DNA of 53,452 nucleotides. Origin: a virus. A model generated the notes under the pieces. That model had not been told where the DNA came from. It searched no databases and worked only from the letters and a program-made list of their open reading frames with translations. The stretch lies in the IMG/VR virus record IMGVR_UViG_3300018933_000007, positions 1 through 53,452 of that record; one strand, written 5' to 3'. Positions 1 through 53,452 of this stretch are shown here, piece after piece. The position numbers and the translations under genes were made by a program. Position 1 is the stretch's first letter. Every line of letters starts with the position of its first letter.

Positions 1-56
1 CCCGGCGCCCTCACACCGGGGGTCCTCCTCAAAGCGCGGCAGGTGGCCCGTCACAG
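1..56 (-). promoter_or_regulatory. gene-start region of the next gene leftward (degenerate late element)
   Basis: On the minus strand a CTGTG block (plus 52-56) is followed about 21 bases later by GAGGAGGAC (plus 22-30), a strong Shine-Dalgarno. A GTG start at plus 14-12 then opens a gene that leaves the window after four codons. The layout resembles the late-gene element found elsewhere in the left arm, but the AAGGGGTGA block is replaced by the ribosome-binding site. By position after a sheath gene the next gene could be the tail tube, which cannot be seen. Confidence 0.4.
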
Positions 57-72
57 CGCCTGCCGCGCGGGC

Positions 73-1605
73 TCAGGCCGTGGCCTCGTCCTCGACCGTG
101 TCGGTCGTGTCGCCGGTCGTCAGGTCGACCGCGAACCTCACGACGATGTAGTTCATCGGGATGGGCGGCTTGTAGCTGAAGGTCCCCTCGATCACCGACG
201 GGTCCGTCGACAGCTGGCGGACCTGGGCGTGGGCGTAGGAGACGATGACCTCGTCGGAGACGGCCTGCTCCAGCAGGCCGATCAGGGCCGACTTGACGTT
301 GATCGTGGTGTCCGGGGTGATCGGCTCACCGATCAGGCCCGCGTTCTGCATGCCGGTATGGATCATCTGCAGCAAGGTGTCGCCGATCCGCGTCAGTGAG
401 ATCTCCTGCGTCAGGATCGACGTCATGTTCGTCGACACGCCGTGCCGGACGATGAGCTGACTGGCTTGGTTGATCTCGGCGACGGCCACGCCGGACTTCG
501 AGAGGTTGTTCTTGAAGGTCCGGGTCATCGCCTGCACGACCGTCGCGGGCAGGCCGGTGAACGACGTCAGCGACTGGTTCGTCAGTCCGCGCGCGACGGC
601 GTTGCGGGCCAGCCGTCCGGCCATGGCGGCCGCCAGGTAGAACCCGTCGACCTCGGTGGACGCGTTGACCGCGCTGTTGAACATCAGCAGCCGGTTCGGG
701 TAGCACAGCACCAGCCGCTTGCTGCCCTGCTGGACGGCCAGCTGGTCGTGGCTGACGGTGTTGTCGTAGCTCGCTGCGACACCGGTGAACGCCACCCGGC
801 CGAATCCCTCAGCGGCCGCCGTCTCGCAGTGGATGCGCACGTCGGCCAGCAGGTTCGCGACGTTGGCCGACGTGCTGGTGTCATACGCGCCGTCCACGAA
901 CAGCGGGACCAGCATCTGCGCGCGGTAGTCCGTCTCCAGCTTCTTGTACGCCGCCTGCAGCTGAGCCCGGTAGTCACCGGCGGCCGGGTCGGTCGCCACG
1001 CACAGCACGCTGGCCGCGCCATTCTCCAGCGCGACCTTCGCTGCCAGCGTCAGCGCGGAGGCCACCTGCGACGCGGTCGGACTGGACGGCGCCGTGGACA
1101 CCATCGCGGGCCCGTACGTGGCTACGACCTGGTCATAGTCCTCGAACTCCGTCGGCCCGTAGTACGTGGCCCCGGTGAACGCGTACGTCACGCGCACCTG
1201 GTCGCCGTCCTTGAGCCCGTTCGGGGACGGCTGCGTCAGATCGCCCTCGTTGGCCGACAGCCGCTTGATCAGCGTGGTCGCCGTCGAGGCGCCCCCGGCA
1301 CCGGCCACGACCTCGAAGGTGTAGTCGTCGCCGTAGACCATCAGCTGGCCCGTCAGTGTCCGCACCACCGGCGCTGCGATGGCAGGCGGCCCCGTCACCG
1401 CCGTGGCGTACGCACCCTTCTGCGACAGCGGCGTCGCCGAGCCGGAGTAGACGGTGACGACCTCGGAGGTCGTCTGGTAGCCCAAGGCTGGGCCGATGAT
1501 CGTGACCGTGGTGGTCGACACGCCGCGCGGGGTGACCACCGGAGTCGATTCGTCGCTGACATAGACGCCCGGCGGCGTGTACGTCGAGGAGGAGATGTCG
1601 GGCAT
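73..1605 (-). CDS. contractile tail sheath protein
   Basis: The 510-residue protein opens with TYTPPGVYVSDEST, the N-terminal signature of phage tail sheath proteins. It has the usual layout: variable inserted domains in the first half, a conserved core near residues 260-350 (VAFTGV, CYPNRLLMF, LAAAMAGRLARN), and a C-terminal sheath domain ending in IVVRFAVDLTTG. It polymerises around the tail tube and contracts on infection, so the phage is a myovirus. I chose the ATG at 1605 because GGTGGG precedes it; an in-frame GTG at 1614 has no ribosome-binding site. A late element (1634-1668) lies just upstream. Confidence 0.93.
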   Translation of the reverse strand: MPDISSSTYTPPGVYVSDESTPVVTPRGVSTTTVTIIGPALGYQTTSEVVTVYSGSATPLSQKGAYATAVTGPPAIAAPVVRTLTGQLMVYGDDYTFEVVAGAGGASTATTLIKRLSANEGDLTQPSPNGLKDGDQVRVTYAFTGATYYGPTEFEDYDQVVATYGPAMVSTAPSSPTASQVASALTLAAKVALENGAASVLCVATDPAAGDYRAQLQAAYKKLETDYRAQMLVPLFVDGAYDTSTSANVANLLADVRIHCETAAAEGFGRVAFTGVAASYDNTVSHDQLAVQQGSKRLVLCYPNRLLMFNSAVNASTEVDGFYLAAAMAGRLARNAVARGLTNQSLTSFTGLPATVVQAMTRTFKNNLSKSGVAVAEINQASQLIVRHGVSTNMTSILTQEISLTRIGDTLLQMIHTGMQNAGLIGEPITPDTTINVKSALIGLLEQAVSDEVIVSYAHAQVRQLSTDPSVIEGTFSYKPPIPMNYIVVRFAVDLTTGDTTDTVEDEATA

Positions 1606-1633
1606 GCCACCCACCAGTCGCGTCGGTCAGTTG

Positions 1634-1668
1634 TCACCCCTTGGGGTGTGCGACCGGCAGACGGACAG
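1634..1668 (-). promoter_or_regulatory. late-gene start element, copy upstream of tail sheath
   Basis: The minus strand reads CTGTC, 21 bases, AAGGGGTGA. The segment CCGGTCGC after CTGTC can pair with GCGACTGG (8 bp, one wobble) directly before the sheath ribosome-binding site, leaving AAGGGGTGA in the loop. CTGTC follows the stop codon of the upstream gene at once. Confidence 0.75.
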
Positions 1669-1670
1669 CA

Positions 1671-2309
1671 TCAGTGCCAGCCTCCGAAGCCGTCCTCCCC
1701 GCGTGCCTCGTTGTCGAGGGTGAGGTCGACGGTCGGCACGACCTGGATCTTCGACAGCGGCACGATGATCCCGGTCTCCGGATCTGGGACGAAGTCGCCG
1801 ATCATGTCCACGTTCAGCGTCCGCTCGTACAGCACCTCGTCCGTCCCCCACGGTGTGCCCGGCTCCGCGCTCTCGCCGGTCGACTCGATCTCGTCCGTCC
1901 GCAGCGTCAGGTCGATCAGGTCGTTGTGCTCCAGGTACGACCGGAAGCGCCCGCGCACCGTGTCGAAGCCGGACCAGGCGATCGTGGCGATCAGCTCGTC
2001 GTAGAGCCGGTCCCGCTCGACGCTGGAGAGCGCCACAACGACGAACTCCCACGACCCCTCGAACCGCCAGCGCGTGTACGGCGGGATGCGGCCGCCGGAG
2101 ACCGGGTGGACGTCCTCCACGTGCGCGACGCCGGACTGTCGCAGCGGGCTCGTGTCGCTGTAGCGCAGCCACACCTGCGGCAAGTCGACCGGCTGCACCG
2201 GGTACTCCAGGGAGGCCCGCAGCCCTCGGAACTCCTCCACGGGGTACTGGTTGTCGAACGCGGCCTGGAGCGCCTCGATACCGAGAGCCTTGACCCGGGT
2301 GATGTACAC
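1671..2309 (-). CDS. tail-completion/neck-type virion protein (putative)
   Basis: The 212-residue protein starts at GTG with AGGAGGGG upstream. It is a soluble mixed alpha/beta protein with no motif I recognise with certainty. It sits between the sheath gene and two minor virion genes, the usual place for tail terminator or neck proteins in myoviruses, and that position is the only basis for the name. The Shine-Dalgarno forms the 3' arm of a perfect 13-bp hairpin. Confidence 0.45.
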   Translation of the reverse strand: MYITRVKALGIEALQAAFDNQYPVEEFRGLRASLEYPVQPVDLPQVWLRYSDTSPLRQSGVAHVEDVHPVSGGRIPPYTRWRFEGSWEFVVVALSSVERDRLYDELIATIAWSGFDTVRGRFRSYLEHNDLIDLTLRTDEIESTGESAEPGTPWGTDEVLYERTLNVDMIGDFVPDPETGIIVPLSKIQVVPTVDLTLDNEARGEDGFGGWH

Positions 2310-2359
2310 GTCCGCCCCTCCTCCGTCACCCCTTGGGGCGCGGAAGGAGGGGCGGACAG
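2310..2359 (-). promoter_or_regulatory. late-gene start element with 13-bp SD-sequestering hairpin
   Basis: The minus strand reads CTGTC, 20 bases, AAGGGGTGA. Arms at plus 2345-2357 and 2310-2322 (GTCCGCCCCTCCT and AGGAGGGGCGGAC) are perfectly complementary. The 3' arm is the Shine-Dalgarno of the 1671-2309 gene and ends next to its GTG start, so folding would hide the ribosome-binding site. Confidence 0.8.
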
Positions 2360-2366
2360 GTCTGGG

Positions 2367-3155
2367 TCAGTGCCAGTGGCCCTCGTCGTAGTCGTCCTCG
2401 TCCTCGTCCTCGTGGTCGTACCAGTTGCGCTGGATGTGGTCCGGCGGCTCCTCTTCGCCGATCACGTCGAAGGGGTGCTTCGAGCGGTGATCGTTTTCGA
2501 AATTGCCGCGCGAGTTGCCGTGGGCGTCTTCCGCCGGATCCTTCTCCACCGGGCCAGTGGGGTGGACCTCATAGACGCGAGGCCTACCGCCGTGCGCTTC
2601 AGCGGCCCGTTCTGCGTAGTGCCAGGCATCCTCGGGCTTCGTCGTTGCGTAGGCGTACCCCGGCTCGTGGATGCCCAGGTTGTTCCCGAAGGTGCCTCTG
2701 GAGCTGTGGTTGGGACGGATCTGGTCGAGATCCTCTTCGACGTGCGTGCCGTGGTAGAAACGCTTCGGCGCGTTCGGGTCCGGCCGCGCGTCCTCTACGT
2801 GCACCGGAACTGGCCCGTGACCGGCCTGCTGAAGGGCACGCACGAGGTGGTGCTTGTGGAACTCTCTCTGGCCCGGGACGCCATTGTTACCGAAGGCGCT
2901 GCCGGGCTCAGCGTGAACCCGCGAGTACAGCTCGTTGTGCTCCAGCCGCAAGGGGCCATGGCGCTCGGGCGAGTAGCCGTTCTTCCGAATGTCCTCCGCC
3001 ATGCGGGCGACGTGGTCGCCCCACCCACCCGAGTTCGCCTTGATGCGCCTGTCGACCATGTCGTCCCGGGCGTGCTGAGCCAGCTCATCCGGATGCATCT
3101 GTTCGACGCTCTCTCGCATCCCCAGCCTCTTGATCTCCGACCAGACCAGTGTCAC
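2367..3155 (-). CDS. ParB-like/Arr-like (rifampin-type) ADP-ribosyltransferase protein
   Basis: The 262-residue protein starts at GTG 3155, overlapping the upstream stop (GTGA), with GAGGAG upstream. Residues about 133-235 match rifampin ADP-ribosyltransferases (Arr): RFYHGT (His135), YAYATT (Tyr169) and HPTGPVEKDP (Asp206) line up with the Arr catalytic His, Tyr and Asp. Residues about 25-122 resemble a ParB/sulfiredoxin-like fold, with FHKHHLVRALQQAG followed by VPVHV. The C-terminus is very acidic. Arr enzymes move ADP-ribose from NAD+ to rifamycins; here the gene lies among tail genes, so a virion-borne effector acting on a host macromolecule is inferred. The target is unknown. Confidence 0.75.
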   Translation of the reverse strand: MTLVWSEIKRLGMRESVEQMHPDELAQHARDDMVDRRIKANSGGWGDHVARMAEDIRKNGYSPERHGPLRLEHNELYSRVHAEPGSAFGNNGVPGQREFHKHHLVRALQQAGHGPVPVHVEDARPDPNAPKRFYHGTHVEEDLDQIRPNHSSRGTFGNNLGIHEPGYAYATTKPEDAWHYAERAAEAHGGRPRVYEVHPTGPVEKDPAEDAHGNSRGNFENDHRSKHPFDVIGEEEPPDHIQRNWYDHEDEDEDDYDEGHWH

Positions 3156-3877
3156 CTGAACTCCTCGCCGTGCAAGCGTACGTAGTTTCTCCACCCCTTG
3201 TCCGCCACGTAGACCCGCTCGGCCAGCAGGCCGTTCTTCTGCGCCGCCCGGGTCATGGAGGTGTTCAGAAACGAGCGCGGCTTCAGGCCCGGATGCCGCC
3301 ACCAGACGCCGATGTTCCCCGGGTGGATCGCGCCGGGACGCTTCCCCGGTCGGGTCCATGGCTGCCGGGCCTCACGCCACGCAATTCGGCCGGGGGCGCC
3401 TGGGTAGTGCGCCGGGGTGTCGGAGACCAGGACCTTCAGGCCGGTCTTCGGGTCCCGCCGGTAGATCTTCTTGCGTGCACCGATCTGCGCGGCCCGCCGG
3501 AAGATCAGCACCTGCACCTTGCCGGAGGCGGTGACACGGGTCTTCGCCTTGGGATTGTCCCGCCGCTCCTGGCCCGTGGGGTCGTCGATCCACATTGGCA
3601 CCACTTTGCCCGCTAGTGACCTCATGGTGAACGGCTTCGTGCCGTGGTCCTGGTACCAGACGACCTGCGTGGCCCACGAGAGCCCGAAGTACCCCTTGCC
3701 GTAGATCGGCTGCAACCCGCGCGCCGCGTCGCCAGTCAGCTTGGGCATCCGGCGTCGGGCCTGCCGTACGGCCTCCAGCGCGGCGGCGCGGGCACGCTTG
3801 GGGCTAAGCCCCTTCTCCACCATGATCATGCGGTCGGGGTGAGTGACCAGGTGGACCTCGGGGACGTCGACCTGCAC
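3152..3877 (-). CDS. minor tail/neck protein, HK97 gp10-like (putative)
   Basis: The 241-residue basic protein starts at GTG 3877 behind AGAGGAGG. Its pattern resembles gp10/tail-completion families: an N-terminal helix of KRARAAALEAVRQARRRMP type, then LTGDAARGL, a Trp/Tyr-rich middle (WATQVVWYQDHGT) and a late HPGLKPRSFL. Such proteins join head and tail. The assignment rests on this pattern and position. The gene overlaps the ADP-ribosyltransferase gene by four bases, suggesting coupled translation. Confidence 0.5.
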   Translation of the reverse strand: MQVDVPEVHLVTHPDRMIMVEKGLSPKRARAAALEAVRQARRRMPKLTGDAARGLQPIYGKGYFGLSWATQVVWYQDHGTKPFTMRSLAGKVVPMWIDDPTGQERRDNPKAKTRVTASGKVQVLIFRRAAQIGARKKIYRRDPKTGLKVLVSDTPAHYPGAPGRIAWREARQPWTRPGKRPGAIHPGNIGVWWRHPGLKPRSFLNTSMTRAAQKNGLLAERVYVADKGWRNYVRLHGEEFR

Positions 3878-3879
3878 GT

Positions 3880-3928
3880 GCGCCTCCTCTGCTCACCCCT
3901 TGAAGGGCGGCAGAGGAGGCGCGGACAG
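3880..3928 (-). promoter_or_regulatory. late-gene start element with 13-bp SD-sequestering hairpin
   Basis: The minus strand reads CTGTC, 22 bases, AAGGGGTGA. Arms at plus 3910-3922 and 3880-3892 (GCGCCTCCTCTGC and GCAGAGGAGGCGC) pair perfectly. The 3' arm carries the Shine-Dalgarno of the 3152-3877 gene. The stem sequence differs from the one at 2310-2357 while the layout is the same. Confidence 0.8.
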
Positions 3929-3930
3929 TG

Positions 3931-4662
3931 CTACGGCGCGACGCGGCCGTTGGCGTTGAAGGCGGCATAGGTGAGCGGCATCAGCTCGGCCCAGGCGGCC
4001 TCCATCTGCTCGCCGACCATCTCGATCTCCCGCTGCGGGAAGGACGGCACCTTCGCCAGCTCGTGCTGGGTGCGCAGCCCGAGGAAGTGCATCAGCGAGC
4101 GGGCGTTGCAGGTGGCGTACATCGAGGAGAACAGACCGACGGGGAGGACGGAGCGGGCGACCTCGCGGGCGACGTCGGCGGCGAGCATCTCTCGGTACGT
4201 CCGGTACGCCTGGCGATAGGACTCTTCCATGGCGTCCACGGCCAGCTTGTGCTGCTCGGGGGTGCCCTCGACGAACCGGTACTTGCCGGGGCGGCCCTCC
4301 TGGACCAGCTTGCGGTCCGGGCCTGGCACGTAGAAGACGGGCTGCAGCTCGCGGTAGCGGCCCGACTCCTCATTGTAACTCCAGCCGACCCTGTGGCGCA
4401 TCATCTCGCGGAAGACGAAGATCGGGGCGCTGATGAAGAAGGTCATCGAGGTGTGCTCGAACGGGCTGCCGTGCCGGTCCCGCATGAGGTAGTTGATCAG
4501 GCCCTTCTCCTTGGCGTCCGAGAGGTCCTCGTTGAAGGACCTCTGGCCGACAGTGGAGACTCGCGCAGCCCAGATGACATCCGAGTCGTATGCGTTGTGC
4601 TTGATCAGATCGACGGAGACATCGTCGCGGAAGACGAGGTCGTAGTCCTCGTTCTCGGGCAT
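3931..4662 (-). CDS. thyX: flavin-dependent thymidylate synthase
   Basis: The 243-residue protein has the ThyX motif RHRVGWSYNEESGRY (RHR-x3-S-x-NE-x-S-x-RY), which binds FAD and dUMP, and the usual full length. ThyX methylates dUMP to dTMP with methylene-tetrahydrofolate and NADPH in the cytoplasm. The start at ATG 4662 follows AAGGGGTG, so here the late-element core itself works as the Shine-Dalgarno. It is a metabolic gene embedded in a structural operon. The dCTP deaminase gene 32 kb to the right would provide its substrate precursor. Confidence 0.97.
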   Translation of the reverse strand: MPENEDYDLVFRDDVSVDLIKHNAYDSDVIWAARVSTVGQRSFNEDLSDAKEKGLINYLMRDRHGSPFEHTSMTFFISAPIFVFREMMRHRVGWSYNEESGRYRELQPVFYVPGPDRKLVQEGRPGKYRFVEGTPEQHKLAVDAMEESYRQAYRTYREMLAADVAREVARSVLPVGLFSSMYATCNARSLMHFLGLRTQHELAKVPSFPQREIEMVGEQMEAAWAELMPLTYAAFNANGRVAP

Positions 4663-4666
4663 GGCG

Positions 4667-4699
4667 GCACCCCTTGGTGTGGTGGTTCGGCGGGCTCAG
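4667..4699 (-). promoter_or_regulatory. degenerate late-gene start element upstream of thyX
   Basis: The minus strand reads CTGAG, 19 bases, AAGGGGTGC. The first block and the spacing are off consensus. AAGGGGTG lies six to seven bases before the ATG and serves directly as ribosome-binding site. Confidence 0.45.
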
Positions 4700-5361
4700 T
4701 CTCGCTCGTAGAGCGGGATCAGCGGAGCGCGAATAATTTCAATGTCGGCAAACGACGGCGGCGTTGCCCCGGACCGCGACAGGATCTCGATCAGGTCGTC
4801 CGTGTTCGGCGGGATCATGTAGGCCACCGAGTCCGGGTCCTCGACGGCCGCGCGCGCCAGGTTGTATGCCGTAGCGGCCTCGCGCTGGTACGGGGTGCCG
4901 AAGCCGGTGCGCAGCATGGTGCGCTGAGGGGCACGCAGCTGTAGGCGCTCGCCGGTGGCGCGCATGACGTAGTCGCCGGAGTGGACCCGGAAGTCGCTGG
5001 TGGTCTCCAGGTGGACCTCCTGGGGAGCGACGACACCGCGCGCGGTGAAGGACTGGGAGTCGTCGGCGTCCGTGAAGACGGCCGGGCGCACGATGAGGGC
5101 CCGGTAGCCACCCTCGAACCGCGTGCCGAAGCAGGAGGGGCACTTGTTCCGCGTGGCCTGCCCGTACGCCCTGGAGATGCGGTCGGACGCGCACACCGAG
5201 CACAACGCGACCAGCCCTTCCTCGTGGTCCTTCGCCGTCCACAGCAGGGCGAACATGACGTTCTCGCCCATCATGTAGAGCGCCTGGTCGTGCCGCTGGC
5301 GCTCCTGGTCGACGGCCCAGTTCTGCTGAGCGCGGACGTATGTCCCCCGGGTCGTCTTCAT
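4696..5361 (-). CDS. virion-associated zinc-ribbon protein of unknown function
   Basis: The 221-residue protein has two CxxC knuckles (CSVCASD and KCPSCFG) around residues 53-77, a likely zinc ribbon, in an otherwise soluble chain. It is coupled to its upstream neighbour by a TGATG overlap and lies among structural genes, so a head-tail or baseplate role is possible. I do not recognise the family. Confidence 0.6.
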   Translation of the reverse strand: MKTTRGTYVRAQQNWAVDQERQRHDQALYMMGENVMFALLWTAKDHEEGLVALCSVCASDRISRAYGQATRNKCPSCFGTRFEGGYRALIVRPAVFTDADDSQSFTARGVVAPQEVHLETTSDFRVHSGDYVMRATGERLQLRAPQRTMLRTGFGTPYQREAATAYNLARAAVEDPDSVAYMIPPNTDDLIEILSRSGATPPSFADIEIIRAPLIPLYERD

Positions 5362-5918
5362 CAGCTCGCGAACAGACTGAAGGTGACGCCGGAGAACGTG
5401 GGGCTGCCGGTGCCGGTGACGGTCCAGCGGATGCGACCCTTGTGCGTGAGGTGGTAACCGTTGTTGATGATGCCGTAGGTGTAGCCGGAGGAGCTCAAGA
5501 CGACTCCGCCGATCGACGTTGACGCGGAGGTCTGTACCCAGTTCCCGGCGGCGTCCTGGCAGTCGAAGAAGACCGCCAGACCGGGGGTGGTACCCGATAC
5601 GGAGTTCACGCTGACGACGAGGAGGCCGTTCTGAACGGCCGACACGTCAATCACGCCCGTCTTGCCCGTAGCCTGGTTGACGGTGTTCGCCGTCACCGTG
5701 TCTGAGCTGTCGGTGAGAGTCAGCCCGCTCGCCCGGAACAGTTCCTGCGTGGCTGCGGAGGTGGGCGCAGGTGCGGTGGAGAACACGGCCGCGCGTGTGG
5801 CCGCCGACATCATGCCGTAGTGCTCGTCAGACAGGGCGACGACGTCGCCGCCCTGGTAGCGGTTGCCATTGGGCAGAACGACGTCCTGCAGGCCGGGCTT
5901 GAGCGTGACCGTGTACAT
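5361..5918 (-). CDS. beta-rich virion protein (putative decoration/fibre)
   Basis: The 185-residue protein starts at ATG 5918 behind AGGAGAGG. After an N-terminal segment (YTVTLKPGLQDVVLPNGNRY) the rest is Ser/Thr/Val/Gly-rich with beta-strand periodicity, like head-fibre or decoration modules. There are no catalytic motifs and no signal peptide. Its stop overlaps the next start (TGATG). The open frame continues upstream to 6074, but that stretch has poor codon bias and is not part of the gene. Confidence 0.55.
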   Translation of the reverse strand: MYTVTLKPGLQDVVLPNGNRYQGGDVVALSDEHYGMMSAATRAAVFSTAPAPTSAATQELFRASGLTLTDSSDTVTANTVNQATGKTGVIDVSAVQNGLLVVSVNSVSGTTPGLAVFFDCQDAAGNWVQTSASTSIGGVVLSSSGYTYGIINNGYHLTHKGRIRWTVTGTGSPTFSGVTFSLFAS

Positions 5919-6009
5919 GAACCTCTCCTGATCAGGCGGTGCGGCCGGGGCAGATGTGCAGGATCCGGAACTTCTCGGCCTCGCAGAGGGTTGGGGCGAT
6001 TCGGGCAAA
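5919..6009 (-). other. in-frame coding-like extension behind a TAG stop
   Basis: Directly after the TAG that ends the 6010-6885 gene, the same frame stays open for 25 more codons and ends in TGA just before the ribosome-binding site of the next gene. About 22 of the 25 codons end in G or C, like real genes here, while the last codons before the TAG are AT-rich. It could be a readthrough extension, a recent nonsense mutation, or the remnant of a longer C-terminus. Confidence 0.4.
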
Positions 6010-6885
6010 CTAGTAAAATCTCGTGAGCCATCGAGGGCGAGCAGCTTCGGACAAGGGCAGGCGAGTCGGGCCATACCTACCGTACGCGCCGCCGGACACC
6101 AGCACGCGAGCGGTGCCGAGACCCATGTGCGCGATCTTGAAGGTGTCGAGCTGGTTCTTCAGCACCTGCTCCTCGCCCTGCAGGATGATCCCCCAGCGGT
6201 CGAGGTAGTCCCGCCGGTCCAGGCGAGAGACGCCGGAGCCGGACTGCACCTCGGGCTGCTCGACGTACGAGCGCATCAGGTGCTTGAGGCACTCCACGTA
6301 CAGCGCCGACTCCAGCAGCGAGCCCCACCTGGCCACCGGGAACGCCGCGCCGCCGTCACCGTCGAGTGTGTAGGTCTGGTATGGCTGCGCCACGGTGTTC
6401 AGGCGGCCGACGGCGATCCTGAGCAGCTGAGCGAGCCGGTTCCGGCCGAAGTTCGACTGGATGTAGGTTTGTAGGTGAGGGCCTTCGGTGGCGAAGTCGA
6501 ACAGGTCGCTGAACCGGTTCCATGTGGTCTCGATGACCCCCTTCATGTCGTCGGTCAGGACGTCGTAGTCGGGGGCCGTCTTACCGACCTCCAGCCAGAC
6601 CCGCCACTCCTCCTCCGACGCCGCCACGGTGTACGACCACACCAGCACGTACGGGCCCGGCGTGGCCGTCTCCTTGGACGTCAGCCGCACCGTGTACTGG
6701 CCGAGGCCCGGATGGTCAGCCTCCCGGGAGAACACCTCCACAGGCGTCTCTGCCTCGCGCAGCAGCGCAACGGTGACAGGCCCGTCAGCATCCCCTGCCG
6801 AGCCCTGGCGCATGACCTGCAGGCCGAACTCCGCCGCCCCGTAGCGGGAGACGTAGGCGCGGTCGGTGAACTCCTCGACAGCCAT
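6010..6885 (-). CDS. connector/adaptor-type virion protein (putative)
   Basis: The 291-residue protein has a beta-sandwich-like N-terminal part (residues about 1-105, ending near VWSYTVAASEEEWRVWLEVG) and an alpha-helical second half with aromatic-rich helices, as in head-tail adaptors or baseplate connectors. No decisive motif is present. Its start is coupled to the upstream gene by TGATG. The last codons (…RWLTRFY, then TAG) have unusually AT-rich codons, and the frame continues beyond the stop (see 5919-6009). Confidence 0.5.
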   Translation of the reverse strand: MAVEEFTDRAYVSRYGAAEFGLQVMRQGSAGDADGPVTVALLREAETPVEVFSREADHPGLGQYTVRLTSKETATPGPYVLVWSYTVAASEEEWRVWLEVGKTAPDYDVLTDDMKGVIETTWNRFSDLFDFATEGPHLQTYIQSNFGRNRLAQLLRIAVGRLNTVAQPYQTYTLDGDGGAAFPVARWGSLLESALYVECLKHLMRSYVEQPEVQSGSGVSRLDRRDYLDRWGIILQGEEQVLKNQLDTFKIAHMGLGTARVLVSGGAYGRYGPTRLPLSEAARPRWLTRFY

Positions 6886-7544
6886 CAGGTGTCCGTGGAG
6901 TTGACCAGGAGGGCCCAGCCGCGTGCGGTCACCAGGCGCGCCGAGCCGGTCTTCGTCGTCGAGCCCGCCGAGGTGTAGAAGTGGATGCCGAAGTTGTGGC
7001 TGCCCGCGCTGACCGACCGCATGCCCATCACCGGTGTCATGAAGGACCGCTGCCAGCCCGCGCCGGAGGTGTGCACCTGCTCGACGCGCTCGTAGGAGCC
7101 GGATTGGCCGAGCATGGCGTCGGCTCCGTCGATCTGCGCACGGTAGTTGCAGTTCACCGTGTACAGCGACTGGACCGCTGTCTCGACGGCCAGATGGACC
7201 AGGAGGGTGCCGGGCCTGGTGAGGTTGAACGTCGCCAGCTTGTAGTAGGCGTGCCCCTCCAGGCCCAGGGTGATGTTCGGCCGGGCCCAGCCGGTGAACA
7301 CCGGCGGCACCAGGAGGACCTCACGCCAGGCCGTACCGGTCCACACCAGCTCCCGACGCGTGTCCGTCTCGTAGATGCGCATGCCGGACTGCGCGGGCCC
7401 CCAGGCGGGGCGGGACTGGGAGGTGCAGATGTACGGGCCCGGGTAGGCGTCCAGCCGCGCGCTGTTGTCGTTGAAGTCCTGACGCAGGAACGGATCGGAC
7501 TGGTCGTAGGTCTTCAGCCCCAGCCGTGGTGTGGTACCGGACAT
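6885..7544 (-). CDS. minor structural/fibre-type protein (putative)
   Basis: The 219-residue protein begins TPRLGLKTYDQSDPFLRQDFNDN and later has GMRIYETDTRRELVWTGTAWRE, a pattern common at the N-terminus of actinophage fibre or baseplate proteins. The rest is beta-rich. The start at ATG 7544 follows GAGGAG. A late element and a terminator lie immediately upstream, so it opens its own unit. Confidence 0.55.
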   Translation of the reverse strand: MSGTTPRLGLKTYDQSDPFLRQDFNDNSARLDAYPGPYICTSQSRPAWGPAQSGMRIYETDTRRELVWTGTAWREVLLVPPVFTGWARPNITLGLEGHAYYKLATFNLTRPGTLLVHLAVETAVQSLYTVNCNYRAQIDGADAMLGQSGSYERVEQVHTSGAGWQRSFMTPVMGMRSVSAGSHNFGIHFYTSAGSTTKTGSARLVTARGWALLVNSTDT

Positions 7545-7568
7545 CGCCGCCCTCTCCTCGTAACGCCT

Positions 7569-7603
7569 TCGCCCCTTGGCGGCCGCAGGGCGTCCACGAA
7601 CAG
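7569..7603 (-). promoter_or_regulatory. late-gene start element
   Basis: The minus strand reads CTGTT, 21 bases, AAGGGGCGA. CGCCCT after the first block can pair with AGGGCG just past the GAGGAG ribosome-binding site of the 6885-7544 gene. Confidence 0.65.
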
Positions 7604-7605
7604 CA

Positions 7606-7641
7606 AGCAGCCCCGCCCCGGAGTCGTGGGGCGGGGCTGCT
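7606..7641 (-). terminator. hairpin terminator after the FnIII protein gene
   Basis: A 13-bp GC-rich stem (GCAGCCCCGCCCC and its complement) with an 8-base loop, just past the stop of the 7654-8664 gene. Confidence 0.75.
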
Positions 7642-7653
7642 CAGCCAGCTGGA

Positions 7654-8664
7654 TCAGGCCACGGTGTACGCGTTGGACGCGGGCGAAGTAGCGGACTGCA
7701 GCTGGCCGATCGCGGTTACGGTGAACGTCACGATCGCGCCGACCTGGAGACCCGGCACGTTGGCCGTCAGCGCGGCCGGGCCGACGTGGACGGCCTGGCC
7801 CGAGGAGGCCTCCACGTCGTAGCCGCCGGACGGCTGGCCGGAGCTCGGCGCTGTCCAGGTGACCGTCGCGGTGCCCGCCGTGCCCTGGGCCGCCACGGTC
7901 GGCTTGCCGGGCGCGGTCGGCGCCCCGTACGAGCCCGGCACGATGGTGCCGTTCTGGCGGTAGATGGGGTTCGAGGCGTTGTCGGCCGCCAGCGAGCCGG
8001 GGCGGACCAGGTCCTCGTTGCTCGGCTTGACGGCGGCCGCCGACCAGGGCGAGTACGCGCCGGAGCCGTTGCGGTTTCCCGCCCGGACCCGGAACTTGTA
8101 CGCCTGACCGCCGGTCACGTTCTCGAAGCGGAGGCTGGTCTTGTCGGCGCCCGCGTAGAAGTGGCCGCCGGTGTCCGACTCCACGACGTACTGCAGCACC
8201 GGAGCGTCCACGGCCGGGTCCGCCACCGGCGTCCACGACACCGTGATGTACCGGTCCCCAGCCACCGCCGTCGGCGCGGCCGGGGCGACCGGCACGGCCG
8301 ACGAGCCCGCCGGTACGGCACCCACAGCCGCCGTCTCCAGCGTGCCCTGCATCCACAGATCCGCGTCGATCAGCTCGGGATTGCCGTTGCCGACCGGAGA
8401 GTCCGTCCAGGTGGTGTCCTTGTTGGACGCGGGCGGCGGGCCCGACGGCGCCTTGTAGACCGGCTCGACGTCCTGGATCGTGTTGTAGACCGTCTCGCGA
8501 GTCTCGGTGAAGCCGGTCGGCGTCGGCGCCCAGTCGCTGGCGTCGACACGGCCCGCCTCGGTGGTGTCGGGCTGCGAGGCCGCGACCGGCGCCGAGCCCG
8601 GCTGGCCCTTGGTGCCGATCGCGCCGTCGGTCTCGTAGGTCTTGGTCTGGTCGGTCGCGGCCAT
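7654..8664 (-). CDS. fibronectin type III domain virion protein
   Basis: The 336-residue protein has two fibronectin type III repeats. The first, about residues 127-215, has ITVSWTPV, YVVES and YKFRVRAGNRNGSGAYSPWS. The second, about 248-336, has ATVTWTAPSSG, YDVEASSG and VTFTVTAIG. Residues 1-125 are low-complexity and probably anchor the protein to the particle. Phage FnIII modules are surface displays that may bind carbohydrate or host envelope. It is followed by a strong terminator and preceded by a small charged protein gene. Confidence 0.82.
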   Translation of the reverse strand: MAATDQTKTYETDGAIGTKGQPGSAPVAASQPDTTEAGRVDASDWAPTPTGFTETRETVYNTIQDVEPVYKAPSGPPPASNKDTTWTDSPVGNGNPELIDADLWMQGTLETAAVGAVPAGSSAVPVAPAAPTAVAGDRYITVSWTPVADPAVDAPVLQYVVESDTGGHFYAGADKTSLRFENVTGGQAYKFRVRAGNRNGSGAYSPWSAAAVKPSNEDLVRPGSLAADNASNPIYRQNGTIVPGSYGAPTAPGKPTVAAQGTAGTATVTWTAPSSGQPSGGYDVEASSGQAVHVGPAALTANVPGLQVGAIVTFTVTAIGQLQSATSPASNAYTVA

Positions 8665-8678
8665 CGCAGCCCGCTCCT

Positions 8679-8945
8679 TTACTCGTCAGCAGGCGCGGAC
8701 GCCTGCGCCTTCTTGGCCGGAGCGCGCTTCACGCGGGCGGCGGGCTTCTCCTCGCCCTCGACCTGCTCCGGCTCCGAGGGGCTCTTTTCGGCCGCCTTCT
8801 CCTCTGCCTCCGGGGACTCTTCGGCCACCGGGGCACCGAACGCGACGGCCACCTGGTCGAGGTTCGCGTACGGGCTGCCGCCGACGCCGGAGGTGTCGAG
8901 CGTGCCGGTGACCAGCAGCGCTCGCTCGGAATCACTCATGCTCAT
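8679..8945 (-). CDS. small charged-tail protein of unknown function
   Basis: An 88-residue protein. The N-terminal half (SERALLVTGTLDTSGVGG) may fold; the second half is an acidic stretch followed by a Lys/Ala/Pro-rich tail. ATG 8945 lies about ten bases after AAGG. GTG 8954, overlapping the previous stop, is an alternative start. It lies between two virion genes. Confidence 0.6.
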   Translation of the reverse strand: MSMSDSERALLVTGTLDTSGVGGSPYANLDQVAVAFGAPVAEESPEAEEKAAEKSPSEPEQVEGEEKPAARVKRAPAKKAQASAPADE

Positions 8946-8950
8946 GAGAC

Positions 8951-9334
8951 TCACGCCTTGAAGAGGGGTTCGATGATGACGCGGACGTCTTGGTCCACGG
9001 CCTTGTAGGAGTTGCTGGCCTTGTCGTACTCGTGCTCGACGACGATGGCCGTCAGCGGCTTCGCGTCCTCGGGCTTGCGGGTCTCGACGTTGCCCAGCAC
9101 CCGCAGCAGCTCAGGGTCGGCGGAGATGTCGTCGTCTACGACCAGCACACCCTTGCGGACCGCGCGGGCGAACGGCGCCAGCAGCGCCGTGTCCCGGGAG
9201 ACGAACTGGACGTCGCCGCCCATGTCGTCACCAGCGCCCTCGAAGCGGAGGTACGACTTGGGCTTGTCCGGGTCCGGGGTGACGACGACGACACCCTTCG
9301 ACGGGTTGGACACCTGCAGCTGCTGGACCGGCAT
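8951..9334 (-). CDS. small virion-region protein of unknown function
   Basis: A 127-residue protein starting at ATG 9334 behind CTAGGAGG, beginning MPVQQLQVSNPSKGVVVV and ending VRVIIEPLFKA. The length and beta-rich pattern would suit a head-completion or decoration subunit. No family is recognised. The frame extends upstream to 9478, but that part spans a hairpin and is not coding. Confidence 0.65.
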   Translation of the reverse strand: MPVQQLQVSNPSKGVVVVTPDPDKPKSYLRFEGAGDDMGGDVQFVSRDTALLAPFARAVRKGVLVVDDDISADPELLRVLGNVETRKPEDAKPLTAIVVEHEYDKASNSYKAVDQDVRVIIEPLFKA

Positions 9335-9401
9335 GACGCCTCCTAGGTCAAGGGACGGATCTTCCGTCACACCTTGAGAGCCCCAGCCCCACCCCAGACA
9401 G

Positions 9402-9440
9402 CACTCAACCCCCGGGAAGGGGGAACCCGGGGGTTGAGTG
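9402..9440. terminator. 15-bp hairpin
   Basis: Perfect inverted repeat CACTCAACCCCCGGG and its complement around a 9-base loop. It lies upstream of the 8951-9334 gene, so it may be a leader hairpin or an attenuator rather than a simple terminator. Confidence 0.6.
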
Positions 9441-9487
9441 TGGCGGCCGGAGAACGGAGCCGCGCGAGGGCCCACCACAAACCCTCT

Positions 9488-9522
9488 TCACCCCCTAGGT
9501 ACGCGAGCGCCACACGAGACAG
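9488..9522 (-). promoter_or_regulatory. late-gene start element in the capsid-downstream gap
   Basis: The minus strand reads CTGTC, 21 bases, AGGGGGTGA. It shares the longer block GCACTGTCTCGT with the copy at 11429-11463. GTGTGGC after CTGTC can pair with GCCACAC about 70 bases downstream. No start codon follows closely; the next gene begins at 9334. Confidence 0.65.
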
Positions 9523-9647
9523 TGCCTGTGGCGCATTTTCTCCTGCGGGGGCAGAATTACTGAAGGTGGGGTTCCAACTACGCGCCGAGTGTGCTTAGGT
9601 GAGAATATGTCACTCCGCCAGACGACATACCGAGCGTCCGCCCGGCA

Positions 9648-9682
9648 GTGAACCCTCGCCCCTTCGGGGGCGAGGGGCTCAC
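9648..9682. terminator. TTCG-loop hairpin
   Basis: Stem of at least 10 bp (CCCTCGCCCC and its complement) with a TTCG tetraloop, typical of a stable terminator. Confidence 0.6.
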
Positions 9683-9761
9683 GAGGCCACGACTGCGCGC
9701 CCACACGCGGTTGCAGTGCCCGAGCCGATGGCGACCGCTCCCGAAGTCCCGGTGGGCAAGA

Positions 9762-9796
9762 CGAAGGCCCCCTCGTCCGCAGCGAGGGGGCCTTCG
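9762..9796 (-). terminator. terminator of the capsid gene
   Basis: A 14-bp perfect stem (CGAAGGCCCCCTCG and its complement) with a 7-base loop, 46 bases past the capsid stop codon. Confidence 0.8.
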
Positions 9797-9841
9797 TTGA
9801 TGATGCCAGAGCCGGGCCATCCGGGGGCAGCCCGTGGGGAC

Positions 9842-10828
9842 TTACGACTTGACGATCTTCGCCAGGCCGCGCGGGTTGAGGATGAGCATGCTCACCATCT
9901 CGTCGAACACCCAGCCCTTCCAGAAGCTCTCGACCCGGTGGTTCTCCTCGACGTCGAGGCTGTACAGCACCGGGAAGACACCCAGGAACTGGGGGTCCGG
10001 CGTCAGGAACGTCTCGCCCTGCGGGATGACGATCGAGCGCTGGATCTGGAACTCGCCGAAGCTGGTGATGGTCTCACCGGCGACGACGCGGTCCTTGAAG
10101 GCCCAACCGGTCTGGTTGATGTCCCACCGGTACATGTCCCGGTAGTCCATCGGGTTGATCAGGATCCGGCTGGACTGCAGCTCGTGCATGTCGGTCATGG
10201 AGACCGCGCTGTAGAGCGAGCCCGGGGTGAGGTAGCCGGAGGCCTCCGTGATGACGTGGTTCGGTGTGACCGTGTGGTCGGACCGGCCCGCGTAGTCGGA
10301 GATCGCGGCCTGCAGGATGGTGACCAGGCGCGAGTCCTCCTGCTTGAGGATCGCCTGCTTGGTCTCGTCCTGGGCCTGCTCGACGGCGTTGATCCGCAGG
10401 TAGAGCAGGTCTTCCTTGCGGATCGCCGGACGGCTCGCGATGCGGAAGAACCGCACCTGGATCCGCTTGCCTTCGAACGGCGTGATGCGGACCTCGCCGT
10501 CCGTGCCGGACATGATGTACGCCTGTCCGAGGTCGTCCCAGACGTCGTACTCGACCGGCGTACCGGGGGTGCAGGGGTCCTCGACGAGGACGTTGCGCGT
10601 GATGCCCTGGTAGCGCAGCTTGAGCTGGATGGGGCCGATCATGCCGACGCCGAGGCGGCGGATGCCGTTCACCTGGTCGGAGGCGACGGCCTGGAGGCGC
10701 TGGCGCTTGGCCTCGAAGGTGAGGGGCTGGTTACCACGGGCCTCGCGGCGGGCGAGGATCTCGGAGACGTAGTCGTCCGACTTCTTCGCGGTGCGAACGT
10801 GGCCGGTGGCGGCGGGCGCTGCGGTCAT
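9842..10828 (-). CDS. major capsid protein (probable)
   Basis: The 328-residue protein lies next to scaffold-like and protease genes and is followed by a strong terminator. It has a helical, charged N-terminal region (ILARREARGNQPLTFEAKRQRLQ), a beta-rich middle with FEGKRIQVRFFRIASRP, and a C-terminal half with ILINPMDYRDMYRWDI, GETFLTPDPQF and FDEMVSMLILNPRGLAKIV, consistent with large-capsid actinophage shell proteins. The role rests on position and general pattern. ATG 10828 follows GAGAGGA. The longer open frame upstream overlaps the next gene out of phase. Confidence 0.75.
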   Translation of the reverse strand: MTAAPAATGHVRTAKKSDDYVSEILARREARGNQPLTFEAKRQRLQAVASDQVNGIRRLGVGMIGPIQLKLRYQGITRNVLVEDPCTPGTPVEYDVWDDLGQAYIMSGTDGEVRITPFEGKRIQVRFFRIASRPAIRKEDLLYLRINAVEQAQDETKQAILKQEDSRLVTILQAAISDYAGRSDHTVTPNHVITEASGYLTPGSLYSAVSMTDMHELQSSRILINPMDYRDMYRWDINQTGWAFKDRVVAGETITSFGEFQIQRSIVIPQGETFLTPDPQFLGVFPVLYSLDVEENHRVESFWKGWVFDEMVSMLILNPRGLAKIVKS

Positions 10829-10862
10829 GGTGAGTTGAGTCCTCTCGCTCGGCTCAGGCGCG

Positions 10863-11375
10863 TCAGCGCAGTCCGCCGATGGTGATCTTGGACGGGGAGT
10901 TGACCTTGACCAGGCGGGCGACCGGCTGGGCGGAGATCGCCGTGGCGACCGCGCCGTTGGTGGCGAGTGCGAGCTTGCCCCGGCCGGTACCGGCGGTGAT
11001 CGCGTAGACGAGGCGCTCGGTGGTGCCGTTCGGCTCCGTCCAGGCCTGGGTGTCGTCGAACGCGGGGGCGAGGATCTCGAACTCGGCGTCCGAGCCCAGG
11101 ACCCACACCGACGTGGCGTTGACGCCGACGTCGAGCATCGGGTCGAAGCCGTCGCCGCCGACGTAGTCACCGGCGAGGCCGTAGGGCACGCCGTTGGCGC
11201 CGATCAGGCTGACTCGCTCACCGCCGGTCTGGGCCAGGACCATGCCCGGGTAGATGAGGACGCTGCGGTCCCACGCCGGGTCCAGGAAAACGGACTTGGG
11301 GGTTGCCTGCGTCCATGCGTAGAGAGGACGGAGGGTCCTCTTGATGTGAGCGAGGTTTGCCCGCACGCGGATCAT
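10863..11375 (-). CDS. capsid-associated/decoration-type protein (putative)
   Basis: A 170-residue protein from ATG 11375 behind GGAGGG, just before the capsid gene. It starts with MIRVRANLAHIKRTLRPLYA and is otherwise beta-rich (SVWVLGSDAEFEIL, GRGKLALATNG). Gene order suggests a decoration or vertex protein. No motif proves it. A late element with a long leader lies upstream. Confidence 0.55.
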   Translation of the reverse strand: MIRVRANLAHIKRTLRPLYAWTQATPKSVFLDPAWDRSVLIYPGMVLAQTGGERVSLIGANGVPYGLAGDYVGGDGFDPMLDVGVNATSVWVLGSDAEFEILAPAFDDTQAWTEPNGTTERLVYAITAGTGRGKLALATNGAVATAISAQPVARLVKVNSPSKITIGGLR

Positions 11376-11428
11376 GTGTTCCGCCCTCCAGTGGGTCTCG
11401 GCTGGCCGCCGGGACCGGCAGGCCGTCT

Positions 11429-11463
11429 TCACCCCCTAGGCGCGGGCACCAGGTACGAGACAG
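11429..11463 (-). promoter_or_regulatory. late-gene start element before the capsid unit
   Basis: The minus strand reads CTGTC, 21 bases, AGGGGGTGA, preceded by GCA as in the copy at 9488-9522. GTCTCG can pair with CGAGAC close to the GGAGGG ribosome-binding site of the 10863-11375 gene. Confidence 0.7.
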
Positions 11464-11493
11464 TGCTCAACGGCAAGGAATTTCTCCGGACAT

Positions 11494-11530
11494 GACGAAG
11501 GGCCCGGCGGGGAGTGCCGGGCCCTTCGTC
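11494..11530 (-). terminator. terminator after the scaffold-like gene
   Basis: A 15-bp perfect stem (GACGAAGGGCCCGGC and its complement) with a 7-base loop, ten bases past the stop codon at 11540. Confidence 0.85.
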
Positions 11531-11539
11531 GGCAGGGGG

Positions 11540-12409
11540 TCAGTCGAACAGGTCGCCGAGCCCGTCGTCGCCGCCGAGAGGGGCCGCCGAGGCGGTCGCC
11601 TGAGAGGCGAGCGACGGCGCCACACGCTCCGCGCTGCGGGTGGCGACGCGGCCGTTGGCCGGGACGACGGTACGGGCCGTCGCGGACTTCACGACACCGG
11701 CCAGGACGCCGATCTCGTGATTGATGACCGCGTCGGTGAGGCTCGCGTCGGCCTCCAGCCGGGCGGCGACGGAGAGGTCATCGCCGGAGGCGGTACCGGC
11801 CTGGATCCGCAGGCGGGCCAGGCGCAGGCAGGCGTGGGTCCGGCTCGGCGTCGGAGCGGAGCCGCCGCCCGTCTGGGACATCTCGCCGTCCTTCGGGGGA
11901 GCCGAGTTGGACTGGTTGTCGCTGATGGTCCAGGGGAAGGCGACCTCGGGCTGCATCGGGTCCATGGCGCGGACGTCCGTCTCGATGCGCATGGACTCCG
12001 GCGGCGTGGTGGCCACGTCGAGGTGCCCGGAGACCGGGGCGGTGACGTCCTGCAGGTTGCCGTACGGCTCGGCCGGGAGGGTTCCGCCCGGGGTGAGGGC
12101 GGTGTCGGTCGCGGCAGCCGGGACACCGGCGGTGGAGTTCCCGGTCTGTCCGGGCGCCCTCACGTCGTCGTTGGTCTCCGGGGTCGCGGCCTGCTCGGTG
12201 GTCTCGGACGGCGCCTGCGGGGCGGGGTCCGGGATCGGCTGGGCCGGGTTGGCGATGTCGGCCGTCTTGGCGAGGGACTCGACCTCGCTGGTGACACCAG
12301 CCAGACGGGCGATCAGCGCGATCTGCTGACCCTGGACGGCCAGCTGCTTGCGCTGCTCGTCGATGACGGCCTGCTGGGCCTGCAGCGCTGCCATGAGCGG
12401 TCGGCTCAT
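11540..12409 (-). CDS. scaffold-like head protein (putative)
   Basis: The 289-residue protein lies between the protease and capsid genes, the normal place for a scaffold. It has an N-terminal coiled-coil (LQAQQAVIDEQRKQLAVQGQQ), a long Pro/Thr/Ala-rich linker, and a helical C-terminal part (HACLRLARLRIQAG, ARLEADASLTDAVINHEI) ending in GDDGLGDLFD. Near residue 157 it has EVAFPW; TVAFPW recurs in the 745-residue protein at 31348-33585. ATG 12409 follows GAAGGAG. Confidence 0.5.
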   Translation of the reverse strand: MSRPLMAALQAQQAVIDEQRKQLAVQGQQIALIARLAGVTSEVESLAKTADIANPAQPIPDPAPQAPSETTEQAATPETNDDVRAPGQTGNSTAGVPAAATDTALTPGGTLPAEPYGNLQDVTAPVSGHLDVATTPPESMRIETDVRAMDPMQPEVAFPWTISDNQSNSAPPKDGEMSQTGGGSAPTPSRTHACLRLARLRIQAGTASGDDLSVAARLEADASLTDAVINHEIGVLAGVVKSATARTVVPANGRVATRSAERVAPSLASQATASAAPLGGDDGLGDLFD

Positions 12410-12472
12410 ACTGGGCACTCCTTCAAAGCCTTCGGGGCTCACGACGGCTGCCGTGGGCATGTCTTCACTGGT

Positions 12473-14950
12473 TCAGCTCCAGGCGGGCTTCTCGACAGCA
12501 GGCGCCTTGGAGTAGTTCGAGTTGACCTCGCCGGGGGTCAGGAGCTGAGCGCGCTGGCAGCTCGGGCAGACGTCTCCGGCGACGATGCCGTCGGCCGCCG
12601 CGCCGGGGTTGCCCATGTCCTGGGTCTGCGGCGGGGTGGCGTCGGCGCCGAACCCGCAGCTCGGGCAGAACAGATCCGCGACGCCGTCGCCGGGCTGGCC
12701 CAGCATCGGTGCCGGTGCCATGCCGTAGGGCGCATCGTCCTGATCGAGCTTCTCGTTCGGGTTGCTCGGCTCGTCCGGCCGGTAGGGCATGTCCGGTCCC
12801 GGGGTGAACGGGTCGCCGGTGCGGTCCTTGCCCCAGCCGGGCAGCTCACGGGGGCCGACCTGCCCACCCTGCTCCGGGTCGGCCATGCCCCGCTGGACGT
12901 TGACGTTGCCGTCGGGGTCGATCTCGTCCGGCTGGATCATGCCGTCACCATTGCGGTCGGAGACGGCCGGGCCGCCGCGCTGAGTGCCGTCGAGAGCCTG
13001 ATCCCCGAACGGGGACGGCGGCAGGCCGTTCTCGTCGAGCTGCTCGGCGTCGACCATCTGCGGGTCGCCCTCACCCATCGGCTGCCCGTCCGGGCCCAGC
13101 TGCTGCTCTTCGCCGCCGGGGACCGCCTCCTCGCCCTGCGGCATGGCGTTGCCGCTCTGGTCCACCCGCTGCAGCTCGCCGTTGTTGTCGATCAGGGTGG
13201 GGTCGACGATCTGCTTGCGCAGGTCGAGCTGCTTGGCCTTGTCCAGGTCCGGGTCGCGGAACTGCTCCGGCGGGTTGATGAACCCACAGATCTGGCACTG
13301 GATACCGTCGAAGGTGTCCTTGTCTCCGCAGACCGGGCAGTCTTCCTCGCGGAGGGTGTCGACGTCGGCGGGCGCCTTGATCTCTCCGTAGGCATGAGCA
13401 CGGATCGTGCCGTCGTCGTTGATGTACGTGGCGTCAATGAGTAGCGCTTGGCGGCTGCCGAACAGCTTCTGCTGCTCCCACTGAGGACCGGAGACGGGCG
13501 GCTGCGCCGCCGGGGCCTTCTTGGCTCGGGGTGGGTTCCAGCGGACGGTGTCCGCGCCGTGGTAGGGCGCCTTGTCGCCGTAGCCGGAAGGCGTGCGAGG
13601 GAACGGGGACTTGGCGACGTAGGCGGGCACCGTCTTCATCCCGGCGGCCTTGGCGCCCTCGGCCCGGTGGTGACCGTCGGCGACCTGGAAGACGCCGTGC
13701 CGGTGCACCAGAACCAGCGGGGGGACCTGGTCGGGGTTGGTCCGGTAGCCCTCGGCTGCGTAGCGCACGCGGCCGTCGTTCTCGCCGCCGTGGCGCTTGT
13801 GGTCGATGGTGTACGGGTCGACGTGCTGCAGGTGGAACGTCAGGTCGTGGACGCTGTGCCCCTCGGCGTCCGGGTCGTCTGGGCGGCTGTGTGCCAGGTG
13901 ATTCGCAGCGTCGCCGATGCCCCAGCCGTCGGCTCCCGCTGCGGCCTCGCCGTGCACCTCCGGGTCGCCGTAGATGTGGGGGTGCCGGGCGCCGATCTCG
14001 TCCCAGGAGAAGCCGTGGGCAGCTTCCTTCCGGCTTGCTGTTGTCTGCAGGCTGTTGAGGCTCGGCTTCAGCGTCGGGCTGTACGGACGGGTCTGGGTGA
14101 CGGCGTCCTGACGGCGCTTCCGGTCACCCGGGGTTCCCTCGTTCGGCACACGCGGAGCTGCGGGCGCGGGGCGCTCGGCGGGCTGGGAGAGCTTCGGCGG
14201 CGTGACGGGCTGGATATCCTCGTCGTCGTCCTCCTCCAGGTCGTCCGAGTCGAAGTCGGCCGGGTTGAACTCGGCGGTCTTCGCGGCGGCCTTGCCGATG
14301 CCGGAGGCGTCCACGCCGAGGAAGTGAGCGGTCGGGTCGGCAGGAGGCTCAACGAGCACGCTGTTCTCGAAGAAGCGCAGGCCGTAGCAGGTCTCGCGGA
14401 CGAGCTCGCCGACCTTCTTGCCGCCAGCGGTCCGGCGGTAGATCCGCTTGCCCTTCAGGTGGGGGATGTGGGAGCAGTACTCGGCAGGCGTGCGGGCCTC
14501 GTTGCCGCAGGCGGAGCACACCGAGCGTTCGACGTCGCAGCCCATGGAGGTTCGGTCGACTTCACCAGCGAGGATCGCCTTGGCCAGCTTCGGGAAGCGG
14601 ACGGCGTCGATCTCCATGAGGACCTCGGCCCAGGTGTCCGGCGTGCCGTCGGGGTTGCGGTCCTGGTGGAGGGCGGCGTCGATGATGACGCCCCGGGCGC
14701 GCCGGTGGTTGTCGTTGACGTGGTTCACGAAGACCGGTTTGCCGATGAAGGTCCGGTAGGCCTTCTCGATCTCGCTGGAGGGGAACTCGTCGAAGTTGTC
14801 GTTGCACCTTGAGCTGATCGCGCGGCTGCGTACGTACAGGTAGCCGGGACGGGCCTCGTACTGGAAGACCGCGCGGTGGGCTGCCCTGGTGATGCGCTTC
14901 TGGTCGCCGAGCGACGCGGCGATGATCTGGGCCGTGGCGAACTTCAGCAC
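12473..14950 (-). CDS. prohead protease fused to ParB-like, zinc-ribbon and EF-hand modules
   Basis: An 825-residue protein from GTG 14950 behind AGGAGGACC. Residues about 1-212 are a prohead (assemblin-like) serine protease with KPVFVNHVNDNHRRARG (His77) and VDRTSMGCDV (Ser135), plus a CSACGN…EYCSH zinc knuckle. Residues about 360-448 form a ParB-like domain (VPPLVLVHRHGVFQVADGHHRAEGA without its inner variation; core DGHHRAEGAKAAG). Zinc ribbons lie at C538/C541 with C552/C555 and at C762/C765 with C795/C798. Residues 665-676 (DRNGDGMIQPDE) fit a calcium-binding EF-hand loop. Prohead proteases are usually 200-250 residues; the extra 600 are unusual and may act as scaffold or internal protein after cleavage. 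Confidence 0.82.
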   Translation of the reverse strand: MLKFATAQIIAASLGDQKRITRAAHRAVFQYEARPGYLYVRSRAISSRCNDNFDEFPSSEIEKAYRTFIGKPVFVNHVNDNHRRARGVIIDAALHQDRNPDGTPDTWAEVLMEIDAVRFPKLAKAILAGEVDRTSMGCDVERSVCSACGNEARTPAEYCSHIPHLKGKRIYRRTAGGKKVGELVRETCYGLRFFENSVLVEPPADPTAHFLGVDASGIGKAAAKTAEFNPADFDSDDLEEDDDEDIQPVTPPKLSQPAERPAPAAPRVPNEGTPGDRKRRQDAVTQTRPYSPTLKPSLNSLQTTASRKEAAHGFSWDEIGARHPHIYGDPEVHGEAAAGADGWGIGDAANHLAHSRPDDPDAEGHSVHDLTFHLQHVDPYTIDHKRHGGENDGRVRYAAEGYRTNPDQVPPLVLVHRHGVFQVADGHHRAEGAKAAGMKTVPAYVAKSPFPRTPSGYGDKAPYHGADTVRWNPPRAKKAPAAQPPVSGPQWEQQKLFGSRQALLIDATYINDDGTIRAHAYGEIKAPADVDTLREEDCPVCGDKDTFDGIQCQICGFINPPEQFRDPDLDKAKQLDLRKQIVDPTLIDNNGELQRVDQSGNAMPQGEEAVPGGEEQQLGPDGQPMGEGDPQMVDAEQLDENGLPPSPFGDQALDGTQRGGPAVSDRNGDGMIQPDEIDPDGNVNVQRGMADPEQGGQVGPRELPGWGKDRTGDPFTPGPDMPYRPDEPSNPNEKLDQDDAPYGMAPAPMLGQPGDGVADLFCPSCGFGADATPPQTQDMGNPGAAADGIVAGDVCPSCQRAQLLTPGEVNSNYSKAPAVEKPAWS

Positions 14951-15259
14951 CGGGGTCCTCCTGTGCGGGCGGCGGCGCGTGGTGCGCCCTCGCCCCTTGG
15001 GGCGGCCCGGTGAGGGAGGAACAGGAAGAGGGGTCAGCGGCAACCTTGTGGCGCCCGGCGGCAACGTATGGGCGACGAAGTTGTGTAGAAGCGGTGGACG
15101 AGGGAAGCCGATGGCCAGGTGTGAGGCAGAATCCAGGTCAAGCGTCCGGTTTTTGCGGCCCGCCGGATGGGGGATGTTGCTCTCTTTGGCGACAAATAGA
15201 CTTTTTAAAGATTTGCCGCTACCGTTCACCCGGTGCGTCGTTGATCCGATGTGACGCCC
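14951..15259. other. leader region of the protease unit with an AT-rich island
   Basis: This 309-bp gap holds a late element (14990-15024) and, at about 15185-15220, an AT-rich patch around ACTTTTTAAAG with partly inverted flanks (GGCGACAAAT and ATTTGCCG). The minus-strand frame remains open but has no ribosome-binding site and poor codon bias. I see no clear promoter. Confidence 0.5.
14990..15024 (-). promoter_or_regulatory. late-gene start element upstream of the protease gene
   Basis: The minus strand reads CTGTT, 21 bases, AAGGGGCGA. TCCTCC in the spacer can pair with GGAGGA of the protease Shine-Dalgarno (6 bp). Confidence 0.65.
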
Positions 15260-15339
15260 GTAGACCAGCAAAGAAGAGGACCCCGGCCGACCTTCCTGGC
15301 GAGGAAGTGTGGTCGGCCGGGGTCCGGCTCCGGTCTACG
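15260..15339 (-). terminator. two-tier hairpin terminator after the holin-like gene
   Basis: A 15-bp perfect inner stem (15278-15292 with 15311-15325, GGACCCCGGCCGACC) inside an outer GTAGACC/GGTCTAC pairing. It lies 20 bases past the stop codon at 15358. Confidence 0.82.
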
Positions 15340-15357
15340 TCAGCTGTAGATGGCGGT

Positions 15358-15657
15358 CTACTGCCGGTCGTCCGGAGGGGTATCCGACGTGGCGGTCGCC
15401 GGATCTGCGCTGGTCTTGCGGTGCCGTCCCGTGTAGGTCGGCTTGGCGGTGGAGCCGAGGAGCAGGCCCGCGAGTGGCCAGCGGGATTGAAGAGCATCTG
15501 CCACGAGCCAGTAGACCCCGGTCAGGAGGCCGGTCAGCGCGAAGCTGATCTCGCTCTCCCACTCGGCGGGCACCGTGATGTTGTGCGTGGCGGCGAAGGA
15601 CAGGGCGGCTCCGACGATCGCCGGGACCACGGTGCGCACAAGGCCGGGAGTGGCCAT
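15358..15657 (-). CDS. holin-like small membrane protein
   Basis: A 99-residue protein from ATG 15657 behind GAGGAG. It has two hydrophobic segments, about residues 5-25 (VRTVVPAIVGAALSFAA) and 36-65 (FALTGLLTGVYWLVADALQ), a short GLLLGS patch, and a charged hydrophilic tail, as in small actinophage holins. It would form inner-membrane pores that release or activate the amidase encoded at 22243-23169. The frame extends upstream to 15744, but that part contains a late element and is probably leader. Confidence 0.65.
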   Translation of the reverse strand: MATPGLVRTVVPAIVGAALSFAATHNITVPAEWESEISFALTGLLTGVYWLVADALQSRWPLAGLLLGSTAKPTYTGRHRKTSADPATATSDTPPDDRQ

Positions 15658-15688
15658 GGTGACTCCTCGGGCAGGGGACAGGGTCTTC

Positions 15689-15723
15689 TCGTCCCTTGCT
15701 GCCAGAGCCGTGTCCGCAGACAG
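15689..15723 (-). promoter_or_regulatory. late-gene start element upstream of the holin-like gene
   Basis: The minus strand reads CTGTC, 21 bases, AAGGGACGA, with GAGGAG and ATG about 20-30 bases further on. The exact spacing supports reading this stretch as a leader rather than coding sequence. Confidence 0.6.
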
Positions 15724-15790
15724 GAGGTCGGCGGTCATGGCCATAAGTCGTCCTCCCCCGTCAGTCAGCCGCTGTCCGTTCGCTGCGCTG

Positions 15791-15821
15791 ATCGTATGAC
15801 GACAGGTGGGGGCGGTGTCAA
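15791..15821 (-). promoter_or_regulatory. candidate promoter for the holin-like gene
   Basis: The minus strand has TTGACA (plus 15816-15821) and TACGAT (plus 15791-15796) separated by 19 bases. The -35 lies in one arm of the inverted repeat at 15817-15862, so a protein bound there would block it. Confidence 0.45.
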
Positions 15822-15862
15822 CTTCAGCGACGCTTGCACCCTTATGCGTCGCTGAAGTTGAC
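15817..15862. promoter_or_regulatory. perfect 17-bp inverted repeat (operator candidate) between divergent genes
   Basis: GTCAACTTCAGCGACGC at 15817-15833 is repeated inverted at 15846-15862 with a 12-base spacer. Each arm ends outward in TTGAC. It separates the minus-strand holin-like gene from the plus-strand regulator cassette. A TAGGAT box lies at 15872-15877 on the plus side, without a well-spaced -35. It is the natural site for the adjacent regulator. Confidence 0.7.
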
Positions 15863-15928
15863 GAGTCGCGCTAGGATCGGGGCGCATGAGTCGAGTTTTT
15901 CGTAACACGACATATCAAGGGGGGCATC

Positions 15929-16507
15929 GTGTCGCTTGCAGCCAAGATCCGGCGCTTGATTGATCTCAGGCGCGATCCTGACGGAGAGACCTACCCGATC
16001 AGTACGATCGCCAGCGAGGCCTCAAGGTTGTACCGCGAACGCCAGATTCTTGCGAGGCGCGAGCAACTCCGCGCCGCAGGCGCCAGCGCGCTGGAGATCG
16101 AGCACGAGACTGACCGGATCCGTCAGGAGAAGGACGTCCTCAACCGCTCGTATCTGAGCGAGCTGAAGGACGGGAAGCGGACGAACCCGACGTACAACGT
16201 CATCGAGGCCCTCAGTCTCTTCTTTCAGGTGAGCCCCGCCTACTTCTTCGTCGGCCCTGCTGCGACGCAGGAGACGGAGCGCGCCGAGAAGGATGTGGAA
16301 CTTGTCGCGGAGACCGTGAAGATGCTCCGCCACTTGACTTCCGCTACCAAGAGTGACGATGAAGACGTAAGCGGTGATGACGAAGTGGCTCAGCTTTTCG
16401 GGGCCTTGGCGCGGGGCGGTCAACAGGGTGATCCCAAGCAGGTCATCAACGTTCTACGGCTCGCTGTCGCCGCTCTACCCCCAACCGCCAAAGAGCCGGA
16501 TGAGTAG
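15929..16507 (+). CDS. EspR-like helix-turn-helix transcriptional regulator
   Basis: The 192-residue protein starts at GTG 15929 behind AAGGGGGG. The HTH core SYLSELKDGKRTNPTYNVIEALSLFF, read as SYLSELKDGKRTNP then ALSLFFQVSPAYFF, closely resembles the mycobacterial EspR/Xre layout, with an insertion of about 35 charged residues (about 33-70) between the first helix and the recognition part. A charged linker and a C-terminal helix probably dimerise it. It heads the plus-strand cassette, 66 bp from a 17-bp inverted repeat, so autoregulation and divergent control are likely (inferred). Confidence 0.85.
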   Translation: MSLAAKIRRLIDLRRDPDGETYPISTIASEASRLYRERQILARREQLRAAGASALEIEHETDRIRQEKDVLNRSYLSELKDGKRTNPTYNVIEALSLFFQVSPAYFFVGPAATQETERAEKDVELVAETVKMLRHLTSATKSDDEDVSGDDEVAQLFGALARGGQQGDPKQVINVLRLAVAALPPTAKEPDE

Positions 16508-16578
16508 GCTGCTTGTCACCCCCGTGCCTTACGCTGAGTGGCGTAACTGGCGAACTAAGTGATCAACCGGGGGCGTGG

Positions 16579-17124
16579 ATGGGACTGATGCGGAACCGGA
16601 GCGGACTGAAGGGGACCTGGGAGGAGGCCCTGTCAGGCCTCGCGCTTCCCGCTTCTCACTGGACCGTTGAGGACCTGCTGCGCGCCTACGTGGAGCAGGT
16701 GCGTGGTCGCAAGCTCATTCTGAGCCGAGATCAGCAAGTAGCCTCGCCGACCGGACCGAGCGGCATGTGGTTCCCCGGACCTGACGCCGACCTTGTCTGG
16801 GCACACCCCTCCGCGACGGGCGTTCAGTACGACCACGTCCTCGGACACGAACTCGGCCACATGATCAACGGCGACGAGCCCGATAAGCTCGACCTCGCCA
16901 GCGCCGTACGCCTCCTGCTGAGTGCGTCTGGAAGCGCGTCTGGCCTCATGCAGGCCGCCCTTGTCTCAGCAGGAGTGCGGTGCCGGACCGACGGCACGAG
17001 CAGCGAAGAACGCGAGCGCAAGGCCGAAAACTTCAGCTACTACGTCGAGCAGTGGGTGACACGGAACCGCCCCCGTGGAGCGACCCTCCTTGAGGCGAAC
17101 ATGCGAGCAAGTCTCGACACCTGA
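16579..17124 (+). CDS. ImmA/IrrE-like HExxH metallopeptidase-type protein
   Basis: A 181-residue protein (ATG 16579 behind GGGGGCG; GTG/ATG codons from 16513 are alternatives). The zinc-peptidase motif GHELGHMINGDEP places His90, Glu91 and His94 in one helix. An earlier segment (GRKLILSRDQQVASPTGPSG) resembles the substrate strand of this family. The C-terminal half is helical. Partners of HTH repressors in mobile elements (ImmR/ImmA type) cleave their repressor on induction; the same relation is inferred here. Streptomyces copies are often annotated as toxin components. Confidence 0.8.
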   Translation: MGLMRNRSGLKGTWEEALSGLALPASHWTVEDLLRAYVEQVRGRKLILSRDQQVASPTGPSGMWFPGPDADLVWAHPSATGVQYDHVLGHELGHMINGDEPDKLDLASAVRLLLSASGSASGLMQAALVSAGVRCRTDGTSSEERERKAENFSYYVEQWVTRNRPRGATLLEANMRASLDT

Positions 17125-17137
17125 GAGATGAGAACTG

Positions 17138-18406
17138 GTGACCGCCACACCTGACCTTCGTGCATGGATCGTCGTCGCCCTGTTGACCGCAGAGGTCATC
17201 CGGCGCTTTCCCGCCTCCCGTCGCAACCCTCGGAGCAGGACCCTCTGGTTGGTCTTCCTGACCCTCGACATCTCGATGGTCACGATGCTCCAGCCTGTGG
17301 GCAACTTCCTGTACCACCTCACAGGTGTGAACGAGGTCGCCACCCTCACCAAGCACCTCACCGGGGTCGCCGCCGTGGCCTTCCTCCTGCGCTGGGTCAC
17401 CGACGTCGTCCCCGGCCGCATGGACGGCCGCCGCGAACCCACCTACAGGCGCCTCATCAGCAGCAACCCCCGACGTATCGCCACCTGGCTCGCCGTCATC
17501 GTCACCACCGCCGTCTTCCCTCTGGCTCACCGCCGCTCCGGCAACGAAGAGGACGCGGAGTTCATCTTCATCCAGGCGGGCCACTTCTGGGGCAGCCTCC
17601 ATATGCTGCTCTTCTACGCCTACCTGATCTTCGGCCTGGTCTGCGCCGCCCTGATGTGCGCAGATGCCTCTCGCGCCGCCGCACCTGGAGCCTTCAAGTA
17701 CGGCATGCAGGCCATCGCGCTGGGCTGCTCCATCGGCGCCCTGTACGGCATCCTGCGCTCCGGCTACCTGATCGCCCGCCTCTTCGGCAAGCCGTTCCTC
17801 GGAGGCGACGTCTTCGTGGACGTCGCCTCCAACTTCTGCCTCGTGACCTGCATCATCCTCGTCGTCTGCGGCGGCGCCGCCCCGAAGTGGGAGAGCATCG
17901 GCCAAAGGGTGAAGGCCCACGGCGCCGTCAACGACCTACGCCCCCTCTGGGTACACCTGACCAGCGCAGCACCCAGCGTCATCTACACCGACGGCCCCGC
18001 CCACCGGCGCCCCGGCCGGGCGAAGATCCTCACCGGCCGCCTGTACGACTTCTGGAACTGGAGGAACCTGGAGACGCGACTGCGGACGCGCATCCAGGAG
18101 ATCCTCGACGCAGGGAACATCGCCCTCGCCCCGTACGTGCCACCCTCCCTGCGCCAGCGCGCCGAGAAGGTGGGGCACGAACTGAGACTGCCCCAGTACG
18201 TGGTCACGGCCTACCTCTTGCACGAGGCCATCCGGCGGAAGCAGGCCGAAGAGCAACCCTTCGACGGCGAACCCAACGCACTCCTGTCGGCTGGTGACGA
18301 CCTCCTCAGTACCACCAACCGACTGCTCCCCGTCGGCCGCGCGCTGAACGACACCGCAGCTCTGGGGCTCCTCAACCGCAGGCTTACGACTGGAGTTCAG
18401 GCGTGA
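17138..18406 (+). CDS. MAB_1171c-type multi-pass membrane protein
   Basis: A 422-residue protein from GTG 17138. About seven to eight hydrophobic segments fall in residues 1-255 (for example AWIVVALLTAEVI, LGCSIGALYGILRSGYLIA and CLVTCIILVVCGGA). A cytoplasmic domain follows with the family hallmark KWESIGQR…LRPLWVHLTSAAPSVIY and helices around TRIQEILDAG. The family is called a putative transporter, but its function is unknown; the layout would also suit a membrane sensor. It lies between the peptidase gene and a PAP2-like gene, and the latter overlaps it by GTGA. Confidence 0.82.
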   Translation: MTATPDLRAWIVVALLTAEVIRRFPASRRNPRSRTLWLVFLTLDISMVTMLQPVGNFLYHLTGVNEVATLTKHLTGVAAVAFLLRWVTDVVPGRMDGRREPTYRRLISSNPRRIATWLAVIVTTAVFPLAHRRSGNEEDAEFIFIQAGHFWGSLHMLLFYAYLIFGLVCAALMCADASRAAAPGAFKYGMQAIALGCSIGALYGILRSGYLIARLFGKPFLGGDVFVDVASNFCLVTCIILVVCGGAAPKWESIGQRVKAHGAVNDLRPLWVHLTSAAPSVIYTDGPAHRRPGRAKILTGRLYDFWNWRNLETRLRTRIQEILDAGNIALAPYVPPSLRQRAEKVGHELRLPQYVVTAYLLHEAIRRKQAEEQPFDGEPNALLSAGDDLLSTTNRLLPVGRALNDTAALGLLNRRLTTGVQA

Positions 18407-18975
18407 CCCGACAGCGAGCAGCCCGGCTCCTCACCGACATCGTCGACCCCAAGAACGTCATCGCCGTGCTGTGCCTGGCCGTCGGCGCACACTACGGCTG
18501 GTCCGGCGTCGGCTGGGGCGCGCTGGCCATCCTCTTCTGCGCAGCCATACCGATCACCTTCATCATTCTCTCGGAGCAGGAGAAGTCCTGGGCCAACCGG
18601 CACGTCCCCGACCGTGCCCGGCGGATGATCGTCATCCCGTTCATCATCCTGTCGGTGCTGACCTGCCTGACGCTGATGATCGTCGGAGGTGCCCCAGCGC
18701 CGCTCCTCTCCATGGTCGGGGCCATGCTGGCCACCTGCGCCGTCCTGTGGCCCGTCACGAAGTACACCAAGATCAGCTTTCACACCGCCGTCCTGTCGGG
18801 CGCGCTCGTCATGATCGGCCTGCTCTACGGTCCCTGGTGGCTCCTCTCTGCCGCCCTGATCCCGCTGGTCGCCTGGTCCCGAGCCCAGCTCCAGGACCAC
18901 ACCCCCGGCCAAACCATCGCCGGAGCACTCCTCGGCGCCGCCGTCGCCGGGCCCGTCTTCCTCCTCGGCCTGTAA
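18403..18975 (+). CDS. PAP2-superfamily-like integral membrane protein
   Basis: A 190-residue protein with about six transmembrane segments. TKISFHTAV and VAWSRAQLQDHTPGQTIAGALLGA resemble motifs 2 (SGH) and 3 (SRxxxxxHxxxD) of type 2 phosphatidic acid phosphatases, but the usual KxxxxxxRP motif is not seen and Asp in motif 3 is Gln. It may be a divergent lipid phosphatase or an inactive relative. It is translationally coupled to the MAB_1171c-type gene, and the cassette terminator follows at once. Confidence 0.65.
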   Translation: MTRQRAARLLTDIVDPKNVIAVLCLAVGAHYGWSGVGWGALAILFCAAIPITFIILSEQEKSWANRHVPDRARRMIVIPFIILSVLTCLTLMIVGGAPAPLLSMVGAMLATCAVLWPVTKYTKISFHTAVLSGALVMIGLLYGPWWLLSAALIPLVAWSRAQLQDHTPGQTIAGALLGAAVAGPVFLLGL

Positions 18976-18978
18976 CGC

Positions 18979-19014
18979 CGTTGAGCCGCCCTTCAACGGA
19001 AAGGCGGCTCAACG
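18979..19014. terminator. bidirectional hairpin between converging units
   Basis: A 12-bp perfect stem (CGTTGAGCCGCC and its complement) directly after the plus-strand stop and just past the end of the minus-strand gene at 19029, so it can stop transcription from both sides. Confidence 0.8.
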
Positions 19015-19027
19015 GTTCCACGGTTTT
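19009..19027. repeat. 19-bp repeat, copy A (TCAACGGTTNCACGGTTTT)
   Basis: It matches 43711-43729 in 18 of 19 bases. In both places a second TCAACGGA lies shortly before it and a minus-strand gene ends next to it. Confidence 0.65.
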
Positions 19028-19028
19028 C

Positions 19029-19463
19029 TCAGCTCATGAGCATCTGCAGCGCCATCGTCATCTCCTCCGAAGTCAGCGCCTCACCGGCCGCGATCTTCTC
19101 CTTGAGCTGAGCCTGCGCCTTCTGCTCGTCCGTCATCCCGTAGTACGGGTCCGGCCGGTGAGCCGCCATCACCTGTCGCAGCGCGGCGACGTTCACTGAG
19201 GACGGCGTGACGTAGACGGTCACCGGGTTCTTCGGGTCCACCGGCAGGACCTTGTCCTGGTCGTCGTACTGGTGCAGGACCGCAAGCTGGATGTCCGGCC
19301 CGAGCGCCTCGGCCACCTCGGCCTGCAGCTGGCCCAGCTCCAGCGCACGCGTCCAGGTGAAGCGCTGGCTGTCGCCACGGAAGGGGTCCGTCGGGTCCGA
19401 ACCGTTGTCGGTTATCGGCTCCGGCATCGGCTCGGCGAAGTCGGTGGTGGTCACATCAGCCAT
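19029..19463 (-). CDS. protein of unknown function coupled to the SWIM/ART gene
   Basis: The 144-residue protein overlaps the end of the upstream 732-residue gene by 13 bases, so the two are co-translated. It has an acidic N-terminus, a FTWTRALELGQLQAEVAEAL helix and a C-terminal helix pair (DEQKAQAQLKEKI, ALTSEEMTMALQMLMS). It could be a partner or chaperone of the large protein. No family is recognised. Confidence 0.6.
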   Translation of the reverse strand: MADVTTTDFAEPMPEPITDNGSDPTDPFRGDSQRFTWTRALELGQLQAEVAEALGPDIQLAVLHQYDDQDKVLPVDPKNPVTVYVTPSSVNVAALRQVMAAHRPDPYYGMTDEQKAQAQLKEKIAAGEALTSEEMTMALQMLMS

Positions 19464-21649
19464 GTGGTGTCGTCCTCCTGTGCCGCCAGCACCTGCTCCA
19501 GGTCGGCGTAGTGGGTGTCCTTGATGTCCAGGCGGTCGAGGTTCGCCGCCCGCACACCCTCGCCCTCGTTGATCAGTGCCTGCTGCTCGGCGAGGGTGAA
19601 GTCCTTCAGTGCCTGCCGACGCAGGCCCGCCGTCATCGACGGCGTCAGGTCCATGGCCTCCGACGGTGTGACGGCCGTGCCGTCCGTCGCGGGCAGCGCC
19701 CCCTCCGGCTCGTCATGCAGGACCGCCTCCGCGCCGCCCGGCTCGAACAGGGCCTCCTCCCGGCCCGCGTACGACTGCAGCGGCAGCTGCCGGTTCCAGC
19801 CCACTGGGTCGGCGCCCGCCAGCGGCCCCGCCGACGCCGGGTTCTCCCACGGCCGACGCTTCTGCGTCGCGCCCGGCGTCTTCGGCAGCTGGTACGACGT
19901 CCCAGACGGTTCCCCGAACGGCGCGTTGGCGTTGGCCAGCGGCTGGATGCCCGCCGCGCTCAGCGCCAGCAGCAGCTCCCCCTGGTCCTCCCCGGCCGCC
20001 ACAGCCGCCCGTGCGACCACGGACAGCGCAGAGTCCGCTGACGGCTGACGTAGAAAGGCGTACACGTGGTGTCCGCCCGGGAAGTCGTGCCGGGTGTACT
20101 CGCGGTCTGTGTGGTCCTCGATCAGGTCTCCGTGATGGTTGCGCACTTCGTGCATGGGCTTCCAGGAGATGCCCTTGAGATTCACCGACGCTCCGGGGTG
20201 AAGCGGCACCTCGCGCTCGCCATGGTCGTAGTACCCGTACACCTGACCAGCGCTCTCGTCCGGGTGCTCGTTGATGTCCTCGCGGTCCGGGGTGTGGGCG
20301 TGCAGAACGACAGAGGTGCCCTCCCAGTGCTGGCCGCTGGGATGGTGCAGCGCCGAGTTCTGAGAGCCGGTCTCCCCGAACGACTCGGCAACTCCGTCAT
20401 CGGAGGTCCAGTGCCAGCCGACACTGCCCTCATGGCCGTGGAGGCTGCGGGGGAGGGACTTCAGCAGGTGGTGCGCGCGCTCTTCGACCGGGCGAGATTC
20501 GTCGTGGACGATCGCGTGGTCCTCGGGGTGCAGGTGGACACCGAGCCCTCGGTGGATGCCGTCGAGTCCGGAGTGGATGTCATCCCACTCCCGGGACTTT
20601 GCCGCAGTCTCCGCCTCGTGGTCCTCGTTCTCGTCGAAGTTCCACCCGTACATTGCGTGCTTGGCGGTTGAGGGGGCGAGCCGGTGCTTGTCGGCGTCGA
20701 TGTCGTAGCGGACGACGACTTTGCGCGGGACCCAGGACGGCTTGTGCTCGTCCACGTGGATGTCGCGGCCGAACATGCCCCGTGACTGGGCCTCGTACTG
20801 CAGGGCGAGGGCGTGGGAGCACATGCGACCTGCGAACCGGCTGAAGTCGTCGTCGGCGCCCCAGTGGTAGGCGCCCCACTTGCAGCCACAGGACCAGGAG
20901 TGCGCGGCCATCTTGCCGGGCATGCGCTGCAGGCCGGTCTCGTAGACCTCGTGGTCGCCCTTGACCTCGGCGAAGACCATGCCGTCGGAGGCGAGGGTGA
21001 CGCGCAGGCGGCCTTCGGCGCGGATCCGCTTGGCCTTCTCTACGACGTCCCTCCACGCGGCGGTGACGTGGAAGCGGAAGTCGGCGTCGGTCGCGGCCGT
21101 CACGACCAGGTCGGAGAACGCCTTCGAGGCGTTCTTCACCCACGGCGGTGCGTCGTCGCCGTCGTCGTCCGAGTCGTCCTCGCCGCCGTCGTCGTCGGAG
21201 CCGTCGGACTCCTCGGAGTCGTCGCTGTCGTCCGAGTCGTCCTCGTCGCCGTCGTCCGAGTTGTCGCTGTCGTCGGCGAAGGGGTTGTCGCCCTTCGCGG
21301 CCGTAACGTGCTGCAGGGCCGGGTCCGGCCGCTCAACGAGGACCTGGGCCAGCTCGGGGTAGTCGGCGGCCGCCGTCTGCTCCATGGCCTCGGCGGTGAT
21401 CGGCGCGGGGGACAGCTGGGAGGCCGTGTACCGGCCGCCGCCCATGCCGTGCTCCAGCTCGACGTGGTACTCCTCGGAGCCGGGGAAGGGGCCGTCCTCC
21501 ACGTGCTTGACGACGCCCGTGACGCCGTCGATGGTCTTCACGCGCTGCTCGGGCTTGTAGTCCCAGTAGTCCTCCGAGCGCACCGCGAGACGCTGCACGC
21601 CCACCGTCTGGTGCTCCAGGCGCTCGCTGCGCTCGTAGTTGCCGCTCAC
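19451..21649 (-). CDS. SWIM zinc finger and ADP-ribosyltransferase fusion protein
   Basis: A 732-residue protein from GTG 21649 behind GAGGGAGG. Residues 126-167 are an extreme Asp/Ser tract. Residues about 250-285 fit a SWIM zinc finger: WSCGCKW (Cys254, Cys256) and RMCSHAL (Cys277, His279). Residues about 360-510 match R-S-E ADP-ribosyltransferases: HRGLGV (Arg367), HWTSDD (Thr415/Ser416) and GEREVPLHPG (Glu478-x-Glu480, the ExE turn). The C-terminal 200 residues are Pro/Ala-rich and helical. T4 Alt is an established virion-injected ADP-ribosyltransferase; a similar role here is inferred from its place among virion genes. Confidence 0.75.
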   Translation of the reverse strand: MSGNYERSERLEHQTVGVQRLAVRSEDYWDYKPEQRVKTIDGVTGVVKHVEDGPFPGSEEYHVELEHGMGGGRYTASQLSPAPITAEAMEQTAAADYPELAQVLVERPDPALQHVTAAKGDNPFADDSDNSDDGDEDDSDDSDDSEESDGSDDDGGEDDSDDDGDDAPPWVKNASKAFSDLVVTAATDADFRFHVTAAWRDVVEKAKRIRAEGRLRVTLASDGMVFAEVKGDHEVYETGLQRMPGKMAAHSWSCGCKWGAYHWGADDDFSRFAGRMCSHALALQYEAQSRGMFGRDIHVDEHKPSWVPRKVVVRYDIDADKHRLAPSTAKHAMYGWNFDENEDHEAETAAKSREWDDIHSGLDGIHRGLGVHLHPEDHAIVHDESRPVEERAHHLLKSLPRSLHGHEGSVGWHWTSDDGVAESFGETGSQNSALHHPSGQHWEGTSVVLHAHTPDREDINEHPDESAGQVYGYYDHGEREVPLHPGASVNLKGISWKPMHEVRNHHGDLIEDHTDREYTRHDFPGGHHVYAFLRQPSADSALSVVARAAVAAGEDQGELLLALSAAGIQPLANANAPFGEPSGTSYQLPKTPGATQKRRPWENPASAGPLAGADPVGWNRQLPLQSYAGREEALFEPGGAEAVLHDEPEGALPATDGTAVTPSEAMDLTPSMTAGLRRQALKDFTLAEQQALINEGEGVRAANLDRLDIKDTHYADLEQVLAAQEDDTTWLM

Positions 21650-21677
21650 CGGCGCCTCCCTCAACGGCTGAAGTCCT

Positions 21678-21712
21678 TCAGCCCTTGGGGGCGTATGCCG
21701 GTGCGGCGACAG
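21678..21712 (-). promoter_or_regulatory. late-gene start element upstream of the SWIM/ART gene
   Basis: The minus strand reads CTGTC, 21 bases, AAGGGCTGA. CACCGGC in the spacer can pair with GCCGGTG, which contains the GTG start codon. A small GGCTGAAG/CTTCAGCC hairpin lies between. Confidence 0.7.
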
Positions 21713-21721
21713 CATCAGCCG

Positions 21722-22048
21722 TCAGCGTGAGGCGAGGACGGAGACGATGGCTACCAGGAGGGCCAGGCCCGGGATGATCCCCTTGTAGACGAACTCGCGG
21801 CGGTTCTGCTGACGGGTGTGGACCGCCGTTCGGGCCTCTCGCTCCATCTCCTCGACCGCACGCTCGACCTGCTCGATGCGTGCCTGCAGCAGACGCTTCT
21901 CCGCCTCGAAGTGGTCCTTGGTGACGTAGCTGTCCAGGCGCTTCTTCATGTCGTCGAGCTCGCGCCGCAGCTGCTCTCGCGTCTGTTGTGAGTCGCGCTG
22001 GATCAGCCGCCACAGTTCCCCGATGTTCTGGGGCTCGGTCTGGGTCAT
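21722..22048 (-). CDS. coiled-coil protein with C-terminal membrane anchor (XhlA-like, possible holin partner)
   Basis: A 108-residue protein from ATG 22048 behind CAGGAG. Residues about 10-80 are a charged coiled coil (TREQLRRELDDMKKRLDSYV, LLQARIEQVERAVEEMERE), then one transmembrane segment (YKGIIPGLALLVAIVSVLA) at the very C-terminus. This layout matches XhlA-type lysis proteins. It lies next to the amidase gene, so a lysis role is likely. Confidence 0.65.
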   Translation of the reverse strand: MTQTEPQNIGELWRLIQRDSQQTREQLRRELDDMKKRLDSYVTKDHFEAEKRLLQARIEQVERAVEEMEREARTAVHTRQQNRREFVYKGIIPGLALLVAIVSVLASR

Positions 22049-22076
22049 GAGCGCAACTCCTGGGTGGGGGTGGTCT

Positions 22077-22112
22077 TCACCCCTTGGCGGCCACCGCGCC
22101 TGGTCCAGACAT
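22077..22112 (-). promoter_or_regulatory. late-gene start element upstream of the coiled-coil gene
   Basis: The minus strand reads ATGTC, 22 bases, AAGGGGTGA. GGTGG can pair with CCACC across the AAGGGGTGA loop, ahead of the CAGGAG ribosome-binding site. Confidence 0.65.
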
Positions 22113-22127
22113 GACGAGGCCAGGAAG

Positions 22128-22159
22128 AAAGCCCCACACCCGGAAGAGTGTGGGGCTTT
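22128..22159. terminator. hairpin terminator downstream of the amidase gene
   Basis: A 12-bp stem AAAGCCCCACAC and its complement, with A and T runs outside both arms, so it can work in both directions. Confidence 0.8.
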
Positions 22160-22242
22160 TGCGCGGGGCACCCTCCCGCTCCGGGACCGAGGCTCACCCG
22201 GCCGCACGGCTGTCGCCGCGCTCCCGCCCGTCGCTGGTGACG

Positions 22243-23169
22243 CTACTTCTTGCGCAGCCCGTTCGCGACCTCGAAGGCGTACTGCCAGGTCTTCGGGCCG
22301 ACGCCGCCGTCGGCCGGGCCGAGCGCGGTGAGGAAGTGCCGCTGGAGGGCCTTGACCTTCTCCAGGTCCTTCTTCGTCATCGTGCTGCTCGGGCCGATGA
22401 GATATCTCGGGCCCCAGTTGCCCTTGTGCAGCCAGGTCTGGAGCTGCTTGGCGTGGTTGTTCTTCGCCCCGAGGACGAAGTACTTGCGGCCGGGGAACGC
22501 CGGAGCCTGCGGCTTGGGGGCGGGCTCCGGCGGAGCGGGCTTCGGAGCTGGCGGCTTCTGGGGCGCGGGGTGGGCTTCGAGCCGGTCTCCGATCCGGCCG
22601 CGCATCGCCGCCATCGTGAAGCCGCGCGGGTCGACCTTGCCGGGCTGCCACTCCATGTGACCGATGACGGACCTCTCGCTCCAGCCGTGGTGGCGGCAGA
22701 TCGCGGCGGAGGCCTTCTCGATGGCGGCCAGCTGCTCCTCCGGCCACGGGTCCTTGCCGTCGCCCAGGTTCTCGCACTCGAAGCCGTAGAAGTGCGGGTT
22801 GCCGTCGACGGTGGCTTCGTCGTCGGGCGGCAGCGCGCTGAGCTCTTCCTTCACCGCCTGCAGGACGTCCGGGTCGCCGGGACCGGCGTGGTTGGCCCGG
22901 CCGTAGCCGACGAGGTAGACGGTGCCGTCCTTGGCGATGACGCCGTGGCACAGCGGCCCGCGCAGCGCGCTGTGGCCGTCGCGGCAGACGGCGACGTTCC
23001 GTGCCGTGCCACCGGGGGTGGCGGTGTGGTGGATCATCACGCCGTGGACGGGCCCCCAGGGGCCCTTGTGGTTGCGGTTGTGGCTCCGCCAGTCGCCGAC
23101 TTCCACGACGGTGAGGCCTGCGGCGCGCAGCACGCTGACGAGCGTGGCCGCCGACATGGGCTGTGCCAT
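22243..23169 (-). CDS. endolysin, N-acetylmuramoyl-L-alanine amidase
   Basis: A 308-residue protein. Residues about 20-200 are an Amidase_2/PGRP domain with VMIHHTAT (His47/His48), YGFECENLGDG and SVIGHMEWQPGKVDPRG (His171 and the Lys-Asp pair), which coordinate zinc and cut the MurNAc-L-Ala bond. A Pro/Ala/Lys linker (about 200-226) leads to a C-terminal peptidoglycan-binding-like helical domain (AKQLQTWLHKGNWG, DGGVGPKTWQYAFEVANGL). There is no signal peptide, so a holin is needed; a candidate is encoded at 15358-15657. The ATG follows AGGAGGGC, which is one arm of a hairpin. Confidence 0.95.
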   Translation of the reverse strand: MAQPMSAATLVSVLRAAGLTVVEVGDWRSHNRNHKGPWGPVHGVMIHHTATPGGTARNVAVCRDGHSALRGPLCHGVIAKDGTVYLVGYGRANHAGPGDPDVLQAVKEELSALPPDDEATVDGNPHFYGFECENLGDGKDPWPEEQLAAIEKASAAICRHHGWSERSVIGHMEWQPGKVDPRGFTMAAMRGRIGDRLEAHPAPQKPPAPKPAPPEPAPKPQAPAFPGRKYFVLGAKNNHAKQLQTWLHKGNWGPRYLIGPSSTMTKKDLEKVKALQRHFLTALGPADGGVGPKTWQYAFEVANGLRKK

Positions 23170-23171
23170 GT

Positions 23172-23232
23172 GCCCTCCTGAAGGGGTGGTGATATCTCAC
23201 CTCTTGAGGAGGGCACTGCCGGGGTGGGACAG
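23172..23232 (-). promoter_or_regulatory. late-gene start element with SD-sequestering hairpin upstream of the endolysin
   Basis: The minus strand reads CTGTC, 22 bases, AAGAGGTGA. GTGCCCTCCT pairs perfectly with AGGAGGGCAC, the endolysin Shine-Dalgarno. Inside the loop GGTGAGATATCACC is itself a perfect palindrome. Confidence 0.8.
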
Positions 23233-23234
23233 GG

Positions 23235-26126
23235 TCAGGCGCCCAGGTTGTTGGTCGGAGTAGTGCCCGCACCCGCGATCTCCATCACGGCGACCGCGAG
23301 GGTGCCCTTGGTGATCAGCACGTTTCCGGTGATCTGGTTGGGGCCGGAGTCTCCCATCGCCTCCTCGCGGATCAGGGACCGGGTTTTGCCGTTCGTCGGG
23401 GAGGAAGCGATGGAGTTCCCGCTGATGAGGTTGTTCTTGGTGCCGTATTCCAGGTGGATGCCGGAGACCTGGCCGTTGAGGGAGCCGACCTCGCCGGGGC
23501 TGAAGATCGTGCAGCCGGTGACGACGTTGCCAGTGGCAGCGATGAACACGCTGTCACCGGCAGTGCCGTCGAAGTTGCAACCAATGAGCTTGGTGGCAGA
23601 GGCGTCCTGGATGCGGACGCCTTTGGTGTTGTTGGTGGCGCCGCCAACGAAGTTGCAGGCCACGATCTTCTGGGTTCCTGCCCGGTCGAGGATGCACACG
23701 GCGGTGTTGAAGCCGGTGCCTCCGGATCCGCCGAGGAACTCAAAGTCGCAGCCGATGATCTGGTTCTCGTCGCTGGAGCTCATGTGGATTCCTCGGCCGG
23801 GCCCGGTGGAGGTCATGGATTCGTCGAACAGGCAGCCGATGATGCGGTTGTTGTGGCCGAAGGCGCCGCCGCTCATCCCACCGAGGTAGAGGCCGTCGTC
23901 GCGGCAGGCGACGAAGTGGATGTTGTCGAATCGGCAGGCCACGGCGCCGCTGCCGTCGATGCCGCCGGATGTGCCGGTGGTGCCCTGCTCCAGGCAGTTG
24001 CCGTCCACGGTCAGGTCGCGCATGGTGATGCGGGTGTCGGCGCTGGTCATCTTGAAGACGTAGCAGTTGGAGTTCGCCTTCAGCTTGACCGAGGAGCCCC
24101 AGCCTGAGCCGAAGATGGAGTAGCCGCTTCCTGCCGGGAGGACGATCGGCGCGGACACGAGGTAGGTGCCGGTGGGAATGTAGGCGGCGGTCTTGGCGGC
24201 GGCCGCCGCGTTGACGGCCGCCTGCAGAGCAGCCGTATCGTCCGTGATGCCGTCCCCCGTGGCGCCGTACGCCTTGACGTTCAGCCACTCAACGCCGCTC
24301 GGGCGGACGCGCCGTACGGGGGCCGTGGTCGGGCCGGAGGCGACCGTCGCGACGGGGCCTACGGTGACGGCCTGGTTGGTCCCGTCGTCGTGCAGGCCCT
24401 TCTGGGCTGCATGCAGGTACAGGCCGTCCAGCTGCACGCTGGTCGAGCCCGAGACCCGTACGCCGTACTGAGGCGAGCTGGTGCCGGTGCCGTCGTCGTC
24501 GAGGCCCGGGTAGCAGGTGACGACGCTGGCAATGACGGGCACGGTGGCGCCGACGACGGCGAGACCGGCGTGGTTGTTGCCGCCGTTGCCACCGTTGCGC
24601 CCGTCGCGGCGGGCCATCAGGTTGGTGATGCTGATCGGGGCGTTCCCGAGGGCGTCGACCAGGACGCCGTCGCCGCCGTTGCGGTCGGTCGAGCAGGCGT
24701 CCATCAGGAAGCCGCCGGAGCCGGTGCCGTTGCCCCAGGCACCGGTGACGTGGACGCCATGGCTGCCGTTCCACTCGAACCTGCAGCCGATCGCCTGGCT
24801 GTTGGGGATGTTCGTCAGGACCGCGCCGCGCCCCCAGCAGCCGATGACCTGGCAGTCGATCATGGTCAGGTCGGTCATCCGGGTGAGCAGCAGACCGTTG
24901 GCGCGGCAGTTGTCGATCATGACGCTGGTCATGCGCCAGGAGTACGGGAAGACGTTGTTCACGCCGCCGGTGACGATGCCGTTGTTCGACATCCGGCGGA
25001 TCGTCACGTTGGTCAGCCGCACGTTCTGGATGTTCCCGGCGGCGAAGATCCCGTCGACCGGCTTGGTGCCGTCCAGCGTGGACCCGTCCAGCATGAGGTC
25101 CTCGATGCGGTGCTCGGCGGACAGGGAGGCGTATCCGCCGCTGGCCTGGTCCTTGAACAGGACCAGGGCGGTACCGACGAAGCTGGGCAGGGGCTGGATG
25201 TAGCAGGGCGGATCGGCGAGGTTCTGCCCCGCCATCATGTTGGCGTGCGAGCCGCGCAGCGTGACGCCCGGCTTCGGCACGATCGGCGCGGAGACGGCAT
25301 AGACGCCCTGGGGGAAGTAGACGATGCCGCCGGGCGGACACGCCCCGATCGCATCGTTGATCGCGGCGACATCGTCCGTCACGCCATCGGCCTTCGCTCC
25401 GTAGAGGGCGTCCTTGACGTTGATCCAGCCGAACACGGACTGGCCGAGCTGGCCCACGGTGGCCGCGTCCGTCGGCTGCACGCCCGGGGCCAGGTTTGCC
25501 AGCCGCTGGGCGTTGATGTCCACGGCGGCAGTCGGCTTGCGCAGCTGGTGCAGGGCGGGCATCTCGTGGACGTGCCGAGCGTCGGCCGCCTTGCCGCTGG
25601 TTCCGGCCGCCCGGGTGCCCAGGGGCTGAATGTCGGTGTTGTCGCCGCTGATCGGCGTTGCGCCGCCGCCGGAGCCACCGGAGCCGATGTCGGTGGGCAG
25701 CTGGCTGTAGGGGATGCGGCCAGAACCGTCGAGGCCCGCGTAGCCGTTGGGCAGGCCGCGCTGGTTGACGGGCTGGAAGAAGACGCCCGGCGCGGTCGCC
25801 TCGGCCAGCCGGGGCGCGGTGGCCAGATCCACGGGGCCGCCGTCGTACGGCACGGCGATGAAGTACGTGGCCGTGGCCAGCCCGGACAGCGTCTCGGTCA
25901 CCTCGTAGGTGCCGCCTCCGGCCGGGAGTGTGTCCGGGTCGTCGGTGGCCGGGACGATCAGGGCTATCGAACCTTGCGCGTTGAGTGTGGCCGTGTAGGG
26001 CCGCCGGTCAGCGATCTCCCCGTTGTTGGTGAGCACGCCGACGAGCTGCAGCCGAACCGTTCCGCTGCGGGGGTTTCCCGAGCCGTCGAGGTAGGTCCGC
26101 GTGACCGGGACCAGGGTAAAACTCAT
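23235..26126 (-). CDS. tail spike with two pectate-lyase-3 (beta-helix) domains
   Basis: A 963-residue protein. Residues 1-110 are a beta-rich particle-binding domain. Residues 125-147 ([20 protein letters not shown]) and 160-190 ([20 protein letters not shown]) are standard phage fibre connectors. Two Pectate_lyase_3 starts follow, at about 235 ([17 protein letters not shown]) and 614 ([16 protein letters not shown]), each leading into a right-handed parallel beta-helix. It should recognise and perhaps degrade a surface polysaccharide. Its ATG overlaps the portal stop codon. Confidence 0.9.
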
Positions 26127-28297
26127 GCCTGCAGCTCCTTGTTGATGTCGTCCTCCGCGATGTGGCGGCGCATGCCGATGTGGCGGGGACCTTGGTAGAG
26201 GCCGACGGCCTGCTTGCGCTGGATCGCCTCGGGGACCGGGACCTCGGAGGCCTCCGCGTCGGCCTCGGCGACCGGCTTCGGCGGCACCTTGACCTTCGGC
26301 TGGTAGGTGTCGGCCAGGAGCCGGATCCTCTCGTGGTTCTGGAACAGACCCGTGGCGTCGTCCGGCGTCGGCCGGGCCGCGTAGACGGACTGCTTGGGCA
26401 TGTCCGCGCGGGCCTCGTCAGACTCGTCGGGACGCTGCTCCTGGCCCTGGTCGGCGTCGACCGGCTCCGGCACCCCGCCGGGCTGTGCCACGCCGCCGTC
26501 CGGCGGCATCGTGGTCAGGTCCTGCATGGTCGGCGCGAGCGTGGGCTGTGAGCCGACCGGATCCATGCCGAGGATCGGGATCCGCAGCGGCGCCGTCGGC
26601 GGCTGCGCCATGTCCTGCTCGGCCGGGAGCGCGCGCGGCTGGAAGTCGGCCCGCAGGTCCTCCGGGATCGGCAGCCCCTTGCCCGCGAGCGCCACGTAGA
26701 TGGCCTTGCGGGTCTCCTGCTCGGCGACCGCGAGCTCGACGGCCTCGTCGCGGGACTTCTCGACCTCTTCCTCGAAGTCGATGTTGACGTTGTGCAGGCG
26801 CGTCTTCATCGAGATCGGCACCCCGGCCTCGCGCAGGGCCTCGAAGAACTCGTTCTGCGCGGCCTCGTCCTGCAGGGACATCGTCTTGAACTGCAGGTCG
26901 GGGATGAGGAGCTTGGGCTGCTCGACGATCCGGCCCTCGCCGGTCTCCTCGTCGATCTCGTAGATCTCCTCCATCTTCACGTACCGCTTGCCGCCCCTCT
27001 CCTCGTAGTCGAAGTGCTCCTGCGCTTCGGCGACGACGAGGGCTCGCTGGCGGTAGTGCGCGGTGACGAGCTGCTGGTAGTTGGTCAGCATCTGCGTGAC
27101 CAGGTCCCTGTTGAGGGCGTCGGCCGCGTACGTCTCGCCGGAGGACGCACCGGCCAGCATCGTCTTGGACAGGCCGAAGGTCTGCAGGACGCGACCCTCG
27201 ATCCGGTCGAAGTCGGGGGAGAGGTCGGGGATGTCCTCCTTGCCCAGCACGGACTCCATCTGGACCGCGAAGTGGGTCATGATGATGCGGAAGTCGCCCG
27301 CGAGGGCCGCGTCCACGGCCTCCTCGAAGTCGGCGAGGTCGTCCATGGTCGGGATCCAGGGCACGTTGGTGCCCAGGTCGCTCGCGGAGGCGCCGAGCTT
27401 GGCGTGGATGAGCGGCGTGTACAGCCGGTCGGCGATCGAGTCGACGGCCGCGTTCAGCATCTCCTCCTGCATGAGCGAACGCATCGCTCTGTACAGCAGG
27501 GGGATGCCCCGGGGGTTGAACGTGTCGGCCTCGTGCTTGAGCTGACGCAGGAGGATGTTCGACACCGGCATCAGCGAGTTGTCGTCGGCGTAGTACGTCA
27601 GCTCCGGGTACGCCGTGATCAGCTTCTCGTACTCCCACGCGGGCATGCGGGTGCGGATGAGCTCGCGCATGCTCTGCGGCAGCCGGATCAGGAACCGGGG
27701 CTCGCGCAGGAACGGGGACAGCTGCACTTCGACGTCGTCGGGGTTCAGCAGCTCCTCGTCGTCCCAGACTCCGAGGTCCTCGTTGAAGGTGCCCAGCGGC
27801 CAGGCCTCGCCGACCGTCCAGTACTCCCGGCCCATCCGGACCAGGAAGTCCTTGTAGTTCAGGCCGTCTTCGGAGAGGAAGTGGTCCGTGTAGAACTCGG
27901 TGAGTCGCTCGTCCTTACAGCTCAGCTTCAGGCCCAGCAGCGGGTACTTCGAGTAGATGTCGACGCACGAGCCGACGATCGGGTGGCTGATGTAGAGCAG
28001 GCGGCAGTACGCCCGCATCTTCGCCATCTGCGCCGGGTCGTCGAACTGGAATGGGAGGTTGTTCTGCCTCCAATAAAAAAGTGGGTCGCGCGGCCGTACG
28101 GTCGCGAAGCTCACCGAGGGGTTCGACCCGGTCCCCGCGACGCCCGCAGCGGTCTTGCGGTTGACGCGCCTGTTCAGACGCATCTCGGCGACCTCTTCCG
28201 ACTCCCCAGGGCGCGAGGAGAAGCGCTTGAAGAGCCGGTCGATTCTCGACTGCTCCTGCTGGTAGTTCGGCTGGGCGCCGCCCCGCTGCTGGGCCAT
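26123..28297 (-). CDS. portal protein
   Basis: A 724-residue protein with portal-type features: a conserved N-terminal half ([49 protein letters not shown]), then [24 protein letters not shown] typical of large actinophage portals, a helical stem, and a long Pro/Glu-rich C-terminal tail. It forms the dodecameric DNA channel at one capsid vertex. ATG 28297 follows AGGAGG. Unlike most phages, neither terminase nor protease lies next to it. Confidence 0.85.
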
Positions 28298-28316
28298 GGA
28301 TCCTCCTGTGGTGGCT

Positions 28317-28350
28317 TCACCCCTTGGGCGGGAGGAGCGGCCACAGACAG
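28317..28350 (-). promoter_or_regulatory. late-gene start element upstream of the portal gene
   Basis: The minus strand reads CTGTC, 20 bases, AAGGGGTGA. TCCTCC in the spacer can pair with GGAGGA of the portal Shine-Dalgarno. Confidence 0.7.
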
Positions 28351-28375
28351 GGCGGACGGCGCCCGAGCAGCGGAA

Positions 28376-28561
28376 TCAGGACGATGCGGTCTTGCGCCGA
28401 CGAGGCTTCACCGGTTCCGCCGAGACCTCGTCGGCGTAGCCGTATGCCAGGAGCTGCCGCGCGCGGTCCTCCTGGCCGTCGGGCAGGGTCACCCACTCAC
28501 CGGGCTGGTAGACGTGGCCGTCGATCTCCAGCTGCACGCGCGCCTTCAGGGGGATGCTCAC
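28376..28561 (-). CDS. small conserved-type protein of unknown function
   Basis: A 61-residue protein starting with GTG that overlaps the upstream stop (GTGA), behind GGGAGGC. VYQPGEWVTLPDGQEDRARQ suggests a small beta domain followed by a helix and a basic tail. It is co-translated with the zinc-ribbon gene before it and lies just before the portal. Confidence 0.65.
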   Translation of the reverse strand: MSIPLKARVQLEIDGHVYQPGEWVTLPDGQEDRARQLLAYGYADEVSAEPVKPRRRKTASS

Positions 28562-29073
28562 TTCCCGCCTCCCAGCAGTCCGGCGAGATACGCAACGTAC
28601 GCGGTGCGCTCCATCGTTCGGCCGCCCTGGGCCCGATAGGCAGAGTTCTTGCCGAACGGCGGCGGACCCCCGGATCCGCTCTTGTCGTCGCCGGACTCCT
28701 CCGAGCCGGGCGGGCCATTGTCGGGGCTTGAGTCGCTTGAGTCGCTTGAGTCGCTGTCCTGCCCGAACGGGGGGGCGTCCCCACCGTCCTCCTCGCCTTC
28801 AGCGCCCGGCGGCATCGCGTTCGGGTCGGCGCCCGGCGGCATCCCCGGCATGGCCGGGGGCGGCATGCCGGGGATCTGCACCGGCATGCCGTCGATGGAC
28901 TGGGGGAACGCCGAGAACATCGGCTGGACCCGCACCAGGAAGGCCTGGTTGCAGAACGAGCACTCCGTGTTGCCGTCCGAGCGGCCGATGACCTGCCCCG
29001 AACCGCAGAACGGGCAGTGCGCGATGGTCACCCCATCGCCGGACTGATGCGCCACCACTACGCGCAGCGTCAT
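28558..29073 (-). CDS. zinc-ribbon protein with low-complexity tail
   Basis: A 171-residue protein. HCPFCGSG (Cys20/Cys23) and ECSFCNQ (Cys38/Cys41) form a zinc ribbon. A Pro/Met/Gly-rich stretch, an acidic Asp/Ser tract and a short helical C-terminus (TMERTAYVAYLAGLLGG) follow. The ribbon resembles those in the protease fusion at 12473-14950. The tract is encoded by a short tandem repeat (28727-28756). Function unknown. Confidence 0.65.
   Translation of the reverse strand: MTLRVVVAHQSGDGVTIAHCPFCGSGQVIGRSDGNTECSFCNQAFLVRVQPMFSAFPQSIDGMPVQIPGMPPPAMPGMPPGADPNAMPPGAEGEEDGGDAPPFGQDSDSSDSSDSSPDNGPPGSEESGDDKSGSGGPPPFGKNSAYRAQGGRTMERTAYVAYLAGLLGGGK
28727..28756. repeat. 9-bp tandem repeat in the zinc-ribbon gene
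   Basis: About three and a half copies of CTTGAGTCG encode a repeating Asp-Ser-Ser run. Such a tract may vary in copy number without breaking the frame. Confidence 0.8.
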
Positions 29074-29085
29074 AACCGCTCACCT

Positions 29086-29120
29086 CCACCCCCTACAGGC
29101 GAAGGCCCGGCACGGGACAG
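29086..29120 (-). promoter_or_regulatory. late-gene start element upstream of the zinc-ribbon gene
   Basis: The minus strand reads CTGTC, 21 bases, AGGGGGTGG, and the AGGTGAG ribosome-binding site follows. Confidence 0.65.
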
Positions 29121-29122
29121 CA

Positions 29123-29158
29123 CGGCACCCCTCCCTCACGAGAGGAGGGAGGGGCGCC
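29123..29158. terminator. hairpin
   Basis: A stem of about 14 bp, CGGC(A)CCCCTCCCTC and complement, immediately before the late element at 29086-29120. Confidence 0.65.
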
Positions 29159-29320
29159 GTGAGCCTGCGTGCCAAACACAGGCGGTGCGGTGTGCCGGTT
29201 GGAGTCAGCAGCCGACAGGAACTGGACCGCACGAGAAGGATGCCCAGCCACGGCGGCGACGAGCAAGCTCTGGAGGAAGTCTGGACAGAAAGTGAGCCAA
29301 TTCCCGCCCCGGTCAGCACG

Positions 29321-29355
29321 ACGCCCCCTTCCGTGGTGAAGACGGAAGAGGGCGT
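29321..29355 (-). terminator. terminator after the thermonuclease gene
   Basis: A 14-bp stem with one mismatch (ACGCCCCCTTCCGT and ACGGAAGAGGGCGT), 45 bases past the stop codon at 29401. Confidence 0.7.
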
Positions 29356-29400
29356 TGAGCTGGGCGCTACAGCATCGGCGGTTGTAGCCGTATCACCGTA

Positions 29401-29760
29401 TCAACCGTCCGGCGCCGCCGGAACCGGCCGGACGCCGCTGCCGCCCCACGGCGCGGCGAGCCCGGCGTCGACCAGGGCCTGCCCCAGCTCCTCGGTGTCG
29501 GACAGGATCGTGGCCAGGTAGCGGCCGTACTTCTCCTTCTTGTCCTTCATGGTGCGCACGGCGAAGGTGGGCCCGTGCTCCTTCACCCACTTCTGCACGA
29601 AGGCGACGGCCTTCTTGCCCTCGGGGGTGTTGTGCTCGGGCGCGTTGATTCCCAGCAGCCTCACCCGCTGGCGGGTGAGCACCCCGAACCCAAGGTCGAC
29701 CTGCAGGTCCAGGGTGTCGCCGTCGACCACCTTCTCCACGGTGGCCTGGTAGATGAACAT
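29401..29760 (-). CDS. thermonuclease (SNase family)
   Basis: A 119-residue protein carrying the staphylococcal nuclease fold motifs in order: VVDGDTLDL, QRVRLLGINAPE (catalytic Arg and Glu) and KYGRYLATI (second catalytic Arg), then LGQALVDAGLA. It cuts DNA or RNA with Ca2+. No signal peptide is present, so it acts inside the host, perhaps degrading host DNA for recycling. It is coupled to its upstream gene by TGATG. Confidence 0.92.
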   Translation of the reverse strand: MFIYQATVEKVVDGDTLDLQVDLGFGVLTRQRVRLLGINAPEHNTPEGKKAVAFVQKWVKEHGPTFAVRTMKDKKEKYGRYLATILSDTEELGQALVDAGLAAPWGGSGVRPVPAAPDG

Positions 29761-29999
29761 CAGTTCAGCGGCTCATCGACCGGCGTCCCGTAGAAGGTGG
29801 CCTCGGGCCAGCCGTTGGCGACGAGGAGGTCGTTGAGTGCCTCTGCCACCATCAGCGGGGTGATCCGGGTGGTGCCGGACGGCGGCGGGGTGGCCTCGCT
29901 CATCACGGTGAACTCCAGAGAGACGGCGGCGATGTCTCCCTCGGGCGGCTGGATGTGGGAACCGCCGTAGTACTTCGAGCTGGGGTGGAAGGTGGTCAT
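29760..29999 (-). CDS. small protein of unknown function
   Basis: A 79-residue protein with ITPLMVAEALNDLLVANGWPEATFY, read as a helix and a short strand, in its C-terminal half. It overlaps the nuclease start. It could be a nuclease partner or inhibitor, judged only from the coupling. Confidence 0.6.
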   Translation of the reverse strand: MTTFHPSSKYYGGSHIQPPEGDIAAVSLEFTVMSEATPPPSGTTRITPLMVAEALNDLLVANGWPEATFYGTPVDEPLN

Positions 30000-30005
30000 G
30001 TGGGG

Positions 30006-30215
30006 TCAGCCTCCGGAGATGATGTGCGGGACGAACCAGGCCGTCAGGCCCAGCCAGGCAAGCACGAAGACCGCCTTGCCGGACTTGGTGTTGGTGTGGA
30101 ACCAGGCGCGTGTGCGCTCGGAGAGCGTGTCGCCGTCCGCCTGGTTGAAGACGCCGTACAGCTCGTAGGCGAGCGCGGTGCCCAGGATGGTGCCCCAGGC
30201 GACGTTCGGGTCCAT
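30006..30215 (-). CDS. small two-helix membrane protein
   Basis: A 69-residue protein from ATG 30215 behind CTAGGAG. It has hydrophobic segments at about residues 5-22 (VAWGTILGTALAYELYGVF) and 48-66 (AVFVLAWLGLTAWFVPHI) flanking a polar loop (GDTLSERTRAWF). Similar small membrane proteins are common in actinophages. A holin-like or envelope role is possible. Confidence 0.7.
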   Translation of the reverse strand: MDPNVAWGTILGTALAYELYGVFNQADGDTLSERTRAWFHTNTKSGKAVFVLAWLGLTAWFVPHIISGG

Positions 30216-30223
30216 CGCCGCTC

Positions 30224-31345
30224 CTAGTCGAACAGGCTGTGCTGGATGGGAGCCGGGTGGTACTGCGGGGCACCGGCCTGGTCCAGGCGCCGTTGCAGGT
30301 GCTCGGCGTGGGCGTCGTTGGCCTGCTCCAGCCGGTCGGCGTCCGAGCGGCGGGTCCGCCAGTCGCGGTGGTCGTTGTAGCCGGGGTTGTCGAACTTGTG
30401 CCGCATGTCCGCCTGGTCGTTGTCCAGGCGGTGCATGATCTCGTCGAACTCCCGGCGCCCGGCCTCGTCGTGGGCCTTCTCGGTGGCCCGGTCGGCGAGG
30501 TCCTCGGCGTGGCGCGCGGGCGCGCCGCCGTGCCAGCCGGTCGGGTCGTACGGTCCGACGTGCTCCGGCTCTGTCTCGGAGGCAACCGGGTCCGGATGGG
30601 CCGTGGCCGGGGCCGGGGAAGCCGACGGCGCGGGAGACGCGGACTGCTCCGGGCCGTGCCACCAGTCCTTCAGCCGCTGGAAGAAGCCCGCCACGGTGGG
30701 GTCCAGGGACGCCGTGGTCGGCGAGGACGGGCCGACGCGGCCCTCCAGGTCGTCCAGGCGCCGGTGGACCTCGTCGAAGGTGCTGGCCCCGCCGTTGGGG
30801 CCTGGGTCCTGCTCGCCGGACTGCTGGCCCGGCGGCCGCCAGTGCTTGGCCCGGTCCGTGATCGGGCCGTCGGCGGCACCTCCCCACGACTCGTACGCCA
30901 GCGGGTAGGCGTCCGCGTGCTTGCGCACGGCCTCGGCCGCCAGCGACAGGCACTCGGCCAGCGGCACGCTCGGGTTCTCCCGCGCGGCCAGCGCGGCCAG
31001 CCGCGCGGTCACGAAGTCCATGGCCCGCTCCTGAGCGGCCGTCACCTTGCGGGCGGCCGTCTTCTGCTCGGCAGCCGCCGCGCGGGCTTGGGACAGCAGC
31101 TTCCAGCGCTGCGTGATGTCGCCGGTCAGCTCCTCCATCGGGTACAGGCGCTGGGCGGCGATGGCCTGCAGCTGCGGCTCGGCGAGAGCCAGCCGGTTGA
31201 TCAGGTCGACGTCGTTGTCCGCGCGGTAGACGAACTCGCCCACCAGGCGCTCGGCGTCGGCCAGCGCGGCCGTACGCGACAGCTCACGCTGCTCGTGGTC
31301 GAGGTCGCGGCCGGTCTCGTCCCACATCAGGGATGCGATGTCCAT
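30224..31345 (-). CDS. large helical protein of unknown function (probable virion/internal protein)
   Basis: A 373-residue protein. Residues 1-150 are helical and charged (LDHEQRELSRTAALADAERL, WKLLSQARAAAAEQKTAARK). A Pro/Ser/Ala linker (about 170-265) follows, then a second helical charged part with HRLDNDQADMRHKFDNPGYN. The domains-on-linkers layout resembles its upstream neighbour. No catalytic motif is seen. Confidence 0.6.
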   Translation of the reverse strand: MDIASLMWDETGRDLDHEQRELSRTAALADAERLVGEFVYRADNDVDLINRLALAEPQLQAIAAQRLYPMEELTGDITQRWKLLSQARAAAAEQKTAARKVTAAQERAMDFVTARLAALAARENPSVPLAECLSLAAEAVRKHADAYPLAYESWGGAADGPITDRAKHWRPPGQQSGEQDPGPNGGASTFDEVHRRLDDLEGRVGPSSPTTASLDPTVAGFFQRLKDWWHGPEQSASPAPSASPAPATAHPDPVASETEPEHVGPYDPTGWHGGAPARHAEDLADRATEKAHDEAGRREFDEIMHRLDNDQADMRHKFDNPGYNDHRDWRTRRSDADRLEQANDAHAEHLQRRLDQAGAPQYHPAPIQHSLFD

Positions 31346-31347
31346 GG

Positions 31348-33585
31348 TCAGGCGCCCTTCTTCTCGGCGAGGAGGCCCGCCTGCACGCGGCGGCGGAACT
31401 GCGAGGCCAGCGGGGACAGCCCGGAGCCCTGGTTGTAGGCCGACGCCATGCCGGACTGGGGAACGGTCACCGGCTGACCCGGCTCCGGTACGGCCGCCTG
31501 CTGCGGCACCACCGGCTGGCCGAACGGCTCAGCGCCGTTGTACGGAGCCGGACCGGCCGGGGCGGCCGGGTTCATCTCGCCCGCGAGCGGGCCGGGCTTG
31601 CCGGGCCCGTTGATCGGGGTGTCACCCGAAGGCGACGGCGACGTCGTCGGGTTGGTGGTCTCCAGGTCGATGCCGGTGGCGGCCTCCACCTGCAGGTAGG
31701 TGCCGTCGGTCGGCAGCGCGTGCAGGGACGCGACCCGGTGAGTCAGCGCGCGGTGCTGCTCGATGCGCCGGGCCAGACGCGGCTCGACGGACGCCAGCGC
31801 GGCGTGAGCCGACAGCCACGCCCCCCGCTGGCGCGGGTGGTCAGTGAACGCCGCGTAGATACCGGCCTCCAGCTCCGGCGACCCGGGCCGGACCACGGGC
31901 GTGCCCTCCTGCCAGCGGGCCGCGTACTTGTAGCCCTTCTGGAAGTCGGGGTGCGCCATCTCCTGCTTCGAGGCCACGCGCCGGGACGCGAACGCCGGGT
32001 GCTTGAGCGACTGACCGTTGTCGCCGCCCATGGACACCGGCACGTTCTGCGGCGGCGCCGGAGGCTCGGCGGAGGTGTAGGCCTGGGTGTACTCCGGCGC
32101 GGCGTGCGCGTCGCCGAACGACGGCTGCGCCTCCGGGTTGCGGGCGTCGGCCGCCCCGCTCCCGGCCTCGCCGACGTTGCGCGGCGGCGTGGTCGCGGGG
32201 GAGTTGGCGATGTTCGGCTGGGCGAACTGGTGGGGCTGGCTCCACTGGTCGGCCTGGGTGCGCAGCGAGGCATGCGACTGGTGCGCGCCGGAGGTCTCGC
32301 CGCCCTGGTCGTAGTGCGCCTGGCCGGTCATGCCGTCGGCCTGCTCACCCTCGTCGAGCAGCCACGGGAACGCCACGGTGGTCGGCAGCGGCGTGGAGCT
32401 CGGCGCGTCGTGCACGTCGGTCGTCTGCTGGATCATCGGCAGGCCGGACGCGGCCTCCTTCTTGCGGGGCGCGTCACCGACCTGACCGGCAGGCTGCATC
32501 TGCTCGGTCTCCGGCTGCGCGGGGTCCTCCTCCGGCATCTCGCCGGGGCCGCCCTCGACGGGGATGTCGGCGTAGTCGGAGTGCCCGCCCGCCCGCTCGG
32601 GGCTGGAGTTGCCGCCGGAGCCGCCCTCACCGGCCAGGGACGAGCCGGACGAGGAGCCACCGCCGCCACCGCCGTCCAGGGACGGCTCGGGAGCCGGGCC
32701 GGTCATCTGGCCTGTCTCGGAGTGCCCGCCGGGCACCTCGGGGCTGGAGTTGCCGCCGCCGTTGACGGCCTGCTGGATCGCCGGGGCCCGGCTGGAGGTC
32801 TCGGTGCCGACGACACCGGCGTTGAGGTCATTGACCGGCGGCGCGAAGTTGTCGAAGACGTCCGGGGGCAGCGGCGTCGCCTTCTGGGTGACGCCGTCCG
32901 GCGCGGTGGTCTGCTGGATCTGGTCCAGGCCCGACGCGGCCTCGACGATGGTGGCCTGCGCGCGCAGGAACGTCGCGTAGCCGACGAAGATGTCCTCGGC
33001 CGTCTTGGCCTGCGCACCGAGGCTGGAGGTGACCTGCCGGGCCTTGCCGACGGCCTGCTCGGTGAACTCCACGTTGTCGGCCCGAACAAAGTCCGGCACG
33101 TCCTGGAACCACAGGGCGGCCTGCGCGATGAGCTGGCCGTGGTCGAACGGCGCGTCGGCGACCTCGGTGTCCAGCCAGTCCGACTCGGAGGAGCCGCGCG
33201 CAGTACGGGAGATGACCGGGGCGAACGCCTCGCGGATGGAGGTGTCGGCCAGGTCCGCTTCCCGCTCCAGCGCGGCCGTGTGCTGCGAGGCGCGGTCCAT
33301 CTCGTGGAGCTGGGCGACGAGCCTGAGCTGCTCGTCGAGGGACCGGGTGTTGGCGATCCGCGCCATGAGATCGGAGCGGCGGTCAGGGCTGGGCATGCTG
33401 TTCTCCTCCTGCGCGCCCGCGCGGCGCATCCGGCGGCGTACGGACTTGTCTTCGCGGGAGGGGTTGCGGCGTGGACCGCGTGCAGCAGGACGCATCGGCT
33501 CGCTGGTGAGCGCTCGGTCCTCGTCAGCCCATGGGTCGTTGACCCACAGCGAGTCGTACGGGCTCGGCTCGACGGCGTCGTGCAT
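31348..33585 (-). CDS. large repeat-containing probable virion protein
   Basis: A 745-residue protein from ATG 33585 behind GGAAGGAGGGG. A helical part (about 65-215) is followed by low-complexity Gly/Ser/Pro segments with two internal repeats: EAASGL-x-x-IQQTT…TPLP at about 215-240 and 377-401, and NSSPE-x-x-GGHS at about 279 and 326. TVAFPW near 404 recurs in the scaffold-like protein. A conserved-looking segment FQKGYKYAARWQEGTPV…GIYAAFTDHPRQRGAW lies in the last third. An internal ATG at 33396 has a stronger ribosome-binding site (AGGAGGAG), so two products are possible. Function unknown. Confidence 0.6.
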   Translation of the reverse strand: MHDAVEPSPYDSLWVNDPWADEDRALTSEPMRPAARGPRRNPSREDKSVRRRMRRAGAQEENSMPSPDRRSDLMARIANTRSLDEQLRLVAQLHEMDRASQHTAALEREADLADTSIREAFAPVISRTARGSSESDWLDTEVADAPFDHGQLIAQAALWFQDVPDFVRADNVEFTEQAVGKARQVTSSLGAQAKTAEDIFVGYATFLRAQATIVEAASGLDQIQQTTAPDGVTQKATPLPPDVFDNFAPPVNDLNAGVVGTETSSRAPAIQQAVNGGGNSSPEVPGGHSETGQMTGPAPEPSLDGGGGGGSSSGSSLAGEGGSGGNSSPERAGGHSDYADIPVEGGPGEMPEEDPAQPETEQMQPAGQVGDAPRKKEAASGLPMIQQTTDVHDAPSSTPLPTTVAFPWLLDEGEQADGMTGQAHYDQGGETSGAHQSHASLRTQADQWSQPHQFAQPNIANSPATTPPRNVGEAGSGAADARNPEAQPSFGDAHAAPEYTQAYTSAEPPAPPQNVPVSMGGDNGQSLKHPAFASRRVASKQEMAHPDFQKGYKYAARWQEGTPVVRPGSPELEAGIYAAFTDHPRQRGAWLSAHAALASVEPRLARRIEQHRALTHRVASLHALPTDGTYLQVEAATGIDLETTNPTTSPSPSGDTPINGPGKPGPLAGEMNPAAPAGPAPYNGAEPFGQPVVPQQAAVPEPGQPVTVPQSGMASAYNQGSGLSPLASQFRRRVQAGLLAEKKGA

Positions 33586-33589
33586 ACAA

Positions 33590-33638
33590 ATCACCCCTCC
33601 TTCCGCCCCCAAGGGGCGGCGAAGGAGGGGTGAGACAG
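33590..33638 (-). promoter_or_regulatory. late-gene start element with 12-bp SD-sequestering hairpin
   Basis: The minus strand reads CTGTC, 21 bases, TTGGGGGCG. CACCCCTCCTTC pairs perfectly with GAAGGAGGGGTG, which contains the Shine-Dalgarno of the 745-residue protein. It is the rightmost clear copy of the left-arm element. Confidence 0.75.
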
Positions 33639-33648
33639 GAGGAGGGGG

Positions 33649-33894
33649 TCAGTCGGTGGCGGGCACCTTCTCAGGGGTGTACTCCAGGATGTCGCCGACG
33701 CCGCAGCGGAGCACGCGACAGATGGCGGAGAGGGTGGCGAAGCGGACGGCGGCGACCTTGGCGTTGCGCAGCTTGGAGATGTTCGCCTCGGTGATGCCTG
33801 CCTGCCGGGCCAGCTCGGCCGGGCTCATGCCGCGCTCGCGGAGGATGTCGTCGAGGTGGATGGTGATCTCGTGCTCGAAGTCGGTGGGCGGCAT
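33649..33894 (-). CDS. YozG-like Xre (HTH_26) regulator
   Basis: The 81-residue protein is almost entirely a Cro/CI-type HTH: ITIHLDDILRERGMSPAELA, ANISKLRNAKVAAVRF, TLSAICRVLRCGVGDILEY. This closely follows the YozG family, which usually accompanies DUF2975 membrane proteins. One base separates its ATG from the stop of the upstream membrane-protein gene. It is the obvious candidate to bind the two operators at 34490-34538 (inferred). Confidence 0.9.
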   Translation of the reverse strand: MPPTDFEHEITIHLDDILRERGMSPAELARQAGITEANISKLRNAKVAAVRFATLSAICRVLRCGVGDILEYTPEKVPATD

Positions 33895-33895
33895 G

Positions 33896-34477
33896 TCAGA
33901 CCACCTTGTCCAGTTCGGCGTCGAGCTTCCGGGCCCGGTCGTGCTCCTTCATCCAGTCGGTGCGGTTGCCGACGGCGCCGATCAGCACCATGGCGAAGGA
34001 GCCGGAGATAAGGAGGGCGTTGAGGCCGAAGGCCGAGGCGGGCAGTGCGACGTCGAAGTGCAGCTTGATGGCGGCGTTGACGACCATGATGGGCGCCAAC
34101 ATGATGACCATCGCTGCGAAGGAGAAGCCGATCAGGACACGCTGCGCCTTCTTCTTGTCGTAGTCGTGCGACCGGCGTGCCCACATCAGGTAGCCGTACG
34201 CGGCGACGACCATCATCAGCGTCAGCACGCTCGGGAGAGAGGCGATGACGCGGTCCGCGAAGCTGGGGTCTGCCAGCTTGACGGTGACGGCCTGGACCGT
34301 GCCCTGCAGCTCCTCGGGGGCGCCCTTGGCGGAGGGGGCCTTCGCGGTGACGGTGGGGTTCATGGCCATCTGGATCAGGTCCCAGGTTGCCATGCCCATC
34401 ATGAGCAGGGGCAGCCACGTCTTGGTGGAGCTGTCGATGATCTTGTCGGCGCGGGCGTCGGCGACGGAAGACTTCAT
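33896..34477 (-). CDS. four-helix membrane protein, DUF2975-like
   Basis: A 193-residue protein with hydrophobic segments at about 20-40, 78-98, 113-135 and 148-168, and charged ends. Size, topology and the YozG-type partner directly downstream suggest the DUF2975 family, whose function is unknown. ATG 34477 follows AAGGA. The promoter is overlapped and followed by identical palindromes, so the pair is probably autoregulated. Confidence 0.65.
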   Translation of the reverse strand: MKSSVADARADKIIDSSTKTWLPLLMMGMATWDLIQMAMNPTVTAKAPSAKGAPEELQGTVQAVTVKLADPSFADRVIASLPSVLTLMMVVAAYGYLMWARRSHDYDKKKAQRVLIGFSFAAMVIMLAPIMVVNAAIKLHFDVALPASAFGLNALLISGSFAMVLIGAVGNRTDWMKEHDRARKLDAELDKVV

Positions 34478-34489
34478 GGCGGGATGTCC

Positions 34490-34505
34490 TTATCGTGGAC
34501 GATAA
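34490..34505. promoter_or_regulatory. operator palindrome O1
   Basis: TTATCGTGGACGATAA has perfect 7-bp arms. It lies between the -10 box and the start codon of the 33896-34477 gene, and its centre is 33 bp from that of the second copy. Confidence 0.8.
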
Positions 34506-34515
34506 CTTGAGCTCG

Positions 34516-34545
34516 ATAGTAGTTATCGTCCACGATAAGAGTCAA
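34516..34545 (-). promoter_or_regulatory. promoter of the DUF2975/YozG-type pair
   Basis: The minus strand has TTGACT (plus 34540-34545) and TACTAT (plus 34516-34521), 18 bases apart, the best sigma-70-like promoter in the window. Operator O2 fills the spacer. Confidence 0.8.
34523..34538. promoter_or_regulatory. operator palindrome O2 inside the promoter spacer
   Basis: TTATCGTCCACGATAA is the exact reverse complement of O1. It lies between -35 and -10, so a bound repressor would exclude RNA polymerase. Confidence 0.8.
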
Positions 34546-34551
34546 GCCGGT

Positions 34552-36306
34552 TCAGCGGCCCTTGAAGTTCGGCAGGTGCGGGCCGACGTAGCCGACGATC
34601 ACCTGGCCCGTCGGACCGGCGGTGTCGTCGTAGAAGTGCATGCGCGGCGCCGGAGGCCTGCCCCCGCCGATCCGCACGTGGGCCCCCATGAACACCTCGC
34701 CCAGCTCCGGCACGGTGAACAGCCGGGTACGCCGCACCCGCAGGTCGGAACCGCCGCGCTCCAGCAGCACCTCGGACGCGACGTACATGCCCTTGGAGAT
34801 GAGCGTGGTGGCCTGCGGCCAGTCCAGGTAGGCGGTGAAGTGAGGGAGCACCCCCGCCCCGTGCTCCGCCTTGGCTTCGCCGTAGGCGTTCAGCGCCTCC
34901 AGCGCCTCCTCCGTCCGCCGCAGCCACGTCTTCTCCGAGGAGTGCCCGCGCAGCGACTTCACCGGCTCCCGCGCACAGTCCAGGATCCGCACGTACGGCA
35001 TCAGCTCGGTGGCCAGCTCGAACAGCTCCTGCCAGCTCTCCGGCCCCTTCGGGCGTTCCGGCACCGGCTCCGCATACGAGCGCCCCGGGACGAGGGCCAG
35101 CTGGCGGCGCAGGTAGGCCACCTCGCGGGTGAGCTCCTCCGCCTCGGCCTGGGCCGTCGCCTCGGCCGCCCAGGCGCTCTCGGCCTCCGCGCGGAATTCC
35201 TTCGCCTGCTCGGTCAGCGGGTTCCGTTCCAGCTCCAGCAGGCGCTTCTCAGCAGCCTCCTTCGACGCGTACACCAGCTGGGCCTTCTCTCGCTCGCGCC
35301 GCAGCAGGTCCCTGGTTTCGGCAAGGAGCGTCTCCAGCTCGCGGGCCCGCTCCTCGGCCTCCCGCTTCTCCCGCATCGCTCGCGCGGACGCCACCGGAAG
35401 CTCCGGCAGCACCCAGGAGTTGCGCAGGTTCTCCACCCCGGCGCGGGCCCGGCTGCAGAAGTGCGGCCGGAGCGCGGCGTAGCGGACGACGGCGTCGGCC
35501 GTCTCCTTCAGCAGCTGGCCGAAGGTCCCACCCGGGGGCCGCCGGACGATGCAGTCGGCCATCGGCCACTCGTCGTGGCGCGGCTTGGTCGGCAGGATCA
35601 GCCCTCCGCCCCACTTCAGCCGCAGCCGCGACTCCGGCAGCACACCGTCGGCGTTGACGATCTGGTCCTGGTCACCGTAGACGCGGAACTCCACTACGCG
35701 CCCCCGCAGCGACGGCGGGACCAGCTCGGCCAGCGGCAGCCCCGGGCTCTGGACGGCCTCCTCCACCGGCCGCCTGTCGTGCGTGACGACCGGGATGTAC
35801 CAGGGGCATGCCGACAGCTCCTCGAACTGCTGGGCCAGATGCTCGGTGTGCAGGTCAAGTGCCCCGGTCTCCTCCATGAGGAGCAGACGGCCGCCGACCC
35901 AGTCGTACGTCGTCAGGTTGCCGAACATGACGTCCACCGGCGACTTCCAGGCCATCTGCCACGGCCGGTCGGCCTCGGCCGTCAGCGTCCAGGACAGGTC
36001 CAGGTCGGCCGGGATCACGTCCGGCGAGTGGCGCTGCAGGCCCTCCCTCTCGGCGATGACGAGGTCCGGCGCCAGCAGCAGGCGCGCGTTGATGCGGTCG
36101 CCGTCCTTGGTCTGCCAGGCCGCGTCGACTCCCCACCACCAGTGGCCGCCCTCGGGGAGGAACCTCCTGGCGTCCGCTATCTCCCCGTGTTCGATGCTGT
36201 CGTCGATGTGGTCGCGGATCGCGTCCAGTGCGGTGGTGTGCCGGACGCGGCCGCTGGCATGCCAGACGGTGTCCGGCCAGGGCAGAAGCTGCTTGCGCTT
36301 CGCCAT
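34552..36306 (-). CDS. large coiled-coil protein of unknown function
   Basis: A 584-residue protein from ATG 36306 behind AGAGGAGACC. Residues 1-290 are a globular part with many Trp. Residues about 300-420 are a long coiled coil (REKREAEERARELETLLAET, KEAAEKRLLELERNPL). A C-terminal domain contains LISKGMYVASEVLLERGG and ends RMHFYDDTAGPTGQVIVGYV…HLPNF, a pattern I associate with uncharacterised Streptomyces proteins. It is not recognisably structural and no catalytic motif is seen. Confidence 0.65.
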   Translation of the reverse strand: MAKRKQLLPWPDTVWHASGRVRHTTALDAIRDHIDDSIEHGEIADARRFLPEGGHWWWGVDAAWQTKDGDRINARLLLAPDLVIAEREGLQRHSPDVIPADLDLSWTLTAEADRPWQMAWKSPVDVMFGNLTTYDWVGGRLLLMEETGALDLHTEHLAQQFEELSACPWYIPVVTHDRRPVEEAVQSPGLPLAELVPPSLRGRVVEFRVYGDQDQIVNADGVLPESRLRLKWGGGLILPTKPRHDEWPMADCIVRRPPGGTFGQLLKETADAVVRYAALRPHFCSRARAGVENLRNSWVLPELPVASARAMREKREAEERARELETLLAETRDLLRREREKAQLVYASKEAAEKRLLELERNPLTEQAKEFRAEAESAWAAEATAQAEAEELTREVAYLRRQLALVPGRSYAEPVPERPKGPESWQELFELATELMPYVRILDCAREPVKSLRGHSSEKTWLRRTEEALEALNAYGEAKAEHGAGVLPHFTAYLDWPQATTLISKGMYVASEVLLERGGSDLRVRRTRLFTVPELGEVFMGAHVRIGGGRPPAPRMHFYDDTAGPTGQVIVGYVGPHLPNFKGR

Positions 36307-36401
36307 GGTGGTCTCCTCTGTTGTGGCGGTGTCATGCATTGTGTCGAGAAACACTGACAGCCACCGCCAGAGCACAGAATCCGCGCGACGAAACGTAAAG
36401 A

Positions 36402-36950
36402 TCAGTACATTTCGTAACGAGATTCGGTAGGACCGTGCTGGCCCTGGTAGTGGTTGCCCGCGTGCCCGTACGGCCGCGCGGGGACGGCCGACATGGGGAT
36501 CAGACAAAGCTGAGCGATCGGCATCAGCCGCCGGAGCCGGATCGGCAGGCCCGACAGGTTCGCGATCTCCAGCGTGATCTGTCCGCTGAACCCGGGGTCG
36601 ATGAAACCCGCCGTCACGTGAACGGTCAGGCCCAACCGGCCCAGGGAACTCTTGCCTTCAACGCTCGCCGCGAGCCCTCCGGGGAGGGTCACCCGCTCGA
36701 CCGTGCTGCCGAGGAGGAAGTCACCCGGCTTCATCAACCAGCCGTCCTCACCGATCTCAGCGAGCGCGGTGTGCCCCTCCGGCACGTCCGCGACGTCGAT
36801 CTCCCCGGCGTCCGGGATGTTCATCGTGCGCACGTACTGGGCGAGCAGCAGGTCCACGGAGGCGGGCTGCAGCCGCTGCGGGTCGAACGGCGAGATGTCC
36901 AGGTAGTTCTCTTCGTCGAGCGCGTTCTTGATCTGCCAGTCAGCGAGCAT
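36402..36950 (-). CDS. dcd: dCTP deaminase
   Basis: A 182-residue protein from ATG 36950 behind AAAGGGG. It has the Dcd signature SVEGKSSLGRLGL, followed by VHVTAGFIDPGFSG and QITLEIANLSG, and the normal length. It converts dCTP to dUTP (or to dUMP if bifunctional), feeding ThyX encoded at 3931-4662. No separate dUTPase is seen in this window. Confidence 0.95.
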   Translation of the reverse strand: MLADWQIKNALDEENYLDISPFDPQRLQPASVDLLLAQYVRTMNIPDAGEIDVADVPEGHTALAEIGEDGWLMKPGDFLLGSTVERVTLPGGLAASVEGKSSLGRLGLTVHVTAGFIDPGFSGQITLEIANLSGLPIRLRRLMPIAQLCLIPMSAVPARPYGHAGNHYQGQHGPTESRYEMY

Positions 36951-37005
36951 GTTGTGGTCCCCTTTCTCCACTCCATGGGGTCGCCGACCGGTACTGCGAC
37001 AGCTA

Positions 37006-37206
37006 CTACGCCGCCGTCTCGCTCGCGAGCGCCGTAGCGACCATGTCGGCCAGGCGGGGACGCTCGCTGACGGAGCCCGGCTCGATGCAGGGCCACTTCG
37101 TCACGACGAGCTGGAAGTGCACCAGGTCACCGTCGGTCTCGGTTTCCACGCTGAAGTGGACGACGCCGCAGCGCGAGCACACTTTGTCGATGGAAGGCTT
37201 ACCCAC
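37006..37206 (-). CDS. small CxxC protein
   Basis: A 66-residue protein from GTG 37206 behind GGAGGG, with CSRCGVVHF near the N-terminus and a further Cys (KWPC), possibly a zinc site. It overlaps the preceding membrane-protein gene. Function unknown. Confidence 0.6.
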   Translation of the reverse strand: MGKPSIDKVCSRCGVVHFSVETETDGDLVHFQLVVTKWPCIEPGSVSERPRLADMVATALASETAA

Positions 37207-37354
37207 GACGCCCTCCGGGCAGGTTGCCCCAGGCCCAGAACCAGATGGTGACCGCCGTGAGCGCGCCGACGAAGACGCCCGCGCTGGGGTCCTTCACGAG
37301 CCAGGCGCAGGTGCCGAAGGCGACACCTGCGCTGGCGCCGACTATGGTGCGCAT
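37199..37354 (-). CDS. small membrane protein
   Basis: A 51-residue protein with two hydrophobic stretches (IVGASAGVAFGTCAWLV and VFVGALTAVTIWFWAWGNL), ATG 37354 behind AAGGAG, coupled to its neighbours on both sides. Function unknown. Confidence 0.65.
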   Translation of the reverse strand: MRTIVGASAGVAFGTCAWLVKDPSAGVFVGALTAVTIWFWAWGNLPGGRRG

Positions 37355-37941
37355 CAGGTAACCGGCTCCTTGCTGAGACCGGCGACCGGGTGCGCAGGGC
37401 AGTGCGCGTGGCCTTCGGCGTCCCACATCCACCCCTCGGGCAGCTGCACGTCCAGCAGCGCACAGGCCGAGCAGCTGGTGCAGTAGATGCGAGGGCCGTT
37501 CTCCGGCGCCGAACGGGGCCGGTCGAGGCGAAGCGCACGGGCCTGGGCGTGGACGCGGCCTGTCTCGGCGTGCGCGGCGATCAGCTCGCTGACCCAGGTG
37601 GCGGTGATCTCCCGCAGATAGTCCATGATCATCTGGACGGTGTTCCGGCGCACCCGCAGCGGCACGAACCTGTACCAGCGGCCCATGCCGTCGTACAGGG
37701 CCTCGACCATCCGGTCGGCGTACCAGCGCATCTGCCGGTGGCAGGTTTCCTTGAGCTGCTTCATGTCGGCGTCGTGCAGCGGGAGATGGATCCGGCGCCC
37801 GGCGAGGGCGGCGCTGACGGCGACGATGTCGTCCGGGGTCAGGCCCTTGAAGGTCTGGCGGACGACCTCGGTGCTGCCCTCGGGAGAGTAGAGGAGGGTG
37901 ACGGTCGTACCGGTGCGCTCGGTGGTGGTGGTGTCGCTCAT
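37354..37941 (-). CDS. protein of unknown function
   Basis: A 195-residue soluble protein with a basic helical middle (ADMKQLKETCHRQMRWYADR) and a C-terminal Cys/His-rich part (YCTSCSACALLD, HAHCPAHPV) that could bind zinc. It overlaps both neighbours by a few bases, as part of a coupled run. Confidence 0.65.
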   Translation of the reverse strand: MSDTTTTERTGTTVTLLYSPEGSTEVVRQTFKGLTPDDIVAVSAALAGRRIHLPLHDADMKQLKETCHRQMRWYADRMVEALYDGMGRWYRFVPLRVRRNTVQMIMDYLREITATWVSELIAAHAETGRVHAQARALRLDRPRSAPENGPRIYCTSCSACALLDVQLPEGWMWDAEGHAHCPAHPVAGLSKEPVT

Positions 37942-38483
37942 GCTGCCTTGACCCCCATGGCGGTGGTGGTGGAGTTGTACTGCGCGGCCCGCTGGCGCTG
38001 GACGGCGCCGGTGACCGTCTCCCACGCCATCCCGCAGGCCCGGCTGAGCATCCCTTCGATCGTGTGCGCGGTGTCCGGCGCGACCCGGACCTTGCGCATG
38101 GTCGCCTGCATCAGCAGCGCGGCCATCTGCTCCGTCTTATCTCCGCTGGTACCCAGGTTGATCAGATCCAGCGGAGTCTGCGTCCCGTCGAACAGGAACA
38201 TCTGGGCCGCCGAGGAACCGTACTCGCGGATCCCGCGCTCGGCGCTCACCGTGCGCTGGCGCCGGTAGTCCAGGTAGTTGCCGAGCATGGCGGTGAACGA
38301 CGGGGAGACTCCCAGGAGTCGTGCCATGCGCGGGTGCGCCCATTGGTGACGCAGGCGGGCATGGCTGGGATTGGTGATGTCGTCGAGAGCGAGGACCGCG
38401 ACGGCGCGGTGGGCCTCCTTCTCGCTGAGGTCGAGGTTGTCCCGGACTGCGTACAGCTGAGACGTTGGCGTCGGGGCGGGCAT
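37938..38483 (-). CDS. protein of unknown function
   Basis: A 181-residue mostly helical protein (DLSEKEAHRAVAVLALDDIT, HPRMARLLGVSPSFTAMLG). The second segment has the look of a helix-turn-helix, but that is not certain. ATG 38483 follows AAAGGGGGG. Confidence 0.6.
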   Translation of the reverse strand: MPAPTPTSQLYAVRDNLDLSEKEAHRAVAVLALDDITNPSHARLRHQWAHPRMARLLGVSPSFTAMLGNYLDYRRQRTVSAERGIREYGSSAAQMFLFDGTQTPLDLINLGTSGDKTEQMAALLMQATMRKVRVAPDTAHTIEGMLSRACGMAWETVTGAVQRQRAAQYNSTTTAMGVKAA

Positions 38484-38508
38484 GGCGGGGTGCCCCCCTT
38501 TCTTGCGG

Positions 38509-38778
38509 TCAGTGGGTGGTTGCCGTCAGCAGGCGGCGGCAGAAGAACACGGAGTGCATCGTGTAGGCCTGCCCCCCGTCGGCCAGGACGAGCGGCCCGA
38601 GCAACCCGCGCGAGGCGTTGAGCTTCGACCGCTCCACGAGGTCATCCATCGTTGCCTGGTCGCAGCCCAGCCACTCGCGCGCGAGCTCGTAGGTGAACGT
38701 GTAGTCGCCGACCTCGTATCGAGAGAGGTTCGCGGCGGACAGACGCGGGCGCGACGGCGCAGCGCAGGATACAGACAT
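38509..38778 (-). CDS. small protein of unknown function
   Basis: An 89-residue protein, ATG 38778. DYTFTYELAREWLGCDQATM and a helical second half suggest a small nucleic-acid- or protein-binding fold. The Shine-Dalgarno lies in a 6-bp hairpin (38784-38803). Confidence 0.6.
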   Translation of the reverse strand: MSVSCAAPSRPRLSAANLSRYEVGDYTFTYELAREWLGCDQATMDDLVERSKLNASRGLLGPLVLADGGQAYTMHSVFFCRRLLTATTH

Positions 38779-38783
38779 GGATG

Positions 38784-38803
38784 ATCTCCTGGCGGGTGGA
38801 GAT
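38784..38803 (-). promoter_or_regulatory. right-arm SD hairpin (ACCCGCCA loop), copy 1
   Basis: The minus strand reads ATCTCC, ACCCGCCA, GGAGAT: a perfect 6-bp stem with the Shine-Dalgarno GGAG in the 3' arm, seven bases before the ATG at 38778. Confidence 0.78.
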
Positions 38804-38930
38804 TGAAGAATGTTGATCTAGCGGATCTGGCGGGATCTGCGCGCACCACTCTACACGCGCTTCAACCACTGGCCAGGCATATGCAAGAAACTGACACTCA
38901 GTGACTTTCCCCAGACAACAGGGGACATGA
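38804..38930. other. intergenic region with small palindromes
   Basis: It holds ACTGACACTCAGT (38890-38902), a 5-bp-arm inverted repeat and operator candidate, and GCATATGC near 38877. No promoter with good spacing was identified. Confidence 0.4.
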
Positions 38931-38966
38931 CGAAGCCCCGCCCCCGAGGGCAGGGGCGGGGCTTCG
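38931..38966 (-). terminator. terminator after the 38978-39391 gene
   Basis: A 14-bp perfect stem CGAAGCCCCGCCCC and its complement with an 8-base loop, just past the stop codon. Confidence 0.82.
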
Positions 38967-38977
38967 GCGGCTCGATG

Positions 38978-39391
38978 CTACGCCGGGGCGTGCACCAGCA
39001 GCTGGGTCACCACATCACCAAGCTGCGCTCCGGCCTCCGACAGGTCGGCATCGGCCAGCAAGTCGCGCACCGTCATGGACGCATACCTGCCGTCCACCAG
39101 ACCAAGGTCCCGACGCCATGCCGTGAGGTCGATGAGCACCGTCACCACGGCGACCCACCCCCTGTACCCCGATCCGGCAGGAGGAGGAGTGCTCTGAACC
39201 TTCTGTACCGCCGCGCACCCGGCCTGGCCCGGGAACGACTCCTCGACAGCGCGACGCAACGGCGCCTCCAGCGCCTCGACGGCCGCCGCGATCTGCTCTT
39301 CTTCCTCGACGGACACATACACCCAGTACGCCGCCGACAGCTTCCCTGTCGTCGCCTCCTGGGGCGACGTGTTGTTCGTCACGCAGATCAT
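38978..39391 (-). CDS. protein of unknown function
   Basis: A 137-residue protein with AYWVYVSVEEEEQIAAAVEA near the N-terminus and a C-terminal DLLADADLSEAGAQLGDVV helix. AGGAG is close to the start (ATG 39391; GTG 39382 would be better spaced). Function unknown. Confidence 0.6.
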   Translation of the reverse strand: MICVTNNTSPQEATTGKLSAAYWVYVSVEEEEQIAAAVEALEAPLRRAVEESFPGQAGCAAVQKVQSTPPPAGSGYRGWVAVVTVLIDLTAWRRDLGLVDGRYASMTVRDLLADADLSEAGAQLGDVVTQLLVHAPA

Positions 39392-39410
39392 CTTCTCCTG
39401 TGCCGCGCGC

Positions 39411-39899
39411 CTAGTCCTCGGACGGAGAGTCGTCCGGCTTCACGAACTCGTTCAGGAGCTCTCGGCGCTTCTCCCGGCTGTCCCCGATGCTGTGCCCGCC
39501 GTACGGGAACTTCTGCGTCCGCCCGCTGAACAGGCCGAGCTGGCAGATACGGGAGGCCCCCCACGACGGCAGCGGATTCTCCGCCCGCTCCTGCGCCGTC
39601 TTGAGCGTCACCCAGCCGGAGATGATGTTGGCCTCGATCGAAGACTCCTCGTACAGACAGAGGCGCAGCCCGTCCAACACCACCTGGTGGTCGATCAGAA
39701 ACCCCTTCCCGGTGGGGTCGGTGAACGTCACGCACCACTGCGCGCCATCACTCAGCTGCTCAGGACTGGTGTAGACGGGCCACTTGCGGTCCCCGAAGTG
39801 ATGCCCCCAGCGGGCCTCCAGGGACGGATGCTCGGCCAGGAACCCCTTCGCGAGACGCTGGGTCTCCTCTTCAGTGACCGCGTACGCGGACTCAGACAT
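39411..39899 (-). CDS. protein of unknown function
   Basis: A 162-residue acidic soluble protein (QRLAKGFLAEHPSLEARWG; GFLIDHQVVLDGLRLCLYEE). It overlaps its upstream neighbour by eight bases. No family is recognised. Confidence 0.6.
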   Translation of the reverse strand: MSESAYAVTEEETQRLAKGFLAEHPSLEARWGHHFGDRKWPVYTSPEQLSDGAQWCVTFTDPTGKGFLIDHQVVLDGLRLCLYEESSIEANIISGWVTLKTAQERAENPLPSWGASRICQLGLFSGRTQKFPYGGHSIGDSREKRRELLNEFVKPDDSPSED

Positions 39900-40218
39900 G
39901 CGCTTCCCCTCCCACGTCCCGCACCGGCCTGCCCGGTGCGGTCATCTTCAGCAGCTCCTGCGCGTTCGGCAGCGGCGATCCCACGCCGACGTGGGCCTCC
40001 AGCAGCGCGCGGGCGCCGAGCCGGGCGTTCGGCTGATCCAGAGTCGGCAGCACGTCGCCGACGAAGATCAGTTCATCCCCTTCCAGGACACGCCAGCCGT
40101 GCCTTCCGATGGAGCCGGAAAGCCCGTCCCGATCGTAGATGCACCCCAGGAACTCCTCGCCGCGCCACAGCGTGCCTCCGGCTTTGTCGCGCTCCCAGCG
40201 CAACCCCGGCGTGGTCAT
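39892..40218 (-). CDS. protein of unknown function
   Basis: A 108-residue protein, ATG 40218 (ATG 40224 also possible) behind GAAGAAGG. It is a compact beta-rich chain (GEEFLGCIYDRDGLSGSIG, WRVLEGDELIFVGDVL). Function unknown. Confidence 0.6.
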   Translation of the reverse strand: MTTPGLRWERDKAGGTLWRGEEFLGCIYDRDGLSGSIGRHGWRVLEGDELIFVGDVLPTLDQPNARLGARALLEAHVGVGSPLPNAQELLKMTAPGRPVRDVGGEAHV

Positions 40219-40260
40219 GGCCATCGGCCTTCTTCTCAGTCGTGTCAACAGCATGGTGGT

Positions 40261-40743
40261 TCAGGCCGCCTGGGCCATGTCGTCAGCCGTCAGGGGCTTG
40301 AACTGGTCGACGATCCTGCCCCGCAGCAGATGCGCGACCTCACCGGCTCGGGTCATGCAGAAGACGCCGGGTGCGCGCCGCACCAGCACGCTCAGGCCCT
40401 TGCCGCTCATGGGCTGCGTCTGCGGGATCGGCTTGCCTCCCGTAGGAGCGGCCCAGTGCCGGTACGACTCGGCGAGGTTGCGCATGTCCTGATTGTCGGC
40501 GAGCGGCACGTACTGGGTGACGACCGGCTCTTCGATCTCGGAGCCCTCGAAGTCCCCGGGCTGTTCGATGGTGATGAAGCCCCCTCCGGCCTGCTGCTGG
40601 ACAGCGTCATCCTCGAAGACCTCGGTGAGGATGAAGTCGACCTGAGAGCCGTGGACGATCTCGGCGTGGCGGGTGATCGGGTTCAGGCGCAGGTAGGCGC
40701 TGGCGGTCGCGAGGGCGCGCCGCTCGGTCATGATGGCGGTCAT
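40261..40743 (-). CDS. protein of unknown function
   Basis: A 160-residue protein, ATG 40743 behind AAGGA, in an SD hairpin of the right-arm type (40747-40771). Its middle is acidic (FILTEVFEDDAVQQQ) and its end helical. No motif is recognised. Confidence 0.6.
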   Translation of the reverse strand: MTAIMTERRALATASAYLRLNPITRHAEIVHGSQVDFILTEVFEDDAVQQQAGGGFITIEQPGDFEGSEIEEPVVTQYVPLADNQDMRNLAESYRHWAAPTGGKPIPQTQPMSGKGLSVLVRRAPGVFCMTRAGEVAHLLRGRIVDQFKPLTADDMAQAA

Positions 40744-40746
40744 GAT

Positions 40747-40771
40747 GTTCCTTCGTGGCGGGTCGAGGAAC
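40747..40771 (-). promoter_or_regulatory. right-arm SD hairpin (ACCCGCCA loop), copy 2
   Basis: The minus strand reads GTTCCTCG, ACCCGCCA, CGAAGGAAC: eight base pairs with one bulged A. The Shine-Dalgarno AAGGA is in the 3' arm. Confidence 0.78.
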
Positions 40772-40791
40772 TGCTGATGAGTTGTACGGGT

Positions 40792-40831
40792 GACTGGGGG
40801 CGGACAGCTGGCGGGCTGTCCGGCCCCAGTC
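40792..40831 (-). terminator. terminator after the 45-residue protein gene
   Basis: A long stem (GACTGGGG-CGGACAGC and complement, with one mismatch) and a 6-base loop, five bases past the stop codon at 40836. It closes the unit that runs from 42830. Confidence 0.78.
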
Positions 40832-40835
40832 AAGC

Positions 40836-40973
40836 TCACTCGTCGGCGAGCTGGTCCAGGAGTTCAGCTTCGGCAGAGTGGCACTGCCTGCACATCCTGT
40901 GCGGGACGTCCTCGTGAAGGCCCTGCTTGTGCTCCGAGGCGAGCATCACGGCGTACATCGACGGATCCGGCAT
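40836..40973 (-). CDS. 45-residue CxxC protein
   Basis: A short gene: MPDPSMYAVMLASEHKQ at the start, MCRQCHSAEAELL near the end. ATG 40973 is one base past the stop of the previous gene (TGACATG, the same junction as at 44077 and 44501). The codon bias is normal, GGTGGGG precedes the start and a terminator follows. RMCRQCHS may bind metal. Function unknown. Confidence 0.65.
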   Translation of the reverse strand: MPDPSMYAVMLASEHKQGLHEDVPHRMCRQCHSAEAELLDQLADE

Positions 40974-40974
40974 G

Positions 40975-41382
40975 TCAGGTCCCCACCGGCTCGTAGCGGA
41001 CGGCCTGGCGGCGGCCGTCGATGAGGACCATGGCGCCGCTGGCCAGGTAGCACAGCCGGGCGAAGCCCCTGTTGACCTGCCGGGCGCACCGGCGGACAGC
41101 CTGGCTGGAGGGCACTATCCCGAGGCTGTCCCACGTCAGGCCGTCTTCGGAGACCAGCTCGCGGAAGCTGCGCACCTCCGGCGGCTCGACGGTGACGGGC
41201 TCGTACCGGCGGGTGCGGCCGTCCTCGGTGGACGTCAGCTCGAACGCGCCGCCGTCGAGGTCGCGGCGGGTGGCGAACCCCCGCGAAACACTGAACGAGG
41301 TCTGCTCCTCGACGTCCTCGCCAGCCTGGACGACCGTGTGCCCGTTGGCGTAGGTGATCAGGTAGGCGACGGGGGGTCTCAC
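40975..41382 (-). CDS. protein of unknown function
   Basis: A 135-residue protein from GTG 41382, overlapping the upstream stop. It is beta-rich in the first half (YLITYANGHTVVQAGEDVEE) and basic at the end. The open frame that continues upstream is a shadow of the next gene. Confidence 0.6.
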   Translation of the reverse strand: MRPPVAYLITYANGHTVVQAGEDVEEQTSFSVSRGFATRRDLDGGAFELTSTEDGRTRRYEPVTVEPPEVRSFRELVSEDGLTWDSLGIVPSSQAVRRCARQVNRGFARLCYLASGAMVLIDGRRQAVRYEPVGT

Positions 41383-42209
41383 ATCTGCCACAGTCGCTCG
41401 CCCGCCTTCCACGCGTCGAGGTCGCCCCCCTTGGCCTCCTGCAGCGCCTTGTCGGCCCCGCAGGTCGAGCAGAGGGTGTAGACCGTGGTGAGGTCGGTGG
41501 GCGGCTGCGGACCGTCCGCGTAGTAGCCCCGGACGAGCTTGTCCCACACGGTGCTCAGGGGGAGTGCCGGGACGGTGGCGATCTTCGCTCCCGCACCCCT
41601 GCAGGGGATCTTGTGGACCGTCGCCCTGCGCAGCGGCCTGTTGCCCTTGCGGGCGAGCTGGGCGACCGCCCACTCCAGAGGCTCATCGTTGGCCGGAGGC
41701 TCCTCGTCGCCCGTCCACGGAGGCCCGACCGGCATGGCCTCGTCGACAGCCAGGGCCTCTCTGGCGCTCGTGGTCTTCTCGTCGGCGATGGCCATGGCGA
41801 TCCGCTCGACCTGGTCGCGGTCGACCTTGTAGCCGAGCGCGGCGATGCGGCGCATCAGCTCGGCGCGGTCCTCCTCGGTCGGGGTGTACGGCTCGTCCCA
41901 CTCCTCGGAGTCGCGGAAGCCGTAGGCCCAGATGTCCTCGGGGTAGACCCAGTCCCGCGCCAGCGTGATGCCCGCGAGCATGGTGGAGCCGGAGCCCTTG
42001 AGCCTGGCGTTGGCGTAGAACTCCTGGGCCTGCTCTTCGAGCTGGCGGAAGAGGATCTCGCGGACCCGGGTGCCGACGTCGCTCTTCAGCAGCTCCTCGT
42101 CGGTGAGGTCGTCGTAGCTGCTGGCGGGGCGGGGCTCATCGGTCTCGGAGCCGAGGAGCAGGTCGAGGAGTTCGTGCGCCCTGGCGCGGCGCTTGTCGGG
42201 GTCGAGCAT
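41379..42209 (-). CDS. protein of unknown function with CxxC knuckle
   Basis: A 276-residue acidic, helical protein (DEELLKSDVGTRVREILFRQ). Near its end TVYTLCSTCGADKALQEAKG has a single CSTC. ATG 42209 follows AAGGAG in an SD hairpin. Confidence 0.6.
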   Translation of the reverse strand: MLDPDKRRARAHELLDLLLGSETDEPRPASSYDDLTDEELLKSDVGTRVREILFRQLEEQAQEFYANARLKGSGSTMLAGITLARDWVYPEDIWAYGFRDSEEWDEPYTPTEEDRAELMRRIAALGYKVDRDQVERIAMAIADEKTTSAREALAVDEAMPVGPPWTGDEEPPANDEPLEWAVAQLARKGNRPLRRATVHKIPCRGAGAKIATVPALPLSTVWDKLVRGYYADGPQPPTDLTTVYTLCSTCGADKALQEAKGGDLDAWKAGERLWQM

Positions 42210-42218
42210 GAGGTTCTC

Positions 42219-42235
42219 CTTCGGTGGCGGCCGAG
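42219..42235 (-). promoter_or_regulatory. right-arm SD hairpin (CCGCCA loop), copy 3
   Basis: The minus strand reads CTCGG, CCGCCA, CCGAAG: five pairs with one bulged A, directly followed by GAG of the AAGGAG Shine-Dalgarno. The loop lacks the first A. Confidence 0.65.
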
Positions 42236-42242
42236 TTGGTGG

Positions 42243-42830
42243 TCAGCTGGCGGTGGTGATGAGGCGCTCGATGCGCTGCTCGTGGGGGACGAAGTCTCCG
42301 ATGGCGGTGCAGGACCCGCCCTGGGGCGTCTCGTGGCTGCGGACGCGGTCGGCGGCGTCGAGGACGACAGGGGCCTCGCAGCCGGGGCACCGGTACTGCT
42401 TCTCGGGCTCCCAGGTGCGCACGATGGACAACGGGTTGACCACGTTCATCATGAGCTGCTCGGGCAGCGCTGGGACGACGGCGGCGATGGTCTGCTGTAG
42501 GGCGTCAGGCCGCCGCAGCCCGGACAGCTTCCTGACGTCGCGCTTCTTGGCCAGGGTGCCCATCCGGGCGACCACCGCGTCGGCCTTGAAGCTGGCCGCG
42601 TACGCGACGGCCGGGGTGACCTGGATGACGAGCACGCCCCGGCGGGCGCCGGTGCTGGAGTTGAGCTTGCCTCCCCAGACCGCGTCCTCGGGCGCGAGGG
42701 TGAAGGCGGGGCCGTCGGCGGTGGGGGTCAGGTCCCACAGGCGGTCGTCCACCAGCAGCGCCGGGGTGGCGGCCCGGTGGGCGGTCTTGACGGCGTACAC
42801 GCCTAGTGGCTGGAGCGCGGTCCTGCGCAT
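42243..42830 (-). CDS. zinc-knuckle protein of unknown function
   Basis: A 195-residue protein. YRCPGCEAPVVLD and SHETPQGGSCTAIGDF suggest a zinc site (CxxC with a distal His/Cys). The first half has LLVDDRLWDLTPTADGPAFT. It opens the unit behind the nested palindrome at 42855-42902. ATG follows AGGAGGGCC. Confidence 0.6.
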   Translation of the reverse strand: MRRTALQPLGVYAVKTAHRAATPALLVDDRLWDLTPTADGPAFTLAPEDAVWGGKLNSSTGARRGVLVIQVTPAVAYAASFKADAVVARMGTLAKKRDVRKLSGLRRPDALQQTIAAVVPALPEQLMMNVVNPLSIVRTWEPEKQYRCPGCEAPVVLDAADRVRSHETPQGGSCTAIGDFVPHEQRIERLITTAS

Positions 42831-42854
42831 GAGGCCCTCCTGTCGTAACTAGCA

Positions 42855-42902
42855 AGCACCCCCACCCTAGCGCATCTCAAGATGCTTTGGGGTGGGGGTG
42901 CT
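42855..42902. promoter_or_regulatory. nested palindrome, copy 1 (operator/terminator candidate)
   Basis: An outer perfect 13-bp inverted repeat (AGCACCCCCACCC and complement) encloses GCATCTCAAGATGC (42872-42885) and a minus-strand TAGGGT box (plus 42864-42869). It could be a terminator for the gene on the right, an operator-promoter for the gene on the left, or both. Confidence 0.7.
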
Positions 42903-42911
42903 GCAAGTTTT

Positions 42912-43280
42912 TCAGGAGCCGGGGAGCACCTTGCGGAACACGAGCGCGGCCCGTACCCCGTCGCCGGTCACGCGGGTCCGCTGCGAGATCTCGTCGATCT
43001 CCAGCCCTCTGAGCAGGTACAGGTCCGTGATCTCGACGATCTTCGCCCAGGGCACGCCCTCGACGTGGAATTCCTTGTGTTCCTCCAGCAGCCGCGCGCG
43101 GGCCCTCTGGCCGTAGCCGGTCAGGAACAGCTGCCTGTTCGCAGTCTCGGCGAGGCGCTTGCGCCGGAGCTCCTCGCGGAGCCGGTGACCGGAGGCGGTG
43201 ATCCGCCCCGTGGCGGGGTCGGCGTGGATCAGGGCCTGGCGTTCGGACGCGGTCAGCTTGCTCGTCTTGATGGCAGCCAT
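42912..43280 (-). CDS. helical, possibly DNA-binding protein
   Basis: A 122-residue basic protein. WAKIVEITDLYLLRGLEIDE then ISQRTRVTGDGVRAAL reads like a C-terminal helix-turn-helix; the N-terminal half has KTSKLTASERQALIHADPAT. A regulatory role is only a guess. Its gene is followed by the nested palindrome and preceded by an SD hairpin. Confidence 0.6.
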   Translation of the reverse strand: MAAIKTSKLTASERQALIHADPATGRITASGHRLREELRRKRLAETANRQLFLTGYGQRARARLLEEHKEFHVEGVPWAKIVEITDLYLLRGLEIDEISQRTRVTGDGVRAALVFRKVLPGS

Positions 43281-43283
43281 GAG

Positions 43284-43301
43284 GACTCCTGGCGGTGAGT
43301 C
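43284..43301 (-). promoter_or_regulatory. right-arm SD hairpin (ACCGCCAG loop), copy 4
   Basis: The minus strand reads GACTC, ACCGCCAG, GAGTC: a perfect 5-bp stem with the Shine-Dalgarno GGAG spanning loop and 3' arm, just before ATG 43280. Confidence 0.7.
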
Positions 43302-43330
43302 GATGTGAAGCTCTGGCGGGTGTTTTGAGG

Positions 43331-43609
43331 CTAACGTGCAGAGGCCTCGGAGAGGCCCTCTTCGGCGATCCGGATTGCGTCACGGACCTCGGCGGCCATC
43401 TGCGGCTCGTCGCCGCTGAGCGGCCAGGACTGGGCCGAGGCGGAGACGAGCTGTCCGTCTTCGCTGGTCACAGCGCGTAGGACCTGGCCTCGCGTGCGGC
43501 CCTGGGTCAGGCTCAGCTCGACCGTGCAGCCGTCGCTGCGCCTGGCCTTCAGGCGGATCGTGCCGCCGAGGCGGACGATCGGCTCGACGGCAGCGGTCAT
43601 CTGCGGCAT
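43331..43609 (-). CDS. small protein of unknown function
   Basis: A 92-residue protein from ATG 43609 behind CAGGAGGG, with beta-strand pattern in VRLGGTIRLKARRSDGCTVE and a C-terminal helix. Function unknown. Confidence 0.6.
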   Translation of the reverse strand: MPQMTAAVEPIVRLGGTIRLKARRSDGCTVELSLTQGRTRGQVLRAVTSEDGQLVSASAQSWPLSGDEPQMAAEVRDAIRIAEEGLSEASAR

Positions 43610-43614
43610 GGGGC

Positions 43615-43636
43615 CCTCCTGTGGCGGGTCAAGAGG
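43615..43636 (-). promoter_or_regulatory. right-arm SD hairpin (ACCCGCCA loop), copy 5
   Basis: The minus strand reads CCTCTTG, ACCCGCCA, CAGGAGG: seven pairs (one G-U). The whole Shine-Dalgarno AGGAGG is in the 3' arm. Confidence 0.8.
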
Positions 43637-43643
43637 TAAACGA

Positions 43644-43683
43644 AGGACGGCCACTCCTGATGGCGGTCAGGTGGGGCCGTCCT
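43644..43683 (-). terminator. hairpin after the 43730-44077 gene
   Basis: A 9-bp stem AGGACGGCC and complement, with an inner CCTGA/TCAGG stem in the loop. Confidence 0.6.
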
Positions 43684-43710
43684 CGATCGTGCCAAATCCG
43701 CGTCAACGGA

Positions 43711-43729
43711 TCAACGGTTACACGGTTTT
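43711..43729. repeat. 19-bp repeat, copy B (TCAACGGTTNCACGGTTTT)
   Basis: It matches 19009-19027 in 18 of 19 bases, again next to the 3' end of a minus-strand gene and after another TCAACGGA (43703-43710). Confidence 0.65.
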
Positions 43730-44077
43730 TTACTCTCCCGTTACTTCGTCGGGGGTCCGATCGACGATGTCCTGCGGCACCGACCGGTCCCTCACCAGCA
43801 ACGCCCGGCTCAGCAGCTCGTCGATCGACGGCCGCACGTACGCAGGCGCGGTGTTGTAGGACTGCCACTGCATCCGATGATCCATCGGGTTGTCCGGGCC
43901 CGGCCGCCGAGAAAACTCCCGGCAGCCGTCCACCACGTACTCGTAGTCCCCCCGATGGTCTGGGCCGATCACCTCCCGGATGACGGCCGTGCCGCCGGGC
44001 AGGCTGCACGCCCACCGCTGACCGCGCGAGTTGTACACCCTCGCTCCCACCGGCAGCGGGTGAATCGACTCGGCCAT
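43730..44077 (-). CDS. protein of unknown function
   Basis: A 115-residue protein. PVGARVYNSRGQRWACSLPG and REVIGPDHRGDYEYVV suggest a small SH3/tudor-like beta barrel at the N-terminus. TGACATG coupling to the upstream gene. Function unknown. Confidence 0.6.
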   Translation of the reverse strand: MAESIHPLPVGARVYNSRGQRWACSLPGGTAVIREVIGPDHRGDYEYVVDGCREFSRRPGPDNPMDHRMQWQSYNTAPAYVRPSIDELLSRALLVRDRSVPQDIVDRTPDEVTGE

Positions 44078-44078
44078 G

Positions 44079-44501
44079 TCAGCGGATCTCCCCGTTGTCC
44101 ACCGAGCGCTCTCCGTACAGGATGTCGTCCGCCCGGCGCCGCAGCTCCTGCGGGTCGCCCTGCATGACGGCCAGCAGCGCCCGGAGCTGGCTGGTCGTCA
44201 CCTTGCTCCGCTTGGCGAACGAGACCTCGATCCCCGCGTCACGCAGGCCATCCAGGAGGGCACGACGCTCCCGGAGCTCCTCGTGCTCCTCCAGGGTGTG
44301 CAGCTGCCGCGTGTAGCCGACGCTCCGCTCCTCCATGCCGCTGTCGCGGGAGAACCGCTCGTTCAGCTCGTAGCCGTTCCTGGAGACGTACACCCACCTC
44401 GGGCCGACGCGGGAGACGACAACCTGCTCGGCGCTCTCGTCAGCGTCGTACGTCACCAGGGCAAGCAGGTCGCCCTTCTTCAACTCTGCAGGCAGTGCCA
44501 T
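44079..44501 (-). CDS. protein of unknown function, beta barrel plus helices
   Basis: A 140-residue protein. LKKGDLLALVTYDADESAEQ and VVVSRVGPRWVYVSRNG look like a small beta barrel, followed by a long helical part (LHTLEEHEELRERRALLDGL). TGACATG coupling on both sides. Confidence 0.6.
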   Translation of the reverse strand: MALPAELKKGDLLALVTYDADESAEQVVVSRVGPRWVYVSRNGYELNERFSRDSGMEERSVGYTRQLHTLEEHEELRERRALLDGLRDAGIEVSFAKRSKVTTSQLRALLAVMQGDPQELRRRADDILYGERSVDNGEIR

Positions 44502-44502
44502 G

Positions 44503-45153
44503 TCAGCTCCCCACCGGCTTGACGACCTCGCCGGAGACGACGGTCGGCAGGGGAAGGGTGGTCGGCTCGAAGTTGGACCAGGTGGCGCCGTCCTTGGCCT
44601 TGTGGGCGCGCAGCTCGTTGGCGACGGCGCGGCCCTTCTCGGTGAGCTGGAAGCGGGCCCAGGGCATCAGCTGCCACTCGGTGAGGCCGGTCATCAAGCC
44701 CGGCCGGGGGTCGTCCTCGCCGTCGAGCGGGCGGCCGTTCGGCTTCAGGAAGTGCTCGCCGTCCTCGCTGACGCCCGGCATCGTGATGGTGACGAGTCCG
44801 GCGTCGACCATGTCCATCAGGGCGTCGGCCTCGCAGTGGCCGTACAGGGTGACCGGCTCGCCGTTGACGCGCTTGAGGCGCAGTCCGTACTGGTCGGCAG
44901 CGTCCTGACCGCCAAGGGAGCGGCTGTAGGGGCTACGGGCCGCGTACAGCATGGGCCAGTTGCGCTCGGAGAGGGTAAGCCGGTTCCAGTCGATGCGGCC
45001 CTTGTACTCGACCTCCACGGACTCGACGTAGCTGAGGAGGCTCCAGTGGTCCTTGCCCCAGAGGTCGGGGGTGATCTGCTCGCGGCCCTCGCGGGCCCGC
45101 CACTCCGGCGCGGCGTTGATCAGCTCGGCGAGGTGGGTCATGTCGATGCTCAT
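44503..45153 (-). CDS. protein of unknown function
   Basis: A 216-residue soluble protein (YVESVEVEYKGRIDWNRLTL; WARFQLTEKGRAVANELRAH). The last segment resembles the tail of a winged-helix domain, but no full HTH is evident. ATG 45153 follows AAGGAG. Confidence 0.6.
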   Translation of the reverse strand: MSIDMTHLAELINAAPEWRAREGREQITPDLWGKDHWSLLSYVESVEVEYKGRIDWNRLTLSERNWPMLYAARSPYSRSLGGQDAADQYGLRLKRVNGEPVTLYGHCEADALMDMVDAGLVTITMPGVSEDGEHFLKPNGRPLDGEDDPRPGLMTGLTEWQLMPWARFQLTEKGRAVANELRAHKAKDGATWSNFEPTTLPLPTVVSGEVVKPVGS

Positions 45154-45183
45154 GATGTGCTCCTTGAGTTCCTAGGCGGGATG

Positions 45184-45223
45184 GGCGGCCGCGCCCAGGG
45201 GGGTGGGCTGGGCGCGGGCCGCC
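45184..45223 (-). terminator. terminator after the PASTA protein gene
   Basis: A stem of about 15 bp (GGCGGCCGCGCCCAG and complement with one extra base) and a 9-base loop, 14 bases past the stop codon at 45237. Confidence 0.78.
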
Positions 45224-45236
45224 GGTCAGGGGAGGG

Positions 45237-45737
45237 TCAGCAGGACTCGTCGAGCTTCACGGAGTTGATCGTGACGCGCCAGGCGCCGGTCGCTCCGGGC
45301 GCCGGGCTCTGACTGCACACCTTCCAGTTGCTGTTCAGCATGATGAAGGTGTTGCCAGGGCTGATCGAGTTCTCATCGACCATGAACCCGGCGGTGTGCA
45401 GGATGGTCATGGCGTCGGCGTGGTTCATCCCGACGACATTGGGCACCGGCTCCGGCGTCTTGGTCTCCGCCGTCCTGGAAGGCGCCGCCGTCTTGGGCTT
45501 CGGGTCGTCGGAGACCTTCGGGGCCGCCGAGGCGGTCTTCGACGGCGTCAGCGTGGCGGTGACGGTCTTCGTCGCGGCCGGAGCGGCGGCCTCGCGGGTG
45601 CCGGAGCCGCTCTCCCCGCCTCCCGCGATGCTGCCCAGGACGGCCAGGACGACGACGCCACCCGGGATCAGGACGCGCTTCTTCTTGTACCACGGTCGCT
45701 TCGGCATCTGGCCCGGCTGGCTGTACGGATTGCTCAT
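45237..45737 (-). CDS. membrane-anchored PASTA-domain protein
   Basis: A 166-residue protein from ATG 45737. A Pro/Lys-rich cytoplasmic end, one transmembrane segment (VLIPGGVVVLAVLGSIAGGG, about 22-41), a Thr/Ala/Pro linker, then a PASTA-like domain (PVPNVVGMNHADAMTILHTA…SQSPAPGA). PASTA domains bind peptidoglycan fragments outside the membrane in Stk/PknB kinases and PBPs. In a phage genome it may act at the host surface, for instance in superinfection exclusion or cell-wall sensing (inferred). Confidence 0.82.
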   Translation of the reverse strand: MSNPYSQPGQMPKRPWYKKKRVLIPGGVVVLAVLGSIAGGGESGSGTREAAAPAATKTVTATLTPSKTASAAPKVSDDPKPKTAAPSRTAETKTPEPVPNVVGMNHADAMTILHTAGFMVDENSISPGNTFIMLNSNWKVCSQSPAPGATGAWRVTINSVKLDESC

Positions 45738-45778
45738 GAGCTGTGATTCCTTCTCGGGATGTGGTGGACGGCCGACGG

Positions 45779-46144
45779 TCAGTTGTGCGTCAGGAACTTC
45801 AGCTCGCCGAGCTTCCAGGTGTCGTTGTCCTTCGTCGACACCGTGCACACGTACCGGTTGCGCTTGTAGGCCCCGAAGTCGTTCTGGCTGTCGATCCAGC
45901 CCCTGACCTCGTACTTCCACGGCTTCTTGCTGCTCAGCGTCTTGATCTTCGTCTCGGAGACGCCGGAGAACTTCAGCGAGCCGGGCGACTTGATCCGCTT
46001 GTCCTCCTTGATGAACTCCTCACACATCACGGCCGCGCCCTGCGGCGACGGCTCGTCGGTGCCCCCCTCGCAGCCGGTGAGCGCCACGGTGGTCGCCAGC
46101 GCGGCGGCCAGGAGCAGCATGCGGTTGAGCTTGGTGACCTTCAC
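45779..46144 (-). CDS. secreted lipoprotein of unknown function
   Basis: A 121-residue protein from GTG 46144 behind GGGGGG. The signal peptide has a basic start (VKVTKLNR), a hydrophobic core (MLLLAAALATTVA) and the lipobox LTGC, so it should be lipid-anchored outside the membrane. The mature part has two further Cys and a beta-rich pattern (WKYEVRGWID). It neighbours the PASTA protein gene, so the two may work together at the surface. Confidence 0.85.
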   Translation of the reverse strand: MKVTKLNRMLLLAAALATTVALTGCEGGTDEPSPQGAAVMCEEFIKEDKRIKSPGSLKFSGVSETKIKTLSSKKPWKYEVRGWIDSQNDFGAYKRNRYVCTVSTKDNDTWKLGELKFLTHN

Positions 46145-46179
46145 GGTCGAATCCCCCCTGGGATGAGAGTGGTGGCTGC

Positions 46180-46202
46180 TGCGCACCGTAGCGAGGTGCG
46201 CA
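46180..46202. terminator. short hairpin upstream of the lipoprotein gene
   Basis: TGCGCACC and GGTGCGCA form an 8-bp stem around a 7-base loop. It may end the unit on the right or shape the lipoprotein leader. Confidence 0.55.
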
Positions 46203-46262
46203 TGGTGCCCGCCCTCGGTTTGACCCCGAAGGCCCCGTAACGGGCAAGGACGGGCTGGACGG

Positions 46263-46421
46263 TCAGTCCTTGTTCTCGAACCACTCGGGGTGCTCGGCGC
46301 GCACGGCCTGGTGCGCGCTGGCGTCGAGCGGGTACGTCTCCGGCTCGGGGAAGAGCTCCTGGAGCTTCTCGGCGGAGTCGACGGCGAGCCTGGCGGAGAT
46401 GCTGTCGTTGTTGTTGCTCAC
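46263..46421 (-). CDS. 52-residue protein of unknown function
   Basis: A small acidic protein from GTG 46421 behind GGAAAG. AVDSAEKLQELFPEPETYPL and HQAVRAEHPEWFENKD suggest short helices. Function unknown. Confidence 0.6.
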   Translation of the reverse strand: MSNNNDSISARLAVDSAEKLQELFPEPETYPLDASAHQAVRAEHPEWFENKD

Positions 46422-46449
46422 GTGCGGGTCTTTCCGGGATGCGAGGTGG

Positions 46450-46962
46450 TCAGGGGCGAGAGGCGATGCGCGCGATGTTGTCCAGCGCGGCCCGGATGTC
46501 GTCGAGGGTGGCCACAATGAGATCAGCGGCGGACAGCGGCTCGGGGGCGCGGGGCTTGGGCTTCGGCCCCTGGCGTCGGGTGTTGACGATGAGGCGGCGG
46601 GCCTCGGCGGCATCGACATTGCGGAGCATGTGGCCCGTCTCGCCCAGCCCGTGAGCAGAGTCGTAGCCCGGCTGAACCGTGGCGAGGAGCGTGACGCTCT
46701 CGCACTCCTCGTCGTAGGAGGCGTACACGCCGTAGAACTTCTGCTTCGGGTCGGGGTCGGTCAGCTGCGCCGGGATCAGCTTGCCCCGGCCGTCAGTGCA
46801 GGCCTTGGTGAGCGGGGTGATCCCCAGCTCCTCCAGCCGGACGTTGATGTCCTTGGCGATGCCGGAAGCCCACACGTCGTTGTCGGCCCAGCGGCGCGCC
46901 TCGGCCTCGGCGTGCTCCTGCTCGGCCAGCTCAAGCCAGCTCTGGGTGGTATTGGTGCTCAT
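46450..46962 (-). CDS. protein of unknown function
   Basis: A 170-residue protein with charged helical ends (LELAEQEHAEAEARRWADND; AADLIVATLDDIRAALDNIA) around a beta-rich middle (KFYGVYASYDEECESVTLLA). ATG 46962 follows GGAAGGA. It overlaps its neighbour by four bases. Confidence 0.6.
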   Translation of the reverse strand: MSTNTTQSWLELAEQEHAEAEARRWADNDVWASGIAKDINVRLEELGITPLTKACTDGRGKLIPAQLTDPDPKQKFYGVYASYDEECESVTLLATVQPGYDSAHGLGETGHMLRNVDAAEARRLIVNTRRQGPKPKPRAPEPLSAADLIVATLDDIRAALDNIARIASRP

Positions 46963-47177
46963 GGTGTCCTTCCGGAGGCGGGGCGCTGGCGGGCGCCCTC
47001 GGCGGGGTCCGGCGGCATCGCCGAGGAGTCGCCCTCGGCGATGCGCAGAAGCCGGTCGATGGTGATGGTGCGCCAGCCGAGCCGGTCGGCGCGGTCGATG
47101 GCCTTGGTCAGGCGGGCCGCCATGTCGACGGCCTCGCGCTGAGACTCTGTCAGGTGGACAGTCGAGATCTTCTCCAC
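46959..47177 (-). CDS. small protein of unknown function
   Basis: A 72-residue protein from GTG 47177. The first two thirds are helical (LTESQREAVDMAARLTKAID) and the C-terminus is Pro/Arg-rich. Function unknown. Confidence 0.55.
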   Translation of the reverse strand: MEKISTVHLTESQREAVDMAARLTKAIDRADRLGWRTITIDRLLRIAEGDSSAMPPDPAEGARQRPASGRTP

Positions 47178-47184
47178 GAGGACC

Positions 47185-47514
47185 TCAGAACGGCGGCGGG
47201 CACTGCTCCCGGACGGGACCGTGGTCGACGCTGCACCAGGGCTCGTGGCCCTCGCGGCCGGTCGGCATGATCTTCAGCTCCTCCGGCGGCTCGCGCACCC
47301 ACTCCGGGTCCGGCTCCTCGGACCAGCCGGGCGGCTCCGTCGGCTCGTCGTAGGGGTCGTCGTCGTAGAGGTAGGCGGCGTCGCTGCCCCAGTCCGGCTC
47401 GACCGGCCCCGCGTACGGCGGCAGCGTCCCGTTGCGCTCGTGGAAGGCGTACTCGGCGGAGAAGCACTCGGGCACGCCCAGCTCGGCGGCCTCCTCCATG
47501 GTGATCGGCTGCAT
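47185..47514 (-). CDS. acidic protein of unknown function
   Basis: A 109-residue strongly acidic protein rich in Pro, Glu and Trp (YLYDDDPYDEPTEPPGWSEE), ending in a Cys/His segment (HEPWCSVDHGPVREQC). Low net charge might suggest a DNA-mimic type, but nothing proves it. TGATG coupling upstream. Confidence 0.6.
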   Translation of the reverse strand: MQPITMEEAAELGVPECFSAEYAFHERNGTLPPYAGPVEPDWGSDAAYLYDDDPYDEPTEPPGWSEEPDPEWVREPPEELKIMPTGREGHEPWCSVDHGPVREQCPPPF

Positions 47515-47882
47515 CAGGACCGCTCCCTGCGGATGGTGTGACGGACGTGGGTGGCGAGCGTGCTCGCGGCGGCGATGTGCATGCCGGGCCCCCAGCCGTA
47601 GTCGGCCCGGGGCTTCCAGGAGGTCATGCAGTCCTCGGCGTACGCGGCGAGCGCGGCCAGCTGCTCGACGGGGCAGGCGATGTCGACGGCGGGCCCGCCG
47701 GGCGCGGTGCCCGCTCCCGCCCAGGCGGCCAGCAGCATCCGGTCCAGCTCGGCCGGGGCGGCCGGGCCGGTGCCGCTCATGCTGTTGCGCTCGTGGGCGT
47801 CGAGGAACGGGACGGGCACCCGCACGCGGACGAAACGGTCACGCTGCTCCCGGACCCAGGCGCGGTGCCCCAGGTCGCTCAC
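47514..47882 (-). CDS. protein of unknown function
   Basis: A 122-residue protein from GTG 47882 behind GGGGAG. It has a basic N-terminus (GHRAWVREQRDRFVRVRVPV) and an Ala-rich helical second half. GTGA overlap with the membrane-protein gene. Confidence 0.58.
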   Translation of the reverse strand: MSDLGHRAWVREQRDRFVRVRVPVPFLDAHERNSMSGTGPAAPAELDRMLLAAWAGAGTAPGGPAVDIACPVEQLAALAAYAEDCMTSWKPRADYGWGPGMHIAAASTLATHVRHTIRRERS

Positions 47883-48076
47883 CGGTCGCTCCCCGAGGCC
47901 ATCCAGGCGCGCGCGACGATGGCGAGGACGGCGGTGGCGACGGCGTACAGCACGGTCAGGTTGGAGCACAGGGCGGCGCCCTGCGGGGTGGAGCCGTAGT
48001 GGTGGTTGAGCCAGAACCAGACGGCGGGAGTGAGGGCGGACGGCACTATGGGCGCGAACGCCAGGATGCGGCGCAT
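47879..48076 (-). CDS. small membrane protein
   Basis: A 65-residue protein from ATG 48076 behind GAGGAG, with two hydrophobic segments (ILAFAPIVPSALTPAVWFWL and LTVLYAVATAVLAIVARAWM). First gene of the unit behind the palindromic promoter at 48165-48193. The ribosome-binding site is in an SD hairpin. Confidence 0.65.
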   Translation of the reverse strand: MRRILAFAPIVPSALTPAVWFWLNHHYGSTPQGAALCSNLTVLYAVATAVLAIVARAWMASGSDR

Positions 48077-48087
48077 GGAATTGTTCT

Positions 48088-48105
48088 CCTCGTGGCGGGT
48101 CGAGG
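48088..48105 (-). promoter_or_regulatory. right-arm SD hairpin (ACCCGCCA loop), copy 6
   Basis: The minus strand reads CCTCG, ACCCGCCA, CGAGG: a perfect 5-bp stem, with AG following to complete the Shine-Dalgarno GAGGAG. Confidence 0.75.
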
Positions 48106-48164
48106 TGGTGAGAGAGTTACTGCATGACGTCCGCTGGCGGGCCGAACGCCTTGCAACAACCCCC

Positions 48165-48193
48165 ACCCTAATGCATCTCGGGATGCGTGTCTA
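48165..48193 (-). promoter_or_regulatory. promoter with palindromic spacer (nested palindrome copy 2)
   Basis: The minus strand has TAGACA and TAGGGT separated by exactly 17 bases. The spacer holds GCATC-N4-GATGC, the same palindrome found at 42872 and 49649. It drives the small genes to its left. Confidence 0.65.
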
Positions 48194-48664
48194 CGGCCGC
48201 TCGCTCGGCTTCACGAAGTAGTCGAAGTAGGCGTCCCCGGCCTCGCCTCGGGTAGGCAACGCCTCCGGGCTGATGTAGCCGTCCGGCGCGGCGAAGTGCC
48301 AGCGCTTCGGGCCGAGGGAGAACGTCAGCCCCGCACCCGGGCCGCCCAGCGACACGGACCTGCCGACCAGTTCGAACCGGTCGGCGCCGGGGAACTGCGC
48401 CATGACCAGCTTCTGCAGGGTGCCCGGCGGGATGGGCCCCTCGGTGTGGCCGTCGGCGTTGAGGATGACGGACGTACGCACCCGCGCCAGGGCCTTGACA
48501 TACGCGTCCGGACGGCCGGTGGCGCCGGTGACGAGCTTACCGACGAGGTGCTCGGCGAGCGGGTGCCCGCTCTTCAGGACGATCTCCATCAGGATCTCGG
48601 CCTCGTGGTGGCTGTACCGGGGCCGGGTCGACGGGATCACGTCGATGATCTTCGGCTGGGACAT
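48191..48664 (-). CDS. protein of unknown function
   Basis: A 157-residue protein (HHEAEILMEIVLKSGHPLAE; ADRFELVGRSVSLGGPGAGL), soluble, with helical first and beta-rich second half. It follows the HTH gene two bases away. Function unknown. Confidence 0.6.
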   Translation of the reverse strand: MSQPKIIDVIPSTRPRYSHHEAEILMEIVLKSGHPLAEHLVGKLVTGATGRPDAYVKALARVRTSVILNADGHTEGPIPPGTLQKLVMAQFPGADRFELVGRSVSLGGPGAGLTFSLGPKRWHFAAPDGYISPEALPTRGEAGDAYFDYFVKPSERP

Positions 48665-48666
48665 GG

Positions 48667-49317
48667 TCAGTTCTCCTTCTCGCCGAGGGCCCGGCGCAGC
48701 ACGGCCTTGAAGGCCTCGGTGTCGCGGCGCGAGACAATCATGGACGGCACAGCGGCGCCCCTGCGGCCCACGGGCAGGGCCCTGACGTCCGAGTTCGGCA
48801 GCAGCGGAGCCAGCCGGTCGAGCAGCTCGACCAGCTCCGGGTCGCGGCGCAGCGCCTCTGCGCGGTCGGCGTCCTCCTTAGCCTGCTGCTCCTGCTGCTC
48901 CTTGGCGGCGACAGCCTCGGCCTCGGCCTTGTAGATGCGGGCGATTTCAGAGAGCTGCTCCGGAGGCACGAGGAACGACAAGCTGACGGCGGGCGAGCGG
49001 CCATGCTGCTTCGCCGTGGTCAGCCAGTAGCGGCCCACGTTGCCATCGACGTACACGCTCAGGTCGAACGTGGGCCACTCCAGGTAGCCGGGGATGGCGT
49101 GCGTGATGGTCCAGTCTCGGCGCGGCTTGACCTGGTGCAGCAGTCCGCTTTCAACGGCCGCCTTCAGGTACCTACGAGCTGTGGACTCGGTGACGCCGAG
49201 GGTGTCGGCGACTTCCTTCTGCGCGCGGGCGAACGTCACGAGGACGAGGGGATTGTCGGGGACGGCGGCGACGCAGCGGGCTGCGCCAGCGGCGCGCTGA
49301 TCGGTGGCGGCGGGCAT
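48667..49317 (-). CDS. winged-helix/HTH DNA-binding protein
   Basis: A 216-residue protein. Residues about 30-60 (FARAQKEVADTLGVTESTAR, then RYLKAAVESGLLHQV) form a typical helix-turn-helix. A beta-rich middle follows, then a Gln/Ala/Glu coiled coil (KAEAEAVAAKEQQEQQAKED) and a C-terminal helical domain. A regulator of the right-arm genes is likely. It might bind the GCATC-N4-GATGC palindromes, two of which flank this unit (inferred). Confidence 0.72.
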   Translation of the reverse strand: MPAATDQRAAGAARCVAAVPDNPLVLVTFARAQKEVADTLGVTESTARRYLKAAVESGLLHQVKPRRDWTITHAIPGYLEWPTFDLSVYVDGNVGRYWLTTAKQHGRSPAVSLSFLVPPEQLSEIARIYKAEAEAVAAKEQQEQQAKEDADRAEALRRDPELVELLDRLAPLLPNSDVRALPVGRRGAAVPSMIVSRRDTEAFKAVLRRALGEKEN

Positions 49318-49320
49318 AGG

Positions 49321-49563
49321 TCAGTTCTCCTGGGTGGTGTTGTCGACGGGCGGCTCCCAGCCCGGGTGCTCGCGCCGCATGATCTCGTTGGCGCGCTCCT
49401 GGCCGAACAGCTCGACGTACTGCGGGTAGGCGGCACGGTCGAGACGGAAGCCCCTGCCCTGGCACGGGGCACCGACGGACGGGTCCTCGTGCCAGCGCAA
49501 GCGGCGGGTGGGTGTGACGGCAACACTCTCGCGGCAGCCGGGGCAGGTCCAGCGGTCGGCCAT
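49321..49563 (-). CDS. zinc-ribbon protein
   Basis: An 80-residue protein. WTCPGCRESVAV, RWHEDPSVGAPCQGRGF and a following helix form a likely zinc site similar to that in the 42243-42830 protein. First gene after the nested palindrome copy 3. Function unknown. Confidence 0.65.
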   Translation of the reverse strand: MADRWTCPGCRESVAVTPTRRLRWHEDPSVGAPCQGRGFRLDRAAYPQYVELFGQERANEIMRREHPGWEPPVDNTTQEN

Positions 49564-49632
49564 GAAATCAGCTCCTCGTGGCGGGAATGTGGGTGGCGAG
49601 TGGAGGCGGATTGGCCGCTCCCCCCCTGACAG

Positions 49633-49678
49633 CGAACCCCACCCTAGCGCATCTTGAGATGCAATGGGGCGGGGTTCG
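49633..49678. promoter_or_regulatory. nested palindrome, copy 3
   Basis: An outer 12-bp inverted repeat (CGAACCCCACCC, one mismatch) encloses GCATCTTGAGATGC (49649-49662) and a minus-strand TAGGGT box (plus 49641-49646), as at 42855-42902. Confidence 0.7.
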
Positions 49679-49698
49679 GGGAAGTTACTTCCTAGTGC

Positions 49699-50229
49699 TC
49701 AGTCCTCCAGCGGCTCGGGCTCGGCCACGGTGTCGCCTGCGGCGCACGTCCCCTGCAAGGTCTCGACGTGGAACCAGAACTCCTCGCCCGGGGAGCCGCC
49801 CCGGACCCTGCCCGCCGGGACCTTGGCGATCTGGCTGCGGCAGTGCGCGCAGCGGGGGGCGTTGAGGTCCTGGACGATCTTGGTCAGGTTCACGAGCTGC
49901 AGGGCGAACTCAGCGCGCTCGTTGCGGCTCATGTCGCCGCAGATGCGCTTGGCCTCCTCGCGGTCGCCCTCCATCAGGGCGTACAGGGCGGCCGTCTCGC
50001 CGAAGGTGGTAACGGACGGAGTGGTCATGGTCCGGTTCTCCTTGGGGTTGGTGCACTGGAAGGCGGGCAGCTCGCGGGAGGCGTCCCAGGCCCGGTACAG
50101 CTCCCGGGCGCGGGCGCACTCGCCGTCCGGCGAACTGGGGCAGTCGGGGCAGTCGTCGAAGTGGGCTCGGTAGGCGTCCTCGGCGCGCTGGGCGGCGGCG
50201 CGCATGGCGGCCATGTCATCGCGGTTCAT
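49699..50229 (-). CDS. Cys-rich protein, possibly two start sites
   Basis: A 176-residue protein. An N-terminal CPDCPSSPDGEC segment and a later APRCAHCRSQIA could each bind zinc. An internal in-frame ATG at 50028 has AAGGAG upstream, so a shorter product starting MTTPSVTTFGE may also be made. Function unknown. Confidence 0.6.
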   Translation of the reverse strand: MNRDDMAAMRAAAQRAEDAYRAHFDDCPDCPSSPDGECARARELYRAWDASRELPAFQCTNPKENRTMTTPSVTTFGETAALYALMEGDREEAKRICGDMSRNERAEFALQLVNLTKIVQDLNAPRCAHCRSQIAKVPAGRVRGGSPGEEFWFHVETLQGTCAAGDTVAEPEPLED

Positions 50230-50666
50230 CAGGGCAGCTCCGGGGTGAGGTCGGTACGGATGCGCTCGATCTTGTCCATGGCCGCAAGGGCCTCGGGCCC
50301 AGGGCTGAGGATCTCCCGCATGCCGTGCACGGCGGCCTCGGCCCCCGAGGCGAACAACGGCACCGGGGAGACGTAGTCACGGATCGCCTCGGCCGTCTCC
50401 ACCGTGATCTCCCCGGTCATCGTGCCCACGCGCAGAGCCATCAGCTCGTCGCCGTCGTGGCACCCGGCCCATCCGGCGCACGTGGTGCGCTGCTCACTGT
50501 CGCGGTCGTGCACGTGACACCGGAACACCCTCGGCGGCTGCTCGGCGGTCGGCCGGTCGTACGCCGCCAGCTTGGCGTACTCCTCCGCCGACCAGACACC
50601 GGACGGGACATCGCGCCGGTACGGGCAGTAGGTGCAGGGGCGCGGCGCGGGCGGCTGGGTGGTCAC
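50229..50666 (-). CDS. DUF6283-like Cys/His protein
   Basis: A 145-residue protein whose layout matches the DUF6283 family of actinobacteria and their phages: PCTYCPYRRDVPSGVWSAEE at the start, VFRCHVHD, then CAGWAGCHDGDELMALR. The conserved Cys and His probably bind metal. The role is unknown. GTG start overlapping its neighbours. Confidence 0.7.
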   Translation of the reverse strand: MTTQPPAPRPCTYCPYRRDVPSGVWSAEEYAKLAAYDRPTAEQPPRVFRCHVHDRDSEQRTTCAGWAGCHDGDELMALRVGTMTGEITVETAEAIRDYVSPVPLFASGAEAAVHGMREILSPGPEALAAMDKIERIRTDLTPELP

Positions 50667-50670
50667 GGGG

Positions 50671-51204
50671 TCAGTCCTCCTGAGGCTCGGCGTAGGCGTG
50701 GCGGGGCGTGGCGGCGAACAGGTAGCCGCACAGGAAGCACTCGCCGTCGCGGTGCTCGCTCTTGGGATGGCCGCACTCGGTGCAGTCCGGCGCGGCGGGC
50801 GACTGGAACTCAGGGCAGGGGCACGCGCCGCCGCGAGCGGTGCAGCCGTGCTCGTCGATATGCCAGCTGAGCGGGTGCCCGCACTCGTCCCGGGCGCACG
50901 ACGTGCTCAGGGGCAGGGGGCGCGCCCGGTCGGCGGGCGGCTCAGGAAAGGGCGGGAACGGAGCGGTGCGGACCGTGTCAACGGTGGCGACGGCGCCCTT
51001 GTAGACGGGCGAGGAGGCCGTCATCCCGGCGCCGGTGATCTTGCTGGCGGCGTGCGCAGCGAGGTATGCCTGGACGGCCCTGGCCAGCGAGGCGACGTCC
51101 TGCGGCGGTGCGCCGGAGGCCAGGAGGCGACCAGCGGCGCTCTGGAGCGCCTCGGTGGCAACGGCGAGGGCGGTCGGGTCGGTCAGCGGGCGGGAGGGGG
51201 TCAC
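50671..51204 (-). CDS. zinc-binding protein of unknown function
   Basis: A 177-residue protein. The C-terminal half has repeated Cys/His knuckles (CARDECGHPLSWHIDEHGC; CTECGHPKSEHRDGECFLCG) arranged as two similar units with a C-x-H spacing, after an Ala-rich helical N-terminus. Function unknown. Confidence 0.62.
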   Translation of the reverse strand: MTPSRPLTDPTALAVATEALQSAAGRLLASGAPPQDVASLARAVQAYLAAHAASKITGAGMTASSPVYKGAVATVDTVRTAPFPPFPEPPADRARPLPLSTSCARDECGHPLSWHIDEHGCTARGGACPCPEFQSPAAPDCTECGHPKSEHRDGECFLCGYLFAATPRHAYAEPQED

Positions 51205-51572
51205 GGCTGCTCCGGGGCGGTGAAGGGGCGCTCGACGGCGCGCATGCGCACGCCGGGGTGCTTGGCCTGGTGGTGGACGATGAACGCGGCGCGGGCGCGG
51301 GCGGCCAGGGTGGCGCGGTCGTCGCGGGTCATGCTGTGCCTGCGGCGGCCCTGCTCGCCACCCCAGCTCATGAAGTGGTCGTAGGCGACTGTGCCCAGGG
51401 CGGGCAGCAGGTCGGTGGGGACGTTGAGAGTGGCGTGGCGGCGGGTGCCCTCCCCGGTCGCCTCGGCGGCCGTCAGCAGGTCGTGCAGCGCGTCGGGGAC
51501 GTCCTCGGGCCGATCGGCGGCGCGGTAGCCGTCGAGGTACACGCCGGGGACGAGGATGCGGGCGGTGCTCAC
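51201..51572 (-). CDS. protein of unknown function
   Basis: A 123-residue protein from GTG 51572, overlapping the upstream stop. ILVPGVYLDGYRAADRPEDV and a basic C-terminal half. The longer open frame upstream is out-of-frame shadow of the next gene. Confidence 0.55.
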   Translation of the reverse strand: MSTARILVPGVYLDGYRAADRPEDVPDALHDLLTAAEATGEGTRRHATLNVPTDLLPALGTVAYDHFMSWGGEQGRRRHSMTRDDRATLAARARAAFIVHHQAKHPGVRMRAVERPFTAPEQP

Positions 51573-52009
51573 TGCTGCTCCTGGGTGTCGGCGAGGGCGG
51601 CGAACATCTGCACTTCTTCTTCGCGGGTGAGGGTCGCGCGGCTGGCCGGGTCCTCCAGCTTGGCCAGAGCGCGCTTCAGCACGGCCTCCTTGTCGAAGTC
51701 GAGAATTAAGCTGAGCGCGGCGTTGCTCATCGAGAGCTTGAGCATCCTGACGAGCAGCCGGGCCTCGATGGTGTCGAGGTCGGGGCGCACCCGGTCGAGG
51801 GTGAGGTTCATGGACCTCTCTCCACCGCCGGGACAGTCTGCGCCGGTGGAGTACCCCTGTCGGTCGGTCCACTTGTGCGGGCTCACGGTGTTGTCGGCGC
51901 GCAGCGCCAGCTCCCGGCCGCACCCCGGCTCCGCGCACCGGCCGCGCGGCTTGAGCCCACGGGCCTTCTGCTCGGCGTACGACGGGATGAGTTCCTCGTA
52001 CCGGCTCAC
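51569..52009 (-). CDS. protein of unknown function, possible internal start
   Basis: A 146-residue protein from GTG 52009 behind AAGGAG. The N-terminal third has GRCAEPGCGRELAL and a distal Cys (zinc candidate). The rest is helical (IEARLLVRMLKLSMSNAALS). An in-frame ATG at 51811 with GGAGAGAGG upstream may give a helical-only product. Confidence 0.58.
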   Translation of the reverse strand: MSRYEELIPSYAEQKARGLKPRGRCAEPGCGRELALRADNTVSPHKWTDRQGYSTGADCPGGGERSMNLTLDRVRPDLDTIEARLLVRMLKLSMSNAALSLILDFDKEAVLKRALAKLEDPASRATLTREEEVQMFAALADTQEQQ

Positions 52010-52251
52010 GGCTGCTCCTTGTCTGCGGTCGGCGGCACGCGCCGCTCGTCGGTCTTGCGGTAGTCGCACAGTCCCCGGTCGCGCCAGCGGCACTCGGTGA
52101 CGGTCACGTACACGTGGGCGTCGACGTCGGGCCAGTCGTCGGAGCCGGTGCGCAGCGCGCTGCCCCGCCCGCAGGAGGGGCAGCGGCGGCGGTCGGCCCG
52201 GGTGCGCTTGGCGGCGCGCTGGGGGCCGCTGTCGCGGCGGGTCTGGCCCAT
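52006..52251 (-). CDS. small zinc-ribbon protein
   Basis: An 81-residue basic protein. RRCPSCGRGSALRTG and TECRWRDRGLCDY suggest a four-Cys zinc ribbon. It overlaps both neighbours. Function unknown. Confidence 0.6.
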   Translation of the reverse strand: MGQTRRDSGPQRAAKRTRADRRRCPSCGRGSALRTGSDDWPDVDAHVYVTVTECRWRDRGLCDYRKTDERRVPPTADKEQP

Positions 52252-52868
52252 CAGGGGCGCTTCAGGCTGGCGCGGGCGCCGTCGAGGCGGAGCTGGGCGG
52301 TGCGGGCGGCCTCGCGGAGCTTGTGGCCGGTGGCGGGGCGGCCGAGGTTGACGCAGTCGGCGGCGAGCGCGGCGAGCATCTCCAGGACGGGCGCGGTGGC
52401 GTCGAGGGTGAGGAAGTAGCCGCGCCATCGCTCGGTGCGCCGGGCGGCGTCGAGGGTCGCACGGACGTCGTCCAGGACGGGCGCGGGGCCGAGATCGGCG
52501 AGGGTGGCGGTGAGCCAGTCCACGAAGCTCCCGGGGAGCTTGACGGTGGCGGTGCGGGCGGCCCGGGGAAGGGTGACCCATTCGTCGTCGGCGAGGACGC
52601 GGACCCGGACGTCGTCGGGCAGGGCGGGGAAGTGCTGGCCGGGGCGGCCGGGCATGGGCCGGGGGCCGGTCGGCGCGGGGCGCTCCTGGGCGGCGGTGAG
52701 CTTGGCTACGGCGCGGTCGAGGGCGGCGCCCTGGTGGCCGGGGAGGTAGGCGGCGCGGGTGTCGCCGTCGGCGGCCACGAGCCGGGCGGCGGCGAGCAGC
52801 GCGGCGGCCTCGGCCGGGGTCAGGCCGGGGGTGACATGGTCGCGGGCGGTGGTGGTGGGCTGGGGCAT
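52251..52868 (-). CDS. protein of unknown function
   Basis: A 205-residue Ala/Leu/Arg-rich helical protein (TPAEAAALLAAARLVAADGD; PVLEMLAALAADCVNLGRPA). ATG 52868 behind CAGGAGCAGCC, preceded by CCCGCCAC. Function unknown. Confidence 0.6.
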   Translation of the reverse strand: MPQPTTTARDHVTPGLTPAEAAALLAAARLVAADGDTRAAYLPGHQGAALDRAVAKLTAAQERPAPTGPRPMPGRPGQHFPALPDDVRVRVLADDEWVTLPRAARTATVKLPGSFVDWLTATLADLGPAPVLDDVRATLDAARRTERWRGYFLTLDATAPVLEMLAALAADCVNLGRPATGHKLREAARTAQLRLDGARASLKRP

Positions 52869-52952
52869 GGCGGGCTGCTCCTGGGGCGTGTGGCGGGCGT
52901 TCGGGGGGCGGCTGCGCCCCGTCCGGGCGGGGATCGGGGCGCAGCGGGGCGC

Positions 52953-53210
52953 TCAGGGGGTATGGCCGACGTCGCTGAGCATGGCCTGGGTCTCTCCTGC
53001 GGCGTCAATGATCCGTTGGGCCCAGACGATGGCTTCTTCGGGGGCCATGCGGGTGTGGATGAGGCGGCCGTGGTCGGGGCCGGGGTCGGTGATCTGGGTG
53101 GTGACGGTGGTCCACACGCGGGTGCCGGTGGTGGTGTTCCCGGTGTGGACGGGTTCGGTGGTGCGGCGGACGGCCACGATGTCGGCGCTGCGGCTCTGCT
53201 TTCCGGTCAT
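52953..53210 (-). CDS. small protein of unknown function
   Basis: An 85-residue protein with a Thr-rich beta N-terminal half (TGTRVWTTVTTQITDPG) and a helical end. ATG 53210 behind CAGGAGCACC, preceded by CCCGCCAC, as at 52868. Confidence 0.6.
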   Translation of the reverse strand: MTGKQSRSADIVAVRRTTEPVHTGNTTTGTRVWTTVTTQITDPGPDHGRLIHTRMAPEEAIVWAQRIIDAAGETQAMLSDVGHTP

Positions 53211-53260
53211 GGCGGGGTGCTCCTGGGGTCTGTGGCGGGCTGTCAGGGTGTCGGGGGCGC

Positions 53261-53452
53261 TCAGCTGTGCTCGCGGCGGGCGGCTCGTACGCGGCGCTTG
53301 AGTGCGGTCAGGGCGGGCGAGCCGAGGTCGGTGCCGAGGTTGATGCCCCGGCCGTCGTCGAGGGTGCGGCGCTCCAGCCGGTCGTAGACGTCCGCCCAGT
53401 CGATTCGGCCCTCGGGGTACCAGCCGTCCACGATGTCGACGGCCTGTTGCAC
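53261..53452 (-). CDS. C-terminal part of a gene cut by the window edge
   Basis: Sixty-three codons to the stop at 53261. The GTG at the window edge could be the start, but the frame may continue. AVDIVDGWYPEGRIDWADVY then DRLERRTLDDGRGINLGTDL ends in a basic tail. Function unknown. Confidence 0.55.
   Translation of the reverse strand: MQQAVDIVDGWYPEGRIDWADVYDRLERRTLDDGRGINLGTDLGSPALTALKRRVRAARREHS

Follow-up and report, generated by a model that had tools for sequence, protein, structure and literature searches.

A pair of minus-strand genes in a virus record of 53,452 nucleotides (the window, meaning the whole stretch of DNA that was analysed) is probably a two-gene regulatory moron of the DUF2975/YozG type, in which an HTH protein would repress its own operon, a membrane partner would control the HTH protein, and the switch would be insulated from the host. 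Autoregulation of the pair is well supported at the sequence level, because the operators and the promoter are kept between phages whose membrane proteins are 45% identical and because the operator tracks the pair family-wide. The mechanism that we infer further includes DNA binding, cooperativity and a role for the membrane protein. The 81-aa HTH protein, presumably dimeric, would bind one operator in the core promoter (O1) and another in the leader (O2) and so repress its own operon; the dimer at O1 would block RNA polymerase, and O2 would add cooperativity or a roadblock. The membrane protein would be made from the same mRNA, its last helix is predicted to enter the cytosol and to end at a conserved tail, and through this tail it may bind or release the HTH protein on a membrane or envelope signal and thereby set the switch. 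The weak points of this mechanism are a covariation that is confounded by phylogeny and a membrane protein that lacks a Pfam DUF2975 match and has a weak profile similarity. The phage-borne pair with a re-spaced operator is new, and the underlying gene pair is known yet unexplained. The features are as follows.

33649 to 34551, minus strand: whole inserted cassette (moron), absent from seven related phages
33649 to 33894, minus strand: HTH_26/YozG-type DNA-binding protein, 81 aa (open reading frame list and Pfam profile match)
33896 to 34477, minus strand: putative DUF2975-like membrane protein, 193 aa, four helices, tail LDAELDKVV (topology, gene order, tail and weak profile similarity)
34490 to 34505, minus strand: predicted operator O2, TTATCGTCCACGATAA, 34 bp from O1 in the sister phages and 33 bp in L109
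34516 to 34521, minus strand: −10 hexamer TACTAT (read directly, and consensus promoter scan)
34523 to 34538, minus strand: predicted operator O1, TTATCGTGGACGATAA, that is, TTATCG-N4-CGATAA, 100% conserved in the sister phages and in the same place in L109
34540 to 34545, minus strand: −35 hexamer TTGACT (read directly), identical in the sister phages L003/L117, TTGACA in L109
33591 to 33633, minus strand: conserved hairpin (−38 kcal/mol, z −4.4) just downstream of the cassette, also present in the empty-site phages

The cassette and its phage

The window carries genes for a tail sheath, a major head protein, a portal, an endolysin and a tail fibre, and its portal shares 35 to 38% identity with the portals of large Rhodococcus, Gordonia and Mycobacterium phages. 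With these structural genes, and with sister phages that carry the same cassette, the use of the pair by a phage that the preliminary description had assumed is confirmed. The window is probably a fragment. The 754-aa protein encoded next to the cassette (31351 to 33585) has no match in the phage collection and shares 72% identity with one encoded by pRLB1-9.1, a circular replicon of 154,158 bp from Streptomyces sp. RLB1-9 (PMC6753273). This replicon (L141) shares the gene order of the window, namely dcd, the genes of the 604-aa and 754-aa proteins and a tail-fibre-like gene, and is therefore a phage-plasmid. A tyrosine integrase scores above the Pfam cut-off in three relatives of 154 to 157 kb, and several relatives have a ParA-like match; together with pRLB1-9.1, these genes indicate that the phage group is probably temperate, with at least one member living as a plasmid.

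The cassette is about 0.9 kb long; it begins just past the stop of the 604-aa gene (34552) and reaches to the conserved leader in front of the 754-aa gene. Relatives of this downstream neighbour are encoded at thirteen loci, and in seven related phages (L115, L116, L121, L123, L124, L125 and L126) the 604-aa gene upstream and the 754-aa gene downstream are directly adjacent, with neither the pair nor the operator between them. Among the related phages compared, the cassette is restricted to the window and one sister group (contigs 3300046xxx), and no further copy of the pair or of the HTH gene was found in the related phage records searched whole. The cassette is a moron, since it has its own promoter and stands between genes that are adjacent in relatives. 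It resembles other phage morons in being a foreign-looking unit with its own promoter between phage genes and with empty sites in relatives, and differs from them in carrying its own dedicated repressor and a doubled operator, and in that no terminator belonging to it was found. The hairpin at 33591 to 33633 was considered as the cassette terminator and rejected; it is present in filled and empty phages alike and so is not part of the cassette, but belongs to the next gene. Its 3′ arm holds the Shine-Dalgarno sequence (AAGGAGG) of the 754-aa gene, whose translation it may control. Elsewhere in the window, the C-terminal part of the 604-aa protein (34552 to 36366) matches PADLOC NsnC (3.5e-10). 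A plus-strand cluster at 15929 to 18403, which runs opposite to most phage genes, encodes a regulator-like protein, a metalloprotease-like protein (possibly of the ImmA type) and a putative transporter of the MAB_1171c family (2.7e-34).

The main rival reading is an addiction module of the toxin-antitoxin kind, with the membrane protein as toxin and the HTH protein as antitoxin and autorepressor, which would retain the phage-plasmid in its host. We regard it as unlikely. The pair does resemble type II systems with an Xre antitoxin in forming an autoregulated two-gene operon on a mobile element, and a relative of the phage exists as a circular 154-kb plasmid, pRLB1-9.1 (PMC6753273). Xre/YoaS-like pairs also turned up in the toxin-antitoxin screen of Makarova et al. 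in 2009 and were excluded only for lack of precedent, since at that time no type II system was known to include a membrane component (PMC2701414). However, pRLB1-9.1, the very plasmid form that would need addiction, lacks the cassette, as do six other relatives; such pairs are common on chromosomes across phyla; and neither the membrane protein nor the pair had a useful match in the PADLOC defence library. The partner in the phage is, moreover, a multi-pass membrane protein, and pairs of this kind are excluded from the toxin-antitoxin catalogue (PMC2701414).

Promoter, operators and the family site

On the minus strand, direct reading of the sequence gives the order TTGACT-C-TTATCGTGGACGATAA-C-TACTAT-CGAGCTCAAG-TTATCGTCCACGATAA-GGACATCCCGCC-ATG, in which CGAGCTCAAG is 10 nt long. 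The promoter TTGACT-18-TACTAT with a 16-bp palindrome in its spacer, as described earlier, was thus found at 34545 to 34516, with O1 taking up 16 of the 18 bp between the hexamers, and the exact reverse complement said to follow 33 bp on was recovered as a second 16-mer. O1 and O2 are exact reverse complements of each other, each made of two 7-bp arms around a non-palindromic 2-bp centre (14 of the 16 positions being palindromic). The end of O2 overlaps an SD-like AAGGA (34487 to 34491), and O2 would lie in the 5′ untranslated region. When up to three mismatches to TTATCGT-N2-ACGATAA were allowed, O1 and O2 were the sole matches in 53 kb, both of them exact (mean of 0.16 matches per shuffled window), and TTGACT-18-TACTAT is one of two consensus promoter matches in a 1.2-kb region for which shuffles give 0.1. 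Within the window, and likewise within two further carrier records, the operators are confined to the cassette, a restriction that fits autoregulation.

The two operators and the −35 hexamer are 100% identical in the window and in the sister phage, and the distance between the operators is 33 bp in the former and 34 bp in the latter. The membrane proteins are 45% identical (dS 0.52, pN/pS 0.87), the HTH proteins 91% (dS 0.17) and the products of the flanking genes 66 to 79% (dS 0.35 to 0.41). A third viral contig, L109 (188,697 bp), encodes an HTH protein with 58% identity and has the layout TTGACA-C-TTATCGTGGACGGTAA-G-TATTCT, followed 33 bp on by TTATCGCAGACGGTAA. A second operator is thus present in all three, at distances of 33 bp (window), 34 bp (sisters) and 33 bp (L109), and the family mostly uses 21 or 16 bp. 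The L109 gene directly upstream of the pair (1035 to 1775) looks TerD-like by eye.

The contrast between the two proteins could be taken to mean that the membrane protein excludes superinfecting phages or otherwise modifies the host envelope, with the HTH protein merely setting its level. The rapid divergence of the membrane protein next to a conserved HTH protein, the position of the cassette between two phage genes under its own promoter and the integrase of the (temperate) relatives would agree with such a role, which we nevertheless consider decidedly unlikely. The membrane protein probably belongs with the bacterial DUF2975 partners, which are not phage proteins, it has no match in the defence library, and the low dS of the HTH gene (0.17, against 0.35 to 0.52 around it) suggests that recombination may explain part of the contrast.

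Outside phages, a genome scan with the HTH protein returned 80 loci from Actinobacteria, Firmicutes, Bacteroidetes, Proteobacteria, candidate phyla and others, in agreement with the earlier statement that the pair is common on chromosomes. A gene with two to five transmembrane segments lies directly upstream of the HTH gene in 74 of these 80 genomic relatives, and the upstream gene of the plasmid-borne HTH relatives (44 to 54% identity) is annotated as DUF2975 in all eleven annotated loci read. For 89 relatives from many phyla, in which the HTH gene stands behind a multi-pass gene of the DUF2975 type, we searched the stretch of at most 260 nt that precedes the first transmembrane segment. These loci were picked by HTH similarity and the counts are uncorrected for relatedness, yet many phyla are represented and expectation is exceeded by wide margins. 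An unbiased search for inverted repeats found TATCG-N5-CGATA in 24 of the 89 regions (shuffle mean 0.0) and TATTG-N5-CAATA in 12 (shuffle mean 0.07). With at most one mismatch, TTATYG-N5-CRATAA is present in 60 of the 89 loci (0.65 expected), and with two mismatches in 76 (6.6 expected). The palindrome which the preliminary description proposed to seek near other pairs thus has a widespread counterpart in this repeat, and the lack of any such palindrome at kindred pairs, named there as part of a refutation, did not come about, although its literal form, with 7-bp arms and N2, occurs only in three viral lineages. We suggest that the TTATYG inverted repeat, whose arms stand 5 bp apart, serves as the operator of the family and so is its predicted DNA target.

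Of 76 loci, 32 have another copy of the site at a distance of 21 bp, against 0.37 expected, and 12 have one at 16 bp, against 0.07. Twin operators on the same face of the helix had also been proposed, and the phased double sites at 21 bp bear this out for part of the family. As a general rule it does not stand: the 16-bp spacing, common in actinobacterial pairs, corresponds to about 1.5 turns and is not integral, so that cooperativity is not implied everywhere. The base at position 4 of the half-site covaries with HTH positions 35, 41, 47 and 48, which fall around the recognition helix, with phylogeny as a confounder. One clade (L031, L036, L040, L052, L063, L071, L079 and L103), whose membrane partners have tails of the form ...ETL, uses TTAAYG half-sites instead of TTATYG.

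An exact double-palindrome scan of the viral contigs also returned four marine-looking T4-like contigs (L009, L011, L012 and L013). They were rejected as relatives, since they have no YozG pair and their doubled TTATCGTTTACGATAA/TTATCGTAAACGATAA is close to a phosphoesterase-like gene; the TTATCGTTTACGATAA-type palindromes in these contigs are 50 bp apart. That unrelated phages without such a pair have a doubled TTATCGTTTACGATAA would favour a reading in which the palindromes are targets of another regulator, or mere RNA or terminator elements. This is highly improbable, as the motif accompanies the pair at 60 of the 89 loci, is absent from the empty-site relatives and has a half-site base 4 that covaries with the HTH protein.

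The two proteins

The HTH gene starts 1 nt past the stop of the membrane gene, which lies directly upstream in the same orientation. Its YozG-type identity, given in the preliminary description, is upheld by an HTH_26 profile match at 9e-23 (80.7 bits against a cut-off of 22, residues 13 to 75) and by 49% identity to a Bacillus mojavensis protein from a DUF2975 pair. Identity to YozG-type proteins from plasmids is 44 to 54%, and the closest chromosomal HTH protein in the 296 Streptomyces genomes scanned is at most 54% identical to the phage protein. The recognition-helix region is highly conserved.

The description of the membrane protein as a DUF2975-like partner holds by gene order, by topology, by the tail and, weakly, by profile similarity to actinobacterial DUF2975 proteins, but not by Pfam. 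The DUF2975 profile (PF11188) gave no match to the window protein at E ≤ 0.1, short of its gathering score, and none to the L003 and L109 proteins at E ≤ 1, whereas it matches all eight bacterial partners tested (two below cut-off). With an HMM built from the three phage membrane proteins, five actinobacterial DUF2975 proteins outrank all 528 decoys (best E 3e-5); the reverse profile search was not clean, one block-shuffled decoy outscoring the phage proteins. Alignment of the phage proteins with the actinobacterial DUF2975 subset by hhalign gave P 5e-5 but a probability of 67%, and with all partners a probability of 11%. A LADPS..DR-like segment and the topology are common to the phage membrane protein and the DUF2975 proteins. 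Searches of viral contigs, genome contigs, phages and plasmids with a single membrane-protein query returned nothing usable, because the protein is too diverged. In view of the weak profile similarity, we call the phage protein putatively DUF2975-like and not a member of the Pfam family.

Four transmembrane segments are found in the L003 and L109 proteins, and also in the window protein, whose first segment is weak by hydropathy yet a helix in the model. Positive residues favour a topology with both termini inside (732 versus 260). The tails of the DUF2975 partners end in V, I or L in 88 of 88 cases and have E, D or Q at −6 in all; the tails of the phage proteins fit this pattern, and that of the window combines an acidic −6 residue with a final V. 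AlphaFold pLDDT is 86.5 for the B. mojavensis DUF2975 protein and 70.3 for the phage protein, and in both models the last transmembrane helix continues almost to the final residue. A fold search of the DUF2975 model against the PDB gave no significant match. The DUF2975 partners (L026 to L105) end exactly at the conserved tail even where the genes do not overlap, and this exact end suggests a C-terminal recognition motif.

The spacer variant and known systems

The window, the sister group and L109 have the family half-site with a spacer of 4 bp in place of the 5 bp of TTATYG-N5-CRATAA, the operator as defined in this analysis (for example TTATCGTTTATCGATAA). The exact N5 core is present in 59 of 85 bacterial loci, with spacers of 0 to 4 or 6 bp, and hence the 4-bp core, in none of them, and in 25 of 29 usable Streptomyces pairs, with spacers of 3, 4 or 6 bp in none; a double 4-bp operator was likewise found in none of 393 Streptomyces genomes. 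The three phage HTH proteins share E36, R43, V47, G65 and V/I66, which are rare among the other 95, where K43 is found in 93 and Q65 and P66 in 88 each. We hypothesize that these residue changes cause the shift in spacer; those from K43 to R and from Q65-P66 to G-V/I are possibly at the dimer interface. The re-spaced sites would insulate the phage switch from the YozG proteins of the host. We tentatively propose, as a real possibility and not as the settled reading, that the phage lineage re-engineered an ancient pan-bacterial pair of membrane sensor and repressor into an orthogonal switch by a 1-bp change of spacing with matching HTH changes, so that the prophage or phage-plasmid could operate its copy alongside that of the host and free of cross-talk. 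The opposite view is one of cross-talk, by which the phage would read or hijack the pair of its host, its HTH protein acting on host YozG operators or the YozG protein of the host acting at the phage promoter; it could appeal to the TTATCG half-site in common and to the conserved recognition-helix region. It is quite improbable, since the spacer classes (4 versus 5) do not overlap in the 85 bacterial loci or the 29 Streptomyces pairs and the residues altered in the phage group are otherwise family-invariant.

CylR2 is an HTH_3-type protein, and CylR1 has three predicted transmembrane helices. In the cytolysin system of Enterococcus faecalis to which they belong, a small HTH repressor and a small membrane protein are, as in the phage, encoded together; they act on overlapping promoters, and CylR1 is needed for induction (PMC3709268). 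By analogy with the mode of action proposed for this system, the phage membrane protein would control its HTH protein; the target of CylR1/CylR2 is a divergent toxin operon, whereas the phage operators are found solely at the pair's own promoter. Compared with the YoaS-YozG pairs of Bacillus, Streptomyces and others, the phage pair has the same HTH family, the membrane gene first, mostly four transmembrane helices, a C-terminal acidic tail ending in V, I or L and TTATYG half-sites in doubled operators. It differs in a membrane protein that Pfam DUF2975 does not recognise, a spacer of 4 and not 5 bp, sites 33/34 bp apart and not 21 or 16, and an HTH protein without the near-invariant K43 and Q65-P66.

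DUF2975 is scarcely mentioned in the literature searched, and the Xre/YoaS-like pairs were set aside in 2009 unexplained (PMC2701414). In the cpp cluster of Streptomyces cacaoi, a non-ribosomal peptide gene cluster, an HTH gene (cppD) comes after a DUF2975 gene (cppC) (PMC7827011); this is a possible place to seek the signal of a DUF2975/YozG pair. From our comparison the family gains a predicted target on DNA, an arrangement with two sites and, in the conserved C-terminal tail, a likely point of contact, and its function thereby becomes testable with simple reporters in Bacillus or Streptomyces. The phage version is a natural spacer variant with matching protein changes and would be useful for mapping how small repressors measure the distance between half-sites; it also makes the pair part of the accessory gene pool of those Streptomyces phages that are able to live as plasmids.
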